Assembly (NCBI GenBank): GCA_030765065.1 | Contig: CM060978.1 | Span: forward strand, 57,688,421-57,752,420 | Origin: Deroplatys truncata | Lineage: Eukaryota; Arthropoda; Insecta; Mantodea; Mantidae | Reading direction: 5' to 3' | DNA length: 64,000 nucleotides | The notes under the pieces: generated by a model | Database searches by the model: none | What the model saw: the letters and a program-made list of their open reading frames with translations, nothing else | What the model was told of the DNA's origin: nothing | Shown: positions 1 to 64,000 of the stretch, in pieces | Numbering within the stretch: the first letter of the stretch is position 1 | Layout of the letters: each line of letters begins with the position of its first letter | Made by a program: the position numbers and the translations under genes

Positions 1-555
1 CTGTGCTCTAGAGGTCTTGAGGAAGGTTACGGTGATGAACGAACTCTCATTCTCACAAACAGTTAAAGTGCTTTAAAAGCTCTCTCCTCAGACCAGGTAA
101 AATCAAAACTGCCTAGTTTGATTGCCTAGCTATTTCTCAACAGGCTCAACATGCGGTGGGTGCCGGGACATCAGGGCATCTTGGAAATGAAAAAGCTGAT
201 TAGCTGGCTAAAGAGATACTGAGACACCTGATTTTGGCCCTGAAACCGTGGTTGGATTCCATACACGTACTTCCGAAACCTCGCTAAAAGCATGGATTAG
301 GGAAGCGTACCAACCAGATGGCAAATATATCCTGGACAAAGATAAGCCAGGAAACTGTTCTTAGGTCCATGCAACACTTTTTGCTCACTGTTCTGAAAAT
401 GGATAGAACAGGGATAAGGGAAGTATCTACGTAAAATAGGACTCTATAAGAATAAACCCATTTTTAGAATGTACAAAGAGAAGGAGGAAACTGTCTCGCA
501 TAACCTTTTTGGCTGCCCTTTCCTGACAAGACAGTGACTTACTCTTTATATAACC
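1..555 (+). pseudogene. LINE 3' coding remnant with RNase H domain
   Basis: Decayed non-LTR retrotransposon. Around 51-85 the translation reads like an RNase H active-site strand (TNS*SALKAL, where families have TDSQSALKAL), with the acidic residue changed and one stop. At 151-205 it reads RWVPGHQGI and, after a frameshift, NEKAD-LAK, the C-terminal RNase H signature of I/Jockey-group LINEs. Near 460-525 a frame contains EKEETVSHNLFGCP, like the H-x3-x4-C tail that follows RNase H in those elements. Several stops and shifts make it non-functional. The 5' side is cut by the window edge. Clade assignment is by memory of motif patterns only. Confidence 0.7.
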
Positions 556-571
556 AGAGAAGATCTCGGAA

Positions 572-1620
572 ATGATGCAGACATTGGAACGAGAATACTG
601 CAACTTGTTCAGGGAACAGATTGTGGGAAATAATGAAGGCATCCTTTCAAATGGGTTGCACAATAAGCCTTTTAGGCTGACATGTGGGAGGTTGAGAAAC
701 CTCCTCACACCCAGCTGTTTTACGGAGGTTTTACACAACTTAAAATGGAACAGAAAGCTTTGTATAAACATCACTGGCAGAAGGGCAACAAATCTTTGCT
801 TCGCGGACGACATGATTTTATTTTCCACATCAGTAGAAACGCTCCAAGAAATGGTGAATGACTACATACCCAGAGGAAAGCCGTAGGCCTGACGATGAAC
901 ACACAGAAACAAAATTAATGACCAATGGATAGGAAATCCCAATAAAATTGAAGGGCATGGAATTGCAATACGTTTCAATGCAAATACTTGGAACAGTATG
1001 TAGCCTTCAAGCAGAAGACCAACCTCGAGGTAAAACACAGGATATCATCGGCATTGAAGGCATTCTGGAACCTAAAATTATATTTTTAGACAAATCAATC
1101 AACCGAAAGCTTGGGTTCGAGACCTTAGAATCCTACATCTGTTCAGAGATCCTTTATAAATGTCAAATGTGGACTCTCTCTATTGAAGCAGCTCTAAACA
1201 ACACAAGCAGACACCAATCTCGAGTTAAAATACACTATATTATCGATTTGGAAGGCATTCTGGATCTTGAAATTATATTTTAGACAAATCAAACAACCGC
1301 AAGCTATGGTTTCAGGCGTTAGAATCCTGCATCTTCTCAGTGATCCTTTATGGATATCAAACATGGACTCTGTCTATCAAGCAGCTCACAAAAATACAAC
1401 CATGCCACAGAAAGATGCTGAGAAAAATACAGTGAGTCACACTGAAAGACAACCGCAAACAACAACCTGAAAAGAATAACCGACACACCTGACAGAGCAG
1501 AACGAGCAATGACCTCGAAGTGGAATGGGGAGGTCATATGACAAGAATGGACAATCAAGATGGACAAACACAACCATGATATGGGACACATATACATCGG
1601 AAGAAGATAGTGGCATCAGT
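572..1620 (+). pseudogene. LINE reverse transcriptase remnant
   Basis: An open stretch of 104 codons (572-886) contains the RT box LCFADDMILFS, with the FADD catalytic motif at 800-811, preceded by a palm-like segment (EVLHNLKWNRK...) and followed by LTMNTQK, then KLKGMELQYVS. Downstream, after frame changes, YGYQTWTLS (about 1351-1380) and a GGHMTRM-like segment near 1527-1550 match the thumb and connection region of RTE-like or related arthropod LINEs. It is a separate element from the RNase H fragment upstream, because the domain order is wrong for a single LINE. There are many stops. It is not functional. Confidence 0.7.
1024..1408 (+). repeat. Tandem duplication inside the LINE remnant
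   Basis: Two direct copies of about 190 bases, 1024-1217 and 1218-1408. Both begin with CTCGAG, share GGCATTCTGGA and a TATTTT-AGACAAATCAA-CAACCG block, and end near AAGCAGCTC. They are clearly diverged, so the duplication is old. Both encode the same LINE segment (the -CQMWTLS / -YQTWTLS region). Confidence 0.65.
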
Positions 1621-1865
1621 AAATGATTATTGCATTGTGGAGTAATTAATATGATAACGGTTGTAGAGAGATATGAAAACCGACAGAATGTTACCTCACT
1701 TGGAATGACTCAAAAAATAACGAGCCAACGCTTCTAACAGGAGGAATTGCTCTTTCAGGGACAGTATAGCTAAGTTAATTCATTTGCTCTTTATCGGAAG
1801 TTTCTTTTTGAGTTTTATGTTCACAGAGACACACGCATGAAATGTTCTTTTTATGAATCGTGCTT

Positions 1866-2000
1866 TTAGGGTCGAATTCGTAGTCGTCGCTTATTTCAAG
1901 GAAGTCCTTAAGCAGCGATTTTCAATGCAAAGACGCTACTCTTTCTGCTTATTCATATAAGGAAGCTCCGACTTCCGCCTCCGCTTATATACAATAAGGA
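1866..2000 (+). repeat. Unclassified interspersed repeat, copy 1
   Basis: Begins AGGGTCGAATTCGTAGTCGTC and is rich in CTTAT/CTTAAG words. A reverse-complement relative lies at 7655-7811, where the first 25 or so bases match almost exactly and the rest loosely. No coding potential or terminal structure was recognised. Flanks 1621-1865 and 2001-2278 hold nothing I can name. Confidence 0.4.
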
Positions 2001-2278
2001 GAGCCGATGCCATCTTGCATCAACTGCGTGCAACAGAGTTTAAGGATAATAGCAATTTCATCGAGTATATGGAATTTCATAACGAAATTGTACCGCACAT
2101 TAATAAATGTATTTGCGTGATTTGCAGAATTCACTTGAAACCCAAGGATGCTGAATTTAAGAAGCGATATCGGTTTACTAAAGCCGCTGTTGCAATAATC
2201 TATTGCCTCTGTTAAAGAACGTAACCTTAACAAACAGAGATTATGAAGTCGCAACGTGAGACAGGCTTACTTGAAAAA

Positions 2279-3087
2279 ACATCCGATGTGGTACACCCAC
2301 ATGACTTTCTCTACTCTTGTACAAACTATTTTTACAAAATCTTATTCTCCATCTATCTCATATTAATCGAGATAAACATTTGCAGAAACGATCTTTTACA
2401 TGCAAAGAGAATTACATTTTACACATAGCGACCAGTTCTAAAAATATTAAGAGTATCGCTTAAGGCGTACTATGTTCCCCTTGTTTTGTATTTGCAAGGG
2501 GCAATATAGAAATACAGTAGCCTTTAAGCATAGACATATATCTTAATAGCTGGTTGCTAGGTGCAGCACCATTCTCTTTTCCACAGATTAATACCCTTTG
2601 CATATCCAAGACAAAAAAATTAATAACGAATTCCCATTTTAGAAAATAAATATTGAAAAGCTTAAGGGAATAACAAGCAATATCTCGAAAATGGTTCACT
2701 CAACAAAACAAAAATGTATATGACATAAATTGTGTATTTTAACACAATCTACATTTTTGTATAGTAAAATTTTGTCTAACTCTTATGGTTTACCAGTTAT
2801 GCAAAAGTCGTTCACAATGAAGAATACTTTTGGAAACATTCCCAGAAAATTCAAGATATACATTTTATTTGTTATGAAAATATCTTAAACATATTATATT
2901 TTAATTAAAATCCTTAGAGCCATTTTTAAGACAATTAAAATTTTCGAAAAATGTTCCATGTAAAGGGTAATCTGGGGTGTGGGGATTTTCTTGAAAACCT
3001 TCGTGTCGCATCTCTGGAAGATACTGAACCTAAATACCAAGTTTGGTGTTTATCCGACTGTTCGTTTCTGAATTATGCTGTTTACAG

Positions 3088-3119
<32 letters not shown>

Positions 3120-3251
3120 ATGTGTTTCCAAAAATGGTTTTTTGGATTCAGGGGGTCTCAAAACATATATTTTCAGTGAAATCTCGGTATCGAATTTTTG
3201 GGTGGAATACATTACTTCCCCTACTTACTATACGTAGTAGTGAAGGTAAAA
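2279..3251 (+). repeat. Trn repeat, type a, complete copy
   Basis: Complete copy of the dominant repeat, with a C in place of T near the start (ATCCGATGTGG). Order of parts: a 5' terminal hairpin (ATGTG...CACAT in most copies), ACTTTCTCTACT, the long type-a module with TTTACACATAGCGACCAG and AATAGCTGGTTGC, the AACAAAAC-rich spacer, CGAAAAATGTTCCATGTAAAGGG, a (CA)n tract at about 3091-3115, TTTTTTGGATTCAGG, and an end related to TACGTAGTAGAGAAAGTAAAA. The shared ACTTTCTCTACT is inverted between the ends, suggesting short TIRs. No transposase, so non-autonomous. Confidence 0.9.
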
Positions 3252-3801
3252 ATAATGTACAGAATCTCAGTGCTATGACACTATCCAAATGTTCTCTGTT
3301 CAATGTTTTCCCGTTTACGTCGTCCATTATCTTTAGGATCCTATAAAACTAGAGTCCACTGCATTTATTCAGAATTGTTTAATAAAATCCTAAAAATAAA
3401 ATGGGGAAATATTTCTGCAATTAATAAAGTACATCTCTGCAGTGCTTTTCTCGATCAAATTGTCTATTTTTCATAATGACTACGACTGCAATGGATCAAT
3501 TAACAAGTCACACGTCTTGATTATTAATTCGCAAACATACGTTGGGTTATCAAAATCTTAAACAGAGGTTTACCGATTTCGCGTGTAAAACCGCTATTCA
3601 AGCCAAAAATTGTAAGTTACTGGCTACATTGTCTTTCTGCTTACTGCTAGATGGTGTAGTAATTGCAGTTGCTGTTTTTCTTCCATGCATGCATATACAC
3701 AGTGCTCAGATAGTTGTAAACACTTCTAGCTACTAATACTTTACGCTACAAAGTCAAGCTTTCAGTTTTAAAACAGTCCACGAGTGAATACCAATTAAGG
3801 C
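3252..3801. other. No recognised feature
   Basis: AT-rich sequence with no ORF, tRNA box or repeat match that I can support. It ends at the 4-bp target site (AGGC, 3798-3801) of the solo LTR that follows. Confidence 0.5.
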
Positions 3802-4777
3802 TGAGGTAGTATTTTTAATACTTAAAAAGTATTTCAGTCTAATTATATAATATAAAATATAATAACAGCACCCTTAAAGCAATATTTGTATAATATAATA
3901 TATAAAATGTATGTAGCAGTCATTTCATTAATGTTTATATTATTATGTACATGTTTAATAGTGTTATTTGAATGTATTATGTAATAATAATGTAGGAGCT
4001 GTGAGAATATAGGTCAAAAGTTGCTAACAATGAGGTAACCTTGAGGCAATAATGAATTGGAAAGTTAGTAATTATACTATTATTTCTTGGAAACAGTAAT
4101 GTAATTTTTTAAAAACTGTTTATAAATAGCCAATCAACAACTAGAAAGGCTAAAAGTTAAATAAAAATATTCTATTGGAGTAGGATTAGCCAATCAGAGA
4201 CTTGAAACAGATGAAATTTGCAAATTCAGGCGGTGGAAGTCAGTCGCCAGTAGAAAGCGTTCCTAACTGGACGCGAGACGCGTCCTCGAGAAGTTTAATA
4301 CATATTCAGTGTGAGACGAAAGTGCATTATGGCGAGAATATTATAAAGCTTCGGTGTTAAAAAGTGCAAGTAATTAATAAATAATCTGACAGCTTTCTAT
4401 ATAAGTGAAGTGTTATTTAGTCGTATGAAGGATTAATAAATGGAGTGAAGGAAAAATTATAATCTGTGTAAGCCTACATTCTTTAGCCGTATCACATCCT
4501 GTTAAGAGAAACATGTTTCTACAAATTAATACTGACGCAGCGGAGGCAAACGTTAATGTATATAATATTTAAAGAAACATTAAAATACAAAAATGAAAGT
4601 AAAGTTGGGGCGAAGGCCACCGGAAAGTAAAGTTGGGGCGAAGACCACCGGAAAATGAACATTGGGGCGAAGGCCACCGGAAACTTTGTATCCAAACGTG
4701 GGGCAGTTAGTTCATCAAGTTTTGGCTCTCAGCTGCAGCAATACAATACAACTCCTCAAAAAATTAACACTTCTTCA
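3802..4777 (+). mobile_element. Solo LTR, family SL, copy A
   Basis: 976-bp insertion with TG...CA ends (TGAGGTAGT ... CTTCTTCA) and an exact 4-bp target duplication AGGC (3798-3801 and 4778-4781). It has promoter-like content in this orientation: TTTATAAATAGCC near 4120, two CCAAT boxes (AGCCAATCA), and TTAATAAATGG as a possible polyadenylation signal. The 3' part has three near-identical units GGGGCGAAG-CCACCGGAAA at about 4607-4683, then primer-binding-site-like words (AAACGTGGGGCAG). TG...CA ends with a 4-bp duplication fit a Ty3/gypsy-type LTR; this is inference, since no internal gag-pol is present. Confidence 0.75.
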
Positions 4778-5307
4778 AGGCCAGTACTTCACACAGCATC
4801 CGATTACCTACATTCTGCGATGTCTTTGTATCTCAGCACCAAAACTTTTAGTTGGTTTCTTTCCTGCTCGCTTAAATGTTTTTCATTTGACATGTTTTCG
4901 ACCTAAACAATGTAACTGTATAACTATTACTACAAACCCTTAACTAAATTTAGAATCTACTTGATTTTAAACTAAAATTAACTAATTAATAAGTCCATCA
5001 TTTAACACTCGCAACACTTTCTACTACGTGCTCAATAGCTATTGTTAACAAACGAATATGGAAATGGTGGCTGGCTATGTGGTCACCTGTATGTTCGTTT
5101 ACACATTCCTTCGCGCATCGGAATGGCTGAAACAGCTAATCATGTTGTCACACTTGCTTCGGAAGGTTGGAGGTGGAGTTGGTGTTAGAATAAACGGGAG
5201 GATGTGAGGGAAGTGAAATGTTGTGGGGTAAAGTGAGTAGATATTTAGTGATAGAAGAAAGAATTTTAAAAGAGGTAAAGGTTTAATATATAGTGATAAA
5301 ATTAAAA
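4778..5307. other. No recognised feature
   Basis: Flank between the solo LTR and the next Trn copy. Moderate base composition, some G-rich stretches around 5150-5230, no supported ORF or RNA gene. Confidence 0.45.
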
Positions 5308-6030
5308 ATCTGATGTGTTACACTCACATGACTTTCTCTACTCTTGTACAAACTATTTTTACAAACGCTTATTTTCCATATGCTTCATGTTAATGGAGAT
5401 ATCAAGATGTCAATCTTATTGATAATTTTCTTGTAGATGCAAGGGGAATATGGTAGGTTTTAAGCGATAGTCAAATATTTTAACGCTGGTTGCTATGTGG
5501 CGCATTCCATTCTCTTTGCATGTCCAGGACATAAAAAAAAAATGAATAACGCATTTGAGAAAAAGTATAAGTATTGGAAAATTTAAGGTAATAACAAGCA
5601 ATATCTCGAAAACAATTCACTCAACAAAAGAAATGTATATGACATAAGTTGTGTATTTTAACGCGATCTACATTTTTTGTGTAGTACACTTTTGTCTATC
5701 TCTTATGGTTTACCAGTTATGCAAAAGTCGTTCACAATGAAGAATACTTTTGGAGACATTCCCAGAAAATTCGAGATATACATTTCATTTCTCATGACAT
5801 TATTTTAAACATATGATATTTTCATCAAAATCGTTAGAGCCATTTTTGAGAAAATTAAAATTTTCGAAAAATGTTCCATGTAAAGGGTAGTCTGGGGTGG
5901 GGGGATTTTCTTGAAAACCTTCGTGTCGCATCTCTGGAAGATACTGAACCTAAATACCAAGTTTGGTGCTTATCCGACTGTTCGTTTTTGAGTTATGCTG
6001 TTCACAGACACACACACAGACACACACACA

Positions 6031-6069
<39 letters not shown>

Positions 6070-6206
6070 ACACACGGACATGTTTCCAAAAATGCTTTTT
6101 TTGGATTCAGAAGGTCTCAAAACATGTATTTCCGGCGAAATCTCGGTATCGAATTTTTGGGTGGAATGCAATACTTCCCCTACTTACGTAGTAGAGAAAG
6201 TAAAAA
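5308..6206 (+). repeat. Trn repeat, type b, complete copy
   Basis: Complete short-type copy beginning ATCTGATGTGTTACACTCAC. Its microsatellite (6007-6076) is a compound (CA)n/(GACACACA)n array, longer than in the 2279 copy. A following Trn copy starts 20 bases later in the same direction. The two are very similar, consistent with recent amplification. Confidence 0.9.
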
Positions 6207-6225
6207 ATTGATACCTATATAAAAA

Positions 6226-7119
6226 ATCTGATGTGTTACACTCACATAACTTTCTCTACTCTTGTACAACCTAATTTTACAAACGCCTATTCTCCATATG
6301 CTTCATGTTAATCGAGATATCGAGATGTCAATCTTATTGATAATTTTCTTGTAGATGCAAGGGGAATATGGTAGCTTTTAAGCGATAGTCAAATATTTAA
6401 CGCTGGTTGCTATGTGGGGCATTCCATTCTCTTTGCATGTCCAGAACATAAAAAAATGAATAACGAATTTGAGAAAAAGTATAAGTATTGGAAAATTTAA
6501 GGGAATAACAAGCAATATCTCGCAAACGGTTCACTCAACAAAAGAAATGTATATAACATAAATTGTGTATTTTAACGCGATCTACATTTTTCGTGTAGTA
6601 AAATTTTGTCTATCTCTTATGGTTTACCAGTTATGAAAAAGTCGTTCATAATGAAGAATACTTTTGGAGACATTCCCAGAAATTTCGAGATATACATTTT
6701 ATTTGTCATGACAATATCTTAAACATATGATATTTTAATCAAAATCGTTAGAGCCGTTTTTGAGAAAATTAAAATTTTCGAAAAATGTTCCATGTAAAGG
6801 GTAGTCTGGGGTGGGGGGATTTTCTTGAAAACCTTCGTGTCGCATCTCTGGAAGATACTGAACCTAAATACCAAGTTTGGTGCTTATCCGATTGTTCGTT
6901 TTTGAGTTATGCTGTTCACAGACACACACACACACAGACACACACACAGACACACACACAGACACACACACAGACACACACACGGACATGTTTCTAAAAA
7001 TGCTTTTTTTGGATTCAGGAGGTCTCAAAACGTGTATTTCCGGTGAAATCTCGGTATCGAATTTTTGGGTGGAATGCAATACTTCCCCTACTTACTATAC
7101 GTAGTAGAGAAAGTAAAAA
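6226..7119 (+). repeat. Trn repeat, type b, complete copy
   Basis: Second of two head-to-tail type-b copies. The microsatellite at 6919-6985 has a different period pattern, with repeated GACACACACA units, from the neighbour at 6007-6076. The end GTAGTAGAGAAAGTAAAAA is intact. Confidence 0.9.
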
Positions 7120-7654
7120 TTAAAAGGTACATAATACAAAATTAATATTGAGATTAAATAAAATGGTATAAGGTAAATAAATAAACATAAATGTTTAAAT
7201 AAAAATATAAATGAATTAAATAAGATATTGAATTACTATAAATTAAATAATTACTATGAGAACAATGGAATGTTATAGATAACCTTAACTTTATAAAAAA
7301 TTTAATTAAGAAAAATTTTAAATAATATATAAATATAAATAAACTTATTAAAATGATTAGTAGTTTAGTAGAAGGTTTTGTGCTGGTTACCAGTACATTT
7401 TCGCTGCTTTTCAGTGAATATAGTTAAATAGGAGCAGATAGTAGCTGGCTACCAGTTGCTAAGTTTGCTGGTTTCTAGCAAGTGTAGATAAATATAGGAT
7501 TTAGGATTGTAATTATTTTTTTACCGCTTTACTCTAACCTAATAATTTATATTTTTCTTTCTTTCTTTTATTTTTACTTATTATTATATTATTATTTTGT
7601 AGACATTGTATAGTCAAGGTGCCGGAATAGTATATTCAAATATGATTTATTTAT
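7120..7654. other. AT-rich stretch, nothing recognised
   Basis: Very AT-rich, dominated by TAAATAAATATAAA-like words, with a short pair of GCTGGTTACCAGTA / CTGGCTACCAGTTGC words near 7381 and 7445. No ORF or RNA gene. Confidence 0.5.
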
Positions 7655-7811
7655 TTATTTGTGCTTCGGAAATAAGTACGCGTTTAGCGCTGAGCATATA
7701 AGTACCGTCTATGTAAACCAAATACTAATAAGCCTTTGCTTATCAGAAGGAAATACTTATTGCTTAAGAATCTCCTTTTCACATAAGCGACGACTACGAG
7801 TTCGACCCATT
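7655..7811 (-). repeat. Unclassified interspersed repeat, copy 2
   Basis: Reverse-complement relative of 1866-2000. CACATAAGCGACGACTACGA at 7781-7800 pairs with the start of that copy, and similarity weakens toward 7655. It abuts the deleted mariner at 7808, so it may have been the mariner's target. Confidence 0.4.
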
Positions 7812-8424
7812 AAAGTGCCGTTTTAATAGTTTGCCGCTGTAGTCGCGATTTTGAGCATGCCAATCACTTCCTCCATTCATTAGAAAGCCAGACGCAACTT
7901 GAAGGATCGTCATTTTGTGTTTTACTGTAGTTAGAGCATTTCGAAATGTCCAAAGCAATCGAAAGACTCGCCGACTGTGAAATCAGATGTGTGACTAGTT
8001 TTTTTGAACGCGAGACACATTGCGTCAGAAAACATTCATTGCCAATTCTGTGAGGTTTATGGGGAAACAGTGATACTACCCGACCACACACGGCCAAATA
8101 AACTCAAGATGTAATCGCATAATTTTATTGGAAAAAAAATCGACCACCCTCCCTACAGTCCAGATATTGCACCAAGTGATTGTCATCTGTTTCTTCCTTT
8201 GAAGAAATTCTTTTTTGGAAAATATTTCAACGACGATGGTGTGAAACAAAAGTGCAGACTTGGCTTCCTTCAAGGCGGCATCATTCTTTGACGAAGACAT
8301 ACAAAAACGGCGGTGACTATGTGGAGAAGTTATGTAAGCTAATGAATGATAATAAAGTATTTAGAAAATAATGTTCTGTTATTTTATAAAAAATTATCGC
8401 TAGTTACTTTAAAAACACGCCTTG
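7808..8424 (+). mobile_element. Internally deleted mariner (DD34D), copy 1
   Basis: Non-autonomous mariner derivative. The 3' inverted repeat is CTTTAAAAACACGCCTTG next to a TA at 8425-8426; the 5' repeat is eroded (ATTAAAGTGCCGTTTTAA). Remaining coding traces: an N-terminal segment resembling IERLADCEIRCVTSF (about 7950-8005) through a GGTTTATGGGGAAACAG stretch (8052-8068), then immediately the C-terminal ARPHTA-like and HPPYSPDIAPSDCH-like segments (8075-8200) and GDYVEKL near 8315. The whole catalytic centre between the helix-turn-helix domain and the second Asp is missing. The junction is identical to that in 50047-52396. Confidence 0.75.
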
Positions 8425-8426
8425 TA

Positions 8427-8534
8427 TTCAGAGGCTTCCAAAGATGTATTTTCGGTGAAATCCCGATACGAATTTTTGGATCAAATGCAATACTTCCTCT
8501 ATTGATCATAGTTAAATGTTAGGAAAAGTAAAAA
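8427..8534 (+). repeat. Trn repeat fragment, 3' end
   Basis: Covers from the GGATTCAGG-like position (TATTCAGAGGCTTCC) to a degraded terminus GGAAAAGTAAAAAG. It directly follows the mariner end. Confidence 0.6.
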
Positions 8535-9058
8535 GTCAGTAAATAAAGTTGGTATTGACCAAGAGTAACTTGGCCGAGCGAGGTAATTCTGATTGGGTAT
8601 AATAGTTATCTGGGAATCTCCAAGTTTAACCGTTACGGTCCAGAACTTCCCTTGACCCCACCCCCACAACCACCCAGATATCCGATCTAAGCCGTGCAAT
8701 ATTATCCGGAATCCCCTTCTCATTGGCTTTGCCCACTAAGACCGGCTAATGCTCAACGCTGTGCATTATTTTTCACTTTCGGATCGATATTATCGGGTTC
8801 GGAGAGCGTCGTTTGTGCCGTGTGAATGAAATATGGATTGCTCCAAATATAGCGACGACTCCGGAGTTGGCAATGAGTTATTCATTATATGCAAGTCGAA
8901 ACGGGCAAAGTCATCAAAGTTCCAGTAGGAAATCAATCTCCTAACGCTGCCCTATGACTGATTAACAACGGTAGAAAAATGTTTGAAGCGAAGGTAAAAA
9001 TCACACCTTTCACAGCTGCTACCATCCACAGAAATGGCCCATCAGAAGAGAAAAAAGA
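8535..9058. other. No recognised feature
   Basis: Less AT-rich than its surroundings (8560-8760 contains CCCCACCCCCACAACCACCC). No ORF, splice-supported exon or RNA gene that I can defend. Confidence 0.45.
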
Positions 9059-9990
9059 ATCTGACGTGTTACACTCACTTGACTTTCTCTACTCTTGTAC
9101 AAACTATTTTTACAAACTCTTATTCTCCATCTATTTCATACTAATCGAGATAAACATTTGCAGAAACGACCTTTCGACATGCAAATAAAATTACATTTTA
9201 CACATAGCGACCAGTTCTAAAAATATTTGACTATCGCTTAAAGCGTACTATGTTCACCTTGTTTTGTATTTGCAAGGTCAAAATAGAAATACAGTAGCCT
9301 TTAAACTTCGACATATATCTTAATAGCTGGTTGTTAGGTGCAGCACCATTCTCTTTGCCACAGATTAATATTCTTTGCATATCCAAGACAGAAAATGAAT
9401 AACGAATTCCCATTTGAGAATGTAAGTATTGAAAAATTTAAGAGAATAACAAGCAATATCTCGAAAATGTTTCACTCAACAAAAAAAAATGTATATGACA
9501 TAAATTGTGTATTTTAACGCGATCTACATTTTTTGCGTAGTAAAATGTTGTCCATCTCTTATGGTTTACCATTTATGCAAACGTCGTTCACAATTAAGAA
9601 TACTTTTGGAGACATTCCCAGAAAATTCGAGATATACATTTCATTTGTAATGAAAATATCTTAAACATATGAAATTTTAATCAAAATCGTTAGAGCCATT
9701 TTTGAGAAAATTAAAATTTTCGAAAAATGTTCCATGTAAAGGGTAATCTGGGGTGGGGAATTTTCTTTAAAAACCTTCGTGTCGCGTCTCTCGAAGATAC
9801 TAAACCTAAATACCAAGTTTGGTGTTTATCCGACTGTTCGTTTCTGATTTATGCTGTTCACACACAGACACACACACGGAAATGTTTCCAAAAATGTTTT
9901 TTTTGATTCAGGGGCCTCAAAACATACATTAACGGTGAAATCTCGGTATCGAATTTTTGGGTGGAATACAATACTTTCCATCACTTTAAT
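9059..9990 (+). repeat. Trn repeat, type a, 3' truncated
   Basis: Start ATCTGACGTGTTACACTCAC, type-a module with TTGTTAGGTGCAGCACC and GCATATCCAAGACAG, short microsatellite at 9862-9879. Similarity stops at ATACAATACTTTCC, about 30 bases before the expected end. Confidence 0.85.
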
Positions 9991-10041
9991 CTGCTGTATC
10001 CTTTTGGTACAACGAAATGAGCGAATGTCCAATGACTATTT

Positions 10042-10138
10042 ATCTAAATTAACAAGAAGTAGATTGAGGAAGACGTTATGTAAGAATAGCTTGTAGAAGA
10101 GTCAGCAGAGAAAGTAATGTAAATGTAACATATAAGAT
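10042..10138 (-). repeat. Trn repeat fragment, 5' end
   Basis: On the reverse strand: the terminal module through AACAAGAAGTAGATTGAGGA and GTAACATATAAGATTT. Isolated short piece. Confidence 0.6.
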
Positions 10139-10628
10139 TTGTGCTATAACTTTGTAATTTACTATAAATTTATCCTCGTAATACTAAGATTACATGAAAA
10201 GTTTGTATGCAACTCTGTATATCATTTGATATGTCACTCGTGAAAATTCACTCTAAGGGATTATAAATATTTGTTAAGTAAATAACCAGTGTACATCAGA
10301 CGAAGATCACCAATCAGTGTGGTACATTCCCTTCAAAAAGTAATTACATTTGCATGGCACGCTGAGACATGTGTATGTGAGCAGGTAATTTCTGACTTGC
10401 CTTATTTTATTCCGCGGAGAGGGTTGATTTAAGGGGGCTCCTTAAAGCCGCCTGGCGGGAGTTGCTAAGGAAGAAAGATGCTGTAGAGATTTCCAAGGCG
10501 CGGGGTCGTACCTCAGGTCGGAGTGACGTCACATGAACAGAGTTTATTGTCTACCACAACATCGCGTCAGGTGCGACTTTAAACTTAACAGTTGCTCAGC
10601 CAGAGGCAAGCGTACCCTGGTAGTTGAC
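10139..10628. other. Unassigned, with a perfect CRE palindrome
   Basis: No ORF or repeat recognised. From 10420 to 10610 the base composition becomes GC-richer, and an exact TGACGTCA occurs near 10524-10531. A single CRE-type site is weak evidence for regulation. Confidence 0.35.
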
Positions 10629-11083
10629 AAAAATGTGTTATTACATAGCCTTCTCTACCCTTCTTCAACAAACTATTGTTGCAAATGCTTATTACTTCTC
10701 TACTACGTATAGTAAGTATGGGAAATATTGTATTCCATCCAACAATTTAATTACGAGATTTCATAGGAAATTCATGTTTTGAGGCGCTCTGAATCAAAAT
10801 TAAGCAGGGAAACAAGTCCGTATCTGTGAACAACATAACTCAAAAACAAAAGAAAATAAATAAATAAAAATTTGTTATTCGTTTCTACATAGCAACAAAA
10901 TGTTAAAAAATTTGAGTATTGCTTAAAACGCACCATATTTCCTTTGTACCTACAAGAAAATTAGCAATAAGATAGTTTCTGCAAATGTTTATCTCCATTA
11001 ACATGAAGTAGATGGAGGATAAGCGTTTGTAAAAATAGTTTGTAAAAGAGCAGAGAAAGTCATGTGAGTGCAACACATCAGAT
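10629..11083 (-). repeat. Trn fragments in opposite orientations
   Basis: A short + strand 5' end (about 10629-10689, TGTGTTATTACATAGCCTTC) is cut by a reverse-strand copy (10690-11083) that starts TTACTTCTCTACTACGTATAG and ends AACACATCAGATTTT. The reverse copy has lost its middle, from the GAACAACATAACTC position to TTGTTATTCG. Confidence 0.65.
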
Positions 11084-11126
11084 TTTGAGTTATGCTGTTC
11101 ACACATACAAAGTCCACAAAAAAATA

Positions 11127-11900
11127 TTTCGGATGTGATACGTTCACATGACCTTCTCCACCCTTTATCGTTTATTAGTGTGTATTGGAATATTCTTATT
11201 AAAGCTTATTTTTCTATCTGCTTTACTTTAACCCAAATAAACTTTTGCAGAAATAGCTGCATTACACATTTCGTTATAGACACAATTGGAATAGTGACAG
11301 TGAAATGTTTAAGAAATGGACGCTATATGCTGACCATAAAATTTCGTACTGTTTCCATGGCGAACCATTACTAACGGATATCTCAGAAATGGCTTATGCT
11401 ACAAAAAAGGTTACTTGGGATAAATTGTGTGTTTTAAAGAGATCTACAATTTTTGTGCCGTACGTTTTCGTCTATCGCTTAACGTTTACCAGGTATACAA
11501 GCTTATACAAAGTTCCTTCCAAAGAAGAGGACTTCATAGGCTATTCCCAGAAAATTCAAGATATATATTTTATTTGTAATGTAAATATCTTGAATATATG
11601 TTCACTTTTTAGAAAATAAAAAAGTGTCGAAACAGTTTTCCATGTATAGGGTTGTTTAGGGTGGTGATATTTTCTTGAAAATATTCGTGAGGCATGTTAA
11701 ATGCCTAGTTTGGTAATTATCCGACTTTTCGATTTTGAGTTATTCTGTTCACAGACAGACACACACACAGGATATTTTTAAATGCTTTTTTATATTGAGC
11801 GACCTCAAAATGTGCATTTGCGGTGAAATCTCGACATCGAACTTTTGGGTGGAATACAATACTTTCCCTACTTACTATACGTAGTTGAGAACGTAAAAAG
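11127..11900 (+). repeat. Trn repeat, type c, nearly complete
   Basis: Divergent subtype: CGGATGTGATACGTTCACATG start, AAACTTTTGCAGAAATAGC, AAATGGACGCTATATGCTGAC, GAAGAGGACTTCATAGGC, a short CA tract at 11754-11769, and end TATACGTAGTTGAGAACGTAAAA. This subtype is the usual host of nested insertions elsewhere in the window, so it is older. Confidence 0.8.
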
Positions 11901-12500
11901 TCCTATATGTTACATTCTAAGCAAACATAGCTATGGTAGCAAGTCCCATGTATTCAACTTTATTTCTATTTTGGTACAGTATAACGCAACTTTTGCTTAC
12001 ATAAAAATGTGACGTAGGTGGAGAAGAGTGAGTTTTAAGAATCTCGAGTTACGACACAAGAAACTTGCGTGAAGGATAAAACATTTTGGACTTTTAGAAT
12101 GTTTCGCTGTAACAAGAGCTATAAAGTGCTGTTAATTACTTACTCTCTGGCTTTTCATACCAGTCGTGTTTAATGTCACCGAGTTAATTAAAGTGAACAA
12201 CCTGTGTACCGCTGGATGCAATTACCTCTGGCCTGCCCTCTAACGGAAATTAACGTCACCAGGCGCTCCTCAAGAATCCGCTCTTTGTGTCAGAGAAAAA
12301 GTGCAACAAGCACAACCTAAACTCTGGTCACCGAATAAAAAATAGTTGATTGAATACTTTCACTTTTACGTTTCTTCTTCTGTTTCTTCCTCCAGCTCTG
12401 GATTATACTTCATAGGATTCCTACACTACTTTGCAAATTCTTTGTTTGTTAATCCAATTTACAGTATATTTTCAGTGTTGATTAGATTCGTTAAAACTAT
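11901..12500. other. No recognised feature
   Basis: Apparently unique AT-rich sequence with pyrimidine-rich patches (12370-12395). No supported gene or repeat. Confidence 0.45.
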
Positions 12501-12502
12501 CA

Positions 12503-12524
12503 TGCACTACTACTACTACTACTA

Positions 12525-12591
<67 letters not shown>

Positions 12592-12603
12592 CACCACCAC
12601 CAC
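12503..12603. repeat. (CTA)n/(CCA)n microsatellite
   Basis: About 100 bases of CTA triplets with a CCA interruption near 12528 and a terminal run of CCA/ACC. It makes long but meaningless Tyr, Ser or Gly frames on both strands. Confidence 0.95.
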
Positions 12604-12667
12604 CTAATGCATTAGTTCTAGTTATTTTGCTAATTAAGTAGAACATTTCATATCGGTCCGGCTTATT

Positions 12668-13412
12668 CCTCAGAGATTCCACCCAAAAATTCGATACCGA
12701 GATTTCACCAGAAGTACATGTTTTGTGACCCCCTGAATCCAAAAAAGCATATTTGGAAACATGTCCGTGTGTGTGTCTGTGAATAGCATAACTCAGAAAC
12801 GAACAGTCAGATAAACACCAAACTTGGTATTTAGGTTCAGTATCTTCCAGAGATGCGATACAGAGCTTTTCAAGAAAATCCCCCACCCCAGATTACCCTT
12901 TACATGAAACATTTTCCGAAAATTTTAATTATTTCAAAAATGGCTCTACCTAATGATTTTGATTAAAATATAATATGTTTAAGATATTTTTATGACAAAT
13001 GAAATGTATATCTCGAATTCTATGGGAATGTTTCCAAAAGTCTTCTCCATTGTGAACGGCTTTTGCATAACTGGTAAACCATAAGAGATAGGCAAAGTTT
13101 TACTACACAAAAAATGTAGATCGCATTAAAATACGCAATTTATGTCATATACATTTGTTTTGTTGGGTGAGCCATTTTCGGGATATTACTTGTTACTCCC
13201 TTAAATTTTCCAATACATATACTTTTTCTCAAATTCGTTATTCATTTTTTTTTGTCCTGGTAATGTAAAGAGAATGGAATACTCCACATAGCAACCAGCT
13301 CTTAAAATATTTGACTATCGCTTAAAGCCTACCAATTCCCCTTGTATCTACAAGAAAATTAGCAATAACACTAACATCTGAATATCTCGATTAACATGAA
13401 GCATATGGAGAA
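12668..13412 (-). repeat. Trn repeat, type b, both ends lost
   Basis: Reverse-strand copy from ATTCCACCCAAAAATTCG to GCATATGGAGAATA. It is immediately followed by a + oriented Trn terminus (CTATATGTAGTAGAGAAAGTAAAAA, 13413-13438), a fold-back junction. Microsatellite short (12768-12780). Confidence 0.8.
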
Positions 13413-13438
13413 TACTATATGTAGTAGAGAAAGTAAAA

Positions 13439-14160
13439 ATTCAATACATAAATTTTACTGGAATTACATGCTTTGAGGCCCCTCCAAAAAGAATATTTTT
13501 AGAAAAATGTTTGCGTGTGTGCTTATCTGAGAACAGCATAACTCAAAAACAAAAAGTCGGATAGATACAAAACTTGGTATTTAAGTTTAGTATCTTCAAA
13601 AAATGCGACATAATGGTTTTCAAAAAAATCTTCAAAACTAATTTACCGCTAATATAGAAAATTTTTCGAAATTTTATGAAAAATGGCTCCATGGATTTTG
13701 ATTAAAATTCCATACATGAAGGATATTTACATAGCAAATGAAACGCAAATCTTAATTTTTGTAAGGTATTTTGTACTTCACAAAAAAGTTGGATCGCTTT
13801 AAAACACAAATTTATTTCATATAACGCTTTTGGGGCATCAGCCATTTCCGAGATATCGGTTATTAAGGTTCGACTTGTTTAATACTTTGTCATTCTTTTA
13901 GGTCCTGTCGATACTCAGATGTTTCTAGCGATATCAATGCAGGAGTATGGAATTTTAAGGCCAGTATACAGCGACCAGTTCTTAAACATTTGAAAATCGC
14001 TACTCCCTTTGTATCTATAACGAAATATGTAATGTAGTTATTTCTGCAAAAGTTTATTTGGATAAAAATGAAACACATAGAAAAGTAAGCTTTCGTGATA
14101 TATGTTTGTATGTCATTAATAAATTATACAGGGTAGAATCATGTGAATTTAACACCAGAT
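13439..14160 (-). repeat. Trn repeat, type c
   Basis: Divergent copy on the reverse strand, ending TTTAACACCAGATTTTTTT. It carries GGTCCTGTCGATACTCAGAT and AAACATTTGAAAATCGCTA of the c-type module. 14161-14445 holds nothing recognised. Confidence 0.75.
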
Positions 14161-14445
14161 TTTTTTGCCTTTAACATCTAAGGTCATATCTGCGGCATTG
14201 CCTTTGGTACAATTGCTCACGTATTGATGTATTTGCACCCTCTCCAAAGAAGAATGGCATTCAGCATTTGAAAAATGTTTTGAAAGGATGAGACAGTGTA
14301 TAGAATGCAATGATCAGTTCTAAATGTTTAATATTTTATTGCGCCAACTCTCAAAACTTCTTGGAGTGACCCCATATTGCATATAAATATCTGACATATT
14401 ACATTAATGTGACTTTTCTAACAAATGTTACACCTTTTTATATAT

Positions 14446-15341
14446 TACTTTCTCTACTACGTATAGTAAGTAGGGGAAGTATTGTATTCCACCCAAAAAT
14501 TCGATACCGAGATTTCACCGAAAATACATGTTTTGAGACACCCTGAATCCAAAAAAGCATTTTTGGAAACATGTCCGCGTGTGTGTGTGTCTGTCTGTGA
14601 ACAGCATAACCCAGAAACGAACAGTCGGATAAACAGCAAACTTGGTATTTAGGTTCAGTATCTTCCAAGGATGCGACACGAAGGCTTTCAAGAAAATCCC
14701 CCCATCACAGATTATCCTTTACATGGAATATATTTCGAAATTTTTAATTTTCTCAAAAATGGTTCTAACGATTTTGTTTAAAATATCATATGTTTAAGAT
14801 ATTTTCATGACAAATAAAATGTATATCTTGAATTTTCTGGGAATGTCTCCAAAAGCATTCTTCATTGTGAACGACTTTTGCATAACTGGTAAACCATAAG
14901 AGATAGACAGAATTTTACTGCACAAAAAATGTAGATCGCGTTAAAATACACAATTTATGTCATGCATTTTTTTTGTTGAGTGAACCACTTTCGAGATATT
15001 GCTTGTTATTCCCTTAATTTTTTCATGACTTATTTCCTCAAATGGGAATTCGTTATTCATTCTTTTGTCTTGGATATGCAAAGAGTATTAATCTGTGGCA
15101 AAGGGAATGGTGCTGTACTTAGCAACCAGCTATTAAGAGATATGTATGTGCTTAAAGGCTACTGTATTTCTATATTGCCCTTGTAAATATATATTCCCGT
15201 TACATCTACAAGAAAATTAGCAATAAGAAAGAGGCTGCAAATGTTTATCTCGATTAACATGAAGCATATGGAGAATAAGCGTTTGTAAAAATAGTTTGTA
15301 CAAGAGTAGAAAAAGTCATGTGAGTGTAACACATCAGATTT
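14446..15341 (-). repeat. Trn repeat, type a, complete copy
   Basis: Reverse-strand copy with intact ends: TTACTTTCTCTACTACGTATA and GTAACACATCAGATTTT. The microsatellite is a short GT tract at 14579-14591. The type-a module is shortened (15100-15190). Confidence 0.9.
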
Positions 15342-15619
15342 TCTTCTACACCGTTGGTTGTGGGCATACCTAATAAGAATACAGGAGGCTAAAGCGTGCG
15401 TTTTAAAGCTGAATCACAATGAAATGGCTTTGAAAATTCTTTTCTTTGCATGAATATGAGAAAATACCTTCTCTACCTGCTATGTACGGGGTAGACAGCT
15501 AAAAAGAATGGCCATTTTCCACTAGCAAGAGGTATTAGGTTTTGGAAAACTCCTTTTTCAATGGGGGTTCTTTCCCCGGGGGCATATGGCGCTCATGTCC
15601 CTCGTATTCTACAGTTCTT

Positions 15620-15815
15620 GACACGTTGTTTTACTCTTTTATTGGCCATGCTTTTAGTGTGTTTGTTTTGCGTTTTGTTTTTTAATGTTTTCGACTCCTC
15701 GGGTTAGTGTCTCATGTTTTAGTTTTTGGGTTTTAAATTTTATATATTGTAAGGGCGTTGATGATCCTAGATGTTTAGCGCACTTAAGCCCCAACTCATC
15801 ATCATAATCATCATT
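15620..15815 (+). mobile_element. Probable LINE 3' tail with (TCA)n end
   Basis: GGGCGTTGATGATCCTAGAT, then TTTAGCGCACTTAAGCCCCAAC, then an ATCATCATAATCATCAT simple tail. This resembles the 3' UTR ends of some insect non-LTR elements as I remember them. It ends abruptly at Trn sequence (TTGGAAAACTC), as if inserted into it. No coding part is visible. 15342-15619 is unassigned apart from a possible Trn terminus near 15470-15500. Confidence 0.4.
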
Positions 15816-15997
15816 GGAAAACTCAAACTAATAGCAAAGAATATCTCAAATGGTTTAAGCCACAAAAAATGGCATAAATTGTGCGGATCAACGAGAGGTA
15901 CATTCTTTGTGCAATAATATTTCATTATCTCTTAAGGTTTCATACACACACCGAAGTGATACAGAATGAAGAGGACTTCATAGGTTGTTACTAGATG
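15816..15997 (+). repeat. Trn repeat fragment, type c
   Basis: Middle part only: TTGGAAAACTCAAACTAATAG through GAAGAGGACTTCATAGG. 15998-16309 shows nothing I can name. Confidence 0.6.
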
Positions 15998-16468
15998 ATT
16001 AAAGGCATACCGGTTCTACCAAACGTTTAAGGAAAAAGATTTAATTTTTGAAAGAGTTTATTTTAAGCACACATAACGTTTATATTATTACACTTTAATG
16101 TTCTATGCTCCAAACATAAATTGCAGAGTTTTTTAATAGACTATTGGGCCATTTTTGACTTTCAAACAGTTGCAAACCACCCTGAATTACAGGCGAGAAA
16201 CAGGAACCCTCTGGTTAGTATAAAGCTTAAATCAGGAGTTATCACTAAATAAAAGCTTATCCCATCTTTCCATTCCCCAGTTCTTCTTATCTCGGCACTA
16301 AATGTTTCGATTTTGACGCCTAATCGCGGTCTAGAGAGGTTGCTTTAGTGTCGCGTAGGAATCACGTCTTTGTTCCTGAAGTCTATGAGAACATATCATT
16401 GGTAAAACTGTGTTCCCAGTTCCTTCCTCATATTTGGGAAAAGAAGTTTTCGATCTCGCTAGGATATA

Positions 16469-17685
16469 CACTATGTGATCAAAAGTATCCGAACCGCCCC
16501 CCCACAAACATACGTTTTTCTTCTTAGGTGCATTGTGCTGCCCCCTACTGCCTGGTACTCATTATCCGCGATCTCAGTAGTCATTAGACAACGTGAAACA
16601 GCAGAATGGGACGATCTGTGGAACTCACGGACTCTGAACGTGGTCAGGTGTTTGGGTGTCAGTTGTGTCGGAAGTCTGTAGGCGAGATTTCCACACTCCT
16701 AAACATCCCTAGGTCCACTGCTTCTGATGTGATAGTGAAGCGGAAACGTGAAGGGACACGTACAGCACAAAAGCGAACTGGCCGACCTCGTCTGTTGACT
16801 GAGAGAGACCGCCGACAATTGAAGAGGGTCGTAAAGAGCAATAGGCAGACATCTATCCAGATTATGACACAGGAATTCCAAACTGCATCAGGATCCCCTC
16901 TAAGTACTATAGCAGTTAGGTGTGAGGTGAGTAACCCTGGAATCCATGGTCGAGCGGCTGCTCATAAGCCACACATCACGCAAGAAAATGTCAAACGACG
17001 CCTCGCTTGGTGTAAGGAGCGTCAACATTACACGATTGAACAGTGACCAAACGTTGTGTGGAGTGACGAATCACGGTACACAATGTGGCAATCCGATGCC
17101 AGGGTGTGTGTATGGCAATGCCCGGTGAACGTCATCTGCCAGCGTGTGTAGTGCCAACAGCGAAATTCGGAGGTGGTCGTGTTATGATGTGGTCGTGTTT
17201 TTCTTGGAGGGAGCTTGCACCCCTTGTTGTTTTGCGTGGCACGATCACAGCGCAGACCTACATTGATATTTTAAGCACCTTCTTGCTTCCCACTGTTGAA
17301 GAGCAATTCGAGCACCTGTTCATATTGCATGGGCTGTGGCAGAGTGGTTACACGACGATAACATCCCTGTAATGGACTGGCCTGCACAGAGTCCTGACTT
17401 GAATCCTATAGAACACCTTTGGGATGTTTTGGAACGCCGGCTTCGTGCCAGGTCTCACCGACCTACATCGATATCTCTCCTCAGTTCCGCACTCCGTGAA
17501 AAATGGGCTGCCATTCCCAAGAAACCTTCCAGCACCTGATTGAAAGTATGCCTGCGAGAGTGAACGATGTCATCAAGGCTAAGGGTGGGCCAAAACCATA
17601 TTGACTTTTAGCATTACCGATGGAGGGCGCCACGAACCTGTACGTCATTTTCAGCCGGGTGTCCGGATACTTTTGATCAGTAGTG
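16469..17685 (+). mobile_element. Tc1-like DNA transposon, full length, inactive
   Basis: 1217-bp element with terminal inverted repeats CACTATGTGATCAAAAGTAT (left) and the complement of ATACTTTTGATCAGTAGTG (right), flanked by TA on both sides (16467-16468, 17686-17687). It encloses one transposase pseudogene. Ends, target site and length are all typical of Tc1. Confidence 0.9.
16606..17604 (+). pseudogene. Tc1-like transposase pseudogene
   Basis: DNA-binding half intact for 146 codons: MGRSVELTDSERGQV, a helix-turn-helix (VGEISTLLNIPRSTASDVI), the AT-hook-like GRPR at about codons 59-62, and a second helix region ending HGRAAAHKPHIT. A TGA stop at 17044-17046 follows. The catalytic half continues in the same frame: WSDES (first Asp, 17065-17067), then, after shifts, KFGGGRVMMW. 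The segment carrying the second Asp (DNAPVH in relatives) is largely deleted around 17325-17340. It ends with WPAQSPDLNPIEHLWD (Glu at 17411-17413) and KAKGGPKPY plus stop. Catalytically dead. Confidence 0.9.
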
Positions 17686-18019
17686 TAGCTGCAATAGTTC
17701 TATCCTCCCGGGGTGATGTAACCCTTGGCCTACCACCTCGTTCCTGGACTGAAGCTTTGCAGCTTTTCTTGTATTTGTCTACTGTTTGTGGCACAAAGAT
17801 TTTATTTATCCCTAACGGCGTTGCAGCATCTCTATATGGTTTGCCGCACTCACGCATACCAATTACTTGCCATTTTATATCGTCCTTTACACCTTCTCCC
17901 CATTCTTACGTAGCAATCACTTTTTAAGCCAGATCATAATTGAATCTACAGCACAATAGAACGTTGTGAAAATGCCACAAGATCATTCCAACGGCATTCC
18001 GTGGTTCACACCGCAGTAC

Positions 18020-18454
18020 GCATGGTATGCTATGAACGACACCGTTCCAACTTCGGTGATCCATTCGTCATGCGGTTTAATCCAAGGTCAAATAGTGCCA
18101 ATTTAAGACTTTTTTTCAGATTTTTTGAAAACAAATAATCTTGTGTAAATTCTTTAAAAAGCAGTATACCATAGTAATATTACATTTCATATACTCCTTT
18201 TAGGTGAGCGTTTCTTCTCAGAAAAAATAATTTTTATATCCCATGTTTTCATGGTCAGATCTCCACAAAGATTTAAAAAACGAAAATGTTTTTCAAATAT
18301 TCTAAAAGTTAAAACTTAAGAAAAAATCATGACTACTACATAATTACTTTTTAAAATTGTATCCATTATTTACTTAAGTCTTTTACAACGTATTAGACCG
18401 CTCAATAAAATAGTATAAGGACGGTGTTAATTAAATATGCAGGTGTCCTTTAAC
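18020..18454. other. No recognised feature
   Basis: AT-rich, with long A- and T-runs. I could not link it to any family in the window. Confidence 0.45.
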
Positions 18455-19019
18455 TATTTGTAGAAGCTGTACATTTTATTTGTAATGGATATATTTTTTT
18501 AAAAAAATGTTCCCTTGTTTACCCAGTTTGACAGTAGTGTGTTTTACCGTTTACGTTACCGCTAATTACTTGCAAACCGTGTAAACATACAACACACACA
18601 CAAACACCCATGTCCATGGCGGGACTCGAACCCGCGACCTTCAGCTTGGTGGAGCGCCGAAGCTATACGCTCCAGTGACCTCGACTAAGAGAGCCGGCTA
18701 ATTTAGCCATACAGTATTTTAATTAAAATCGTGTCATTTTTAAGAAAATAATGAAATATTTTCCATTGAAAAGTAGTTCGGGTAGGGGATGTTTTCTTGA
18801 AAATATTCGTGTTGCTTCCTGGAAGATAAGTTGGTATTTAACCGACTGTTCGTTTATGAATTATGCTGTTCACAGACAGGCATATACAGACGCACATACA
18901 CACGCGTTTGTTTTTATAAAAATATTTTTTTGAATTCACAGAGCCTCAAAACGCGAATTTTTGGGTGGAATGCAATACTTCCTCTACTCACTATGGGTTG
19001 GTAGTAGAGAATGTAAGAA
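18455..19019 (+). repeat. Trn repeat, type c, 3' half, with SINE inside
   Basis: Pieces 18455-18519 (GTACATTTTATTTGTAATGG) and 18708-19019 (ATTTTAATTAAAATCG to GTAGTAGAGAATGTAAG) join into one Trn-c 3' half once the SINE between them is removed. Confidence 0.65.
18520..18707 (-). mobile_element. tRNA-derived SINE (family SINE-S)
   Basis: On the reverse strand: an A-box-like segment near 18670-18700, GGTCGCGGGTTCGAGTC as the B box (18624-18640), CATGGACATGGGTG, a TGTGTGTGTTG stretch and a tail rich in AAACTGGG. A relative at 62898-63073 shares the body. 5' end inexact; no clear target duplication. Confidence 0.7.
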
Positions 19020-19440
19020 CACTTTCTAGAGAATTTAATAGTAATTTTCTGATAAAACATAATATTTACATGTAATATAAACGCAAAACAACTGAACGTC
19101 GATGTCTCCATGGCGACCACATCTTCAGCGAGTCATGCAGAACAAGAGATGTGCGTGTAGTGGTATTGCCTAACCTCCAGGCGTTGTGGTTTGGTTACAA
19201 ATGCCCCGCGTCCCTTGCAAATGCCGGCAATTATTTAACTGCCCTCCTCACTACATCAACCGCAGTTATGTTCTTGTCCAATTGGTTCAGCCTAACACTC
19301 AGCTACTGCCAACCTCTGGAAACAAAAGTTTACTACACGCTCTGAATTAGCAGAAATCGTGGTCAATTTAAGATAATATGTTTTTTAATATAGTAATAAT
19401 CCAAAGACGATATGTGCACGCTAAATTTCTTAAGTATGTA
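19020..19440. other. No recognised feature
   Basis: Starts AT-rich, with a GC-richer patch 19130-19330. No defendable ORF. Confidence 0.4.
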
Positions 19441-19454
19441 TTTTTCAAAAAAAA

Positions 19455-20930
19455 ATGGTTTTTTTTCCTAATTTAATATCTTATGACGCATTACTTCAAT
19501 TATTTCAGTTTAAAAGCTTATCTCATAGAAGGAATCGTCACTTGCTACTTTTCGTTTACAAATTATTAAGTATTAAGATAGATGATTGGGACCTAAGACA
19601 ATTAATGTACTTTTATGTTCTCAATATTACACCAAACTGTTTTCGTAATACCTTCTTTATTCCAAGAGTCAACACTGATGTATATACATGTTCTCCCATG
19701 CTAATAATGCAATCCTTATATAATGAATTGCATACTTAAGGTAGTATTTTTTAACACTTAAATGATATCAGTCTAATTATATAATATAAAATAAATTAAC
19801 AGCCCGCCTTAAAGCAATATGTATATAATATAATGTATAAAGTGTATTTTGTCATTGTATTATGTTTATTTTACGTGTATAAAAATGTTATGTGAATGTA
19901 TTACGTAGTTTAACAATATAGGAGCTGTGAGAATAGAAGCAAGCTGCCTTCCGTAGCAAACAGAATTACAAAGTAGAAGCTGGAAGATAACCTTGAGGCA
20001 ATAATAAATTAGAAGGTTTAAAAAAGCTACTAAGAGTTCTTGGAACAATAATAATGTAATATTTAAAACAATTTATAAATAGCCAATCAACAACTAAAAA
20101 GGCTAAAAGTTAAACAAATGTATTCTATTGGAGTAAGATTAGCCAATCAGACATTTGAAGTAGGGGAAACGTACAAATTCAGGCGGGAGACGCTACAAGG
20201 AAGCGCAACTAGGAATTTTGTTTTCGAACTGGTTCAGTGTGAGACATAAACATTCATTGCGTGAGAATAATATAATGTTTACGTGTTAAAAGTGCAATTA
20301 ACAACAATCTCAAGCTATATAGTAGGATATATCAGTGAAGTGTTGTTTAATCGTGTGTGAAGGATTAATACACAAAGTACAATATAATTATAATTTGTGT
20401 AAGGCTTCATTCTTTAACCGTACCACCCCTGCTAAGAGATACGTGCTTTACAAATTACTAATGACGCAGCTGAGGTATATATATTTAAATAAACACTTAA
20501 CGTACGTGGGGCGAACATTCCTAGAAACAATCTGCCACAAATTGGCATCCATTACGTTCTTGGTCTAAAACAGCTTCAAATTGGCTCCCATACGTGGGGC
20601 TGCAACTACCTCATACTTAACTATTGATATATTCAATATGAATCCCAACAATTTCGCTTTATTCTGTGATCATTTACTACAAGTTATACATTGGCTAATT
20701 TATCATGTACAAAATAACCAATTTTTTAATTTTTATATTATTTTGTGTAATTTGTGTTATTTGTTTTGCTTTATTTTATTTTGTAACTTTTTGTCATGTT
20801 CGATTGATTGCATTATGTGTTCATTTCTTTGTTGAGTTGTAATTGTAAGAATATTGTATTTAATTAAGTCAATATTGTAATTGGGGAAACTTGTAATGTT
20901 CACAAAATAAAATAGAGAAGAATCCAAGTG
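19455..20930 (+). pseudogene. LINE ORF2 C-terminus, split by solo LTR
   Basis: 19455-19736 encodes SHRRNRHLLLFVYKLLSIKI, VLNITPNCFRN, FFIPRVNTD and MQSLYNEL, matching the C-terminal tail of Jockey/BS-like LINE ORF2 proteins (pattern RR-x-LL-F-YKLL-G-I, then F-P-x-R-T, then YN). The frame resumes after the inserted solo LTR at 20614 with YLTIDIFNMNPNNF, one base out of frame. The AT-rich rest up to about 20930 is presumably the LINE 3' end. RT and other upstream domains are absent. Confidence 0.6.
19737..20613 (+). mobile_element. Solo LTR, family SL, copy B
   Basis: 877 bp, exact 4-bp target duplication TACT (19733-19736, 20614-20617), inserted in the LINE remnant. The first dinucleotide is TA instead of TG; the last is CA (ACTACCTCA). 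It has the family's ATTTATAAATAGCC and AGCCAATCA boxes. The 3' array has two clear primer-binding-like units, GCCACAAATTGGCATCCATT and GCTTCAAATTGGCTCCCATA followed by CGTGGGGC. Confidence 0.75.
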
Positions 20931-21021
20931 TGAAGTAAAAGTAATAAAAGCTGATGTTACCTTCCATATCTTTCTTCCATTCATTTCTTCCAAACTTCTC
21001 ACAGGAGTTTCTTGTACTATA

Positions 21022-21508
21022 TTCACATGTTAATCTAGATAAAGATTTGGTGAAATAGTTTCATTGCATATTGCTGGCTTTCGAATTCCATACTTTTTGC
21101 ATGACCACGAGAAACAGACGAATAGCGACTTAACACTTCAGAGAAGTATGAAGTATTTGAAAATAAAATTCAATAAAAGGAATATCTCGAAACATATCTA
21201 AATATTTTGTGTTCTAAGTTTAGTGTCTCTCTTATAGATTACCAGATATACAAATTTATAGGAAGGATTTCAGGGGGTCTTCCCAGGTAATTTAAATGTA
21301 CATCTTATATATCATAAAAACATACGGCAGAATTTATAGAGGTTTTTGAGAAAATAAATAACAAAAAAATCCGCATATAAAGGGTAGTTTGGGGTGGGGA
21401 GATTTGCTTGAAAGTCTTTGTGTTTTTCATCGTTGGAAGAGCTGAACTTAAATACCAATTTTGGTATTCATCTGACATTTCCTTTTTGAGTTATAATCCT
21501 CACACATG
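21022..21508 (+). repeat. Trn repeat, type c, fragment
   Basis: TCACATGTTAATCTAGATAAAG to GAGTTATAATCCTCACACATG. Strongly diverged; loses similarity at the microsatellite position. Confidence 0.6.
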
Positions 21509-21514
21509 ACCTTT

Positions 21515-21838
21515 TCTTACTTTCCCTACTACGTATAGTAAGCAGGGGAAGTATGGCATTCCAACCAAAAATTCAATACCGAAATTTACTTTTCTCAAAT
21601 GGGAATTCGTTAGTCTTTTTTTCCTGGACATGCAAAGAGAATGGAATGCTCCACATAGCAACCAGGTCTAAGTTTTTAACTATCGCTTAAAGCCTACCAT
21701 ATTCCTCTTGACCTATAAGAGCAATAAGATCTGCAAACGTTTATCTTGATTAACATAAAGTAGATGGAGAATAAGTGTTTGTAAAAATAGTTTGTACAAG
21801 AGTAGAGAAAGTCATGTCAGTGTAACACATCAGATTTT
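21515..21838 (-). repeat. Trn repeat with large internal deletion
   Basis: Both ends present (TTACTTTCCCTACTACGTATA and GTAACACATCAGATTTT), but the part from ACCGAAATTTA to CTTTTCTCAAATGGG is missing, leaving 324 bases. It inserted next to the microsatellite site of the + copy before it. Confidence 0.75.
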
Positions 21839-21849
21839 AAACTATTTTT

Positions 21850-22075
21850 ATACCCAGGGTCTCAAAACATGTGTTTCCTGTGAAACCTCATTATCCAATT
21901 TTTGGGTGAAATGTAATGCATTCTCTGCCTGTTAGAAATATGACAGGGAAAACGAACAATCTTGCATTTTGTTCACAAGACCTCAAATGTATATTTCCTA
22001 GGGAACCTCTATATAGAACTTTCGGGTGGAATACAATGCTTTCACTGATTTCTACAGGTAAAATTGAAGAAGTAA
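21850..22075 (+). repeat. Two Trn 3'-end fragments
   Basis: 21850-21935 (GGGTCTCAAAACATGTGTTTC) and 21962-22075 (CAAGACCTCAAATGTATATTT, TTTCGGGTGGAATACAATGC) are separate degraded 3' ends. 22076-22639 holds nothing recognised. Confidence 0.5.
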
Positions 22076-23090
22076 AAGAAATCGTAACACATAATATAAT
22101 TTACACAAGTGCAACAGCACACGTAATTTGTACTTCTGGTTGATTTTACACATGGGTACACTTAAAACCCATTGCGAATGTGAAATTGTGTGTTTATGAG
22201 TTTGAAGGCAAATACTCAACATATTCTAAATGTGTTTTAAAACGTAGCAAATTTCAAAATAGTTTGTGTTAACAATCACTTGCAGGCCAACGTTACACGT
22301 ACGGTGTTGAAATTTTATACACGAGAAACCGAAGAAGAAAAGGTTCTTATATTTGAAATTTAATTTAAATGGGTATAAAATAAAGGATTGTTTACATGGA
22401 GGACATCTTAATGACATACGATTTTTAAGCAAATCGCTTCACCTATCGGGTTGAAATGTTATACAACAATTTAAACAAGATGGAGAGATTATAATGGACA
22501 GAAGTACTGTTAATTGTGATGATATCATATAATAAATTGAAATGAGTCGTTACATATTAATTCACATCACAATGGCGCTTGGTATTAGCTGAGAAGCACT
22601 TTCGAGAGAAGTGTTTCTCTCATCTTCAGCCCTGGTTGACTGAATTCTCATTCACTCCCCTGACCCCCAAGAAGTAATTCAGTAGATGAATCTTGTGCCC
22701 TCTGCTGGGAAAAGTTAAGATCTTGTGGTCCTGAATTTACTTCCATCTGTAGTGAAGATTGGAAACTCATCTGTCTTCTCTCTTCTCTCTTGTAATTTGA
22801 TTGGATAAGCGGTATTTCAAAATTCAACATATTCTTGATCTTAAGATGAATGAAAATCTTTTCTCAAATTTCCAGTTGTGAAGGAAACTGTATAGGTCTC
22901 AATAATTTTATATCCTGTCGTATTTCATGGTTACTACTACAAAAATGGTTGGCAACTGCTGATTTATCTATTGTTTTCATTTTATATTTCTCTGATGTTC
23001 ACTCAGCCTTATTTTTAAATTTCTTTTTGTTCTACCAATATATGAGCCTTGGCAATCTTGACATGAAATCTAATAAATACCTGACTTTTT

Positions 23091-24030
23091 TACTTTCTCT
23101 ACTACGTATAGTAAGTAGGGGAAGTATTATATTCCACCCAAAAGTTTGATACCGAGATTTCACCGGAAATATATGTTTTAAGACCCCCTGAATCCAAAAA
23201 AAGCATTTTTGGAAACATGTCCGTGTGTGTGTTTGTGTGTGTGTCTGTGAACAGCATAACTCAGAAACGAACAGTCGGATAAACACCAAACTTGGTATTC
23301 AGGTTCAGTATCTTCCAGAGATGCGACACGAAGGTTTTCAAGAAAATCCCCCCACCACAGATTAACCTTTACATGGAACATTTTTCAAAAATTTTAATTT
23401 TTTCAAAAATGGCTTTAAGATTTTGATTAAAATATCATATGTTTAAGATATTTTCATGAAAAATAAAATGTATATCTTGAATTTTCTGGGAATGTATCCA
23501 AAAGTATTCTCCATGTGAACGACTTTTGCATAACTGGTAAACCATAAGAGATAGACAAAATTTTACTACACAAAAAATGTAGATCGCGTTAAAATACACA
23601 ATTTATGACATATACATTTTTTTCGTTGAGTAAACCATTTTCGATATATTTTTTGTTATTTCCTTAAACTTTTCAATACTTATTTTCTCAAATGGGAATT
23701 CGTTATTCATTTTTTTTGTCTTTGATATGTAAAGAGTATTAATCTGTGGCAAAGAGAATGGTGCTGCACATAGCAACAGCTATTTAGAGATATGTCTGTG
23801 CTTATATTGCCCTTGCAAATACAAAACAAGGGGAATACAGTAGGCCTTAAGCGATAGTCAAATATTTTTAGAACTGGTGGCTATGTGTAAAATGTAATTC
23901 ACTTTGCATGTCAAAAGATCGTTTCTGCAAATGTTTATCTCGGTTAATGTGAAATAGATTGGAGAATAAGAGTTTGTAAAAATAGTTTGTACACGAGTAG
24001 AGAAAGTCATGTGAGTAGAACACATCACAT
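23091..24030 (-). repeat. Trn repeat, type a, complete copy
   Basis: Inserted in a T-run of the Penelope-like element (host CCTGA-T-run-AAATAATG), splitting RT from endonuclease. Ends TACTTTCTCTACTACGTATAG and AACACATCACATTTTTT. The type-a module is present with small deletions near 23780-23830. Confidence 0.9.
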
Positions 24031-24933
24031 TTTTTAAATAATGAGTTGGTTAGTCAAAGGTGTATTCATCATATTTCTTAAACTATGTAAATTCTGAGGT
24101 GCAAGTTGGATATGAAATGTTCTGAATAATATTTCAAAGATATTAAAATATCATTGAATGATATGTAAATTTCTTGCATATTAAATCCTTTTTATTCGGG
24201 TTCTTTAAGGTACTGGTTGCATGTAAAGTATATTTCTTTTTGTATCTACTAATTAGGTTGTTAATGAGCTGCAGTTTGAAGCCATTTTCAATAGCTACCT
24301 CTTAATGCATTTTAATTCAGCAACATAATCTTCTTTTTCCAAAGGAAAATTAATCAATCTATTGACCAAGCTTCTAAAGAAGTAGGGTGGTAAAAACTAT
24401 TTTAATATAATTATCCACATGGGTAGGTTTTCTTAAATACCATATTTTATATTGTTATGTTTTCTTTTTATAAGTAAATTTAAGAAAGTTAATGTAATAT
24501 TTGTTTCTATTTCCATGGTGAATTTAATATTTATGTCTTGTTTGTTCAAAATATCCAGTGCTAGATTTATACAAAGTTGAGGAATAATAGCTAAAATGGC
24601 ATCTACATATCCGTGCCAAATCTTGAAGTATATAGATATGAAGTAGTGACTGCTTTATCCAAAGAGCTGATACAAAGGTCTGCAAGAAGAGGAGATAGTT
24701 GGTTACCCATTCGAAGCCATGTGTTTGTTTATAAAAATTCTTGTTAAAGGTAAAACAATTTTGATTAATACAGCAGGTTGTAAGTGCAACCATTTCTTGA
24801 ATATAATTATCTTGTAAGTTAAGTGATGTTAACCAAGTTTTCAACAGATCTGGGATACTATCTGTAGGCACATTGGTGAATAAAGATGTAATATCAAAGG
24901 ACTCTAATAAATCTTCTTTACTAATTGTGAAGT

Positions 24934-25903
24934 TGAAGAAGTTTATATTTTTGTTGTAGGAGTTATTTGCCCCACGCTTTGGGAGCCAATTTGAAGTAAG
25001 GTGTTTGCTTCACGTATGGAAAGCCGATTTTGAAGTAGGAGTTGTATTGCTGTTCAACTGTTGGGGAGCCGAACTTGAGGTAGTTGCAACCGCACGTATG
25101 GTACGCGGTAGCCATCGTCACAAGTTTAAAAATAATAACTTTGTAATTTGACTGTTTCTTTAAATATTATATATTTATGCTTGCTTCGGCTTTATTGTTA
25201 GAGACACGTTTCTCTTTGCAGGGTTGTGATGCGACTGAAGAATGTAGGGTTACACAGATTATAATTTTTCTTCACTCCGTGTATTAATGCTTGACACGAT
25301 TTAAATAACACTTCGCTGATATAGAGACCTGTGAGATTCTTTTGTTAATTGCTTGCACTTTTTAAACATGTACACTATTTTCTCACACAAAATACGTATT
25401 TAATTTCTCAAGGACGCATCTCGCGTCTGATTAGTAACACTGTCTGCTAGCAACTGACCTGATATCTACCTCCTAAATATGTAAATTTCTGTATTTCAAG
25501 TCTTTGATTGACTAATCCTAGTCCAATAGAATACCTTCATTTAAGTAAAGCTTTTTATGGTTGTTGATTGGCTATTTTCTAAACTGTCACAAAGTTTACA
25601 TAATTGTTGCTCCAATAATGACTAGTAGTATTATTAACTTTCTTACTGTTTATTGCCTCAAGGTTACCTCACTGTTAGCAACTTTTAAGCTATTATTCTC
25701 ACAGCTCCTACATTATTAAATTACGTAATACATTCACATAACATCACTACACATATATATATAATAATATAAACATTTACAATGACTGTAATATACACTT
25801 TTTATATAATGTTACATACACATATTGCTTCAAGGCGGGCTGTTATTGACTTTATATTATATAATTAGATTCAAATCATTTAAGTGTTAAAAATGCTGCC
25901 TCA
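24934..25903 (-). mobile_element. Solo LTR, family SL, copy C
   Basis: 970 bp on the reverse strand, exact AAGT target duplication (24930-24933, 25904-25907), inside the RT region of the Penelope-like element. Removing it restores the frame INNIQDF-NFTISKEDLL. The 3' array has three units starting CTACCTCAAGTTCGGC, CTTCAAAATCGGC and CTTCAAATTGGCTCCCAAAG, then a terminal CTTCA. Confidence 0.8.
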
Positions 25904-26105
25904 AAGTCCTGAATATTATTAATTAATTCTGTAGAGTTCTTTATAATTAATGATGAAAACTTTTGAACGGACTGAATTATTTTGTCAACCATTTAGCTAA
26001 ACCATAACTGGAGAGAGATTTCATAATTTAAAATTCCATTGAAACTATTACTGAACTTCATCATTTGTATAATAATTTCAGACTTATGTTTATCATCTTG
26101 GAACA

Positions 26106-26632
26106 ACACGAAGATTTTCAAAAATATCTGCCACACAAAATTAATCCTTTATACAGAAATGTCTTCCTTGTGGTGGTTTGGATGACAGATGTTAATCCCT
26201 CGACGTTGTACCAATGAGCAGTGGCGTTGGAGTTGTAGTTAACGTTTGCCATGCGATAGTGTGCCAATGTGTTGTGAACTGTACATTTGCACCGCTCCTC
26301 AGTCGTTGTAACGTTGCCTGAAGCACGATGTTGCTCAGTTGTAGACTGCCGTACTTCGAGATGTACTCCGTATTTCGTGGTCACACTTACTCCACTATGA
26401 CGTTGAACAGCTCTCACCTTCGATAAGTAACACCCGGTTACTCACTGCTTCCACTTTTATATCTCTGGATTAAGGTTTAAGGTTCTGACCGAAGGACAAA
26501 TTTAGTAACGTGTAGTAACATTAAAACCTCAATCACCTCTTACTATATTTGTTGTTATTTTATTAACTTCTGTTTACAGCAACTTTATGTACTACACATT
26601 CATATATCTTTGCGTTACGAACGTTGTTTCTA
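26106..26632. other. No recognised feature
   Basis: Between the truncated 5' side of the Penelope fossil and the mariner. 26150-26420 is moderately GC-rich and open on the reverse strand for 100 codons, but with no motif I recognise. Confidence 0.4.
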
Positions 26633-26811
26633 CTTGTACCTTTCGGGCAGTACCAGACTTAACGTATACATAGCGATTGTTGTTTCAAAAAAATGACTAT
26701 GGTAGAAAGTACCACCCATATAAAGCTTATGTTTCAAGTTTGACGATGCTACGTTGTTTAGTAACTGTTTGGCAGCCATAAATAGTGAACTCTCTCAGCG
26801 AATTTGTAAAC

Positions 26812-28796
26812 ATGGATAAAACTGGCCATCGTTATATGATCAATTTGATGTAGGTTATTTTGTTGTATTGTTATTTGCCCCACGCTTTGGGAGTTGGTTT
26901 GTTGCTGCTACGTATGGAAAGTCAGTGTGTAGAAGATGTATTATATTTCGACTGTTGGGAAGCCGAACTTGAAGTAGTTGCAACCGCACGTATGGTAAAA
27001 AGTTTCCGGTAGCCTTTGCCTCAAGTTTAAAAATATTAACTTTGTAATTTGACTGTTTCTTTAAATATTATATGTTTATGTTTGCCTCGACTGCGTCAGT
27101 ATTTATATTTTTTAGAGGCATGAATGTCTTAACAAGGAGTGGTGCAGCTGAATAATGTAGGCTTACACGGATTATAATTTTACTTCACTTCTTTTATTAA
27201 TGCTTGTCACGATTTAAATAGCACTTCACTGATATAGAAAACTGTGAGATTTTTTATTAATTACTTTCACTTTTTAACACGCAAAATTTTTTTGGTCTCA
27301 CATGAAATACGTATTAAATTTCTCGAGGACAGATCTCGCGTCTGGTTAGTAACGCTGTCTGCTAGCAACTGACAACTGCGTTTGTAAATTTTGCTATATA
27401 TCAGTTTCTGATTGGCTAATCCTACTCCAATAGTATACCTTCGTTTAAGTAAAGCTTTTTCTGGTTGTTGATTGGCTATTTACAAACTGTCTCAAATTTA
27501 CATTATTGTTTCTTCAATAATGACTAGTAGCATTTTTAAACTTTCTTACTCATTATTGCCTCAAGGTTACCTCATTGTTACCTCATTGTTGGCAAATTTT
27601 AACCTATTATTCTCACAGCTCCTACATTATTAAATTATGTAATACATTCACATAACATTATTACACATGTATACAATAATATAAACATATACAACGACTG
27701 TAATTTACACTTTTTATATATTGCTACATACACATGCTTTAAGGCGGGCTGTTATTGAATTTATATGTTATATAAGTAGACTGAAATCATTTAAGTGTTA
27801 AAAATACTGCCTCAAATACTTTCATTGGAAAGGTCTTAGTGCAACTAATATTAAAGCTGAGCTAGATTCTACTCCGGGGGAGTCTGCACCTTCGTTTACA
27901 ACAGTAAAATATTGGGTGGCAGAGTTTAAACAAGGCCGTAGGAGCTGCCAGGACGAACATCGCAGTGGTGGACCAAATGAGGTGACCACGCCAGAAATTG
28001 TGAAGAAAATCCACAAAATGGTATTAGATGACCTCGACTGAAAGTGCGTAAGCTAGCAGACATAGTAAGCTTTTCACAAAGTGCCGTACATCGCACACTG
28101 ACTGAAAATTTAGACATGAGAAAGCTGTGCGCATGATGGGTGCCGCGTTTACTCACAATGGAACAAAAGATGTTTCAGTCGAGGGTTTGGCGATATTTTG
28201 CGTCGATGCATAACCATGGATAAAACATGGATCCATTACTTCACACCTGAGACGAAGGAACAGTCAAAATAGTGGATTGAAAGGGGAAAATCGGCTCCAA
28301 AGAAGGCGAAGATAGTTCCATCTGCAGGCAAGGTCATGGCGTCGGCTTTTTGGGATGCACGTAGAATAATTTTCATTGATTATTTTCAAAAAGTAAATGC
28401 AAACAATGGCGAGTATTATGCAAACTTATTGCAGCGTTTTAATGATGAAATCAAGCAAAAACGGCCGCATTTAGCGAAAAAGAAGGTTATGTTTTATCAA
28501 GACAATGCACCAGTTCACACAGCCATTATCGTCACGGTCAAAAGCAATGAGTTAATTTTCGAATTGCTCCTTATGCACCCTATTCTCCAGACTTAGTCAC
28601 CTCTGGTTATTTTCTATTTCCAAAGTTCAAGAAATGGCTTGGCGGTAAAAGATTTGCCAACAATGAAGAGGTGGAGTTAGCAGTTGATGGCTATTTCGCG
28701 GAACTCGGCGGTTCTCACTATAAACAGGGTATCGAAGCTATTGAACATCGCTGGCAAAAGTGTATCGAGCTGAAAGGAGGATTTGTAGAGAAATAA
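26812..28796 (+). pseudogene. Mariner transposase pseudogene (copy 1)
   Basis: The start codon at 26812 (MDKTGHRYM) is followed after ten codons by the inserted LTR. Coding resumes at 27815: YFHWKGLSATNIKAELDSTP, VKYWVAEFKQGR, HRSGGPNEVTTPEIVKKIHK, then a frameshift near 28038 and KVRKLADIV. First catalytic block ITMDKTWIHYFTPE (the usual DETW is DKTW), a TAG stop in the next block (about 28270), second Asp in FYQDNAPVHTA (28495-28525). Third block YSPDLVTSGYFLF: the third catalytic Asp of DD34D is Gly. It ends VEK plus TAA at 28794-28796. Inactive. Confidence 0.85.
26846..27814 (-). mobile_element. Solo LTR, family SL, copy D
   Basis: 969 bp on the reverse strand inside the mariner. Flanks AATT (26842-26845) and AATA (27815-27818), a 4-bp duplication with one change. 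Ends TGAGGCAGT ... CCTACATCA in LTR orientation. PBS-like units CTACTTCAAGTTCGGC and ACTCCCAAAGCGTGGGGC at 26880-26990. Confidence 0.75.
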
Positions 28797-28842
28797 AGAT
28801 GTTTTTTTTGTTAGGTCGGGTCCTTCTGGGACAGCCCTCGTA

Positions 28843-29846
28843 CTGCAAAACCAATCAATTGTGTTGCAGCCTTCTTAAGATCTCTTACAATTGAATAATA
28901 CACTTTTTATAATGCAACTTGCAAATACACGTACAGAATGACAATAATTTAAACATTTAATATATTTTTACACATGGTGTCCCTTTCCTTCCATTTGTTT
29001 ACTATCACTACATTCTAGCAATGCACAATATTAAATAAAAAAGTATTTAGTTTTATAACAAATAACGATAGCAAAAAGAACCTATACAAATATCCAGTCT
29101 ATATTGTCGTGACCTCTTTGTTATTTTAGCTCAATGGGGGTAGAGCGGTACCGAAGGATCTTAAAGTTAATATTTCACATTATGCGAGGTAAGACGGGTG
29201 ACGCAGCTGGGAGAAATTATGAAAATATATCAGAATATTCTTAGTAAAAGTATTATTACATGGTGTGGATGAGGGAAGGGACTATCTATTATAGTAATTC
29301 AAACATAATGAACATGGATGGCCAGTATCTTTAATGATGTAAAGGGATTACATTACCTCCTTTCTTTGCCTGTCGGTGGGGACGCCATGCTTCCGCATGA
29401 ACAGCGCACACACACTAACTTGCCTCTAGCAGTAACTCGGCTCGACTGACTGAAACCCACGCTAACTCGGCGTGCCCAAGCTATGCTAGAACTGGTTTAT
29501 CCCCTCCACTCTTGCACAATATCCGATCTGGGCAACCAGGTCACATACGCAATAATGTTCGTACGTCACAATATTACAAACAAACAAAATCTTTCACCCT
29601 TTAAATTTAAATACAATGTAATTCCGAAATAGAAAGTCAAACAAACAAGGAATTTATACTATACCCAATTATTATAAACACAAAACAATCAGTTTAATAT
29701 GTGTCCTATCGCACGCTTCGTATTATCATTTTAAATATATTATTATTATTATCATCATCATATGAGAGTTGCATTTACTATTTGCCTTTAATAACTAATT
29801 ACTCTATTTTACGTTGCTTTAACTACAGGGTCTTAGATCGAGGTGT
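28843..29846. other. Mostly unassigned
   Basis: About 1 kb without a recognised gene. TAGCTCAATGGGGGTAGAGC at about 29127-29146 resembles a tRNA A box, but there is no B box within reach. 29370-29520 is GC-richer. (ATT)n/(ATC)n at 29738-29762. Confidence 0.4.
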
Positions 29847-30295
29847 GGCGGGCAGTTAGCCTTCTAGGTCCATCCTTGTAACCACCCGCTTCGTCGTACA
29901 CATAGAGACCCTAGCGCATAGCAACTGGATCTTCTACTTCGTGCCGTGATGATGGCATTAGGGTGCCGTCCAGTCTAATTGCCGCTTTCATATAGAAAGG
30001 CGGACAGCTAGCCTTCTAGGTCTCATCCCTGTAACTACCCACTTCGTCGTGTCCACAGAGACCCCAGAGCATAGCAACCGGATATTCTGCTTGGTGCCGT
30101 GAGATGGCATTAGGGTGCCGTCCAGTCTAACTGCTTCCATACAGAAAGGCAGAGACTTAGCTCTCTAGGTCTCATCCCTGTAACCATGCCATCTTGCTTT
30201 GTCACGTGTCCACACAGACCCTAGCGCATAGCAACTGGATCTTCTACTTCGTGCCGTGCAGATTGCATTAGGGTGCCGTCCAGTCTACATGGTTT
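29847..30295. repeat. Three tandem units of about 150 bp
   Basis: Units 29847-29998, 29999-30147 and 30148-30295. Each has a GGC(G)G-CAG-TAGC start, TTCTAGGTC, GTAAC-ACCC, AGAGACCC, GCATAGCAAC-GGAT, GTGCCGTG and ATTAGGGTGCCGTCCAGTCT. About 80 percent alike by eye. GC-richer than the surroundings. Function unknown. Confidence 0.85.
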
Positions 30296-30414
30296 CATTG
30301 TCTGTGGATGGCACAGCATCTGATATTATCACCTATTTTTTATGTTTACTATTGTTTTAGACTTAAGGTGAAACTTTGGATAGTGGTATTAAAAATCCAA
30401 TTCAATATTTACCT

Positions 30415-30500
30415 TAGCGGCTGAGGAAAACCACGAAAAAGCCAGTCAGATTGGTCAGCCCACAGGATTTGAACCCAGGACCTCCCGAAATAGGTCCACA
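30415..30500 (-). mobile_element. SINE fragment (B box and body)
   Basis: Reverse strand: CCTGGGTTCAAATCCTGTGG (B-box-like) followed by GACTGGCTTTTTCGTGGTTT and TCCTCAGCCGCTAAGG, a motif I remember from insect SINEs. The A-box half is missing. Confidence 0.45.
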
Positions 30501-30536
30501 GTATGTCTTTATTATTTATAACATGTACATAGTTAA

Positions 30537-30727
30537 AACTGTCCGAAAACAGAATCTGTCTCATCTTTCTTAATTCTCACAAAAATGGCCACCACGATTT
30601 TTATTAAAATACCGTAAAATAAGATATAAGACTAATTAAGTTCTGCGAATACCTTGTGAAGTCCTCTTCATTCTGAATGACTTTTCTGTACTTTTGTATA
30701 ACTGGTAAACCGTAAGAGATACACGAA
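30537..30727 (-). repeat. Trn repeat fragment, type c
   Basis: TTCTCACAAAAATGGCCACC through ACTGGTAAACCGTAAGAGAT on the reverse strand. Cut by the + copy that follows. Confidence 0.6.
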
Positions 30728-30729
30728 AA

Positions 30730-31530
30730 ATCTGATGTGTTACACTCACATGACTTTCTCTACTCTTGTACAAACTATTTTTACAAACGCTTATTCTCTA
30801 TATGCTTCATGTTGATCGAGATGTTAATCTTATTGGTAATTTTTTTGTAGATGCAAGGGGAATATAGTAGTATTTATGCGATAGTCAAATATTTTAAGAG
30901 CTGGTTGCAATGTGGCGCATGCCATTCTCTTTGTATTTCCAGGACATAAAAAATGAATAACCCATTTGAGAAAAAGTATTGGAAAATTTAAGGGAATAAC
31001 AAGCAATATCTCGAAAATGGTTCAGTGAACAAAAATATGCACATGATATAAAGTGTGTATTTTAACGCGATCTACATTTTTTTGTGTAGTAAAATTTTGT
31101 CTATCTCTTATGGTTTACCAGTTATGCAAAAGTCGTTCAGAATGAAGAATACTTTTTGAGACATTCCCAGAAAATTCGAGTTATACATTTCATTTGTCAT
31201 GAAAATATATTAAACATATGTTATTTTAATCAAAATCGTTAGAGCCATTTCTGAGAAAATTAAAATTTTCGAAAAATGTTCCATGTAAAAGGTAATTTGG
31301 GTGGGGGAATTTTCTTGAAAACCTTCGTGTCGCATCTCTGGAAGATACTGAACCTAAGTACCAAGTTTGGTGATTATCCGACTGTTCGATTCTGAGTTAT
31401 GCTGTTCACAAACACACACACGGACATGTTTCCAAAAATGCTATTTTTAATTCAGGGGGTCTCAAAATATGTATTTCCGGTGAAATCTCGGTATCGAATA
31501 TTTTACTATACATAGTAGAGAAAGTAAAAA
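30730..31530 (+). repeat. Trn repeat, type b
   Basis: Both ends present (ATCTGATGTGTTACACTCAC; CATAGTAGAGAAAGTAAAAA). Short CA tract (31411-31421). A small deletion near the 3' end removes the GGTGGAATACAATACTTCC part. Confidence 0.85.
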
Positions 31531-31611
31531 CATAGATCTCAGAAACACACAACTTATTTCAACTGTTTTGTTTAATTAGCTATTTCTGAGATATCTGTGA
31601 TCGATGTACAC

Positions 31612-31800
31612 TTTTATTTTCTCTACCACGTATACAGCAGTCAGAGAAAGTATTGCATTTCACGCAAAAATTTGATTACGAGATTTCATAGGAAACACAT
31701 TTTTTGAGTCCAAAAAAAGCATTGTTAAACAAAAAGCGTGCTCGTGTATGTGTCTGAACAGCGTAACTCAAAAACGAAATTCTCGATAAATATTATCTAG
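31612..31800 (-). repeat. Trn repeat fragment, 3' end
   Basis: TATTTTCTCTACCACGTATAC to AACGAAATTCTCGATAAATA on the reverse strand. Diverged. Confidence 0.6.
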
Positions 31801-31999
31801 ATGGATCAAGCTTTTTTTGGCAACATGCTGGGTCAAGGGAGGGCTAAATAATCTCCACATCATATTTTACCCTTCTGTTGTATTTACAATTTTTTCGCAA
31901 GTATTAGTTATTTATTAAGTGAATTAAGTAAGAAATATTCTATATTAAGAAACAAATATATGGTTTTATAATATATATTTCAACAAAATAGTCCTTATG

Positions 32000-32206
32000 T
32001 GGAATTAATTGTTCCTCCACACAAGTTGGACAGGGTTGGAAAGGTAGAATCAGGTGACCGAAAAATTCAATGCCATAGCCGGGATTTGAACCACGGATCT
32101 CCCGGTCTTCGTCCGGTTGCTCTAACCACTGAGCTACCACGGCAACATGCCTGATTCTACCTTTCCAACTTTCCAACGGCTTATGTGAAAGAACAATTAA
32201 TTCCAT
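32000..32206 (-). mobile_element. tRNA-like sequence inside a long inverted repeat
   Basis: Reverse-strand tRNA-like core (about 32074-32146): TGGTAGCTCAGTGGTTAGAG (A box), an acceptor stem that pairs with G-U allowed, GTGGTTCAAATCC (B box). The T stem and anticodon loop are poor (C where U33 belongs), so it is a pseudo-tRNA or SINE head. It is bracketed by a perfect 20-bp inverted repeat, CCTGATTCTACCTTTCCAAC (32150-32169) against 32035-32054, and by an outer one, GAACAATTAATTCCA (32192-32206) against 32000-32014. Confidence 0.7.
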
Positions 32207-32392
32207 TAATTTACCTAATAGAGGTTGAAACTATGAAGCCCGGGATTTAAAGTACTTACAACATTGTAAGTCGCCAATTAGTTGGGGAATTTAATGTCCA
32301 CTATGGTCTGAGCATGTTCCATACTATAATAGTAATGGTTCTAAAAAGTGTGGACATATATTGACCTTCCCTTGGTCCGTCCAGGGTTAACC

Positions 32393-33024
32393 TAGTATTT
32401 AGGATCAGCCTCTTTTAAAGATGCGACAAGAAGAATTCGAAGAAAATACCCCACCCCAGACTACCCTTTGCATTGAACATTTTTCAAGAATTCTGATTTT
32501 CTCAAAAATGGCTCTAACAATTTTGATTAAAATATCATATTTTTAGGATCCTTTTATTGTAAATGCAACGTGTATCTTGAATTTTCTGGGAATATCCCCA
32601 AACTCGTCTTCATTCTTACTAAATTTTGCATAACTGGTAAACGGTAGGGGAGAAACAAAATTTTACTACACAAAAAATGTAGATCTCGTTAAAACATACT
32701 TTTGTTTTTGTCGAGTGAACCGTTTCCAAAATATTCATTGTTATTTGTTTGAATTTTCCAATACTTATACTCTTTCTGAAATGGGAATTCGTTGTTCGTG
32801 TTTTTATGAGAATGGAATGGTGCACATAGCAACCAGCTTTAAAAGATTTAACTATCGCTTGAAGCCTACCATATTCCACTTGCACCGACAAGAAAATTAG
32901 CAATATATTAGTTTCTGCAAAGGTTTATCTGGATTAACACGAAGTAGATGGATAATAAGCGTTTGTAAAAATAGTTTGTACAAGAGTAGATAAAGTTATA
33001 TGAGTGCAACACATCAGATTTTTT
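32393..33024 (-). repeat. Trn repeat, type b, 3' end missing
   Basis: From GGATCAGCCTCTTTTAAAG to GCAACACATCAGATTTTTT; lacks the terminus, microsatellite and flanks. Confidence 0.8.
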
Positions 33025-33762
33025 AAATGTTATTCAAGCAAACCCGAAATCTGTATTTTTGCTGAAATTGCTATACTTAAGTTTCGCCTTGAATGCAGTA
33101 TGCTCTACCTTAAGGAATGGTTAGAAAAAGTAAAGAGGAAGGTTAAGAAGGACTAATGCTAGTAGAGCCGCTGCTATAACGCACCGAGGCCTTCAGCTGT
33201 AAAACAAACGAATACGAGTTGAGTGTAGCCATAGCAACGCCACAGAGTGCCCTAATCAAGGGGCTTTCTCGAGGATAGATTCCCCACAAGTAAGTAGAAC
33301 TTAGAACTGGCCATGAATACCAGTTCAAAGGAAGAGGAATAATGCCAGACATGCATTTCCGTGTTTTCCCGGACAAAGCGGTAGAGCTTTATGTGAGTTG
33401 TGAACTTGTACGCCGACTCTCCTCTCTAAATGAAATAGAAGGGTGAAGTTGGAGGAGGAGGAGACAATACTGTTGTGTGTGTATATTGAAAATATGACTC
33501 TTGTTCTTGCGGGGTAACGAGCCAAAACTATGAGCGAAGATTTCTTGGCGGACTTGAGATTTACTGCGTTAGAAAACTCGGAAAGTAAAACGTGCGAGAT
33601 AAAAAACAAGTGAACGTTGTTATACTTCGTGTAAGACCCAGAAAAGGTACATACATCGATATGCTGCTTCTTTTTTAGAAGCTATAAAATGTGGACGTGT
33701 CATTGTTGCATTGGATGGAATCTGCAGTCAAAACAATCCACATAAATCTGGATGGTCAGTGT
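33025..33762. other. No recognised feature
   Basis: About 740 bases with a GC-richer core (33150-33480). Short open frames on the reverse strand show no known motif. Confidence 0.4.
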
Positions 33763-34225
33763 CGCCTTCCGTGGTGTACTGGTTATCATGCTAGCCTTTA
33801 GTTCCCGAATATCCTCCGTGGTGTAGTGGTTACCAGACTAGCCTCTACCCCGAGGTCGCGGGTTCAAACCCGGCGGAGGGCGATGGATCTTTTACGGCGT
33901 AAACAATCCTTAGTATGGCTTCCTTTGGAATGGAAGTAAAGCCGGTGGTCCCGTGTCGTAGATTTACGGCTCGTAAAAAAAACCTCAAGTCTGATAAAGA
34001 GGCCTCTGAGTAAAATTATCGGTCTTTCACGCCCAATATAGAATGGGACGCTAAGGACCGCAGTAGTTAAAGAGCGTTCATAAATAAAACTCAATTTAAT
34101 TTCTCTAGTTCCCGAGGTCCGGGTTCAAAACCCGCTAAAGGGCGATGGACTTTTTTGGGCGTAAAAATCCTTAGTATGGCTTCCTTTGGAAGGGAAGTAA
34201 GGCCGGTGGTACCGTGTCATAGATT
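33763..34225 (+). mobile_element. tRNA-derived SINE (family SINE-G), outer copy, split
   Basis: Head CTTCCGTGGTGTACTGGTTA (A-box type) at 33765-33790 and, after the inserted copy, GAGGTCCGGGTTCAAAACCC (B box), GGGCGATGG and CCTTAGTATGGCTTCCTTTGG. It ends at GTCATAGATTT against Trn sequence. Confidence 0.75.
33809..34105 (+). mobile_element. tRNA-derived SINE (family SINE-G), inner copy
   Basis: Complete 297-bp SINE: TCCGTGGTGTAGTGGTTACC (A box), GCGGGTTCAAACCCGG (B box), unique body with GGCTTCCTTTGGAATGG and GCCGGTGGTCCCGTGTCG, and an A-rich ATAAATAAAAC tail. Flanked by an exact 10-bp duplication TAGTTCCCGA (33799-33808, 34106-34115). The head resembles a Gly/Glu/Asp-type tRNA. Confidence 0.9.
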
Positions 34226-34405
34226 TTAAAATATTTGACTATAGCTTAAAGCCTAACAATTCCCCTTGCATCTACAAGAAAATTAGCAATAAGATTAACA
34301 TCTCGATATCTCGATTAACATGAAGCATACGGAGAATAAGCGTTTGTAAAAATAGTTTGTACAAGAGTAGAGAAAGTCATGTGAGTGTAATACATCAGAT
34401 TTTTT
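34226..34405 (-). repeat. Trn 5' module alone
   Basis: Only the terminal module, TTAAAATATTTGACTATAGC to GTAATACATCAGATTTTTT, fused to the SINE-G end. 34406-34715 shows nothing recognised. Confidence 0.75.
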
Positions 34406-34715
34406 AAATCCGATCGCTATGTGATGGTTTTAAAATTCCACACTCTTTGCATGACCATGAGGAAACATCTGATGTGTTATATTCGATTTTCTCTACCCAC
34501 TACTGGTTACCAGATTTTAGGAGTTTAAAGAAGTTTAAATTAAGCTAAAACTAAAGGAGAGTAGACGCCAACTGGTAACAAATTTGAAAAGCTGATGGCT
34601 TCAAGTAGCAAAAGTAATAGTGGAAAATATTAATTATTGCGTTACTGTAGATATTTGTTGTGTTTTATTTTATTTTAGTTAAAAGGTTAAGATTATATCT
34701 GTGTAATTATGAAAA

Positions 34716-35552
34716 AGCTGATGTATTCCATTCACATGACTTTCTCTACTCTTGTACAAACTATTTTTACAAACGTTTATTCTCCATCTACTTCATATTA
34801 ATCGAGATAAACATTTGCATAAACTATGTTATTGCTAATTTTCTTGTAGGTGCAAGGGGAATATGGTAGACTTTAAGCGATAGTCAAATCTTTTAAAAGC
34901 TGGTTGCTATGTGGAGCATTTCATTCTCTTTATATGTCCAGGACATAAAAAAACGAATAGCGCATTCCCGTTTGAGAAAAAGTAAGTGTATTGGTAAACT
35001 CAAACAAATAACAAGGAATATTTCGGAAATAGTTCACTGCACACAAAAAAATGTACGTGACATAAATTGGGTTGTAACGAGATTTACATTTTTTGTGCAG
35101 TACATATTTGGCTAACTGTTACGGTTTACCAGTTATGCTAAAGTTATTCAGAATGAAGAGAATTTTTGGAGACATTCAGGAAAATTGAAGATATGCATTT
35201 CATTTTCCATGAAAATATCTTAAACATATGATATTTTAATCAAAGACGTTTGGTTTATTTTTGAGAAAATCAACATTTTTTAAAAATGTTCCATGTAAAC
35301 GGTAGTCTGGCGTGGGTGGTTTGGTTGTCCTTAAAATCTTTGTGTCGCATCTTTGAAACATACTGAATCTAAATACCAAGTTTTTTATCCGACTTTTTGT
35401 TTCTGAGTGACGCTGTACACAGACACACAAACAGACACACCACACAGACTTTTTAGTAAAAATGCTTCTTTTGGATTCAGGGGACCTCAATACATGTATC
35501 TTTGGTGAAATCACGATATCTTGAGTGGAATGCAACAGGGAAAGTAATAAAA
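34716..35552 (+). repeat. Trn repeat, type b, diverged
   Basis: Start AGCTGATGTATTCCATTCAC, end degraded to GCAACAGGGAAAGTAATAAAA. Interrupted CA tract (35420-35443). Confidence 0.8.
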
Positions 35553-36349
35553 ACAAATGATGTAATATATATTAATATACAGTAAATTTGGAATATGCGT
35601 CCCAGTTTAACCAACCAAATGCAGAGATGATATGTTAAGAACGTATCTTATTTTGTTTATTTACCCAATATCATTTATTACTTTCTCCCTAATTACATAG
35701 TGCGTAGAGAGGGTATTGCATTCTACCCAAAAACTTGCTATTGAGACTTCACCGGAAATATATGCTTTGAGGACCTTGAAACCTCCCCCCACAAAAAGCA
35801 TTTTTACTTTCTCTCCCACGTACCCAGTAGGTGGAGAAGGTATTTCACTCCGCTCAAAAATTCTATACCGAGATTTCAACGAAGATAGATGTTTTGAGGA
35901 GCTATGAATAAAAAAATACATTTTTACAAAAATATCGGGTGTGTCTAAAAACAGCATAACTCAAAAACGAAATTTCGGATAAATACCAAACTTGGTGTTT
36001 ATGTTCAGTATCTCCAAAGATACGACATAAACAATTTCAAGAAAATGTCCCACCTCAACTACCCTTAACATGAAACATTTTTCGAAACTTTTGATGTTAT
36101 AAAAATTGGCCTTAACGATTGTGATTAAAATACCATATATTCAAGGTATTTACATGAGAAATAAAATGTATGTATTTCATTTTACATAATCTTCTATAAC
36201 TGGTTTAGTTAAGCGATAGACGAAAATGTACTACACAAAAATGTAGATTTTCTTAAAACACGCAATTTATTTCAAATAACATTTTAGTGGCATAAGACAT
36301 TTCTGAGATATCCGCTATTAATTGTTCTAACGGCTATTATTTAATTCCA

Positions 36350-36622
36350 TTTATATCCCGCCTTTAACTACATTGGTCATATCGGCGACCTTACTTTTGG
36401 AATTTATTGCCTATTGGCAATGGTGTTAACTCGTGTAACTCTTGTCGTTGGGTTTTTTGCACTTTTTTGGGTTTTAATCATTAGACCACACACATTCAAA
36501 CTCTCATTCATACTTCCAGACTCTGGGAATGATACAGAATAATTTTGGCTAGATAAAAATTCCCACCCCCAGCCGGGAATCGGACCCGGGACGCCTCTCA
36601 CATCATGTAGGTTGTCCTAACT
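36350..36622 (-). mobile_element. tRNA-derived SINE (family SINE-K), 5' truncated
   Basis: Reverse strand: CCCGGGTCCGATTCCCGGCT (B box; A-box half missing), GGGGTGGGAATTTTTATC, ATTCCCAGAGTCTGGAAGTA, then ACGAGTTAACACCATTGCC. The same body is seen at 62718-63165. Boundaries are approximate. Confidence 0.7.
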
Positions 36623-36744
36623 GTTTATACTATTTCATATCGATTTTCAGTTATTTCTCGCGATGTCATGTGAAAGAGATGGAATTTTAAAGCCGCGTAT
36701 AGTGTCCAGTTCTTAAACATTTGACTGTCGCTATTTTCTTTGTA

Positions 36745-38015
36745 CGAGGGCTGTCCCTGAAGTACCCGACCTAACAAAGAAAACACAAACATTTTGGGGA
36801 AAAAAAAAACATATTTATTTCTCTACATAGTCTCCTTTCAGCTCGATACACTATTCCCAGCGTTGTTCAATAGCTTCGATACCCTGTTAATAGTGAGAAC
36901 CCGCGTAGTTCTACAAAATAGCCATCAACTGCAGACTCCACCTCTTCATTGTTGGCAAATCTTTTACCGGCAAGCCATTTCTTCAACTTTGGAAACAAAA
37001 TAATCAGAGGGGGCTAAATCTGGCTAATAGGGTGCATGAGAAAGCAATTCCAACTTTAACCTATTGATTTTGGCCATGGCGATAGTGGATGTGTGAACTG
37101 GTATACTGTCTTGAAACAAAAGTTTCTTTTTCGATAAATTCGGCCGTTTCTGCATCATTCCATCATTCAAACGCTGCAATAAGTTTGCATAATACTTGCC
37201 ATTGACTGATTTTCCTTTTTGAAGATAATCGATGTAAATTATTCCACGCGCATCCCAAAGAACTGACGTCATGACCTTGCCTGTCATCGTCTTATTTGGA
37301 GCCGATTCTCCTCTTTCAATCCACTGTTTTGTCTGTTCCTTCGTCTCAGGTGTGAAGTGATGGACCCATGTTCCATCAATGCTTATGAATCGACACAAAA
37401 TCTCTGCTTTATTGCAGCAAAACATCTCCAAACACTCGACTGAAACACCCTCACGAAGCTGCTTTTGTTCTATTGTGAGTAAACGCGGCACCCATCTTGC
37501 GCGCAGCTTTCTCATGTCCAAGTTTTCAGTTAGTATGCGGTGTACAGCACTTTTTGAAATGCCTACGATGTCTGCTAGCTCGCGCAATTTCAGTCGACGG
37601 TCATCCAATACCATTTTGTGGATATTTTTCACAACTTCTGGCGTGGTCGATCATTGCAATGTTCGTCTTGGCAGCTCGTATGGCCTCGCTCAAAATCTGC
37701 CACCAAATATTTTACTGTTGTAAACGAAGGAGCAGACTCCCCCAGAGGAGAATCTAGCTCAGCTTTTATATTAGTTGGACTAAGACCTTTCAAATGAAAG
37801 TATTGTATCACATAACGATGGCCAGTTTTATCTATGTTTACAAACTCGCTGAGAAAGTTCACTGTTAATGCCTGTCAAACAATTACTAAACAACGTAGCA
37901 TCGTCAAACTTCAAACTTAAGCTTTATAAGTGTGACACTTTCAACCATAGTCATTTGTTTGAATACAACAATCGCTGTATATATGTCAGGTCAGGTACTT
38001 CTGGGACTGCCTTCG
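36745..38015 (-). mobile_element. Mariner (DD34D) copy 2, full length
   Basis: 1271 bp, inverted ends CGAGGGCTGTCCCTGAAGTA (left) and TACTTCTGGGACTGCCTTCG (right), TA duplicated at 36743-36744 and 38016-38017. Host continuity across the site proves the insertion. Confidence 0.95.
36815..37835 (-). pseudogene. Mariner transposase pseudogene (copy 2)
   Basis: The start codon is ATA (37833-37835) where copy 1 has ATG. The N-terminal helix-turn-helix segment GHRYVIQYFHLKGLSP... runs to about 37640, where a frameshift occurs. A 200-codon open stretch follows (37632-37024): KIHKMVLDDRRLKLREL, ISKSAVHRIL, SIDGTWVHHFTPE (first Asp kept, DETW now DGTW), QDSIPVHT (second Asp kept, next residues changed). 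A TAG stands where YSPDLAPSD should begin, but LAPSDYF with the third Asp follows. Frame is lost again before the TAA at 36815-36817. Less decayed than copy 1, still inactive. Confidence 0.9.
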
Positions 38016-38140
38016 TATCTATAACGAAATGTGTAATGTGGTTATTGCTGCAAAGATTTATCTCGATTAACATTAATAAAATAGAAAAATAAGAATATTT
38101 TGTAACAAAATCATGTAAATGTACCAAATTCCGTGTATTT

Positions 38141-38606
38141 TGGTAAACTCTGTAAATGAAACGTTTGTATGGAATACAACACTTGTTCTGATGTTATTGT
38201 ATTTATTACTAATGGCTACTTGCTGCACGTCACCCTAAATTATGATGGCTGGCAGGTTCCTCGTCTTCACAAATGATTGTTGTTGCGGTATAAAGTTTGG
38301 ATGTTGATGTATGAGGTTCACGTTGTTGTCATAGCAACCGTGGAGACAGATGCTAAGAACCTGCAGCAGCCGAGTTAAACAGAGTGTTGATGCATATCAT
38401 TGTATCAGTAATCTACTTAAGCAACGCGACGTGAGTGTCGGAAATCGGATTCTACTGCAGGGAGATGGGGGAAAACAAACTTCAGCTCGGCGTCTCCTGA
38501 TCATGCTAACTTTAAGCTTTTAACTGTCGGAAACTGGCACAAACATAGCGTCACTTCGCAGGTGGGGGCTCCGTAAGTCCTTCCTAGCGACTAACTATAC
38601 GTATGC
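38141..38606. other. No recognised feature
   Basis: GC-richer patch at 38220-38580, no motif recognised. Confidence 0.4.
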
Positions 38607-38715
38607 CTGAGATGTGTTACATTCAAATGGCCTACACTACCCGCTATTGCACAAAATGTTATTGCTAAACCTTATTTTCTACCTACTTCATGTCGATTAA
38701 TACAGAGTCTTTCTT
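38607..38715 (+). repeat. Trn repeat fragment, type c 5' end
   Basis: GAGATGTGTTACATTCAAATG and TTTTCTACCTACTTCATGTC, only about 110 bases. Confidence 0.5.
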
Positions 38716-38775
38716 AAGTAAGAAATAATCAATTAAACCTAAACTTAACTAATTTTTACACGTGCAAAGAGGATA

Positions 38776-39508
38776 GTATTTATTCAAAAATACATATTTT
38801 GAGATCACTGAATAAAAAAAAGCATTTCTGTATGTGTTATGACTTTTTGAGCAGAGCATAACTCAAAAACGAATTGTCAGGTAAATACCAAATACCAAAC
38901 TTGGTATTTAGCTTCAGCATCTCTCAAAAATGCGACATGAGGATTTTAAAGGAATCCCCCACCCTAAAACTACCTTTACATTGAACATTTTTCGAAGATT
39001 TTGATTTCTTCAAAAATGGCGGTAACTATTTTGATTAAAATATAATATACTTAAGATATTTTATTGACAAACAAACTGTATATCTTAAATTTTCTGGGAA
39101 TGACCCCAAACCGTAAGAGATGGAAAAACTTTTCGAAACAAAAAATATAGATCTCGTTAAAGCACACATTTGTCATATACATTTTTTTTGTTGAGTGAAC
39201 CATTTCCGAGGTATTCCTTGTTAATTGTTTGAATTTACCAATACATATTTTTTCTCAAACGGGAATTTGTTATTCTTTTTTTTTGTCCTGGACATGCAAA
39301 GAAAATAAATGCTTCACATAGCAACCAGCTCTTATAATATTTGACTATAGCTTAAAGCCTACCATATTCCCCTTGCATCTGCAAGAAAATTAGCAATAAG
39401 ATTAGCATTTCGATATCTCGATTAACTTGAAGTAGATGGAGAATAAGTGCTTGTAGATATAGTTTGTACAAGAGTAGAGTAAGTCATGCGAGTGTAACAC
39501 ACCGGATT
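38776..39508 (-). repeat. Trn repeat, type b, terminus missing
   Basis: AAAATACATATTTTGAGATC to GTAACACACCGGATTTTT on the reverse strand. The microsatellite is absent (TGTATGTGTTATG). Confidence 0.75.
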
Positions 39509-39923
39509 TTTAGTTTCCCTACCACGTACATAGAAGACAGAGGAGGTATTGCGTACCACCCAAGAATTTAATACTGAGATTTTGAGGACCATTGAGAAAA
39601 AGCATTTTTGTGCAAAAAAAACGAAATATCAGATAAGTGCCAAACTTAGTATTTAGATTCAATACCTTCCAAAGATGCGACACGAAGATTTTCAGGAAAA
39701 TCCCCTCAAGCCAAATTATCCTTTACATAGAAAAGATTTCGAATTTTTTTATTTTATGAAAAATGGACTAACCATTTTTAAAATACCATATGTTAAAGAT
39801 ATTTACATGACGAATAAAATGTATATCTTGAATTTTCTGGGAACAGATTGTGAATTTCTTTTCATTCTTAAGAAAATTTATATAATTTTGCATAACTGGT
39901 AAACCTTAAGCGATAACGAAAAC

Positions 39924-41162
39924 TGAGATTTGTATAGTGCTTACGTAATATGTTTTTACGTAAATTATTAGAACTTGAAGATCTTATATTGTGCTGCTTT
40001 TGTTTTGTTTGGTTACATAATTTTAACTGCCCCACGTATGGGAGCCAATTTGAAGTGGTCATTATTAATGTTATTTATTTAACATTAATTGTAGCCCCAC
40101 GTTGTGGTAGCCAATTTGTGACGGTATTATTTGTTGCATTTATTTATTGAGCCCCAACATTTGGGAGCCAATTTGCGATGGTAAATTTATAATGTTATTT
40201 GTGTATGTGTGTTTACTTCATGTGGTGAAGCCATTTTTGTGACGTGATTCTTTGTTAGGTTTGTAGCTCCATCTGGTGTTAGCTATTTGCGGCAGTATTA
40301 GTTTTTGTTTGAAAGAATGTTACTTTTATTTTTATTTAATTTTGTTTCACTGTCCTCCGGCTAGCTATGATTTTTTTGGGTCGAGCACTTCTGTTTATAC
40401 AGGTTTTGTAAACGGAAAGGAATCTTTTATCCAAAGATAACACTGATGAAGGAATTTGTTTTACACTTTTATTGTCGAACACAGTCACTATCACATTTAC
40501 ACATTGATCTAGACAATCGCCAAACTGAAACTGTTATAACAACTTCTTACTGATCACTTTTAATCCATGTACTTCAACCTTTTGTATAATTAACTTTACC
40601 ATACTTGAGATTTTTCATAACTCTTATACGCGTAACTTGCGAATCGATAGCCGACGTGTAATATTTCTGCTGGACTGAAGGCGACGTGTATCATACAAAT
40701 ATTTTCGACGAACTGACGGGAATGCGACGTGTAATGTACAAAGAATTTTGATGAACTGACGGGGTCTATCTCTAACCTAGCTCTTTTATACTCATACACC
40801 CGATATGCCTAAAGATTATAACTGAACTGCAATTGGCTAATAAAACGCGCCAACATTAGCGTCTATTTTTATATCCAATGAAAATTATGAATACATATGC
40901 TCTAGGGAAATGTTCCAGAAGATTCTAAAGGAAAACGCGCCAACATTACGTAACTTCCTCGTCTCTAATAATAATAAACAGCTCACCCCCTCGCTGCATT
41001 ATTGCACGCTATTATTGTCAGTTTCAGTAAGGCAGTATAAACTTACTTCCCAACAATAATTACAATCAACAAACATCTCAAATCAATGTCACATAATAAT
41101 GCATATTCATACTATAATCACTCTTTACATTTAAATAATTTGTGATACAAATGACTGCATCA
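39924..41162 (-). mobile_element. Solo LTR G (second LTR family)
   Basis: 1239 bp, TG...CA ends and exact AAAC duplication (39920-39923, 41163-41166). Read on the reverse strand: perfect heat-shock element (TTC-CC/GAA pattern, 40913-40925), TATA box TATAAAAGAG (40781-40790), tandem units of about 42 bp ending CACGTCGC (40651-40763), GACAATAAAAGTG as a polyadenylation signal, then at least four PBS-like units between 40300 and 40015, e.g. CTTCAAATTGGCTCCCATAC followed by GTGGGGC. No gag-pol. Confidence 0.8.
40651..40763 (-). repeat. Tandem units in the LTR leader
   Basis: Roughly three units of 30-42 bases, with CCGTCAGTTC(A/G)TC at the start and TACACGTCG near the end on the reverse strand, just downstream of the TATA box of LTR G. 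Confidence 0.65.
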
Positions 41163-41475
41163 AAACACACCACACAAACTATTTCCAAAATATTCGTTAT
41201 TAGTGTTTGGAATTATCAATACTTGCCATTCTTTTAATTTACTATCATTTTTCAGTTGTTTCTCGCCTCGTCATGGGAAGAGTATGGAAGTTTAAGGTCC
41301 AGTTCTTAAACATTTGACTATCACTATTCCCTTTGTATCTAACGAAATATGTAATGAAGATATTTTCGGAAAGGTTTATCTCGACTAGAATAAAACAGAT
41401 AGGAAAATTAACATTCGTAAGAATAATTTAGAGGTTAGAGAAAGTCATATGGATGTAACACATTAGATTTTTTAA

Positions 41476-41789
41476 ATAAATACTATGACACATTAAATTT
41501 AATATTTTGAAAACGGAAATTTTACAAAATGGGAATACAATTTTCAGCCATTATTGAATAGGTTTGATGTAATCGACAAACATCTTAAACCGTAACACAT
41601 GTTATTAATTTTCTCTGAAACTAATTTCCTTATTTAGTTGCATGAACAATTTTACTTGTTTCATACTAAAGATTTGGTTGCTATGGGAACAGTTTAGTTT
41701 TAGCATTTTTAATAATTTTACCCACAATTTACACAACTACTGTAACAAATTAAGCTCTAAATTGTTCAATAAGGTGTTCAAAATACTCC
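41476..41789. other. No recognised feature
   Basis: AT-rich, adjoining the possible transposase tail. Confidence 0.35.
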
Positions 41790-41960
41790 ACAAACACAAT
41801 ACTTGTTGAGCATTTTCAATCACTACTGGTGGTGCCACTCCACATTCTTTCCTGATCGTCATTTTCAACTCTACCATATTAACAGGCCTCGCAACAAAGC
41901 CTTAAATATTCTCATGAAAGTAATCGGATGGAGAGAGATCAGTTCCCATAGCAACCAAGC
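41790..41960 (-). pseudogene. Possible transposase C-terminal fragment
   Basis: Reverse strand: TDLSPSDYFHENI, stop, GFVARPVN, MVELKMTIRKECGVAP, then, after a shift, FVEYFEHLIEQF. The order (SPSDFF block, ELK-IR-C block, FEHL end) resembles the C-terminus of IS630/Tc1-superfamily transposases common in arthropods. Too short to be firm. Confidence 0.4.
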
Positions 41961-42027
41961 CTTCTGTATGGTATAAATTAAAGTCTACATGCAACTAAAT
42001 AAGACAACTATCTTTCAGGAAAAGAAA

Positions 42028-43216
42028 ATCAGATGTGTTACACTCACATGACTTTTCTACTCTTGTACAAACTATTTTTACAAAAGCTTATTCTGCTTGT
42101 GCTTCATGTTAATCGAGATGTTAATCTTATTGCTCATTTTCTTGTAGATGCAAGGGGAATTGGTAGGCTTTAAGCGATAGTCAAATATGTTAAGAGCTGG
42201 TTGCTATGTGGAGCATTCCATTTTCCTTGTATGTCCAGGACATAAAAAAAATGAAAAACGAATTCCCATTTGAGAAAAAGTATAAGTATTGGAAAATATA
42301 AGGGAAAATCAAGCAATATCTCGAAAATGGTTCAGTGAATAAAAAAAATGTAAATGACATAAATTGTGTATTTTAACGCGATCTACATTTTTTGTGGGCG
42401 GCGCCGTGGCCGAGCGGTTAGACCGCTCGCCTCCCACCGAGGCAGCCCGGGTTCAATCCCAGGGACCTGCATGTGGGATTTGTGGTGGACGAAGCGGCGT
42501 CTGGGCGGTTTTCTCCGGGTTCTCCGGTTTCCCCCGCCATTCATTCCACCAACTGCTCCATTATCACCTTTCCTTTCATCCATTTCACCAACATTTCGTT
42601 TCATCCACTTCCTTCATCCCATACCAGGCATCGGGCTGATCACCCATCCTGGATGCTCTGTGTGATCCATGAGTGTCTGCTCCTCGACGGGCCTCTGACC
42701 CCAGGCACCCGCTTGTAAGTCCTGGGGGGTGTAAGTCCTACATATGAGGAGGGTAAACAGATAATGAATGAAAGAATGAATACATTTTTTGTATAGTAAA
42801 ATTTTGTCTATCTCTTATGGTTTACCAGTTATGCAAAAGTAGTACACAATGAAGAATGCTATTGGAGACATTCCCAGAAAATTCAAGATATACATTTTAT
42901 TTTTCATAAAAGTATCTTAACTATATGATATTTTAATCAAAATCGTTAGAGCCATTTCTGAGAAAATTAAAATTTTCGAAAAATGTTCCATGTAAAGGGT
43001 AATCTGGGGAAGGGGATTTTCATTAAAATCTTCGTGTCACATCTCTGGAAGATACTGGACCTAAATACCAGTTTCGTTTCTGAGTTATGTTGTTCACAGA
43101 CAGACAGGCACACACACAGACACACACGGAAATGTTTCCAAAAATGCTTTCTTTTGGACTCTGGGGGTATCAAAACATATATTCCATACTACTATACGTA
43201 GTAGAGAAAGTAAAAA
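42028..43216 (+). repeat. Trn repeat, type b, with SINE-T inside
   Basis: Starts AAAATCAGATGTGTTACACTC, ends GTAGTAGAGAAAGTAAAAA. Interrupted in its TACATTTTTTGT run by a 385-bp SINE (42396-42780). Confidence 0.9.
42396..42780 (+). mobile_element. tRNA-derived SINE (family SINE-T), full length
   Basis: 385 bp, 12-bp target duplication TACATTTTTTGT (42384-42395, 42781-42792). tRNA-like head with A box GTGGCCGAGCGGTTAGA and B box CCGGGTTCAATCCC (Leu/Ser-like), a body with TTTTCTCCGGGTTCTCCGGT, which resembles a central motif shared by several metazoan SINEs, and a tail of AATGAATGAAAGAATGAA. GC-rich against the AT-rich host. Likely Pol III-driven and mobilised by a LINE. Confidence 0.9.
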
Positions 43217-43476
43217 CTAAAATATTTTCATCCATTGCTACGATTTTTATATTTTATTTCTGAAGCTAGAATCAAGTAATACTAATTAACAGAAATGAAT
43301 CCCTCATAATTACATAATAGATCCATATCGGATAAGGTCTTCTTTAACATAAAATATGTTCGCTGGTATTACATGTTCCCGTCCAGCAAGCACAGGAGTT
43401 AGTAGTAGTCAAATAGAGGACCTCCTGGATCTGGCTCACAGCATGTGAAAGGGGATTTATTATATATAATAAGATA

Positions 43477-43507
<31 letters not shown>

Positions 43508-43616
43508 TGAGTTGTACATATGAAAGGGAAACCATACATATAAGAATTGTACAGTAATGATTTAATTCACTAACAACATGTTAAAATATTCAACATCTAA
43601 CATTTTTACAGAGCTG
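43217..43616. other. Unassigned with (AT)n(AG)n microsatellite
   Basis: (AT)n followed by (AG)n at 43476-43508. Nothing else recognised. Confidence 0.6.
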
Positions 43617-44360
43617 ATTGTAAGAAACGGGCGAGCTAGCAAAATTCCAAGAAAACATAATCCTAAGTAGAGCGTACCGTTCACCAAGCCAACAGGAAGG
43701 GAACCGATAACGGTACGGAGAAATAGAAAGAGACAGACAGAGAAAAGAAAGAGACGGAGATATGGAACGGGCTTCTCAATGCTACAAGATGGCGCTTAAG
43801 CGCACGGATCTGAAGCCACACATTCTCATACATGTTAAGGTAACGCGGTCTGAGGGCCAATAGGAAACGTCGTTACGTTTTTAAACGCAGAGATGAGCGT
43901 CACTAGGCTCCCGTATATAAGGGCAGACAAGGCCTCAGAGTCTATTTTCCTATTCGAGAATTAACGTCGACACGAGGTGCTACAGATGCACATGGGTGCA
44001 CAAGGGTGGGAGTGCGTGTGTAGATAGCTAGGCTCCTGACTAATTTAAAGGGTTGGGATTATAATAGTGGGAAAAGCTAGCCGCCCATAATTATTCAAAC
44101 TGTGAAATAAACTTCATTGATTAAGGGAAACTTGCAGTGTATTTTTTAACTTGCCTCACCCACTATAACCTGAGAATTAATAATTACATATAGTTAGGAA
44201 TGGAATACGCAACAACCGACTAGCACCAATAGCCGAGGAAGAAGAACACCGCAACAGGCAACAACAAAACAACAATCGACGATTTCGCGCTACGAATAGC
44301 GCACAGCACCTTTTCCCTCTACAAACGTCGCCCAACGACGATTTCCCGCTACACATGTAA
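43617..44360 (+). promoter_or_regulatory. Promoter-like block, possible LTR and leader
   Basis: Purine-rich GAGA/AGACAGACAG segment (43720-43765), CCAAT box (GGCCAATAGG, about 43857), TATA box GTATATAAGGGC (43913-43924), then GAAATAAACTTC as a polyadenylation signal near 44104. At 44270-44350 two near copies of CGACGATTTC-CGCTAC. This order is like U3-R-U5 plus leader, but I found no target duplication or ORF. Confidence 0.35.
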
Positions 44361-44633
44361 GCTATAGTGGGGCCCTTTGTGCTTCCAATGTGACCCCTGG
44401 GAGGGTGGGATGTAGTGGAGATCCGAACGACGATGTGCCAAAAAAATTGGGGTCCCTAACGGTTCCAGTGCCAAACTCAAACTTGAAGTCCTAGGTCCAG
44501 CAAACATAAGTCTGCATCATTTAATTGAATAATTACTCTGCTTTATGGTTTAGTAGTGCATAAAATATTGTATCACCCCCGAGATTAAAATATCTTTAAA
44601 AGTTCGTGAAAACTATCACTCTCGCCAAGCCTC

Positions 44634-45352
44634 GGGAGTTAAACTTTTCATTTGATACTGATATATTATTTTAATCCCTTATACTACTAATTACTGTTAT
44701 CACTGTAAGGAGAATAAGTATTACTTTCTTTAACTGGTACATATTGTCGTAGCCGCTTCTTATTAATGCTCAAAAACTGATGGGGCAACTCGCTTGCAAA
44801 GAATGTACCAGGAAATTAATCAAACTTCTTACATGGCGAGGCTACGACGAGGGACGCAGCTAAAGAAAGTACAGAAAATATTACTAATCCGAAACGTTAC
44901 ATGGCTTAAAGGAAGGAAAGGACTCTACACTAACATAATTAAAACTTCCAGAGAATGGATGGCTGATGAGTTTATTATATAAAGATAGATAACGTAGTGC
45001 TTACACTCTTAGCCCACATGTCCGCCGGCGAGGCCGCATGGCAGTTGCACGTCCTTACAGCTCGAAGGTCACTCCCTGACTCGTCCCAAGTGACGCTACT
45101 CTAAGCGTCAGGGAAGCCAAACAAACTCATCCCCTTCTAAAGTGCCTAACTCTCCCTACTCCAAACTAACTGCCATCTCGAATCCCGGTGACCAGAGAGA
45201 CGTATGTCCTATAATCTCTGCATACGTCACCCAAGTCTCGGGAGTTAAACTTTTCATTTGATACTGACATATTATTTTAATCTATTATACTACTAATTAC
45301 CGTTATCATTGTAAGGAGAATAAGTATTACTTTCTTTAACTGGTACATATCA
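44634..45352 (+). repeat. Direct repeat of about 117 bp flanking 487 bp
   Basis: 44634-44750 and 45238-45352 are about 95 percent identical (CGGGAGTTAAACTTTTCATT ... TTAACTGGTACATA). The second copy merges into a reverse Trn end. The interval has a 62-codon open frame without a known motif. Could be a miniature LTR-type element or a segmental duplication. Confidence 0.7.
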
Positions 45353-45590
45353 GTTAGAGAAGGTATTGCATTCTACCTAAAAAATTGATACAGTGATTTC
45401 ACTGGACATAAATTCTCTGAGGACCCCTGAATCCAAAAACCGTATTTTTAGGAAGAGGCCCTGTGTGCGTATATGTGTGTGAGAGAGAGAGAGAGATCAA
45501 ATACCAAACTTGTACATTCAAAAGATACGACACGAAGATTTTCAAGAAATCTCCTTACCCCAAGATACCCGTTACATAAAACATCACACG
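45326..45590 (-). repeat. Trn repeat fragment, 3' half
   Basis: TTACTTTCTTTAACTGGTAC to CCGTTACATAAAACATC on the reverse strand, with GTGTGTGAGAGAGAGAGAGA in place of the CA tract. Confidence 0.6.
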
Positions 45591-47349
45591 TGTTTTATAC
45601 ACATGACTGTCTCTACCTTTTACTAGTGGGTATGTAAACTATTCTTAAGAAAGATTATTTTTCTACTTCATTATAATCCAGGTAAACCTTTTGAAAATAG
45701 CTGCATTATACATTTTGTTATAGATACAAAGTCAGGCAGTATTTATAACACTTAAATAATTTCAGTCTAATTATGTAACATATAAATTCAATAATAGCCT
45801 GCCTTAAAGCAATATGTGTATGTAACAATACATAAAAAGTGTATATTACAGTCATTGTATATGTTTATATTATTGTATACATGTGTAATAATGTTATGTG
45901 AACGTATTACGTATTTAATAATGTAGGAACTGTGAGAAATAGGTCAAAAGTTGCTAACAATGAGGTAACCTTGAGGCAATAATGAATTTGAAAGTTTAAC
46001 AATGCTACTTGTGATTCTTGGAAGCAATAATGTAATTTTTGTGACAGTTTATAAAATAGCCAATCAACAACCAGAAAAGCTTTAGTTAAATGAAGGTATT
46101 CTATTGGTCTAGGATTAGCCAGTCAGAAACTAAAAATGAAGCAAAATTTACAAATTCAGAAGTCAGTTGCTTGTGGACAGTGTTCCTAACCGGACGCGAG
46201 ATGCGTCCTCGAGAAATTTAATACGTATTTTGTGTGAGACAAAAATAGTTTACATGTTAAGAAGTGCAATTAATTAATAAAAAAATCTCACAGCTATCTA
46301 TATCAGTGAAGTGTTATTTAAATCGTGTCAATCATTAATAAAAGGAGTGAAGTAAAATTATAATCTGTGTAAGTCTACATTCTTCAGTCGCACCACTCCC
46401 TGCTAAGAAATATATGTCTCTAAAAATATAAATACTGACGCAGCCGAGGCAAACATAAATATATAATATTTAAAGTAACAGTCAAAACTACAAAGTTAAT
46501 ATTTTTTAAACATCTTTGGGGCGAAGCCTACCGGAAAAGTTTTACTATACGTGCGGTTGCAACTACTTCAAGTTCGGCTCCCCGACTGTGCAAACATAAT
46601 ACATCTTCAAATTGGCTTCCAAAGCTTGGGGCAAATAACAGTATAACAAACCGTCTTCAAAAGGAAACAGTGATAGTCAAATATTTAAGAACTGGACCCT
46701 ATATGCTGGCCTTAAAATTCCATACCGTTCCCATGACATCCCGAGAAGCACCTGAATGTTGACAGGACTTGGAATGATTGACAAAGTGTTTTACAATTGG
46801 AACCATTAATAACGGATATCTCAGAAATGGCTCATGCCACAAAAAAGTTATTTAGAGTAAATTATTTCCTTCAAAGAGTATGTTTTCGTCAATCGCTTAA
46901 CGTTTACAGTTATACAGGATTATATATAACTCCTACCGAATAACGAGGTCTTCAGAGACTATTACCAGAAAATACAAGATATGCATTTTATTTTTCAGGT
47001 AAATATACAAAATATATGGGATTTTAATCAAACCGTTAAGGCCATTTTTTAGAAAATAAAAAATTTCGAAAAATGTTGCATCTAAAGGGTGGTAAGATGA
47101 AGGGATTTTCTTAAAAATCTTGGTGTCTCGTCTTCGGAAGATACTGAACTACAATACTAAGTTTGGAATCTATGCGACTTTTCCTTTTTGAGTTATGCTG
47201 TTAACAGAGACGCACACACTGATCTTTTTCTAAAACTGCTTTTTTGGGGTTTAGGGGATTTCGAAATATATATTTCTGGTGAAACTTTGTTTCGAATTTT
47301 AAGCGAAATGCAACACCTCCTCTAGCTTACGTGGTAAGTTAAGTAAAAA
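45591..47349 (+). repeat. Trn repeat, type c, split by solo LTR E
   Basis: 45591-45731 plus 46660-47349 form one type-c copy. The joined site GATACAAAG-GAAACAGTGATAG matches the uninterrupted type-c copy near 53828 (GATACAAAGAGAACAGCG). Confidence 0.8.
45732..46659 (+). mobile_element. Solo LTR, family SL, copy E
   Basis: 928 bp, exact AAAG duplication (45728-45731, 46660-46663). First bases TCAGGCAG (TG mutated to TC), last CGTCTTCA. TATA-like TTTATAAAATAGCC, CCAAT, GGACGCGAGATGCGTCCTCG (a 20-base near-palindrome) near 46192, and two PBS-like units at 46570-46640. Confidence 0.8.
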
Positions 47350-47362
47350 CAGGTCACAAGTT

Positions 47363-48381
47363 TGAGGCAGTATTTTTAACATTTAAATGATTTCAGTCTA
47401 ATTCTATAATATATAAATTTAATAACAGCCCGCTTTAAACCAATATTTGTATGTAACAATATATAAAAAGTGTATATTACAGTCATTGTATATGTTTATA
47501 TTATTGTAGCCATGTGTAATAATGTTATGTGAATATATTACGTAATTTAATAATGTAGGAGCTGTGGGAATAATATGTTAAACGTTGCTAACAATGAGGT
47601 TACCTTGAGGCAATAATGAGTTTGAGAGTTTAAGTGTTACTTGTGATTCTTGGAAGCAATAATGTAATTTTAGTGACAGTTTATAAAAATAGCCAATCAA
47701 CAACCAGAAAAACAGCTTTAGTTAAATGAATATTTTATTGGATTAGGAATAGCCAATCAGAGACTTGAAATACAGAAACTTACAGGTTTAGGCGCTAGAA
47801 ATCTTGTCAGTTGCCTGCAAACAGTGTTCCTAACCGAACGCGAGACACATCCTCGAGAGATTTAATACGTATTCGTGTGAGACGAAAATAGTTTTAGTGT
47901 TAAAAAATGTAATTAATTAATAAAAAGAATCTCACAGCTCCCTATATCAGTGAAGTGTTATTTAAATTGTGTCAAGGATTAATAAATGTAGTGAAGTAAA
48001 ATTATAATCTGTGCAAGCCTAAATTCTTGTCGCATCACAATCCTGCTCAGAGAACCGTGTCTCTAACGAAAATACTGACGCAGCGAATATTTAAAGAAAC
48101 AGTCAAATTACAAAGTAAATATTTTTTTTAAACTTGGGGCAAAGGCCACCTTAAAGTACATTTGGGGCGAAGGCTACCGGAAACTTTCTACTATACGTTC
48201 GGTTGCAACTACTTCAAGTTCGGCTCCCCAACAGTTGAACTACAATACAACTCCATCAATACAAACTACTTTAAACTGACGCCCAAAGCGTGGTGCAAAT
48301 AACGTAACAAACCACATTACTTCAAATTCGCTCCCAAAGCCTGGGGAAAATAACAATAACGTAAACAAATCATCTACTTCA
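47363..48381 (+). mobile_element. Solo LTR, family SL, copy F
   Basis: 1019 bp, flanks AGTT (47359-47362) and AGGT (48382-48385), one mismatch. The best-preserved array: GGGGCAAAGGCCACC, GGGGCGAAGGCTACCGG, then units beginning CTACTTCAAGTTCGGC (48208), CTACTTTAAACTGACGCCC (48266) and TTACTTCAAATTCGCTCCC (48318), and the LTR end CTACTTCA. Each unit repeats the LTR's own terminal CTTCA. Confidence 0.8.
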
Positions 48382-48385
48382 AGGT

Positions 48386-48715
48386 ATTGGAAAATTCAAA
48401 CCAATAATAAGGCATATCTCAGAAATAGCCCATGCCACAAAGAAAGATATTTGGATTAAACTGTGTTTTAAAGAATCTGCATTTTGGTGTAGTCTATCCT
48501 ATTATTTACCATTATAGAAAAGTATAAAAATCCATTTCTAATGAAAAGGACTGCACAAACTATTAAAAGATATAATTTATGTCAAATAATTTTCGTGGCG
48601 TTCACCATTTCCGAGTTATTCGTTGTTTCTTATGGTCATACAAAGAGTATTGATTGCCAAAGCCAACATACAGCAGCCCGCCTTTTAAACATTTGACTAT
48701 CGTTTGGAAGTTCGA
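48386..48715. repeat. Trn type c fragments, + then reverse
   Basis: 48386-48565 on + (TATTGGAAAATTCAAACC to GAAAAGGACTGCAC) and about 48575-48715 on the reverse strand (TTTATGTCAAATAATTTTCG to AAACATTTGACTATCG). 48716-49227 holds nothing recognised apart from a short TTACGTCACG near 49011. Confidence 0.55.
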
Positions 48716-49227
48716 TCATAACATGGAATAGTTAAGCTCTCTAGTGGGGTTGCTATGGTTACGTAACTAGGTAGCAGCACTGTTTTCCGGTCTAGAAGCG
48801 ACACAAGTACGCTGCAGTGATCAACCTGTTATCATCAATCATCGGCGTAACGCGTCACGATTTTGAGGCTCCCTCACGCACATACCAACCCTTAGACACC
48901 GAGCCAGTCATGCATGTGGAAATAACTAAACCTCTCGATGAGTAAACACAACTTCTAACTAATTACACGCATGCAACTTCCCTCAGCTAATGATGAATGT
49001 GATTACGTCACGGAAAAAGGTATAAGGTGTTACAAGAAGCGTGTGCTGCAATATTGATAATATTAGCGGGATATAAATAAAAGCTTTAAAGGTGTTCAGA
49101 TAATTTATGAGCAGAAGGTTCAACAAATTTTAAGGGTATAATTAATAAGCATTAAATCCATTACAAATACGTTGAGGGAGAAATAATTAAACGAATAGTG
49201 ACTTAAGAAACCTTTTGTTGTATTTAT

Positions 49228-49580
49228 TATGCACTTTTCTACTTCATATTAATCGAGATAAGCCATTTTGAAATTCCACATCTTTGCATCATATTGTAAG
49301 AAACAAAAGAAAAGTGAGTAAACACTTCAAAAAGTATAAATTATTTAAAATGTTAAAACAACAACACAAGTATATCGGAAATGTTTAGCCCCCAAAAATA
49401 TTTGACATAAATTGTGCATTTTAACAGCTGTACATTTTTGAGTAGTAATTGATGTCTCTTACAACTATATAAAGTTAACAAAATTCATTGTAAATGAAGA
49501 GGACTTCAAAGTCCATTCGCAGAAAATTCAAAATGGATATTTTATTTCTCATGAAAATAACTTTAACATGCTGTGATGTC
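49228..49580 (+). repeat. Trn repeat fragment, type c
   Basis: TTTTCTACTTCATATTAATCG through ATTTCTCATGAAAATAACTT. Ends truncated. 49581-50046 holds nothing recognised. Confidence 0.6.
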
Positions 49581-50660
49581 CCTACACCGAGACCCAAACC
49601 AGGGAGAGAAGTCAGAGAGCGTGAAACCAGAGTAAGTAGGGGATCGATTACAGTAGAATACTGATGTGTTTGTGGTCAGCACCAAAAGAACATAAGCTAC
49701 CCTCAAGTAGGTCAAACTCTCTCGCTAGTTTTTATTTATTTTTGTTTTAATTCTATATATACTATGTATGCTCCATTAGTATACAATAATACTACACACG
49801 CAGGTTTGTCTTATTATTTACATGTTTTTACAATAACAATTCTCTTTGAAATTTGCAGCTACAACGTGAACGATAGTAAGTTTTTACTTACTATTTATAA
49901 AATTCATAGTCTCTTATGTATTCTTTAACTGACTTTGTTTAGTGTTATTTTCTAGACAATTAATTGATTTTGGTAGTGCTGTAAACATGATTCTCGCGGT
50001 ATACTTGTATACAGCTAAACGTCAAATGGTCTAATGTTAGTTTATATAAGGCATGTTTTTAAAGGAACTGCCGTTTTAATATGTTGTCACTGCAGCGCTA
50101 CAGTCACGATTTTGAGCGTGCGCGATCACTTCCTTCAGGAAACCAGAAGCAGCTTTGAGGATCGTCACTTTGTGTTTTCCTATTGTTAGAGGTTTCGAAT
50201 TTTTAAAAACAATCGAACGACCTGTCGACTGTAAGTCATATCAGTGATTCGTTTTTTTAATCCCAGAAATGTTACGCCAGCAAACATTCATCGCAAATTG
50301 TGTGAGGTTTATGGGGAAACAATAATGAGTGATAATGCCCGTCCACATTCAGCCAAACAAACTCAACATCATTTGCTTGGAAACAATTTGACCACCTTCC
50401 GTACAGTCCGGATTTGGCCTCAAGTTATTTTTATCTGTTTCTTCATCTCATGAAAAATATTTCAACGACGATGATGTAATGAAATAAAAAGTGTTGGTTG
50501 GTTGGTTTTCATCACAGGCGGCATCATTCTTTGACGAATGCGTACAAAAACTGATTTACTGTTACGAAAAGTGCCTGAATAACGGCACTGACTATGTGGA
50601 GAAGTAGTAAGGTTAGGTAATAAATATTAATAAAGTATTTGGAAAAAATATTCTGTTATT

Positions 50661-52363
50661 AATTTCTATACTACGTATAGTAAGTAGGGGAAGTATTATA
50701 TTCCACCCAAAAATTCGATACCGAGATTTCACAAGAAATATATGTTTTGAGAGCCCCTGAATCCAAAAAAAACATTTTTGGAAACATAGCAGTGTGTGTG
50801 TCTGTGTGTCGGATAAACACCAAACTTGGTATTTAGGTTCAGTATCTTCCCCAGATGCGACACGAAGGTTATCAAAAAAATCCCCTCACCCCAGATTACC
50901 GTTTACAGGGAACATTTTTCGGAAATTTTAATTTTCTCAAAAATGGCTCTAATGATTTTGATTAAAATATCATATGTTTAAGATATTTTCATGACGAATG
51001 AACTGTATATCTCGAATTTTCTGGGAATGTGACCAAAAGTATTCTTCATTGTGAACGACTTTTGCATAACTGGTAAACCATAAGAGATAGACAAAATTTT
51101 ACTACACAAAAAATGTAGATTGCGTTAAAATACACAATTTATGTCATATACATTTTTTTGTTGAGTGAACCATTTTCGAAATATTGCGTTATTCCCTTAA
51201 GTTTTCCAATACTTCTCAAATGGGAATTCGTTATTCATTTTTACTTTCTCTACTACGTATAGTAAGTAGGGGAAGTATTGTGTTCCACCCAAAAATTCGA
51301 TAGCGCGATTTCACCGGAAATACATGTATTGAAACCCCCTGAATAAAAAAAAAACATTTTTGGAAACATGTCCGTGTGTGTCTGTGTGTCTGTCTGTGAA
51401 CAGCATAACTCAGAAACGAACAGTCGGATGAACACCAACCTTGGTATTTAGGTTCAGTGTCTTCCGAGGATGCGACACGAAGCTTTTCAAGAAAATCCCC
51501 CACCCCAGAGCCATTTACATGGAAGATTTTTCGAAAATTTTAATTTTCTCAAAAATGGCTCTAACGATTTTGATTAAAATATCATATGTTTAAGATATTT
51601 TTATGATAAATAAAATGTATATCTTGAATTTCCTGGGAATGTCTCCAAAAGTATTCTTCATTGAACGAATTTTGCATAACTCATAAACCGTAAGAGATAG
51701 ACAGAATTTTACTACACAAAAAATGTAGATCGCGTTAAAATACACAAATTATGTCATACACATTTTTTTTGTTGAGTGAACCATTTTCGAGATATTACTT
51801 GTTATTCCCTTAAATTTTTCAATAGTTACTTTCTCAAATGGGAAATCGTTATTCATTTTTATGTCTTGGATATGCAAAGAGTATTAATCTGTGGGAAAGG
51901 GAATGGTGCTGAACCTAGCAACCAGCTATTAAGAGATATGGATGTGCTTAAAGGCTGCTGTATTTCCAAATTGCCCTTGTAAATATACATTCCCTTACAT
52001 CTACAAGAAAGTTAGCAATAAGATAGAGTCTGCAAATGTTTATTTCGATTAACATGAAGTAAATGGAGAATAAGCGTTTGTAAAAATAGTTTGTACAAGA
52101 GTAGAGAAAGTCATGTGAGTGTAACACATCAGATTTTTTTATGTCCTGTACATACAAAGAGAATGGAATACTCCGCATAGCAACCAGCTCGTAAAAGATT
52201 TGACTATCACTTAAAGCCTACCATATTCCCCTTGCACATACAAGAAAATTAGCAATAAATTAACATCTCGATTAAGATGAAGCATATGGAGAGTAAGCGT
52301 TTGTAAAAATAGTCTGTACAAGAGTAGAGAAAGTCATGTGAGTGTAACACATCAGATTTTTTT
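50661..52363 (-). repeat. Trn repeat, type b, outer copy of nest
   Basis: 50661-51240 (3' part, CTATACTACGTATAGTAAG) and 52135-52363 (5' module, ATGTCCTGTACATACAAAG to CATCAGATTTT) are one copy split in its internal T-run. It lies in a T/A-run of the deleted mariner. Confidence 0.85.
51241..52134 (-). repeat. Trn repeat, type a, complete, inner copy
   Basis: Intact ends (TTACTTTCTCTACTACGTATA; GTAACACATCAGATTTTTT). Lies between TTATTCATTTT and TTTATGTCCTG of the outer copy, i.e. exactly at that copy's T-run. Confidence 0.9.
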
Positions 52364-52619
52364 TAAACATTATCCGTACTTTAAAAACGTGCCTCCTATT
52401 TACATTGATATCATATTTTCCAGTTATCCGTTTTCACGGTTATGGCTTTAAGGTTTATATTAACTTTCTTGGTATCTCATCATATCAGTCGACTTGTCCG
52501 CCATTTCCCGAATAGTGTAATATTAATATTGTGAACATCAAGACCAGCTAGAACTCCTACAGGTGGATGACTTTGTTGAAAAAGATGTGAAGTAAAGTAA
52601 AGTTTAATAAAACTCGTTG

Positions 52620-52905
52620 AGCCACTTTTGACTGCATAAAACAAACCAATAATTTTCTATTAATTGGAAATTTGTGAACTTTCCTGAAAATACTCGTGCC
52701 CTATCCTTGAAAGGTGCTGAACGTAAACATAAAGTTTGGTAAGTATTTCACACACACATGCGCGCGAACCTTTTTCTAAAAATAGTTTCTTTTTGGAGGA
52801 TTAAATAACACGCATATCTAGTAAAATTTCCATTTCGAAAATTTGTGTCCAATACAATACTTCAACTATTTAGAATGGGTAAGTGGTAGAAAGGTTGAAA
52901 GGAAA
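52620..52905 (+). repeat. Trn repeat fragment, type c 3' half
   Basis: GTTGAGCCACTTTTGACTGC to GTGGTAGAAAGGTTGAAAGG. Short CA tract 52750-52760. 52399-52619 unassigned. Confidence 0.55.
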
Positions 52906-53099
52906 ACTTAATAACAAATTAAATTGTCCTGCCACTTTTTGAATATTGCGACGTTTTCCAGCCTTTTAACTATCAGCTCTCTCAGTTCTCCCTGCCACTG
53001 TTTTGATTTAATTCAACTTTCATTGGAACTTCACTTAGTTCGCACGGTTACTTCAATAATTGAACTAGTTCAATTCTCCGGTCACTTCATTTTCCTACT

Positions 53100-53500
53100 T
53101 GACGTAGCGACGTAATGAAGTGCGCGCTACGTAGCCACTTCTTCCGAACGGTTCACTTGTTGGGGAGTTTAACACAGGACTTCTACAATCTCTCTACAGC
53201 AGCAGCACTCACTGCACGTCACGGTTGTCGTCACTAACTCGCTTGTAGAACCGCACCTCATGCCGCACCGGAAACGCAATTGCTATCTCGCTCACTGACT
53301 CACTCTCATTTGCGAGAACGCTCGCTTATATACAGCCTGCGGAATTCTCCACAGAACATTCTAGAAGATATGGAGGCGTTCTGGAAGCGGAAAAACGAAA
53401 ACTTCCAGAAGATTCTGGTTATCTGCCGACAGCGCTTCTGATAGTTATGCTGAGCAACAGCACGACTTATTTTTGTTTACCTCGCCACTGCCGACGCCTA
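53100..53500 (-). promoter_or_regulatory. Heat-shock-type promoter block without a gene
   Basis: Reverse-strand core promoter: TATA box (TGTATATAAG, 53325-53334) with three upstream heat-shock element clusters: GAA-ca-TTC-ta-GAA at 53354-53366, TTC-tg-GAA at 53379-53386, TTC-ca-GAA-ga-TTC at 53403-53415. Downstream (53320 to about 52930) is GC-richer, leader-like DNA with AAGTGAA-type words, as in insect hsp leaders, but no hsp70 or small hsp coding sequence follows. Heat-shock factor binding is inferred from the nGAAn pattern. Confidence 0.55.
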
Positions 53501-55076
53501 CCTCCCGGTAACCGTAGGACATGGCCACTGCATCACAATACAATGGCACTCAGATGAGCTCCCTTCAATACAGGCAGATCTAAGAGATTCTTCTGATTTC
53601 TTCTTGGATATAAGAGCTCTATTAATGAATTGTGCGGGGACAAATAACACCTTATTCAAAAAGCCTATAGAAACAAATCTGATGCAATACATTCCCACGA
53701 CATTCTATCTCATTCTATCTATCGTTTATTCGTGGGTAATCTTACTAAGCTTATTTTTCTATCTACTAAGTTTTGATCCAAATTTTTTTTGCAGAAGCAG
53801 CTGCATTACACATTTTGTTATGGATACAAAGAGAACAGCGATAGTCATATGTTTAAGAACTGGACGATATATCGTGGCCATAAAATTCCACACTATTTCC
53901 ATGCAATCGCGATAAACAACTGAATGTTGACAGGGTTTAAAGAGAATGACAACTAATGAACAATTCGAACCATTAATAACGGATATCTCGGAAATGGCTT
54001 ATACCACAAAAAAATCATTCGACATAAATTGTGTATTTTAAAGAGATCTACAACTTTCTTAAGCATATTTTCGTCTATCGCTTGACATTTAATAGTTAAA
54101 CAACGTTATACAAAAATGTTTCGAATCAAGAGGACTTCGTAGGCTATTCCCAGAAAATTCAATATATACATTTTATTTGCCATGTGAATATCTTTAATAT
54201 TGGTACTTTAATCAAAATCATTAGAGTCAATTTTAAAAAAGATTCTGATGTGTTACACTCACACGACTTTCTCTACTCTTGTACAAACTATTTTTACAAA
54301 CTATTATTCTCCATGTATTTCATATTAATCTAGATAAACATTTGCAGAAACGATCTTTTTTTGAAATGCAAAGAGAATTACATTTTACCTATAGCGACCA
54401 GTTCTAAAAATATTTGACTATCGCATAAGACGTACTATGTTTCCCTTGCTTTGTATTTGCAAGGGTAATATAGCAAATGCCTTTAAGCATAGACATATCT
54501 TTTAATAGCTCGTTGCTATTTGCAGCACCATTCTCTTTGCTACAAATTAATACTCTTTGCATATCCAAGACAAAAAAAAAATAAATAACGAATTCCCATT
54601 TAAGCAAACTATTGAAAAATTTAAGGGAATAACAAGCAATACCTCGAAAATGGTTCACTCAACAAAAATAATGTAAATGACATAAATTGTGTATTTTAAC
54701 GCGATCTACATTTCTTGTGTAGTAAAATTTTGTCTATCTCTTATGGTTTACCATTATGCAAAAGTCATTCACAATGAAGAATACTTTTGGAGACATTCCC
54801 AGAAAATTCAAGATATACATTTCATTTGTCATGAAATTATCTTAAACATACGATATTTTAATCAAAATCCTTAGATCCGTTTTTGAGAAAACTAAAATTT
54901 TCGAAAAATGTTCCATGTAAAGGGTAATCTGGAATGGAGGGATTTTGTTGAAAACCTTCGTGTCGCTTCTCTGGAACATACTGAACCTAAATACTAAGTT
55001 TGGTGTTTATCCGACTGTTCGTTTCCGAGTTATGCTGTTCACAGACAGACACACAGATATGTTTCCAGAAATTCTT

Positions 55077-55242
55077 TTTACTTTCTCTACTACGTATAGT
55101 AACTAGGGGAAGTACTGCATTCGACCCAAAAATTCGATAATGAGATTTCACCGGAAATACATGTTTTGAGACTCCCTGAATCCAAAAAAAGCATTTTTGG
55201 AAACATGTCCGTGTGTGTGTGTGTGTGTGTCTGAGCGTCTGT

Positions 55243-55279
<37 letters not shown>

Positions 55280-57098
55280 TGTGTGTCTGTGAACAGCATA
55301 ACTCAAAAACGAACAGTCGGATAAACACCAAACTTGGTATTTAGGTTCAGTATCTTCCGGAGATGCGACACGAAGGTTTTCAAGAAAATCCCCCCACCGC
55401 AGACTACCCTTTACATGGAACATTTTTCGAAACGTTTAATTTTCTCAAAAATGGCTCTAACGATTTTGATGAAAATATCATATGTTTAAGATAATGTCAT
55501 GAGAAATGAAACGTATATCTCGAATTTTCTGGGAATGTCTCCAAAAGTATTCTTCATTGTGAACGACTTTTGCATAACTGGTAAACCATAAGAGATAGAC
55601 AAAATTTTACTACACAAAAAATGTAGATCACGTTGAAATACACCACTTGTGTCTTATACATTTCTTTTTTTGAGTGAACCGTTTTCGAGATATTGCTTGT
55701 TGTTTCCTTAAATTTTCCAATACTTGTACTTTTTCTCAAATTCGTTATTCATTTTTACTTTCTCTACTACGTATAGTAAGTAGGGGAAGTATTGCATTCC
55801 ACCCAAAAATTCGATACCGAGATTTCACCGGAAATACATGTTTTGAGACCTCCTGAATCCAAAAAAAGCATTTTTGGAAACATGTCCGTGTGTGTGTCTG
55901 TGTGTCTGTGTGTGTGTGTCTGTGTGTGTGTGTCTGTGTGTGTGAACAGCATAACTCAAAAACGAACAGTCGGATAAACACCAAACTTGGTATTTAGGTT
56001 CAGTATCTTCCAGAGATGCGACACGAAGGTTTTCGAGAAAATCCCCCCACCCCAGACTACCCTTTACATGGAACATTTTTCGAAAATTTTAATTTTCTCA
56101 AAAATGGCTCTAACGATTTTGTTTAAAATATCATATGTTTAAGATAATGCCATGAGAAATGAAATGTATATCTCGAATTTTCTGGGAATGTCTCCAAAAG
56201 TATTCTTCATTGTGAACGACTTTTGCATAACTGGTAAACCATAAGAGATAGACAAAATTTTACTACACAAAAAATGTTGATCTCGTTAAAATACACAACT
56301 TATGTTATATACATTTCTTTTGTTGAGTGAACCGTTTTCGAGATATTGCTTGTTATTCCCTTAAATTTTCCAATACTTATACTTTTTCTCAAATTCGTTA
56401 TTCATTTTTTTATGTCCTGGACTTGCAAAGAGAATGGAATTCGACACATAGCAACCAGCGTTAAAATATTTGACCATCGCTTAAAAGCTACCATATTCCC
56501 CTTGCATCTACAAGAAAATTAGCAATAAGATTGACATCTCGATATCTCGATTAACATAAAGCATATGGAGAATAGGCGTTTGTAAAAATAGATTGTACAA
56601 GAGTAGAGAAAGTCATGTGAGTGTAACACATCAGATTTTTTTATGTCCTGGACATGCAAAGAGAATGGAATGCGCCACATAGCAACCAGCGTTAAAATAT
56701 TTGACTATCGCTTAAAAGCTACCATATTCCCCTTGCATCTACAAGAAAATTAGCAATAAGATTGACATCTCGATATCTCGATTAACATGAAGCATATGGA
56801 GAATATGCGTTTGTAAAATTAGATTGTACAAGAGTAGAGAAAGTCATGTGAGTGTAACACATCAGATTTTTTTATGTCCTAGACATGCAAAGAGAATGGA
56901 ATGCGCCACATAGCAACCAGCGTTAAAATATTTGACTATCGCTTAAAACCTACCATATTCCCCTTGCAACTACAAGAAAATTAGCAATAATATTGACATC
57001 TCGATATCTCGATTAACATGAAGCATATGGAGAATAAGCGTTTGTAAAAGTAGTTTGTACAAGAGTAGAGAAAGTCATGTGAGTGTAACACATCAGAT
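55077..57098 (-). repeat. Trn repeat, type b, third level, with extra 5' modules
   Basis: 55077-55755 is the 3' part. It carries an expanded compound GT tract, 55211-55289, the longest in the window. Its 5' module resumes at 56637. Modules 56637-56868 and 56869-57098 are near-identical tandem copies, so one extra module has been added. Confidence 0.8.
55756..56636 (-). repeat. Trn repeat, type b, innermost complete copy
   Basis: Intact ends, GT tract 55887-55943. Lies in the TTATTCATTTTT run of the third-level copy. Its own 5' module (56404-56636) plus the two after it makes three head-to-tail modules of about 232 bp. Confidence 0.9.
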
Positions 57099-57478
57099 TT
57101 TTTTGAATTCAGAGGGTCTCGAGGGTGAATTCTCGGTATCGAATTTTTGGGTGGAATGCAATACTTCCCCTACTTACTATACGTAGTAGAGAAAGTAAAA
57201 ATGAATAACACTTGCATGTGAAGGGTAGTTTGGGTTTTGGGGATCTTGTTGAATACCTTCATGTCGTATCTTTAGTTGATGTTGAAACTAAATACCAAGT
57301 TTGATGTTTATACGACTTTTCGTTGTTGAGTTATGCTGTTTACAGACACACACATACACCGATCGTTTTATAACGACGCTTTTTTAGGATTCAGGGGCTT
57401 CAAAACATGTATTTTCGGTGAAATCTCGCGTTGGAATTTTTGGATGCTTTACAATATCTTCTCTAGAGAAACTTATCA

Positions 57479-57745
57479 GTTTTACATTAATACATTGCCG
57501 ATGACATTCATCATGGAGAAATTCTCGCAAAAGCTGCACCCGAATCTGTCTGCCCAGTTGGATCTTTGTAAATTTAGTCCAATAACTCCACACAATACCG
57601 TCTCTTTTGCACTGTGCAGTGAATTGATGCAGCATGCATGTGTTGTTTGGTGCCCGGCATCTTAAATTCTGTTTGTTGAAATATCCATTTAAATGGAAAT
57701 GCGCCTAATCTGATATGATTAGATGACATGAATGTGCAGCTTTTT
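57479..57745. other. No recognised feature
   Basis: Short non-repeat island. A reverse 84-codon frame has no known motif. Confidence 0.35.
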
Positions 57746-60028
57746 TTACTTTCTCTACTACGTATAGCAAGTAGGGGAAGTATTGTATTCCACCCAAAAA
57801 TTCAATACCGAGATTTCACCGGAAATACATGTTTTGAGCCCTCTGAATCCAAGAAAAGCATTTTTGGAAACATATCCGTGTGTGTCTGTGTGTGTGTGTG
57901 TGTGTGTGTGTCTGTGTGTCTGTGAACAGCATAACTCAGAAACGAACCGTCGGATAAACACCAAACTTAGTATTTAGGTTCAGTATCTTCCACAGATGAG
58001 ACACGAAGGTTTTCAAGAAAATCCCCCCACACCAGATTACCCTTTACATGGAACATTTTTCGAAAATTTTAGTTTTCTCAAAAACGGTTCTATGGATTTT
58101 GATTAAAATATCGTATGTTTAAGATATTTTCATGACAAATGAAATGTATATCTTGAATTTTCTGGGAGTGTCTCCAAAAGTGTTCTTCATTGTGAACGAC
58201 TTTTGCATAACTGGTAAACCATAAGAGATAGACAAACCTTTACTGCATAAAAATGTAGATCGCGTTAAAATACACAATTTATGTCAGATACATTGTTACT
58301 TTCTCTACTACGTATAGTAAGTGGGGGAAGTATTGCATTCCACCCAAAAATTCGATACCGAGATTTCACTGGAAATACATGTTTTGAGACCTCCTGAATC
58401 CAAAAAAAGCATTTTTGGAAACAAGTCCGTGTGTGTGTCTGTGTGTGTGTCTGTGAACAGCATAACTCAGAAACGAACCGTCGGATAAACACCAAACTTA
58501 GTATTTAGGTTCAGTATCTTCCACAGATGAGACACGAAGGTTTTCAAGAAAATCCCCCCACACCAGATTACCCTTTACATGGAACAGTTTTCGAAAATTT
58601 TAGTTTTCTCAAAAACGGTTCTATGGATTTTGATTAAAATATCGTATGTTTAAGATATTTTCATGACAAATGAAATGTATATCTTGAATTTTCTGGGAGT
58701 GTCTCCAAAAGTGTTCTTCATTGTGAACGACTTTTGCATAACTGGTAAACCATAAGAGATAGACTAACCTTTACTGCATAAAAATGTAGATCGCGTTAAA
58801 ATACACAATTTATGTCAGATACATTGTTACTTTCTCTACTACGTATAGTAAGTGGGGGAAGTATTGCATTCCACCCAAAAATTCGATACCGAGATTTCAC
58901 TGGAAATACATGTTTTGGAGACCTCCTGAATCCAAAAAAAGCATTTTTGGAAACATGTCCGTGTGTGTCTGTGTGTGTGTGTGTGTGTGTCTGTGTGTGT
59001 GTGTCTGTGAACAGCATAACTCAAAAACGAACAGTCGGATAAACACCAAACTTGGTATTTAGGTTCAGTATCTTCCGGAGATGCGACACGAAGGTTTTCA
59101 AGAAAATCCCCCCACCCCAGACTACCCTTTACATGGAACATTTTTCGAAACGTTTAATTTTCTCAAAAATGGCTCTAACGATTTTGATGAAAATATCATA
59201 TGTTTAAGATAATGTCATGAGAAATGAAATGTATATCTCGAATTTTCTGGGAATGTCTCCAAAAGTATTCTTCATTGTGAACGACTTTTGCATAACTGGT
59301 AAACCATAAGAGATAGACAAAATTTTACTACACAAAAAATGTAGATCACGTTGAAATACACAACTTGTGTCATATACATTTCTTTTTTTGAGTGAACCGT
59401 TTTCGAGATATTGCTTGTTGTTTCCTTAAATTTTCCAATACTTATACTTTTTCTCAAATTCGTTATTCATTTTTTTATGTCCTAGACTTGCAAAGAGAAT
59501 GGAATGCGCCACATAGCAACCAGCGTTAAAATATTTGACTATCGCTTAAAAGCTACCATATTCCCCTTGCATCTACAAGAAAATTACTAATAAGATTGAC
59601 ATCTCGATATCTCGATTAACATGAAGCATATGGAGAATAGGCGTTTGTAAAAATAGATTGTACAAGAGTAGAGAAAGTCATGTGAGTGTAACACATCAGA
59701 TTTTTCTGGTTGAGTGAACCGTTTTCTAGATATTGCTTGTTATTCCCTTAAATTTTCCAGTACTTATACTTTTTCTCAAATTCGTTATTCATTTTTTTTA
59801 TGCCCTAGACATGCAAATAGAATGGAATGCGCCACATAGCAACCAGTGCTTAAAATATTTGACTATCGCTTAAAACCTACCATGCTCCCCTTGCATCTAC
59901 AAGAAAATTAGCAATAAGATTGATATCTCGATATCTCGATTAACATGAAGCATATGGAGAATAAGCATTCGTAAAAATAGTTTGTACAAGAGTAGAGAAA
60001 GTCATGTGAGTGTAACACATCAGATTTT
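57746..60028 (-). repeat. Trn nest with tandemly duplicated 3' part
   Basis: 57746-58295 and 58296-58826 are near-identical 3' parts (both with AACGAACCGTCGGATAAACA and CCACAGATGAGACACGAAGG), broken at the same place (GTCAGATACATTG). 58827-59705 is a complete type-b copy. 59706-60028 resumes the first copy at GGTTGAGTGAACCG. So one copy was interrupted at its ACATTTTTTTTGTTGAG run and its 3' part was then duplicated. 60029-60129 unassigned. Confidence 0.85.
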
Positions 60029-60129
60029 TTACATTCTTCGTCAAGAGCTTCTTGCAAAATTTAGTTCCTTGATTGAAACAACAGGGAAGCAATACTTGCA
60101 CCATTTGAATTTTGAATATATGTAATTTT

Positions 60130-60283
60130 AAAGATTATATTATATCCTCAAGTATCTCCCTTATATCCACAATGAAATGTTTAAAGTCATGATTTTTGCA
60201 AACGTTTATCTCGATTAATACGAGTTAGATATAGAAATAAACGATAGTGGGTAGAGAAAGACATGTGAACGACACACCCAGAT
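60130..60283 (-). repeat. Trn fragment, type c 5' module
   Basis: CCACAATGAAATGTTTAAAG to GAACGACACACCCAGATTT on the reverse strand, cut by the next copy. Confidence 0.6.
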
Positions 60284-61000
60284 TTCTACTTTCTCTACTA
60301 CGTATAGTATTATTCCACCCAAAAAATCCACAGTTTTAGAAAAATATCCGTGTGTGTCTTTGTGTCTATGAACATCATAACTCAAAAACAAAAATCCTGG
60401 TAAATTCCAAACTTGGTATTTAAATTCCGTATCTTCTAAAGATATGACATAGAGATTTTCAAGAAAATTCCTCCATCCCAACTACCTTTTACATGGAACA
60501 CTTTTAGAAACATTCTATTTTCTCAAAAATGCCTCTAACCTTTTTATTTAAATACAATATATTAAATATATTTACACAAAACAATAAAGCGTATATCTTG
60601 AACTTTTGTGAATAGCCTGTTCATCCGAAGGATTTTTATATAACCTTGTATAACTGGTAAACGTAAACGGATAGACGAAAACGTACTACACAAAAAATTT
60701 ATATATCTTTAATACATACATTTATTTCCAACAACTTGTTTGTTGCATAACCCATTTCTGAGATATCCGTTATTAATATTTCGAATGGTTCAACATTCTT
60801 ATCAATCTTTGAAGTTCTATAGACATTCAGTTATTTCTCGCAATGTCATGGAAGAAGTATGGAATGTTAAGGCCAACATATAGCGTTCAGTTCTTAAACA
60901 TCGCTGTTGCAAAGGTTTACTCGATTAAAATGCAGTAGACAGACAAATAAGTTTTGTAAAACTATTTGTATACTCACTAATAAACGACACATCCGATTCT
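60284..61000 (-). repeat. Trn repeat, type c
   Basis: TACTTTCTCTACTACGTATAG to ACGACACATCCGATTCTTTT. Lost part of the 3' region after the terminal hairpin. 61001-61415 shows nothing recognised. Confidence 0.75.
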
Positions 61001-61415
61001 TTTGTTTTCTGCATCTACTTTATGCAACCTGTAAGTTCATGAATATTCAGCTGTCACCGGAATATCGGTTGCTATGGAAACAGAAATTCCTTGCAATTCC
61101 TTCACGGCGTTTTAAGCAAGCGATCTTGCAAAGTTTTAAAACACGAACATCGTAACAAGCTCGCTGCGGGGGAAAGTCTGGTATTCGCTCAGTTCCCAGG
61201 ATTCACTTCCAGTTTACGAGAGCAATAATAACTCTACAAATTACCACCACTCCGGAGGGCGCTCTTTAATCAGTTACGAGGCGTTGCTTGTGACGCAAGT
61301 GAGCAAGACAGCTCGCATATTTACCTCTCACAATAGGATTTGGCTCAGTTGGGAAACTACATCTGCTTTAGTGCAAATGTAGTGCAGAAACCGTACAACT
61401 GTATTAGTTTAAAAA

Positions 61416-62308
61416 ATCTGATGTGTTACACTCACATGACTTTCTCTACTCTTGTACCAACTATTTTTACAAACGCTTATTCTCCATCTACTTCATGTTA
61501 ATCGAGATAAACATTTGCAGACTCTATCTTATTGCTAACTTTCTTGTAGATGTAAGTGGAATTTATATTTACAAGGGCAATATAGAAATACAGTAGCCTT
61601 TAAGCACATACATATATCTCTTAATAGCTGGTTGCTAGGTGCAGCACTATTCCCTTTACCACAGATTAATACTCTTTGGATATCCAAGACAAAAAATGAA
61701 TAACGAATTCCCATTTGAGAAAATAAGTATTGAAAAATTTAAGGGAATAACAAGCAATATCCGAAAATGGTTCAGTAACAAAAAAAATGTATGTGACATA
61801 AATTGTGTATTTAAACGCGATCTACATTTTTGGTGCAGTAAAAGTTTGTCTATCTCTTATGGTTTACCAGTTATGGAAAAGTCGTTCACAATGAAGAATA
61901 CTTTTGGAGACATTCCCAGAAAATTCGAGATATACATTTTATTTTTCATGAAAATATCTTAAACATATGATATTTTAATCAAAATCGTTATAGCCATTTT
62001 TGAGAAAATCAAAATGTCGAAAAATATTCTATGTAAAAGGTAGTCTAGGGTGGGGACTTTCTTGAAAATCCTCGTGTCGCATCTTTCAAATATTTGAACC
62101 TAAATACCAAGTTTGGTATTTATCCAACTTTTCGTTTTCGAGTTATACTCTTCACAGACACACATCCACACAGACATCCTTTTTCTAAAAATGATTTTTG
62201 GACATAGGGGGCCTCAAAACATGTATTTCCGGTGAAATCTCGGTATCGAATTTTTGGCTGGTGTGCAATACTTTCCCTATATACTATACGTAGTAGAGAA
62301 AGTAAAAA
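61416..62308 (+). repeat. Trn repeat, type a, complete copy
   Basis: Intact ends (ATCTGATGTGTTACACTCAC; GTAGTAGAGAAAGTAAAAA). The CA tract is interrupted (62157-62177). It carries a hybrid of the b- and a-type 5' modules (61530-61640). Confidence 0.9.
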
Positions 62309-62311
62309 TCT

Positions 62312-62712
62312 TTATAGTAGCCAAAAGAACTACTGTTTGCTACTCAAAATGTTTGTATAGAAATATGGATTTCGAGGTCCCCTAAAAGGCAATATTTTTA
62401 GAAAAGGCTCGCATGTATGTGTGTATGTATGAGAGAGAACATCAGAACTGAGAACGAAAAGATGGATAAATATAAACTTACGGCTTGAATCAGACATTTA
62501 AATTTCTATTTAAATTTTTCAAAAATTAATAGGAATGTTGATTAAAACATGTGATTAATTAAACGTACTACAATTTTCTGTGTATAGAATGCGAAGCCCT
62601 GTTCAGATTTTTCAATTCTACATAATTGTAAAATCATAGGTCATAAACAGAATATACGCTCGGAAACATTTAGATCTCATTAAAGTACACATTTGTATCG
62701 ACTAATTTTCTG
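62312..62712 (-). repeat. Trn repeat, type c, diverged
   Basis: GAGGTCCCCTAAAAGGCAAT, GAACGAAAAGATGGATAAAT and AAATCATAGGTCATAAACAG on the reverse strand, cut by the SINE that follows. Confidence 0.55.
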
Positions 62713-62717
62713 CTTCT

Positions 62718-63165
62718 TTGGCTGGACCCGTAGCTCAGTCAGTAGAGCATTTGACCGATGTTGGAGGGGTCCCGGGTTCAAATCCCGGCTGGGGGCTTTG
62801 GAATTTTTCTCTCGCCAAGATTATTCCCTATCCTCCCCAGAGTCTTATAGTATGGACGAGAGTATGTATGTGACACGAGCTTTTTTTTTTAAGTAACCTT
62901 GTTTTAACCCAGTTTATGATTACTTTGTTAACTCTTTTCTTTACCGCTTATTACCTCAATTATACACACAACACAGAAACACTCATGCCCATGGCAGGTT
63001 TCGAAACCGCGACACATAGCTTGACGGAGCGCCAAAGCTATACACTCCAGCGACCACAGCTACGTGGGCCGGTAAACGAGTTAACACCATTGCCAATATG
63101 CAATAGGCTGCAAAGGAAACGCTGCCGATAAGTCCAATATAGCTAAATACGGGGCATAAATGGAA
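62718..63165 (+). mobile_element. tRNA-derived SINE (family SINE-K), split by another SINE
   Basis: tRNA-Lys-like head: GGACCCGTAGCTCAGTCAGT (A box), GTCCCGGGTTCAAATCCCGG (B box), GGGGGCTTTGGAATTTTTCT body, CCCAGAGTCTTATAGTATGG. The 3' part ACGAGTTAACACCATTGCC to AGCTAAATACGGGGC resumes after the inner SINE and matches the 36350-36622 copy. Confidence 0.8.
62898..63073 (-). mobile_element. tRNA-derived SINE (family SINE-S), nested
   Basis: Same body as 18520-18707 in the same (reverse) orientation: CATGGGCATGAGTG, GTGTTGTGTGTATAAT, AAACTGGG tail. B box altered (GCGGTTTCGAAACC). It lies between AAGTAACC and ACGAGTTAAC of the SINE-K copy. No clean duplication seen. Confidence 0.7.
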
Positions 63166-63172
63166 CTAAAAA

Positions 63173-64000
63173 ATCTGATGTGTTACACTCACATGACTTT
63201 CCCTAATTTTGTACAACATATTTTTACAAACGCTTATTCTCCATATGCTTCATGTTAATCGAGATAAAGAGATGTTAATTTTATTGCTAATTTTCTTGTA
63301 GATGCAAGGGTGAATTGGTAGGCTTTAAGCCATAGTCAAATATTTTAAGAGTTGGTTGCTATGTGGAGTATTCCATTCACTTTGCATTATTCATTCATTC
63401 ATTATCTGTTTACCCTCCTCTTATGTAGGACTTACACCCCCCAGGACTTACAAGCGGGTGCCTGGGGTCAGAGGCCCGTCGAGGAGCAGACACTCATGGA
63501 TCAGACAGAGCATCCAGGATGGGTGATCAGCCCGATGCCTGGTATGGGATGAAGGAAGTAGATGAATCGAAATGTTGGTGAAATGGATGAAAGGAAAGGT
63601 GATGATGGAGCAGTTGGTGGAATGAATGGCGGGGGAAACCGGAGAACCTGGAGAAAACCCGCCCAGACGCCGCTTCGTCCACCACAAATCCCACATGCAA
63701 GTCCCTGGGATTGAACCCGGGCCGCCTCGGTGGGAGGCGAGCGGTCTAACCACTCGGCCACGGCGCCGCCATCACTTTGCATTAGGACAAAAAAAATGAA
63801 TAACGAATTTGAGAAAAAGTATGAGTACTGGAAAATTTGAGGGAATAACAAGTATTATCTAGAAAATGGTTCACTCAACAAACAAAATGTATATGACATA
63901 AATTGTGTTTTTAACGCGATATACATTTTTTGTGTAGTAAAATTTTGTCTATCTCTTATGGTTTATCAGTTATGCAAACGTTGTTCACAATGAAGAATAC
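63173..64000 (+). repeat. Trn repeat, type b, runs off the window
   Basis: Start AATCTGATGTGTTACACTCAC. Interrupted by SINE-T. Continues to the window end at CAATGAAGAATAC, without its 3' third. Confidence 0.9.
63390..63771 (-). mobile_element. tRNA-derived SINE (family SINE-T), full length
   Basis: 382 bp on the reverse strand, exact 13-bp duplication TCACTTTGCATTA (63377-63389, 63772-63784). Nearly identical to 42396-42780 over head, body and (AATG)n tail. Like that copy, it sits in a type-b Trn. Confidence 0.95.

Follow-up and report, generated by a model that had tools for sequence, protein, structure and literature searches.

The LTRs analysed here are best explained as those of Ty3/gypsy elements, perhaps of an Osvaldo-like sort, in which the border between the LTR and the primer binding site (PBS) is not fixed along an array of primer sites, the units of this array being gained by strand switching (probability of about 0.77). 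At the level of sequence, direct evidence that the border moves comes from exact PBSs lying in tandem, from units outside the LTR, from a single site that terminates the LTR in some elements but is internal in another, and from 5' and 3' LTRs of unequal extent within one element. Textbook reverse transcription has one PBS, one U5 end and a fixed LTR/PBS border, whereas here the border appears to be selectable.

Solo LTRs of the window and their tails

The initial annotation had placed six solo LTRs of one family, SL, in the 64-kb stretch of DNA analysed here (the window), and all six were recovered by alignment, with a conserved start and a TCA at the 3' end. They are 877-1019 bp long and begin with TGAGG(C/T)AG in four copies, with TAAGG in copy B and with TCAGG in copy E. 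The 4-bp target site duplications (TSDs) that had been taken to fix the true LTR end are perfect in only four of the six copies (A, B, C and E) and agree at three of four bases in D and F. For copies D and E, paralogous empty sites reading across the joint are present in the window (90% for D and 79% for E). The LTRs and the tail units located in the window are as follows.

3802..4777, + strand: SL copy A, solo LTR, TSD AGGC/AGGC
from about 4595, + strand: tail array of copy A, with 28-bp units at 4595-4683 and the PBS tail AACGTGGGGC at 4695-4704
19737..20613, + strand: SL copy B, solo LTR, TSD TACT/TACT, shortest tail among the six
20579..20600, + strand: last unit head of copy B, AATTGGCTCCCATACGTGGGGC, within the 27-nt identity to LTR G
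24934..25903, - strand: SL copy C, solo LTR, TSD ACTT/ACTT, PBS-like units at 24969-24988, 25007-25027 and 25063-25077
26846..27814, - strand: SL copy D, solo LTR, TSD TATT/AATT (3/4), unit at 26877-26896, empty-site paralogue at 37725-37881
39924..41162, - strand: LTR G, second family, 1239 bp, TSD GTTT/GTTT
40029..40171, - strand: three PBS-like units of LTR G, at 40151-40171, 40094-40114 and 40029-40048
45732..46659, + strand: SL copy E, solo LTR, TSD AAAG/AAAG, units at 46569-46583 and 46613-46632, empty-site paralogue at 11203-11359
47363..48381, + strand: SL copy F, solo LTR, TSD AGTT/AGGT (3/4)
48131..48381, + strand: tail array of copy F, units u1 and u2 of the GGGGC-AAAGGCCACC type, u4 from 48217
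48277-48296 and 48328-48347, + strand: PBS-like units u5 and u6 of the copy F tail

The tails of the six SL copies consist of units made up of TTCA, AAT, a tRNA-Lys-like PBS and a spacer. In the six-copy alignment, copy B ends at ACTACCTCA, precisely where copies C to F run on into AGTTCGGCT. The tree of the LTR bodies has the form (A,B,(C-F)), with a support of 100 for C-F, and the last bases of copy A resemble those of copy C. The number of units varies between copies, as had been claimed, but by our present reading it is equal in C, D and F.

LTR G, missing from the initial annotation, is a seventh LTR of the window with PBS-like units. A placement at 39976-41176 with the TSD AGTT was rejected in favour of 39924-41162 on the basis of the start of a full-length relative, the AGTT being a chance match; when aligned, LTR G and the LTR of the full-length element at C1:34631160 begin at the same point. 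In a comparison with SL that used the slightly shifted ends of G (39976-41176), the units alone were common to the two families at E < 0.01, the best match being 27/27 nt with copy B (E 6e-9). What these two otherwise unrelated LTRs have in common is their integration end, the spacer AAT and the PBS-like stretch, a pattern more indicative of function than of a minisatellite.

The 20-mer unit core TGGCTCCCAAAGCGTGGGGC was found, with at most three mismatches, at seven places in the window, versus none in 100 shuffles; five of these places lie within SL copies, two in LTR G and none elsewhere in the window. The claimed resemblance of the units to a tRNA-Lys PBS holds for gapped matches, but an ungapped Lys PBS is absent from the window even with up to three mismatches, and the window units, of 19-20 nt, match it only with a gap of 1-2 nt. 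The PBS is assigned here to a general 3' end of tRNA-Lys(CUU) rather than to one taken from this genome. In a gapped comparison with 21 general tRNA 3' ends, tRNA-Lys(CUU) was the best in six of the seven LTR tails, and a different tRNA as the source of the PBS was rejected on these grounds; in tail E, Asp outscored Lys (22 vs 19). The Lys score was reached by none of 300 shuffled tails in six cases and by 1/300 in E, and any of the 21 tRNAs reached it in 10 (A), 1 (D), 18 (E) or 0 (B, C, F and G) of 300 shuffles. Looser unit patterns were mostly no more numerous in the window than in shuffles and are no evidence on their own.

Exact primer sites across the genome

The exact 24-mer TCAAATTGGCGCCCAACGTGGGGC, comprising TCA, AAT and the 18-nt Lys PBS, was found at 1,720 places in the genome (868 + 852), and its reversed control at none genome-wide. 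Together with the position of the PBS after the LTR end in full-length elements (see below), this bears out the initial proposal that the units are composed of an LTR end and a PBS. The first 100 places were listed, all of them on C1; five tandem clusters with a spacing of <150 bp account for 11 of these. We read 11 loci around exact PBS places, three picked as tandem and eight being the first listed. Three of them (L055, L057 and L059) are LTR tails with 2, 2 and 1 exact PBSs, respectively; a purine-rich leader of the GAAGCGACCAGGAAAGG type follows in L056 and L060-L065, and a leader of its own in L058. The unit adjoining the leader is the exact 18-mer in L056, L062, L063 and L064; it is altered in L058, L060/L061 and L065, where the exact unit lies one step upstream.

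An SL LTR with 84% likeness to copy F (L049) contains three exact PBSs; the units that hold them have spacers of two kinds and recur almost without change. Its flanks do not match as TSDs (AACG/TCCG), so it was not counted as a clean insertion, and the locus looks rearranged. By eye, a tRNA-derived SINE-like insert at about 923-1226 of this locus lies within a PBS-like unit, with TACGTGGGGC repeats on both sides.

Local amplification was seen at two other places. L060 (C1:9533086) and L061 (C1:9535812), which were taken as one duplicated locus, are identical over 551 bp and lie 2,726 bp apart, as a local tandem duplication across the LTR/PBS junction. L050 (C1:181480900-181484400) is a local tandem array with a period of about 1486 bp and about 97% identity, each unit of which comprises the 3' part of the LTR, units, an exact PBS, the leader and a gag-like start, so that the LTR/PBS junction is amplified in a satellite-like manner.

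A 14-purine pattern for the polypurine tract (PPT) yielded 11 places with differing tracts; eight were cut out and the four that were read each had a perfect TSD, and these loci were rejected as full-length elements, being insertions into purine tracts. Pattern scans of viral contigs and of genome contigs gave no matches. The derivation of the oldest SL unit from an absorbed leader was tried and not adopted: the L056 leader beat the shuffles (0/1000 reaching the copy A score), which is suggestive of such an origin, and for the other eight of the nine leaders 53 to 979 of 1000 shuffles reached the score.

Nested LTR ends among SL copies

SL solo LTRs are very dense, with six in the 64-kb window and 12,808 first-look candidates in its own genome (4.29 Gb), 40 of which were scored; 39 further stretches were taken. 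A TCA end with a perfect 4-bp TSD was present in 36 of 50 LTR-spanning SL copies, versus a mean of 4.3 and a maximum of 10 when TSDs were exchanged among copies (200 trials); the remaining 14/50 lack this combination. The SL LTRs of this sample and of the window measure 876-1053 bp.

Many SL solo-LTR ends coincide with unit borders. The nested-end test covered 35 SL ends, with L022 (end at 1169) left out and with the chance TSD end of copy F (854) replaced by hand with 1019 (TSD 3/4). The terminal 16-mers of 15/35 copies recur inside other copies, these matches not being independent since 8/15 are variants of one sequence, and 20/35 have no internal match. A PBS-like head comes next at 106/130 of the internal places, compared with 40/79 internal TCA and 56/395 internal CA in general. 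For instance, L013, L026 and L039 all end in AATACAAACTACTTCA, which is internal in L019, L020, L015 and L018, where it is followed by AATTGACG, AATTGGCG, AATTGTCG and AATTGGCG, respectively; in L006 the sequence after AATACAAACTACTTCA, AATTATTGC, is not PBS-like. Among twenty 10-kb SL loci, inspected without pair-by-pair comparison, no LTR pair of one element was recognised.

Position of the PBS in full-length elements

Both LTR ends were read in six full-length elements, and TSDs in two of them (CAGT and TACA). As the initial annotation had anticipated, a Lys PBS directly follows the LTR end in these relatives; it is exact in four and has two extra nucleotides in the other two, on C14 and C16 (TGGCGCCATCAACGTGGGGC and TGGCGCCACCAACGTGGGGC), and the C14 form also occurs in L075 and L077. 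The related full-length elements have paired LTRs (1133 and 1068/1187 bp), a PBS after the 5' LTR and, in the two elements read for it, a PPT before the 3' LTR; the last is AAAAGGGGG in C1:953186-961799 and only AGTGGGGCATA in C1:34631160-34635731.

The element C1:34631160-34635731 is flanked by CAGT/CAGT, and its LTRs are identical at 1092/1093 positions of the compared stretch. Its border 21-mer has two places in the genome at up to one mismatch, which are its own two LTRs. The 3' LTR ends at CCACTCTCA, and the 5' side continues with AAT and an exact PBS. A second TTCA, AAT and exact PBS lies 98 bp further on, in the leader, and the LTR ends before the first PBS.

The second TSD-flanked element (C1:953186-961799, TACA/TACA) is related to SL, matching SL copies at 67-73% in parts of the first 430 bp, and bears directly on the earlier suggestion that the number of units could differ between the 5' and 3' LTRs of one element, which it does here. 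The two LTRs are identical at 1086/1113 columns, 33 of which lie beyond the LTR end. Past CAACTATCTCA, the 3' LTR continues with AAT, an exact PBS, TTAACATACAAA and a 77-nt repeat of the LTR end (74/77), and then comes the TSD. The first part of this extension corresponds to the 5' leader, up to 12 nt past the PBS, and the second to the LTR end; the joint between them is a 7-nt microhomology, TACAAAC, common to the leader and to the 3' LTR's own U5. The 5' LTR lacks 4 nt at the U5 TACAAAC site, and the 5' leader has a second, altered PBS-like unit (TGGCGCGCAACGTGGAGG) downstream of the first PBS.

Four further elements, on C1, C10, C14 and C16, contain the border motif CAACATACAATTTGYTCTCKCA in two copies on one strand, 3.13-3.26 kb apart, and were read at their border stretches alone. 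The LTR ends at the motif in the C1 and C10 elements and 2 nt further on in that of C14. In the C16 element both LTRs are one unit longer and end at ACAGCTTCA, the motif site being internal; the C1 element has an extra unit, with an exact PBS, in its leader rather than in the LTR. The search with CAACATACAATTTGYTCTCKCA also gave three places (L075-L077) without a partner.

These borders weigh against the explanation that comes closest to the preferred one, although we consider it unlikely: a fixed LTR end, with a tail that is an ordinary U5 minisatellite changing by slippage or unequal exchange, and a PBS likeness that is the relic of one old duplication of the LTR/PBS border. Tandem duplication clearly occurs, as the three 28-bp units of copy A and the likeness of its last bases to those of copy C indicate, and in L049 adjacent units have spacers in common and 96% identity over 79-83 bp. 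However, a minisatellite does not account for units beyond the LTR in full-length elements, for a site that terminates the LTR in three elements but lies within it in a fourth, or for a 3' LTR containing a PBS and 12 nt of real leader. Two outcomes that the initial annotation regarded as adverse to its proposal, a PBS for another tRNA in the relatives and a minisatellite lacking homology to the sequence downstream of the LTR, were not observed.

Altered units and remaining alternatives

Most units inside old LTRs have 1-2 nt inserted and a changed G5, and these changes exceed those at the other free positions, in counts made with a biased search pattern. Among 34 distinct non-exact forms, collected with a search pattern that demanded the head GGC and the tail CGTGGGGC and therefore biased the position counts, G5 is changed in 24, and insertions follow PBS positions 4 and 7-10. 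Such changes should hinder priming, and the T-arm-complementary CGTGGGGC is still recognisable in two families, as would be expected if the PBS-like units were kept for a function, for example as decoys or as extra sites holding tRNA-Lys, to which the primer activation signal of HIV-1 may be likened, with the moving LTR ends as a by-product. We hold this to be improbable: the conservation of GGC and CGTGGGGC is partly an artefact, because the search pattern demanded both, common descent from a single variant unit would look no different, and the functional reading is itself drawn from sequence comparison.

Mixed LTR ends might also have arisen from assembly errors or from later gene conversion between elements in this repeat-rich genome, with L049 apparently rearranged and local tandem duplications at L050 and L060/L061. 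Two elements nevertheless have perfect TSDs directly at their ends, and differing borders recur in the four elements with the CAACATACAATTTGYTCTCKCA motif, making this very improbable. Chance, or an unrelated repeat that is merely PBS-like, would fit the lack of ungapped matches in the window and the 18/300 shuffles in which some tRNA reached the score of tail E, but is dismissed in view of the 1,720 exact copies (control 0) and of their placement between LTR end and leader in full-length elements.

Classification and comparison with known systems

A region inside C1:953186-961799 (L078) gave matches to RVT_1 (3.7e-26) and RT_RNaseH_2 (3.5e-14), in this one element. Its best solved chains were 4ol8, which we take to be the Ty3 RT/RNase H, followed by Ty3 Gag-Pol 7q5b (E 8e-33 and 5e-32). 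The predicted RT thus assigns the SL-related element, on the evidence of this single copy, to Ty3/gypsy (Metaviridae). Among the solved chains compared, a set lacking a BEL reference, the best match of the RT was Ty3. In the window itself, a Pfam search of 141 ORFs (at least 70 aa) for gag and pol returned transposase and helix-turn-helix models only. In Pao/BEL elements such as Pao of Bombyx, the LTR contains variable tandem copies of the R region; there the tandem unit is R and not the PBS, and the RT found here is closest to Ty3.

The elements are perhaps of an Osvaldo-like sort, a likeness known from LTR length, TSD and PBS. In the mosquito members of the Osvaldo lineage of Ty3/gypsy, LTRs measure about 1-2 kb, TSDs are mostly of 4 bp and the PBS is always that of tRNA-Lys (PMC3286476). 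The elements described here share the tRNA-Lys PBS (by the general tRNA end), the 4-bp TSD and LTRs of about that length (SL 876-1053 bp, G 1239 bp), although many SL LTRs fall below 997 bp, the reported Culex minimum for the lineage. An unusually conserved stretch of 29-30 nt across the LTR/PBS border in three mosquito Osvaldo elements from two species (PMC3286476) resembles the 27-nt identity between SL and LTR G; tandem units of LTR end and PBS, or a movable border, are not described in the excerpt of that report. In cqgypsy_1 of Culex, extra sequence at the LTR/PBS border is flanked by a 26-nt duplication of the LTR (PMC3286476), but there the insert is a dimer of whole tRNAs, attributed by its authors to a transposition-like insertion, whereas PBS units are repeated here. 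Sireviruses have multiple polypurine tracts beside the 3' LTR and highly conserved LTR/PBS and PPT/LTR junctions (PMC2829016); it is the plus-strand primer site that is repeated in them, not the PBS, and the excerpt describes no change of the LTR end. In HIV/SIV, the PBS sequence of the progeny is inherited from either the tRNA or the RNA genome (PMC4549124), which in that source, as excerpted, concerns the sequence of the PBS and not its position. Our finding stays within the LTR retrotransposons, and no description of tandem LTR-end and PBS units or of a movable LTR/PBS border was found in the open-access PMC literature (supplements excluded).

Proposed mechanism

In the model that we favour, of an unfixed border with units gained by strand switching, a single array of units would run through the 3' part of the LTR and on into the leader, each unit with its own integration end (TTCA or similar), an AAT spacer and a tRNA-Lys primer site. 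Minus-strand synthesis could start at any of several sites, and the site used would set the LTR end; upstream sites would become fossils inside the LTR and downstream sites would stay in the leader, so that the LTR would lengthen or shorten by whole units. The initial annotation had proposed that the LTR grew at its 3' end by absorbing its own end and PBS. The LTR-end/PBS units and the difference between 5' and 3' LTRs agree with this, but simple one-way growth does not account for the data: the border can move either way, since the leader, beyond the LTR, has units as well, and absorption alone is insufficient, since the units inside old LTRs are mostly inexact.

New units may arise when nascent minus-strand strong-stop DNA, primed at the PBS, jumps at a short microhomology from U5 into the leader behind the PBS of the same or of a second RNA, and recopies the PBS and the LTR end; ordinary tandem duplication of units probably contributes as well. 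One trace of such a switch was found, in C1:953186-961799, where pairing at the inner PBS during the second-strand transfer could have produced the short 5' LTR. By analogy with HIV/SIV, the PBS that is used may be renewed from the tRNA and unused ones may decay. This fits only partly, as the border PBS is exact in four of the six elements and has a 2-nt insertion in two; these insertions, and the extra nucleotides and changed G5 of most units in old LTRs, should not persist if the primed site is renewed from tRNA-Lys. A tRNA-Lys isodecoder, a shared origin in one variant or selection that disfavours priming at unused sites may lie behind the altered forms.

We think it rather probable that the RNA has several working primer sites, each with an integrase end, and that the choice of tRNA-Lys site at each replication sets the length of the LTR. 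If so, the copying of primer sites would be an engine building new LTR sequence, and LTR tails would record past priming events. A selectable border would explain changes in LTR length by whole units and offer a route for both gain and loss of U5 sequence, with a bearing on the origin and growth of LTRs and on the placing of LTR ends by annotation tools. Young elements with two adjacent exact primer sites would provide a natural system for the study of primer choice.

Other features of the window

Remnants of Mariner-type and Tc-type transposases lie at 37024-37650 (- strand) and 16597-17046 (+ strand), respectively; the flanks of SL copy D, when joined, match 37725-37881, near the mariner-like remnant. 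A tRNA-Phe(GAA), at 32070-32144 on the - strand (Rfam tRNA, 52 bits), is either a real gene or a repeat-derived copy. Tandem arrays were found at 56404-57104, 59388-60029 and 29857-30287, with periods of 231, 324 and 153 bp, and the consensus units of the 231- and 324-bp arrays have a stretch in common around GGACATGCAAAGAGAATGGAATGC (AGACATGC in the second).
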